This document shows positions 1-6,705 of a DNA stretch of 6,705 nt, in pieces. The notes under the pieces were generated by a model. It was not told the origin of the DNA, searched no databases, and saw nothing but the letters and a program-made list of their open reading frames with translations. Within the stretch, counting starts at the first letter, position 1, and every line of letters begins with the position of its first letter. The DNA is taken from assembly GCA_022704885.1 (NCBI GenBank), contig JAKJFO010000220.1, forward strand, positions 1 through 6,705, read 5' to 3'. The stretch comes from Candidatus Rifleibacteriota bacterium (GTDB lineage Bacteria > Riflebacteria > Ozemobacteria > Ozemobacterales > Ozemobacteraceae). The translations under genes and the position numbers were made by a program.

Positions 1-71
1 ATTATGTAGAAGCCTGCGGCCGCTTCGTAGATGAAGGCCTGACGACGCAGCGAACTCAAATCATCGATCAT
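1..71 (-). CDS. 5' end of an unidentified divergent gene (runs off the left edge)
   Basis: On the minus strand an ATG at 71-69 opens a frame with no stop for 23 codons up to the window edge. It begins MIDDLSSLRRQAF and continues with IYEAAAGFYI. A Shine-Dalgarno-like GGAG lies 6 nt upstream of this ATG, which is the main reason for believing the start. The codons (CTG, CGT, CAG, GCC, GAA) resemble those of the neighbouring genes. The gene would be transcribed away from xthA, the two starts being 83 bp apart, so their promoters share this gap. The visible part looks helical, with no signal peptide. Too little is present to assign a family. The evidence is an open frame plus a ribosome binding site only. 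Confidence 0.5.
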   Translation of the reverse strand, partial: MIDDLSSLRRQAFIYEAAAGFYI

Positions 72-89
72 TGCAAACTCCACAGTTAA

Positions 90-117
90 TTTGCACAGCA
101 TCCGCATCTAGTATAAT
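90..117 (+). promoter_or_regulatory. Candidate sigma70 promoter for xthA
   Basis: A perfect -10 box TATAAT lies at 112-117. A weak -35 TTTGCA (90-95, 4 of 6 consensus) sits 16 nt upstream. Transcription would start near 124, leaving a leader of about 30 nt that contains the SD AGGCGG (141-146), 8 nt before the xthA ATG. The -10 is convincing and the -35 is not. Confidence 0.55.
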
Positions 118-154
118 ATAAAATCGCATACTTAACCAGCAGGCGGAACTCCTC

Positions 155-967
155 ATGAAAATAGTCACTTTCAATGTCAATGGTATCAGATCAAGACTTC
201 ACCAGCTGCAACTGCTCATCGCGAAACACCGGCCTGACATCATCGCTGTTCAGGAAATCAAGTGCGTCGATGACGCTTTTCCGTACGCTGCAATCGAAGA
301 ACTGGGCTATCATAGCGAGGTCTTCGGGCAGAAGGGGCACTACGGCGTTGCTCTGCTGTCATTGAAAAAAGCAGTCGATGTCCGCCGCAATTTCCCTGGC
401 AGTGATGCTCAGGCTCAGCGTCGACTGATTGTCGGCACCTGGGTTGATGCTCAAAAACGGCCACTGGTCGTAATGAACGGCTATTTTCCACAGGGCGAAA
501 GTCGTGAACACCCCGAAAAGTTTCCGGCAAAGCAGAAGTTCTACGCCGACCTGCTTGCTTATCTGAAGTCTGACTTCAAACCTTCTGACAATCTGCTTAT
601 TGTGGGCGACATGAACGTGGCCCCAACCGATCTCGATATCGGAATCGGCGACAAAAATGCGCAACGCTGGCTGAAAACTGGTAAATGCTCGTTCCTGCCA
701 GAGGAACGCGAATGGCTGAACCGACTGATGGCATGGGGTATGCGCGATCTCTACCGAGAACTGCACCCCGACTGCAACAAGTGGTTCAGCTGGTTCGACT
801 ATCGTTCGGGTGGTTTCGAAGACGAGCCCAGAAGGGGTCTGCGCATCGACCTGATGCTGGCGACAGCATCACTAAGAGAGCGCTGCGTCAGCGCAACCAT
901 CGACTATGAAATAAGAGGCATGGAAAAGCCCTCCGACCACGCGCCAGCACTGGTCGAATTCGACTGA
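155..967 (+). CDS. xthA: Exodeoxyribonuclease III (AP endonuclease, XthA type)
   Basis: This enzyme of base excision repair cuts DNA 5' to abasic sites and also has 3'-5' exonuclease and 3'-phosphatase activity; it acts in the cytoplasm on the chromosome. At 270 residues it matches the E. coli enzyme (268). The whole endonuclease/exonuclease/phosphatase fold is visible in order: FNVNGIR with N7, QEIK with metal-ligand E34, NGYFPQGES with Y110, GDMNVAPTDLDIGIG with D152 and N154, the long GKCSFLPEEREW stretch near 177-187, RIDLML with D232, and the terminal SDHAP with D261 and H262. All expected catalytic residues are present, so it should be active. The GKCSFLPEERE region marks the XthA branch rather than the plant/human APE1 branch. 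The start is supported by AGGCGG 8 nt upstream. It is apparently transcribed alone; the next gene faces it. Confidence 0.96.
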   Translation: MKIVTFNVNGIRSRLHQLQLLIAKHRPDIIAVQEIKCVDDAFPYAAIEELGYHSEVFGQKGHYGVALLSLKKAVDVRRNFPGSDAQAQRRLIVGTWVDAQKRPLVVMNGYFPQGESREHPEKFPAKQKFYADLLAYLKSDFKPSDNLLIVGDMNVAPTDLDIGIGDKNAQRWLKTGKCSFLPEEREWLNRLMAWGMRDLYRELHPDCNKWFSWFDYRSGGFEDEPRRGLRIDLMLATASLRERCVSATIDYEIRGMEKPSDHAPALVEFD

Positions 968-985
968 AAGCGGCTGTATCAGTCG
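961..985. repeat. Inverted repeat spanning the facing stop codons of xthA and the 979-1170 gene
   Basis: CGACTGA (961-967) and TCAGTCG (979-985) are exact reverse complements separated by 11 nt. The xthA stop TGA lies in the left arm, and the complement of the opposing gene's stop lies in the right arm. The RNA could form a 7-bp hairpin from either strand. No T-tract follows on either side, so it is not a canonical intrinsic terminator. Confidence 0.5.
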
Positions 986-1170
986 CTGTGGCAGACATCG
1001 TAATCAGGGCAGCGACCTTCTGAAGTCTGGCATTCAAGCAGTCCCTGAGTCTTGCCGACGCAGGCGATCTTCATGCCGGTCTGGCGGCGTGACTTTCGAT
1101 TCAGTTCGATTTTTTCCTTGCGCAGCTCGACGACTTCATCATCAGTGAGTCTTTTTGCCGGATTGACCAT
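979..1170 (-). CDS. Small four-cysteine protein of unknown function
   Basis: This 63-residue protein is not one I recognise. The N-terminal half (about residues 8-30) is highly charged and helical, containing DDEVVELRKEKIELNRKSRR. The C-terminal half holds four cysteines, C37, C47, C54 and C60, spaced C-x9-C-x6-C-x5-C, with H61 next to the last. That pattern could hold a metal or form disulfides, but it matches no zinc-finger signature I know. No signal peptide is visible. A perfect AGGAGG lies upstream but ends 14 nt before the ATG, an unusually long gap. An in-frame TAA two codons before the ATG rules out an earlier start. The gene faces xthA and is divergent from the sigma54 activator. The strong SD and coherent amino acid composition favour a real gene; the odd spacing and small size argue for caution. 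Confidence 0.6.
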   Translation of the reverse strand: MVNPAKRLTDDEVVELRKEKIELNRKSRRQTGMKIACVGKTQGLLECQTSEGRCPDYDVCHSD

Positions 1171-1282
1171 ATATTACTGTTATTCCTCCTGGATTGCATT
1201 ATCAAGTCGGCATAGAGTAACGCTTTCGGCGGATTTTTTCAACTCTTTCCAACAAAATTCGCGAAGCATGAACAGCTGCATG

Positions 1283-1291
1283 TGATATAAT
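1283..1291 (+). promoter_or_regulatory. Extended -10 promoter of the sigma54 activator gene
   Basis: TGATATAAT (1283-1291) combines the extended TGn element with a perfect TATAAT. No recognisable -35 hexamer lies 16-18 nt upstream, which is acceptable for an extended -10 promoter. The predicted start near 1298 leaves a leader of about 25 nt. A CAGCTG palindrome flanked by two GCATG copies lies immediately upstream (1266-1282), a possible but unproven operator. Confidence 0.6.
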
Positions 1292-1322
1292 CTTCACTGC
1301 AACAAACAACAGTGGAATGAAG

Positions 1323-2807
1323 ATGACAGAGTTATCTACACCTTTTCTGGAAGATTCACTTGAGGCGATACCCTGCGGGCACTCCTGCCGGGCATTGGAT
1401 TTTCTGCAGCAGATTTATCACGCCGCGCCAATCGGCATGGTTGTAGTAGATGAAAAGCAGGAAATTGTCAGGCTCAACCGCCGGTTCGCCGCTATGATCG
1501 GGCTTGAATCTGAATCATGCATCGGTGTCAGAATCGGCAGGCTGCTGCCGACGCTGGCTAACAAGCTGGGGCATCTTCTCACAGATATCAGCGCCGATAT
1601 GAGCGCGGGCAGCGAGCAGGAGTTCACTTTTCGCCTCGATGGCGAGCTGCGCACCTGGTCGATCACCGCCTACCCGGTGCGCCGGCAGGACACTGAGACT
1701 GCGGCGGTCAGTCTGATCATTCACGATATCACTCAGTTACGCAAGGCAGAAGGTGATCTCGCCGAGGCGCTGAACCAGATCAAGGCCCTCGAAGAAAAAC
1801 TACGCCTCGAAAATGCGCTGCTTAAGGGCGAAATCGCCAGAGAAAGCGAGCATTCTCACATGGTTGGCAGTAGTCAAAGCCTGCGTGAAGCGATTGGCAA
1901 AATCCGGCAGGTAGCACCAACCGACGCCACTGTTCTGATCAGCGGCGAAACAGGAACGGGTAAGGAGCTCGCCGCCAGAGAGATTCATCGTCTGAGCAGA
2001 CGTATCGATCAGCCGATAATCGTGGTGAACTGTGCGGCATTGCCTGCCAATCTGATAGAAAGCGAGCTCTTCGGCCATGAAAAGGGCTCTTTTACCGGCG
2101 CGATAGCACGTAAAATCGGCAGATTTGAAATAGCTGACGGAGGTACGATTTTTCTTGATGAAATTGGCGAAATGCCGCTGGAATTGCAGAGCAAGCTATT
2201 GCGTGTCCTGCAGGAAAACCAGATCGAGCGTATCGGCAGCCACAAACTGATAGATATCGATGTCAGGGTGATAGCTGCCACCAATCGCACGCTGTATGAC
2301 GAGGTAAAGGCCGGTCGCTTTCGCGAGGATCTGTTTTTCAGGCTGAACGTCTTTCCCATCCATCTACCAGCCCTGCGTGAGCGCGGCAGTGACGTCATCG
2401 AAATTGCCACCGACTACATGTATTTCTGCGCACGCAAACATGGCCGTAATATCAAGGCAATATCTCAGGCTTCGCGGCAAAAACTGCTCGAATACAGCTG
2501 GCCGGGCAATATTCGCGAACTACGCAATCTGATCGAGCGTTCGGTGATTTTGTGTCAAACCGACACACTCGAACTCGAAATTCCTTATTCGCAGTCTGCA
2601 ACCATGCCAGCCGAACAAAAGGCTTCGCCAGGTACCCTGAAAACTCTCGCTGAAGTGCAAAAACTTCACATTCAGCAGATTCTTGAGCGAACAGCCTGGC
2701 GGGTACGGGGAGAGCACGGAGCCGCTGAAATACTGGGCCTAAAGCCAACAACTCTCGAATCAAAAATGAAAAAGCTCGGTATTTCGAGAAAACCACGCTC
2801 TGCTTAG
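1323..2807 (+). CDS. Sigma54-dependent transcriptional activator: PAS - AAA+ - Fis-type HTH
   Basis: This bacterial enhancer-binding protein uses ATP hydrolysis to open promoters held by RNA polymerase-sigma54. Numbered from the ATG at 1323 (494 residues), it has a PAS sensor at about 22-138 ([21 protein letters not shown]), a coiled-coil signalling helix at about 139-176, and the AAA+ domain at about 178-410. The AAA+ motifs are Walker A GETGTGKE (208-215), the sigma54-contact loop GSFTGA (255-260), Walker B TIFLDE (275-280), sensor I ATNR, arginine-finger candidates R334 and R340, and WPGN (393-396). A Fis-type helix-turn-helix occupies about 462-488 ([22 protein letters not shown]), FhlA-like in style. 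The usual GAFTGA reads GSFTGA, keeping the essential F and T. There is no receiver domain, so a ligand or redox state probably signals through PAS. An N-terminal CGHSC (C18, C22) is unexplained. An ATG at 1317 abuts AGTGGA with no spacing, whereas 1323 has 6 nt, so 1323 is preferred. The likely target promoter lies 54 bp downstream. Confidence 0.94.
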
Positions 2808-2815
2808 GGCACTCC

Positions 2816-2829
2816 AGCTGTCACCAGCT
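2816..2829. promoter_or_regulatory. Candidate activator-binding dyad upstream of the sigma54 promoter
   Basis: AGCTG-TCAC-CAGCT is a perfect inverted repeat with 5-bp arms and a 4-bp spacer. It lies between the activator stop codon and the sigma54 promoter, centred about 65 bp upstream of the expected transcription start. Fis-type activator domains bind dyads, normally 80-150 bp upstream, so this one is rather close. It is the best candidate seen, but short repeats of this kind occur by chance. Confidence 0.35.
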
Positions 2830-2860
2830 CACAATCAGCCTCATAACATTTGCCGCGAAA

Positions 2861-2876
2861 TGGCATGACAATTGCT
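2861..2876 (+). promoter_or_regulatory. Sigma54 (-24/-12) promoter
   Basis: TGGCATGACAATTGCT fits the sigma54 consensus TGGCAYR-N4-TTGCW at every defined position. The GG of the -24 element and the GC of the -12 element have the required 10-nt spacing. It is intergenic, on the same strand as the sigma54 activator gene that ends 54 bp earlier, and reads into the small ORF at 2922. Transcription should start near 2887. No competing good sigma70 promoter was seen in this gap. Such promoters are silent without an activator ATPase, and the adjacent gene encodes one. Confidence 0.85.
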
Positions 2877-2921
2877 AAGTTAATAGCAGGCATGTAAATC
2901 GAATAAGAAAGAGCAACGGCA

Positions 2922-3032
2922 ATGATTATCCTGTTCAACATACTAATGATCTGGGTAAGATTCATAATGCTTATTTCTGCCGTAAAACAAGCTGTCAGAA
3001 ACGGTCAAAACCGACAGGCTATTTATCGCTGA
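2922..3032 (+). CDS. 36-residue hydrophobic/basic mini-protein under a sigma54 promoter
   Basis: ATG at 2922 to TGA at 3030-3032 encodes 36 residues. Residues 1-20 (MIILFNILMIWVRFIMLISA) are strongly hydrophobic with one arginine at 13. Residues 21-36 are polar and basic (K22, R26, R31, R34-type charges, ending QAIYR). This suggests a single membrane-inserting helix with a positively charged cytoplasmic tail, the general build of many small stress-induced membrane proteins and of type I toxins such as TisB; no homology is claimed. A weak SD, AAAGAG (2908-2913), lies 8 nt before the ATG. The ORF fits exactly between a sigma54 promoter and a strong terminator and is the longest ORF of that transcript. 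The last third overlaps a possible hairpin (CTGT 2992-2995 with ACAG 3014-3017, and CGGT 3002-3005 with ACCG 3010-3013), so the transcript might instead act as RNA. Confidence 0.6.
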   Translation: MIILFNILMIWVRFIMLISAVKQAVRNGQNRQAIYR

Positions 3033-3062
3033 ATACACAGTATCTGCCACACAGACATGCGA

Positions 3063-3091
3063 GGGCTGCTTCCAACTGAAGCAGCCCTTTT
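3063..3091 (+). terminator. Intrinsic terminator of the sigma54 unit
   Basis: GGGCTGCTTC (3063-3072) pairs perfectly with GAAGCAGCCC (3078-3087) around the loop CAACT, giving a 10-bp stem followed by TTTT (3088-3091). It ends the plus-strand transcript from 2861, giving an RNA of about 200 nt. Read on the minus strand it lacks a T-tract, so it is not an obvious terminator for the facing Ig-like gene. Confidence 0.9.
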
Positions 3092-3153
3092 AAACTGGCG
3101 AGAATCGTTGTCGATGTTGATATTGTTGTTTACCGTAATCCTGAAGTGTTTTA

Positions 3154-4122
3154 TCATATCGTCATGAAGACCATGTTAACAATGCTTTTTGTCTGCTTGA
3201 TCGAAAACGGGTTATCAGAGACCGACATGCCGGCAACGTATGGCTTCCAGACACCGCCATCCAGAATATGCGTCACGACAGGAGCGGGTGGGCGCGTTTG
3301 ATGTATGTAGAACGTCTTGACCGCATTACTGGGATTTCCGGCAAAGTCGGAGACATCAACCGTAAGTCTTATCTTACGGTAGTTCTGCCTTATGAGTCCC
3401 CAGTCATTTGGGAAAAAGTTGATCTGTTTATTACCATCATTCGAAATCGTTCCTGGCACAGGGTTCCAGCTGGGTGTCACCAGATTGGGATCGCCTTCAG
3501 TAGGCATAGCGGCGTATTCACACTTATATTGTGCCGTAGAAAAGTCGATACCAGAACCAGTTTCCGTTACAATAGCATAAATAAGACCGACCTGACACTG
3601 AAACAAGGCATTCGACCGACACCCGGAGTTACCATACCAGATGGAAATCGCAGGACCGGCGGTGTCGACCACAACCGGCACGGCGCCGCTGAGTTCGCTG
3701 ATGAAAATTCCATCGAAGGCCTGAGCAGCAAAAGAATAAGAACCCTGCAGGTGTGAGCTCAACGTAATCGACCAGACACCATCTGAGGCTGTGGTTCCGG
3801 TGGCGATCTGAACGGAATTGCGGTAAAGCCTGATTTCTGTGGCGGCTTCGGCATTACCTCTGATCACAAATGTATCACTGTTAGAATACATTGTCGTATC
3901 AGGAGCTACAGCTTTGCCGTATATGTGTGTGATGGTCGGGGCGTTGATGGCGTAAACGATAGAAGGCAGACATACAAATGATGTAACCATCAAACACAGA
4001 ACAAAAGTGAAACAACTCTGCCATAATGATGATTTACTAACAGGGTTAACGAACAACCGGTCTGGTACATAAAATGACCGACCGGCGGCTGATCTGGGCT
4101 CCCTGTTTGGGGTGTGCCCCAT
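3154..4122 (-). CDS. Exported Ig-like repeat protein, C-terminally truncated in appearance
   Basis: The protein has 322 residues from the ATG at 4122. A hydrophobic segment at 34-58 (WQSCFTFVLCLMVTSF... ending SIVYA) looks like a signal peptide with cleavage after VYA, though the preceding n-region is long. A TTG start ten codons further upstream is possible but lacks an SD, while this ATG has AGGGGG 5 nt upstream. The mature part is rich in beta-forming residues and carries bacterial Ig-like repeats. The first (about 61-153) opens APTITHIYGKAV and includes DGVWSITL. A second (about 154-275) opens VDTAGPAISI and ends VDVSDFAGNPSNAVKTFYI. A third opens APVVTHILDGGV at 280 and stops after about 43 residues at a double stop TGA TAA. 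Three mature cysteines are at 168, 176 and 201. The likely role is an envelope or secreted adhesin/structural protein (inference). It is convergent with the sigma54 unit; no clear promoter was found in 4123-4349. Confidence 0.8.
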   Translation of the reverse strand: MGHTPNREPRSAAGRSFYVPDRLFVNPVSKSSLWQSCFTFVLCLMVTSFVCLPSIVYAINAPTITHIYGKAVAPDTTMYSNSDTFVIRGNAEAATEIRLYRNSVQIATGTTASDGVWSITLSSHLQGSYSFAAQAFDGIFISELSGAVPVVVDTAGPAISIWYGNSGCRSNALFQCQVGLIYAIVTETGSGIDFSTAQYKCEYAAMPTEGDPNLVTPSWNPVPGTISNDGNKQINFFPNDWGLIRQNYRKIRLTVDVSDFAGNPSNAVKTFYIHQTRPPAPVVTHILDGGVWKPYVAGMSVSDNPFSIKQTKSIVNMVFMTI

Positions 4123-4349
4123 GTATGCCCCCTGCTGCTCGAATAACCCCAACTTAATTGTAGAAGATTTTGGTATTTATGTAAAGAAGCGCCGGCAGAC
4201 TGCAGCAATTCTCGGGCAGCATGACGATCAAAAAAAGCGATGTATCAAAATTATGACCTCTGTTGATGCAGGCTTTACAGCTCACCAAAAATCGTTTGAG
4301 AGACTGTTCGGAGACGTAAAAAAAACGACAGAATAAAGCAGCAAATCTA

Positions 4350-4378
4350 TTGACAGCGTTGCTGCCCGATGGTAGAAT
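4350..4378 (+). promoter_or_regulatory. Strong sigma70 promoter upstream of the leader RNA
   Basis: A perfect -35 TTGACA (4350-4355), an ideal 17-nt spacer and the -10 TAGAAT (4373-4378, 5 of 6) make this the best sigma70 promoter in the window. Transcription should start near 4385. It drives the structured transcript ending at the 4510-4538 terminator. It is also the only convincing promoter upstream of the nucleoside kinase gene. Confidence 0.85.
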
Positions 4379-4459
4379 AGATTCTTCCCAAATTTCAGAT
4401 GGATCAGCTTGAGATTGAGAAATTTTCTTCAGTTAAACAATTCTTTCAAGGCGAATAAT

Positions 4460-4488
4460 GCTGCCAGGTGGGGCAAGACCTGAGCAGC
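4460..4488 (+). other. Bulged hairpin in the leader RNA
   Basis: Two 5-bp helices, GCTGC/GCAGC and CAGGT/ACCTG, are stacked with a single bulged A4483 and an 8-nt loop GGGGCAAG. It ends 21 nt before the terminator stem. Its 3' strand overlaps the GCGGG that can pair with the terminator, so the hairpin and an antiterminator would be partly exclusive. Confidence 0.6.
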
Positions 4489-4509
4489 GGGTGTTTTGTG
4501 TATCTTTAT

Positions 4510-4538
4510 CCCCGCAGCCACTGCGGGGTCATTTTTTT
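4510..4538 (+). terminator. Intrinsic terminator 31 nt before the nucleoside kinase gene
   Basis: CCCCGCAG (4510-4517) and CTGCGGGG (4521-4528) form a perfect 8-bp GC-rich stem with the loop CCA, followed by TCA and then seven T (4532-4538). It would stop the transcript begun near 4385. For the kinase gene to be expressed from that promoter, polymerase must read through or the stem must be prevented from forming. Confidence 0.88.
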
Positions 4539-4569
4539 GAAGGCTTAACTTTATCATAGAGGTAGACAG

Positions 4570-6267
4570 ATGGACGAACTACAGGAAAAGACAACTGAGA
4601 ACAACGAAGAAATCGAACAGGTCACGGTAACACTGCCTGATGGCAGCAAACATAAGCTTGCCAAAGGCCGGCCGATAATTGAACTGACGAAAATTCTGCC
4701 ACAACCGCAGGATCTTCCCTATATATGCGCAAAAGTGAACAATGAAGTTCAGAGTCTCGACTTTTCGCCAGAAATGAACTGTAATATCGAGTTTCTCAAC
4801 TACAAATCGCCACAGGGTCGCGACTGCTACCGGCGCAGCATGACCTTCGTCCTTGCCCGCGCAATCATGGAACTTTACCGCAACGCCCGCCTCGCTATCG
4901 ACCATTCGATCGGCAACGGCTATTTTTACGATCTTTTTACTGATGTTCCGGTCTCTGAGCATATTCTCGGCTATATCAAGACCAAGATGATCGAAATCAT
5001 CAACAAAGACGAAGCGTTCGGCAAAAAGACAATGACCCGAACCGAAGCCATCGCTTTGTTCAACCGCGAAGGCTACCCCGAAAAAGCACGTCTGCTCAAA
5101 AATCTCAACACAGACAAGGTCGGCATCGTATCCTGCTGGAAATACATCGATCTTGACTTTGGCGCCATGGTTCCTTCTGCAGGTTATCTCAAGGTTTTCG
5201 ACCTCAAACAATATGCCCAGGGTTTTGTTCTGCTGTTCCCTGAAAACGATGACCCTTCAGTACCCGGCCAGATAAGACGCCAGCCCAAGATTTTTCAGGC
5301 TTATCGCGAAAGCAAGCACTGGGGCAAGATTCTTGAGGTCAATAACGTCGGGCGCCTCAACGAGCGCATTAAAGACGGTACAATTTCTGATTTCATCAAG
5401 ACCGCCGAAGCTCTGCATTCGAAAAAGATTCAGGAAATCGCCGACGAAATCACCAGCCATCCTTCGATTCGTATCGTGCTGATCGCCGGACCTTCGAGCT
5501 CGGGCAAAACCACCTTCAGCAAGCGTCTCTGCACTCACCTTAAAGTCAATGGCCTGCGCCCGGTCGCCCTGTCGCTCGACAATTACTTTCTCGATCGCCA
5601 GCACACCCCGCGCGACGAGCATGGTGACTACGACTTCGAATCGATCTATGCCCTAGACCTCGAACTGTTCAACCAGCATCTGCGTGAACTGCTCGACGGT
5701 AAAGTCGCACAGATCCCAGAATTCGATTTCCACACCGGCCATCGCAAGGATAAAACCGACCCGATGCGGATCAATGAAGACCAGATCATCATCATCGAAG
5801 GCATTCACGGCCTCAACGACGAATTGACCAGATCAGTACCGGCTGACTGCAAATACAAAATCTACATCAGCGCCCTCACCCAGCTGGTCATCGATGACTA
5901 CAACCGAATAGCCACCACCGACACCCGCTTGATCAGGCGCACCGTGCGCGACAGCAAATACCGTGGCTATTCAGCCGAAAATACTTTCAACCGCTGGCCT
6001 TCAGTGCGCCGCGGCGAAGAGCGCAACATCTTCCCATTCCAGGAATGTGCCAATACCGTTTTCAACTCAGCCGTACCATACGAGTGGGCTGTTCTACGAC
6101 CGATTGCAGAACCGCTGCTTCTCGATATTCCGCCCGAAAGCGCGTCTTATACTCAGGCCCGGCAGATCCTGAGAACACTCTCGTTCTTCGCTCCGCTCGA
6201 CCCCAAAGAAGTGCCGCCAACTTCGATTCTGCGTGAATTCATCGGCGGCAGCTCGTTCCAGTACTGA
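4570..6267 (+). CDS. Nucleoside (uridine-type) kinase with N-terminal TGS and ThrRS-like domains
   Basis: The C-terminal part belongs to the P-loop phosphoribulokinase/uridine kinase family, which phosphorylates uridine/cytidine in pyrimidine salvage using NTP; exact substrate is inferred. Of 565 residues, about 17-76 form a TGS domain (VTLPDGSKHKLAKG), and about 85-240 resemble the second additional domain of threonyl-tRNA synthetase (DHSIGNGYFYDL at 111-122). The kinase spans about 295-520: Walker A GPSSSGKT (307-314), SLDNYF (335-340), a TPRDEHGDYDFES segment, IIIIEGIHGLN (406-416) and RLIRRTVRDSKYRG (453-466). The editing-site ligands of ThrRS are replaced: HxxxH by R89 and F93, and the C/H pair by D196 and M200, so this domain is not an editing enzyme. 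This long architecture is a known family type. The start has GAGG 7 nt upstream. It is preceded by a leader with a terminator and followed after 13 bp by a DUF2400 gene, probably co-transcribed. Confidence 0.93.
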   Translation: MDELQEKTTENNEEIEQVTVTLPDGSKHKLAKGRPIIELTKILPQPQDLPYICAKVNNEVQSLDFSPEMNCNIEFLNYKSPQGRDCYRRSMTFVLARAIMELYRNARLAIDHSIGNGYFYDLFTDVPVSEHILGYIKTKMIEIINKDEAFGKKTMTRTEAIALFNREGYPEKARLLKNLNTDKVGIVSCWKYIDLDFGAMVPSAGYLKVFDLKQYAQGFVLLFPENDDPSVPGQIRRQPKIFQAYRESKHWGKILEVNNVGRLNERIKDGTISDFIKTAEALHSKKIQEIADEITSHPSIRIVLIAGPSSSGKTTFSKRLCTHLKVNGLRPVALSLDNYFLDRQHTPRDEHGDYDFESIYALDLELFNQHLRELLDGKVAQIPEFDFHTGHRKDKTDPMRINEDQIIIIEGIHGLNDELTRSVPADCKYKIYISALTQLVIDDYNRIATTDTRLIRRTVRDSKYRGYSAENTFNRWPSVRRGEERNIFPFQECANTVFNSAVPYEWAVLRPIAEPLLLDIPPESASYTQARQILRTLSFFAPLDPKEVPPTSILREFIGGSSFQY

Positions 6268-6280
6268 GCTGACTGGTAAA

Positions 6281-6705
6281 ATGATTAAACCGGCGGCGAA
6301 ATCGGCTGATTTAAAACCTCTTCTCGAAAAGGTTCTCTCCGATTTCCCGCCGGTCGCACGTACAAAAGCCGACCCGATTCAGTTTCCGCGCTGGTTTTTC
6401 GAACAGCGCCGGCCGGCGGCCGAAATCGAAGCCATCGCCCTGTTTTCGGCAATGCTGGCTTATGGCTCGGCCGCCCAGTTTATCAAAAAGATCGAGCAGA
6501 CCCTCGATGCCTGTAACTGGCGATTTCTCGATCTGATCCTTGACCTGAAAAAAGCCACAAACTTCAAGTGGCCGGCATATCGCCTGAGCACCGGCGATGA
6601 AATCGGAATTTTCGCGAGAGCGGTCGGCAGCCTGATCGGTCGCCACAAAAGCCTCAAAGTCCTTTTTCTCAAAGGATATACGCCCGGAAAAAGCATTCGT
6701 GCAGG
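6281..6705 (+). CDS. TIGR02757/DUF2400 family protein, N-terminal part (runs off the right edge)
   Basis: An ATG at 6281 opens a frame with no stop through the last base, 141 codons being visible. The sequence resembles the DUF2400/TIGR02757 family, proteins of unknown function usually about 250-300 residues long, so roughly half is present. Family-like features are DPIQFPRWF (31-39), AEIEAIALFSAMLAYGSAAQF (about 47-67; EIE...LAYG is the most typical part), and the segment ending GDEIGIFARAVGSL (105-118) followed by SLKVLFL. It appears soluble, with no signal peptide. It starts 13 bp after the nucleoside kinase stop, with no promoter or good SD between them, so it is likely expressed from the same transcript, perhaps by translational coupling. 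The family call is from memory of conserved motifs. Confidence 0.75.
   Translation, partial: MIKPAAKSADLKPLLEKVLSDFPPVARTKADPIQFPRWFFEQRRPAAEIEAIALFSAMLAYGSAAQFIKKIEQTLDACNWRFLDLILDLKKATNFKWPAYRLSTGDEIGIFARAVGSLIGRHKSLKVLFLKGYTPGKSIRA

Follow-up and report, generated by a model that had tools for sequence, protein, structure and literature searches.

The locus considered here raises the question of what is produced by a predicted sigma54 transcription unit of 231 bp that follows the gene of a PAS-type sigma54 activator, and which protein switches it on. The window, the whole stretch of 6,705 nucleotides that was analyzed, comes from a Candidatus Rifleibacteriota bacterium. Re-reading of its sequence locates the -24/-12 box, the 36-codon ORF, and the hairpin of 2861-3091 as they had been placed in a preliminary description of this DNA (Table 1), and the combination proved to be real, with the same elements in the same places in three close relatives. 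The sigma54 -24/-12 consensus is of the TGGCAC/T-N5-TTGC kind; the box of the window reads TGGCATG-ACAA-TTGCT, begins 54 bp beyond the activator stop codon, which ends at 2807, and has the form of a sigma54-dependent promoter that is retained in relatives. The strict box, TGGCAYGNNNNTTGCW, occurs in 7-20 copies per genome in seven relatives, and its reversed control in 0-2. A likely Shine-Dalgarno-like element precedes the ORF, and purine-rich stretches read by eye stand before the peptide ATG in the relatives G010 (AGAAAGG), G009 (GAAAGG), and G027 (AAGGAAG). The terminator arms, GGGCTGCTTC and GAAGCAGCCC, form a stem at 3063-3087 that reaches 11 bp with an outer A-T pair and is followed by a short TTTT run; it is not listed by the generic terminator scan because that scan demands five or more T within eight bases.

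Table 1. Features of the locus (positions are those of the window unless a locus is named)
Feature	Sequence	Position	Strand	Basis or remark
PAS-domain sigma54 enhancer-binding protein gene		1323-2807	+	Pfam domains, 12-sequence alignment
Probable enhancer dyad 1 (GTG-N9-CAC)	GTGTCAAACCGACAC	2552-2566		309 bp before box, inside activator coding sequence
Probable enhancer dyad 2	GTGCAAAAACTTCAC	2655-2669		206 bp before box, inside activator coding sequence
Sigma54 (-24/-12) promoter	TGGCATGACAATTGCT	2861-2876	+	Sequence; predicted start near 2887
5' arm of possible closing helix of transcript	GCATGT	2890-2895	+	Can pair with 3055-3060
Likely Shine-Dalgarno-like element	AAGAAAGA	2905-2912	+	Purine-rich, invariant in four close genomes
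36-codon ORF	MIILFNILMIWVRFIMLISAVKQAVRNGQNRQAIYR	2922-3032	+	Six relatives 42-78% identical
3' arm of possible closing helix	ACATGC	3055-3060	+	Consensus fold
Intrinsic terminator		3063-3091	+	10-bp stem, 5-nt loop, TTTT
Probable small-RNA loci (outside window)		L001:1824, L002:1617, L003:1640; also L066, L069-L079	minus (first three)	

The upstream gene encodes a protein with the Pfam domains PAS_4, Sigma54_activat, AAA_lid_14, and HTH_8 (PF00158 at 241.6 bits), and it combines the sigma54-interaction AAA+ domain, GAFTGA-type loop, and Fis-type HTH by which enhancer-binding proteins are recognized. This loop is GSFTGA in all 12 aligned activator proteins and GAFTGA in the G009 ortholog, and two cysteines just before the PAS domain (20 and 24 in the 496-aa frame) are invariant in the same 12. 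Alignment of the orthologs places the start at the ATG of 1323, which gives 494 aa, in preference to that of 1317, which is also a possible start. Riflebacteria names are attached to three homologs of the activator. Strong orthologs were found in 5 of 39 genomes of the phylum (G001, G002, G003, G009, and G010); 15 further genomes with weaker matches (best E 3.4e-8 or worse) were not counted as having orthologs, and L004, from Methylococcaceae and 25% identical, was excluded as unrelated. Among the short loci, the Walker-type motif expected of sigma54 activators was not found in L013-L034, L036, and L037, and L035 carries a different activator-type frame.

A sigma54 box after the activator and a peptide gene are present in all five genomes with a strong ortholog; the preliminary description had treated promoter and activator as belonging together, and none of the five (0 of 5) has kept the activator without the box. 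The named Riflebacteria CH46, MM_PC, and HGW-1 each have the activator ortholog, a gap of 40-55 bp, a box of the form TGGCATGN4TTGC[TA], and a 36-codon ORF, with one match to the peptide unit per genome, and in all three the promoter, ORF, and hairpin recur beside the orthologous activator, which is the conservation that had been proposed as a check. Relatives of the peptide itself (E ≤ 1e-3) occur in 6 of the 39 genomes, the five that bear the activator and G027, again with one match in each. The G009 box after the activator has ATGC instead of TTGC at -12, and in G009 and G010 the box at this position is followed by an ORF of 165-175 residues with no Pfam match and then by the peptide; the one-peptide unit is therefore not universal. 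In G027 the peptide lies behind a box of its own, TGGCACATCTTTTGCT, at the same locus with xthA upstream and no activator in between, and in the best activator match of that genome the alignment, at 47%, does not begin until residue 148. Loss of the activator in G027 appears likelier than its ancestral absence because an xthA tree, unrooted and with no outgroup, groups G027 with G009 and G010 (support 0.96 and 0.999); the G genomes are possibly incomplete. Perfect stems of 9-12 bp lie 3' of the peptide ORF in six of seven loci, the window included. The CH46 hairpin is without a clean T run, and G027 has no perfect stem of at least 7 bp within 100 bp past the peptide stop codon.

Conservation of the ORF at 2922-3032 in six relatives rules out a chance or decayed reading frame. 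It is confined to the stretch from ATG to stop codon, with no invariant position in the five codons upstream; within the frame, ten positions are invariant in seven peptide sequences (M1, I2, I10, W11, R13, F14, S19, A20, Y35, and R36), and eight remain after addition of two database proteins to the alignment. A search of 5.8 billion proteins with the peptide gave three matches at E ≤ 1, the G009 copy among them, and no Pfam or NCBIfam model matched the family. Distant copies differ at synonymous sites, yet retain IWxRF, SA, and YR-stop. Pairwise differences among four close genomes at the three codon positions number 21, 23, and 53 of 216, and variable columns are distributed 6/7/14. The synonymous/non-synonymous pattern, which had also been named as a check on the ORF, thus favors a coding role when pairs are counted (chi-square 4.8e-5 for the third-position excess, on non-independent pairs) but is weaker by columns (p = 0.06). 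Comparison shows the 231 bp to be a conserved gene for a predicted 36-residue cationic hydrophobic peptide with its own putative sigma54 box.

Eight of the peptide sequences have one strong N-terminal hydropathy segment and a net charge of +5 or +6, and the AlphaFold2 model (nine sequences) is a single helix of residues 2-34 with a mean pLDDT of 77. The peptide is probably membrane-bound, insertion being deduced from hydropathy and the helix model of the nine sequences. Its small size, single hydrophobic stretch, and charge in the eight sequences would also be consistent with a type I toxin-like membrane peptide. This identity is improbable: each genome has a single peptide match at E ≤ 1e-3, a promoter scan that covers the sigma70-like type lists no minus-strand promoter of that type in 2861-3091, and strict conservation of the polar residues R13 and S19 would be more in keeping with a specific partner than with pore formation.

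The peptide ORF is also constrained at the nucleotide level. In codons for the same residue, compared in six pairs drawn from the four close genomes to which this measurement extends, synonymous change amounts to 4-19% in the peptide as against 49-55% in the activator, and in each pair none of the 463-466 windows of 36 activator codons is as low as the peptide ORF. Several of the frozen codons are non-preferred (AGA, GTA, and ATA, for example), and invariant columns make up 84 of 111 in the ORF as against 19 of 45 and 9 of 28 in the flanking UTRs. Recent horizontal spread was rejected as the cause because the UTRs are much more diverged. Folding of the ORF upon itself gave no explanation, the ORF alone folding no better than shuffles in seven sequences (z -0.32 to 1.80), nor did an overlapping antisense ORF, one antisense frame being open over part of the ORF in all four genomes with no shared start or stop by eye. 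Frozen sites, non-preferred codons, diverged UTRs, and poor folding of the ORF therefore suggest, as the simplest reading, that the peptide mRNA may have an extra RNA function. The whole transcript, terminator included, folds with z-scores of -0.96 to -4.39. Its possible closing helix, GCATGT/ACATGC, has six columns that are invariant in four sequences, shows very little covariation, and is missing from the minimum-energy fold of HGW-1. Covariance models of Rfam gave no match at E ≤ 1 in 2861-3091 of the window.

The motif GTG-N9-CAC occurs exactly twice in the window, at 2552 and 2655, and both dyads, 103 bp apart, are found in six of six activator orthologs. The lowest synonymous change in the activator gene falls in a 7-codon window over dyad 2, and the next separate cluster lies over dyad 1. 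Of 768 triplet-spacer combinations tried, GTG-N9-CAC alone is conserved twice in all six orthologs, and synonymous resampling, which ignores shared ancestry, gave even one site in all six in 0 of 2000 trials; the dS of the four close genomes, 1.6-4.6, is close to saturation. In a matrix built from 24 small-RNA promoter sites, none from the window, the site at 2655 ranks first in the window (14.8, the next scoring 4.3) and dyad 1 at 2552 only third (4.2). Comparison shows that these putative dyads in the 3' coding sequence of the activator are conserved beyond the needs of the protein, and they are probably upstream enhancers of the sigma54 unit. On this sequence basis the peptide promoter has two conserved candidate sites of the upstream-enhancer kind.

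The same dyad is associated with a second type of transcription unit. In CH46, MM_PC, and HGW-1, another sigma54 box lies nearly 6 kb upstream of the peptide box on the opposite strand and precedes a highly conserved segment of about 200-230 nt with a terminator-like hairpin at its end, which we read as a small RNA (sRNA); it has no Rfam match at gathering score in these three genomes, and the HGW-1 sRNA folds with a z-score of -4.4. Its near-invariant, C-rich 3' domain (TATCCTCTCAAAAGATCCTCTCACTTTG and the hairpin) has matches in 19 of the 39 genomes, at up to three places per genome, and among the matches listed a sigma54 box lies upstream in 12 of 14 loci. A set of 13 sRNA loci, from which L074 and L078 were left out for having no box that fits the expression used, has GTG-N9-CAC in every case in the 210 bp that lead up to the box, the rate in the rest of those loci being 0.053 per 210 bp; eight of the 13 are in genomes that have no strong PAS ortholog. 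No enhancer-binding protein gene was found by motif adjoining the sRNA in 19 loci of about 2-3 kb.

Searches of the 39 genomes for dyad plus box, with spacings that were set after the first loci were known, gave in total 26 distinct boxes, of which 19 belong to the sRNA, 5 to the peptide, and 2 to other sites; reversed controls gave 0. Pattern one yielded 21 rows with 19 distinct boxes, 17 of them with the sRNA core within 600 bp and 2 without it. The G027 pattern, in which the dyad stands 145-175 bp before the box, fits only two places in the 39 genomes, the sRNA and the peptide of G027 itself, and pattern three gave nine rows, four peptide and five sRNA. The G009 peptide locus escapes these patterns because its -12 element reads ATGC. 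One of the two other sites, in G013, also resembles by eye a short RNA with a hairpin. The near-absence of other genomic fits is the informative part of these searches. Because the dyads are common with the sRNA family, even in the absence of a strong PAS ortholog, the peptide unit is not an isolated one-gene output. The earlier claim of a self-contained unit is upheld in that the sigma54 unit is conserved and the 36-mer is its only protein product here, but not in respect of isolation.

How far the transcript acts as RNA has to be weighed against this background. That one transcript serves both as mRNA for the peptide and as an RNA that works by base pairing is a possible, if rather doubtful, extension of the coding reading: synonymous sites are frozen, some in non-preferred codons, while the UTRs vary much more, but the frozen sites come from only four close genomes and the ORF has no strong fold. 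Pairing between the sRNA and the peptide mRNA gave no clear signal in three genomes, the fractions of equally good mononucleotide shuffles being 0.74, 0.065, and 0.445. A predominantly regulatory RNA with an incidental ORF is very improbable. Synonymous change in the ORF below that of every 36-codon activator window in six pairs, the possible closing helix, and the finding that other members with the same dyad are sRNAs would be consistent with such an RNA. However, G009, G010, and G027 keep the protein sequence despite many synonymous differences, conservation is bounded by the frame, purine-rich sites stand before the ATG, a second gene occurs in the same unit, the ORF is no better folded than shuffles, and the pairing signal is not clear in the three genomes. 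A purely noncoding unit was rejected.

The identity of the activator is the second part of the question. The PAS protein had been called the probable activator of the unit, which is supported by adjacency in six of six orthologs but weakened by G027, which keeps peptide, box, and dyad with no PAS protein. The role is plausible on sequence grounds but unproven, because the dyads are common with the sRNA family and G027 lacks the protein. The PAS protein may not be what binds them, because G027 lacks it and no close relative of its HTH was found in the distant sRNA genomes. The dyads adjoin the PAS gene, but would also serve genomes that have no PAS protein, and the chances that this protein is the direct activator here are about even. 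Only slightly less probable than an even chance is control of sRNAs and peptide alike by an older enhancer-binding protein, common to the phylum and recognizing GTG-N9-CAC, the PAS protein being a neighbor or later co-regulator. All 13 sRNA loci have a dyad before the box, although eight belong to genomes with no strong PAS ortholog; G027 has both peptide and sRNA, each with a dyad, and no PAS ortholog; and a search of the distant sRNA genomes gave no close relative of the HTH at E ≤ 1e-4. Against such a protein, the enhancer-binding protein lists of six relatives give several candidates each and single out none; the PAS gene lies next to dyads and promoter in every one of the six orthologs; and the genomes that appear to lack a PAS ortholog may be incomplete. 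GAF-type paralogs at L060 and L061 found no support as the sRNA activator, the 350 bp that precede the box downstream of each being free of GTG-N9-CAC; L060 has one 13-bp GTG..CAC before that box. By eye, L060 (G027) and L061 (G009) each hold a GAF-like sigma54 activator gene followed by a same-strand sigma54 box and a peroxiredoxin-like gene, another activator with an adjacent unit in the same phylum.

The explanation that we favor overall, with good though not full confidence, is that of a conserved peptide gene under sigma54 activation from enhancer dyads, with a membrane peptide as product and an added function of its mRNA. A stress or starvation signal would lead an enhancer-binding protein to bind the GTG-N9-CAC dyads and, through looping, to engage sigma54 holoenzyme at 2861 and fire the peptide unit, together with the dyad-bearing, sigma54-driven small RNAs. 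Within the clade, the closest candidate for this binder is the PAS protein encoded next to the unit, perhaps beside an older phylum-wide activator. The peptide, with its conserved I-W-x-R-F...S-A and basic C-terminal tail, would enter the inner membrane by a single N-terminal helix and there may modulate a membrane protein partner, and its mRNA may itself carry a function, as the frozen synonymous sites suggest. More tentatively, and somewhat short of an even chance, the dyad may define a GTG-N9-CAC sigma54 regulon with almost only tiny outputs, C-rich sRNAs and a dual-function peptide transcript, with enhancers inside the coding sequence of a sensor-activator. The syntenic block also holds hsp33 (L155:3886-4770, Pfam HSP33; L154:8806-9693 and L001:2096-2998, by eye) as well as xthA. 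The proximity of hsp33 and xthA and the invariant cysteines of the PAS protein hint at an oxidative-stress signal.

The crcZ gene of Pseudomonas is sigma54-dependent. In the excerpts of PMC8871633 that bear on it, crcZ, a regulatory-RNA gene, sits downstream of the enhancer-binding protein gene cbrB as a separate unit, and the statement that no named system has the present layout was too strong given this precedent. The likeness, a small unit with its own transcript that comes after the gene of an enhancer-binding protein, CbrB, and is controlled by that protein, is documented in excerpts of PMC8871633 and PMC6296734. The systems differ in that CrcZ is noncoding, whereas the unit at 2861-3091 has a conserved ORF and a peptide product, and in that CbrB is a response regulator, as opposed to a PAS-type regulator here with dyads inside its own coding sequence. 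In Vibrio, LuxO, a single sigma54 activator, drives several related sRNAs, the Qrr RNAs, and the sRNAs with GTG-N9-CAC may be driven in a similar way, but the sequences, sensor type, and enhancer of the Vibrio system are different, and we know of no peptide gene of the 36-mer kind in that system. Stress-induced membrane proteins of the YohP type, as described in part of PMC12719787, likewise have fewer than 50 residues; the 36-mer resembles them in size, predicted membrane type, and putative regulation, and matches no Pfam or NCBIfam model. Literature searches gave no sigma54 small-protein unit of this layout among the matches listed, and a survey of sigma54 regulons (PMC12316311) contains none of the terms Riflebact, small RNA, sRNA, and small protein. 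Within the reach of these searches, the peptide family, the dyads, and the joint regulon are new, and the kind of circuit is already known. A promoter and probable enhancers can thereby be assigned to a small-protein family of the little-studied Riflebacteria that is matched by no Pfam or NCBIfam model, together with a candidate regulon and a predicted place in the membrane, and the locus offers a case of putative enhancer sites kept within protein-coding sequence by suppressed synonymous change. One DNA motif ties the peptide gene to a widespread sigma54 sRNA family, and the regulator, signal, and targets are therefore directly testable.

Other features of the window may be recorded briefly. 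A strong sigma70-like promoter (11/12, with TG before the -10) at 4350-4378 is followed after about 130 bp by a strong terminator-like hairpin at 4510-4537, before a nucleoside-kinase gene, and the two may possibly constitute a leader RNA or attenuator (4350-4537). Between xthA and the activator, the minus strand carries a 63-residue cysteine-containing ORF (979-1170), and a similar reading is seen by eye beside xthA in G027. An Ig-like protein gene (Big_6, below the curated cut-off) occupies 3154-4152 on the minus strand; at its position MM_PC, HGW-1, and G027 have, by eye, a different gene on the plus strand, for a small secreted-looking protein.
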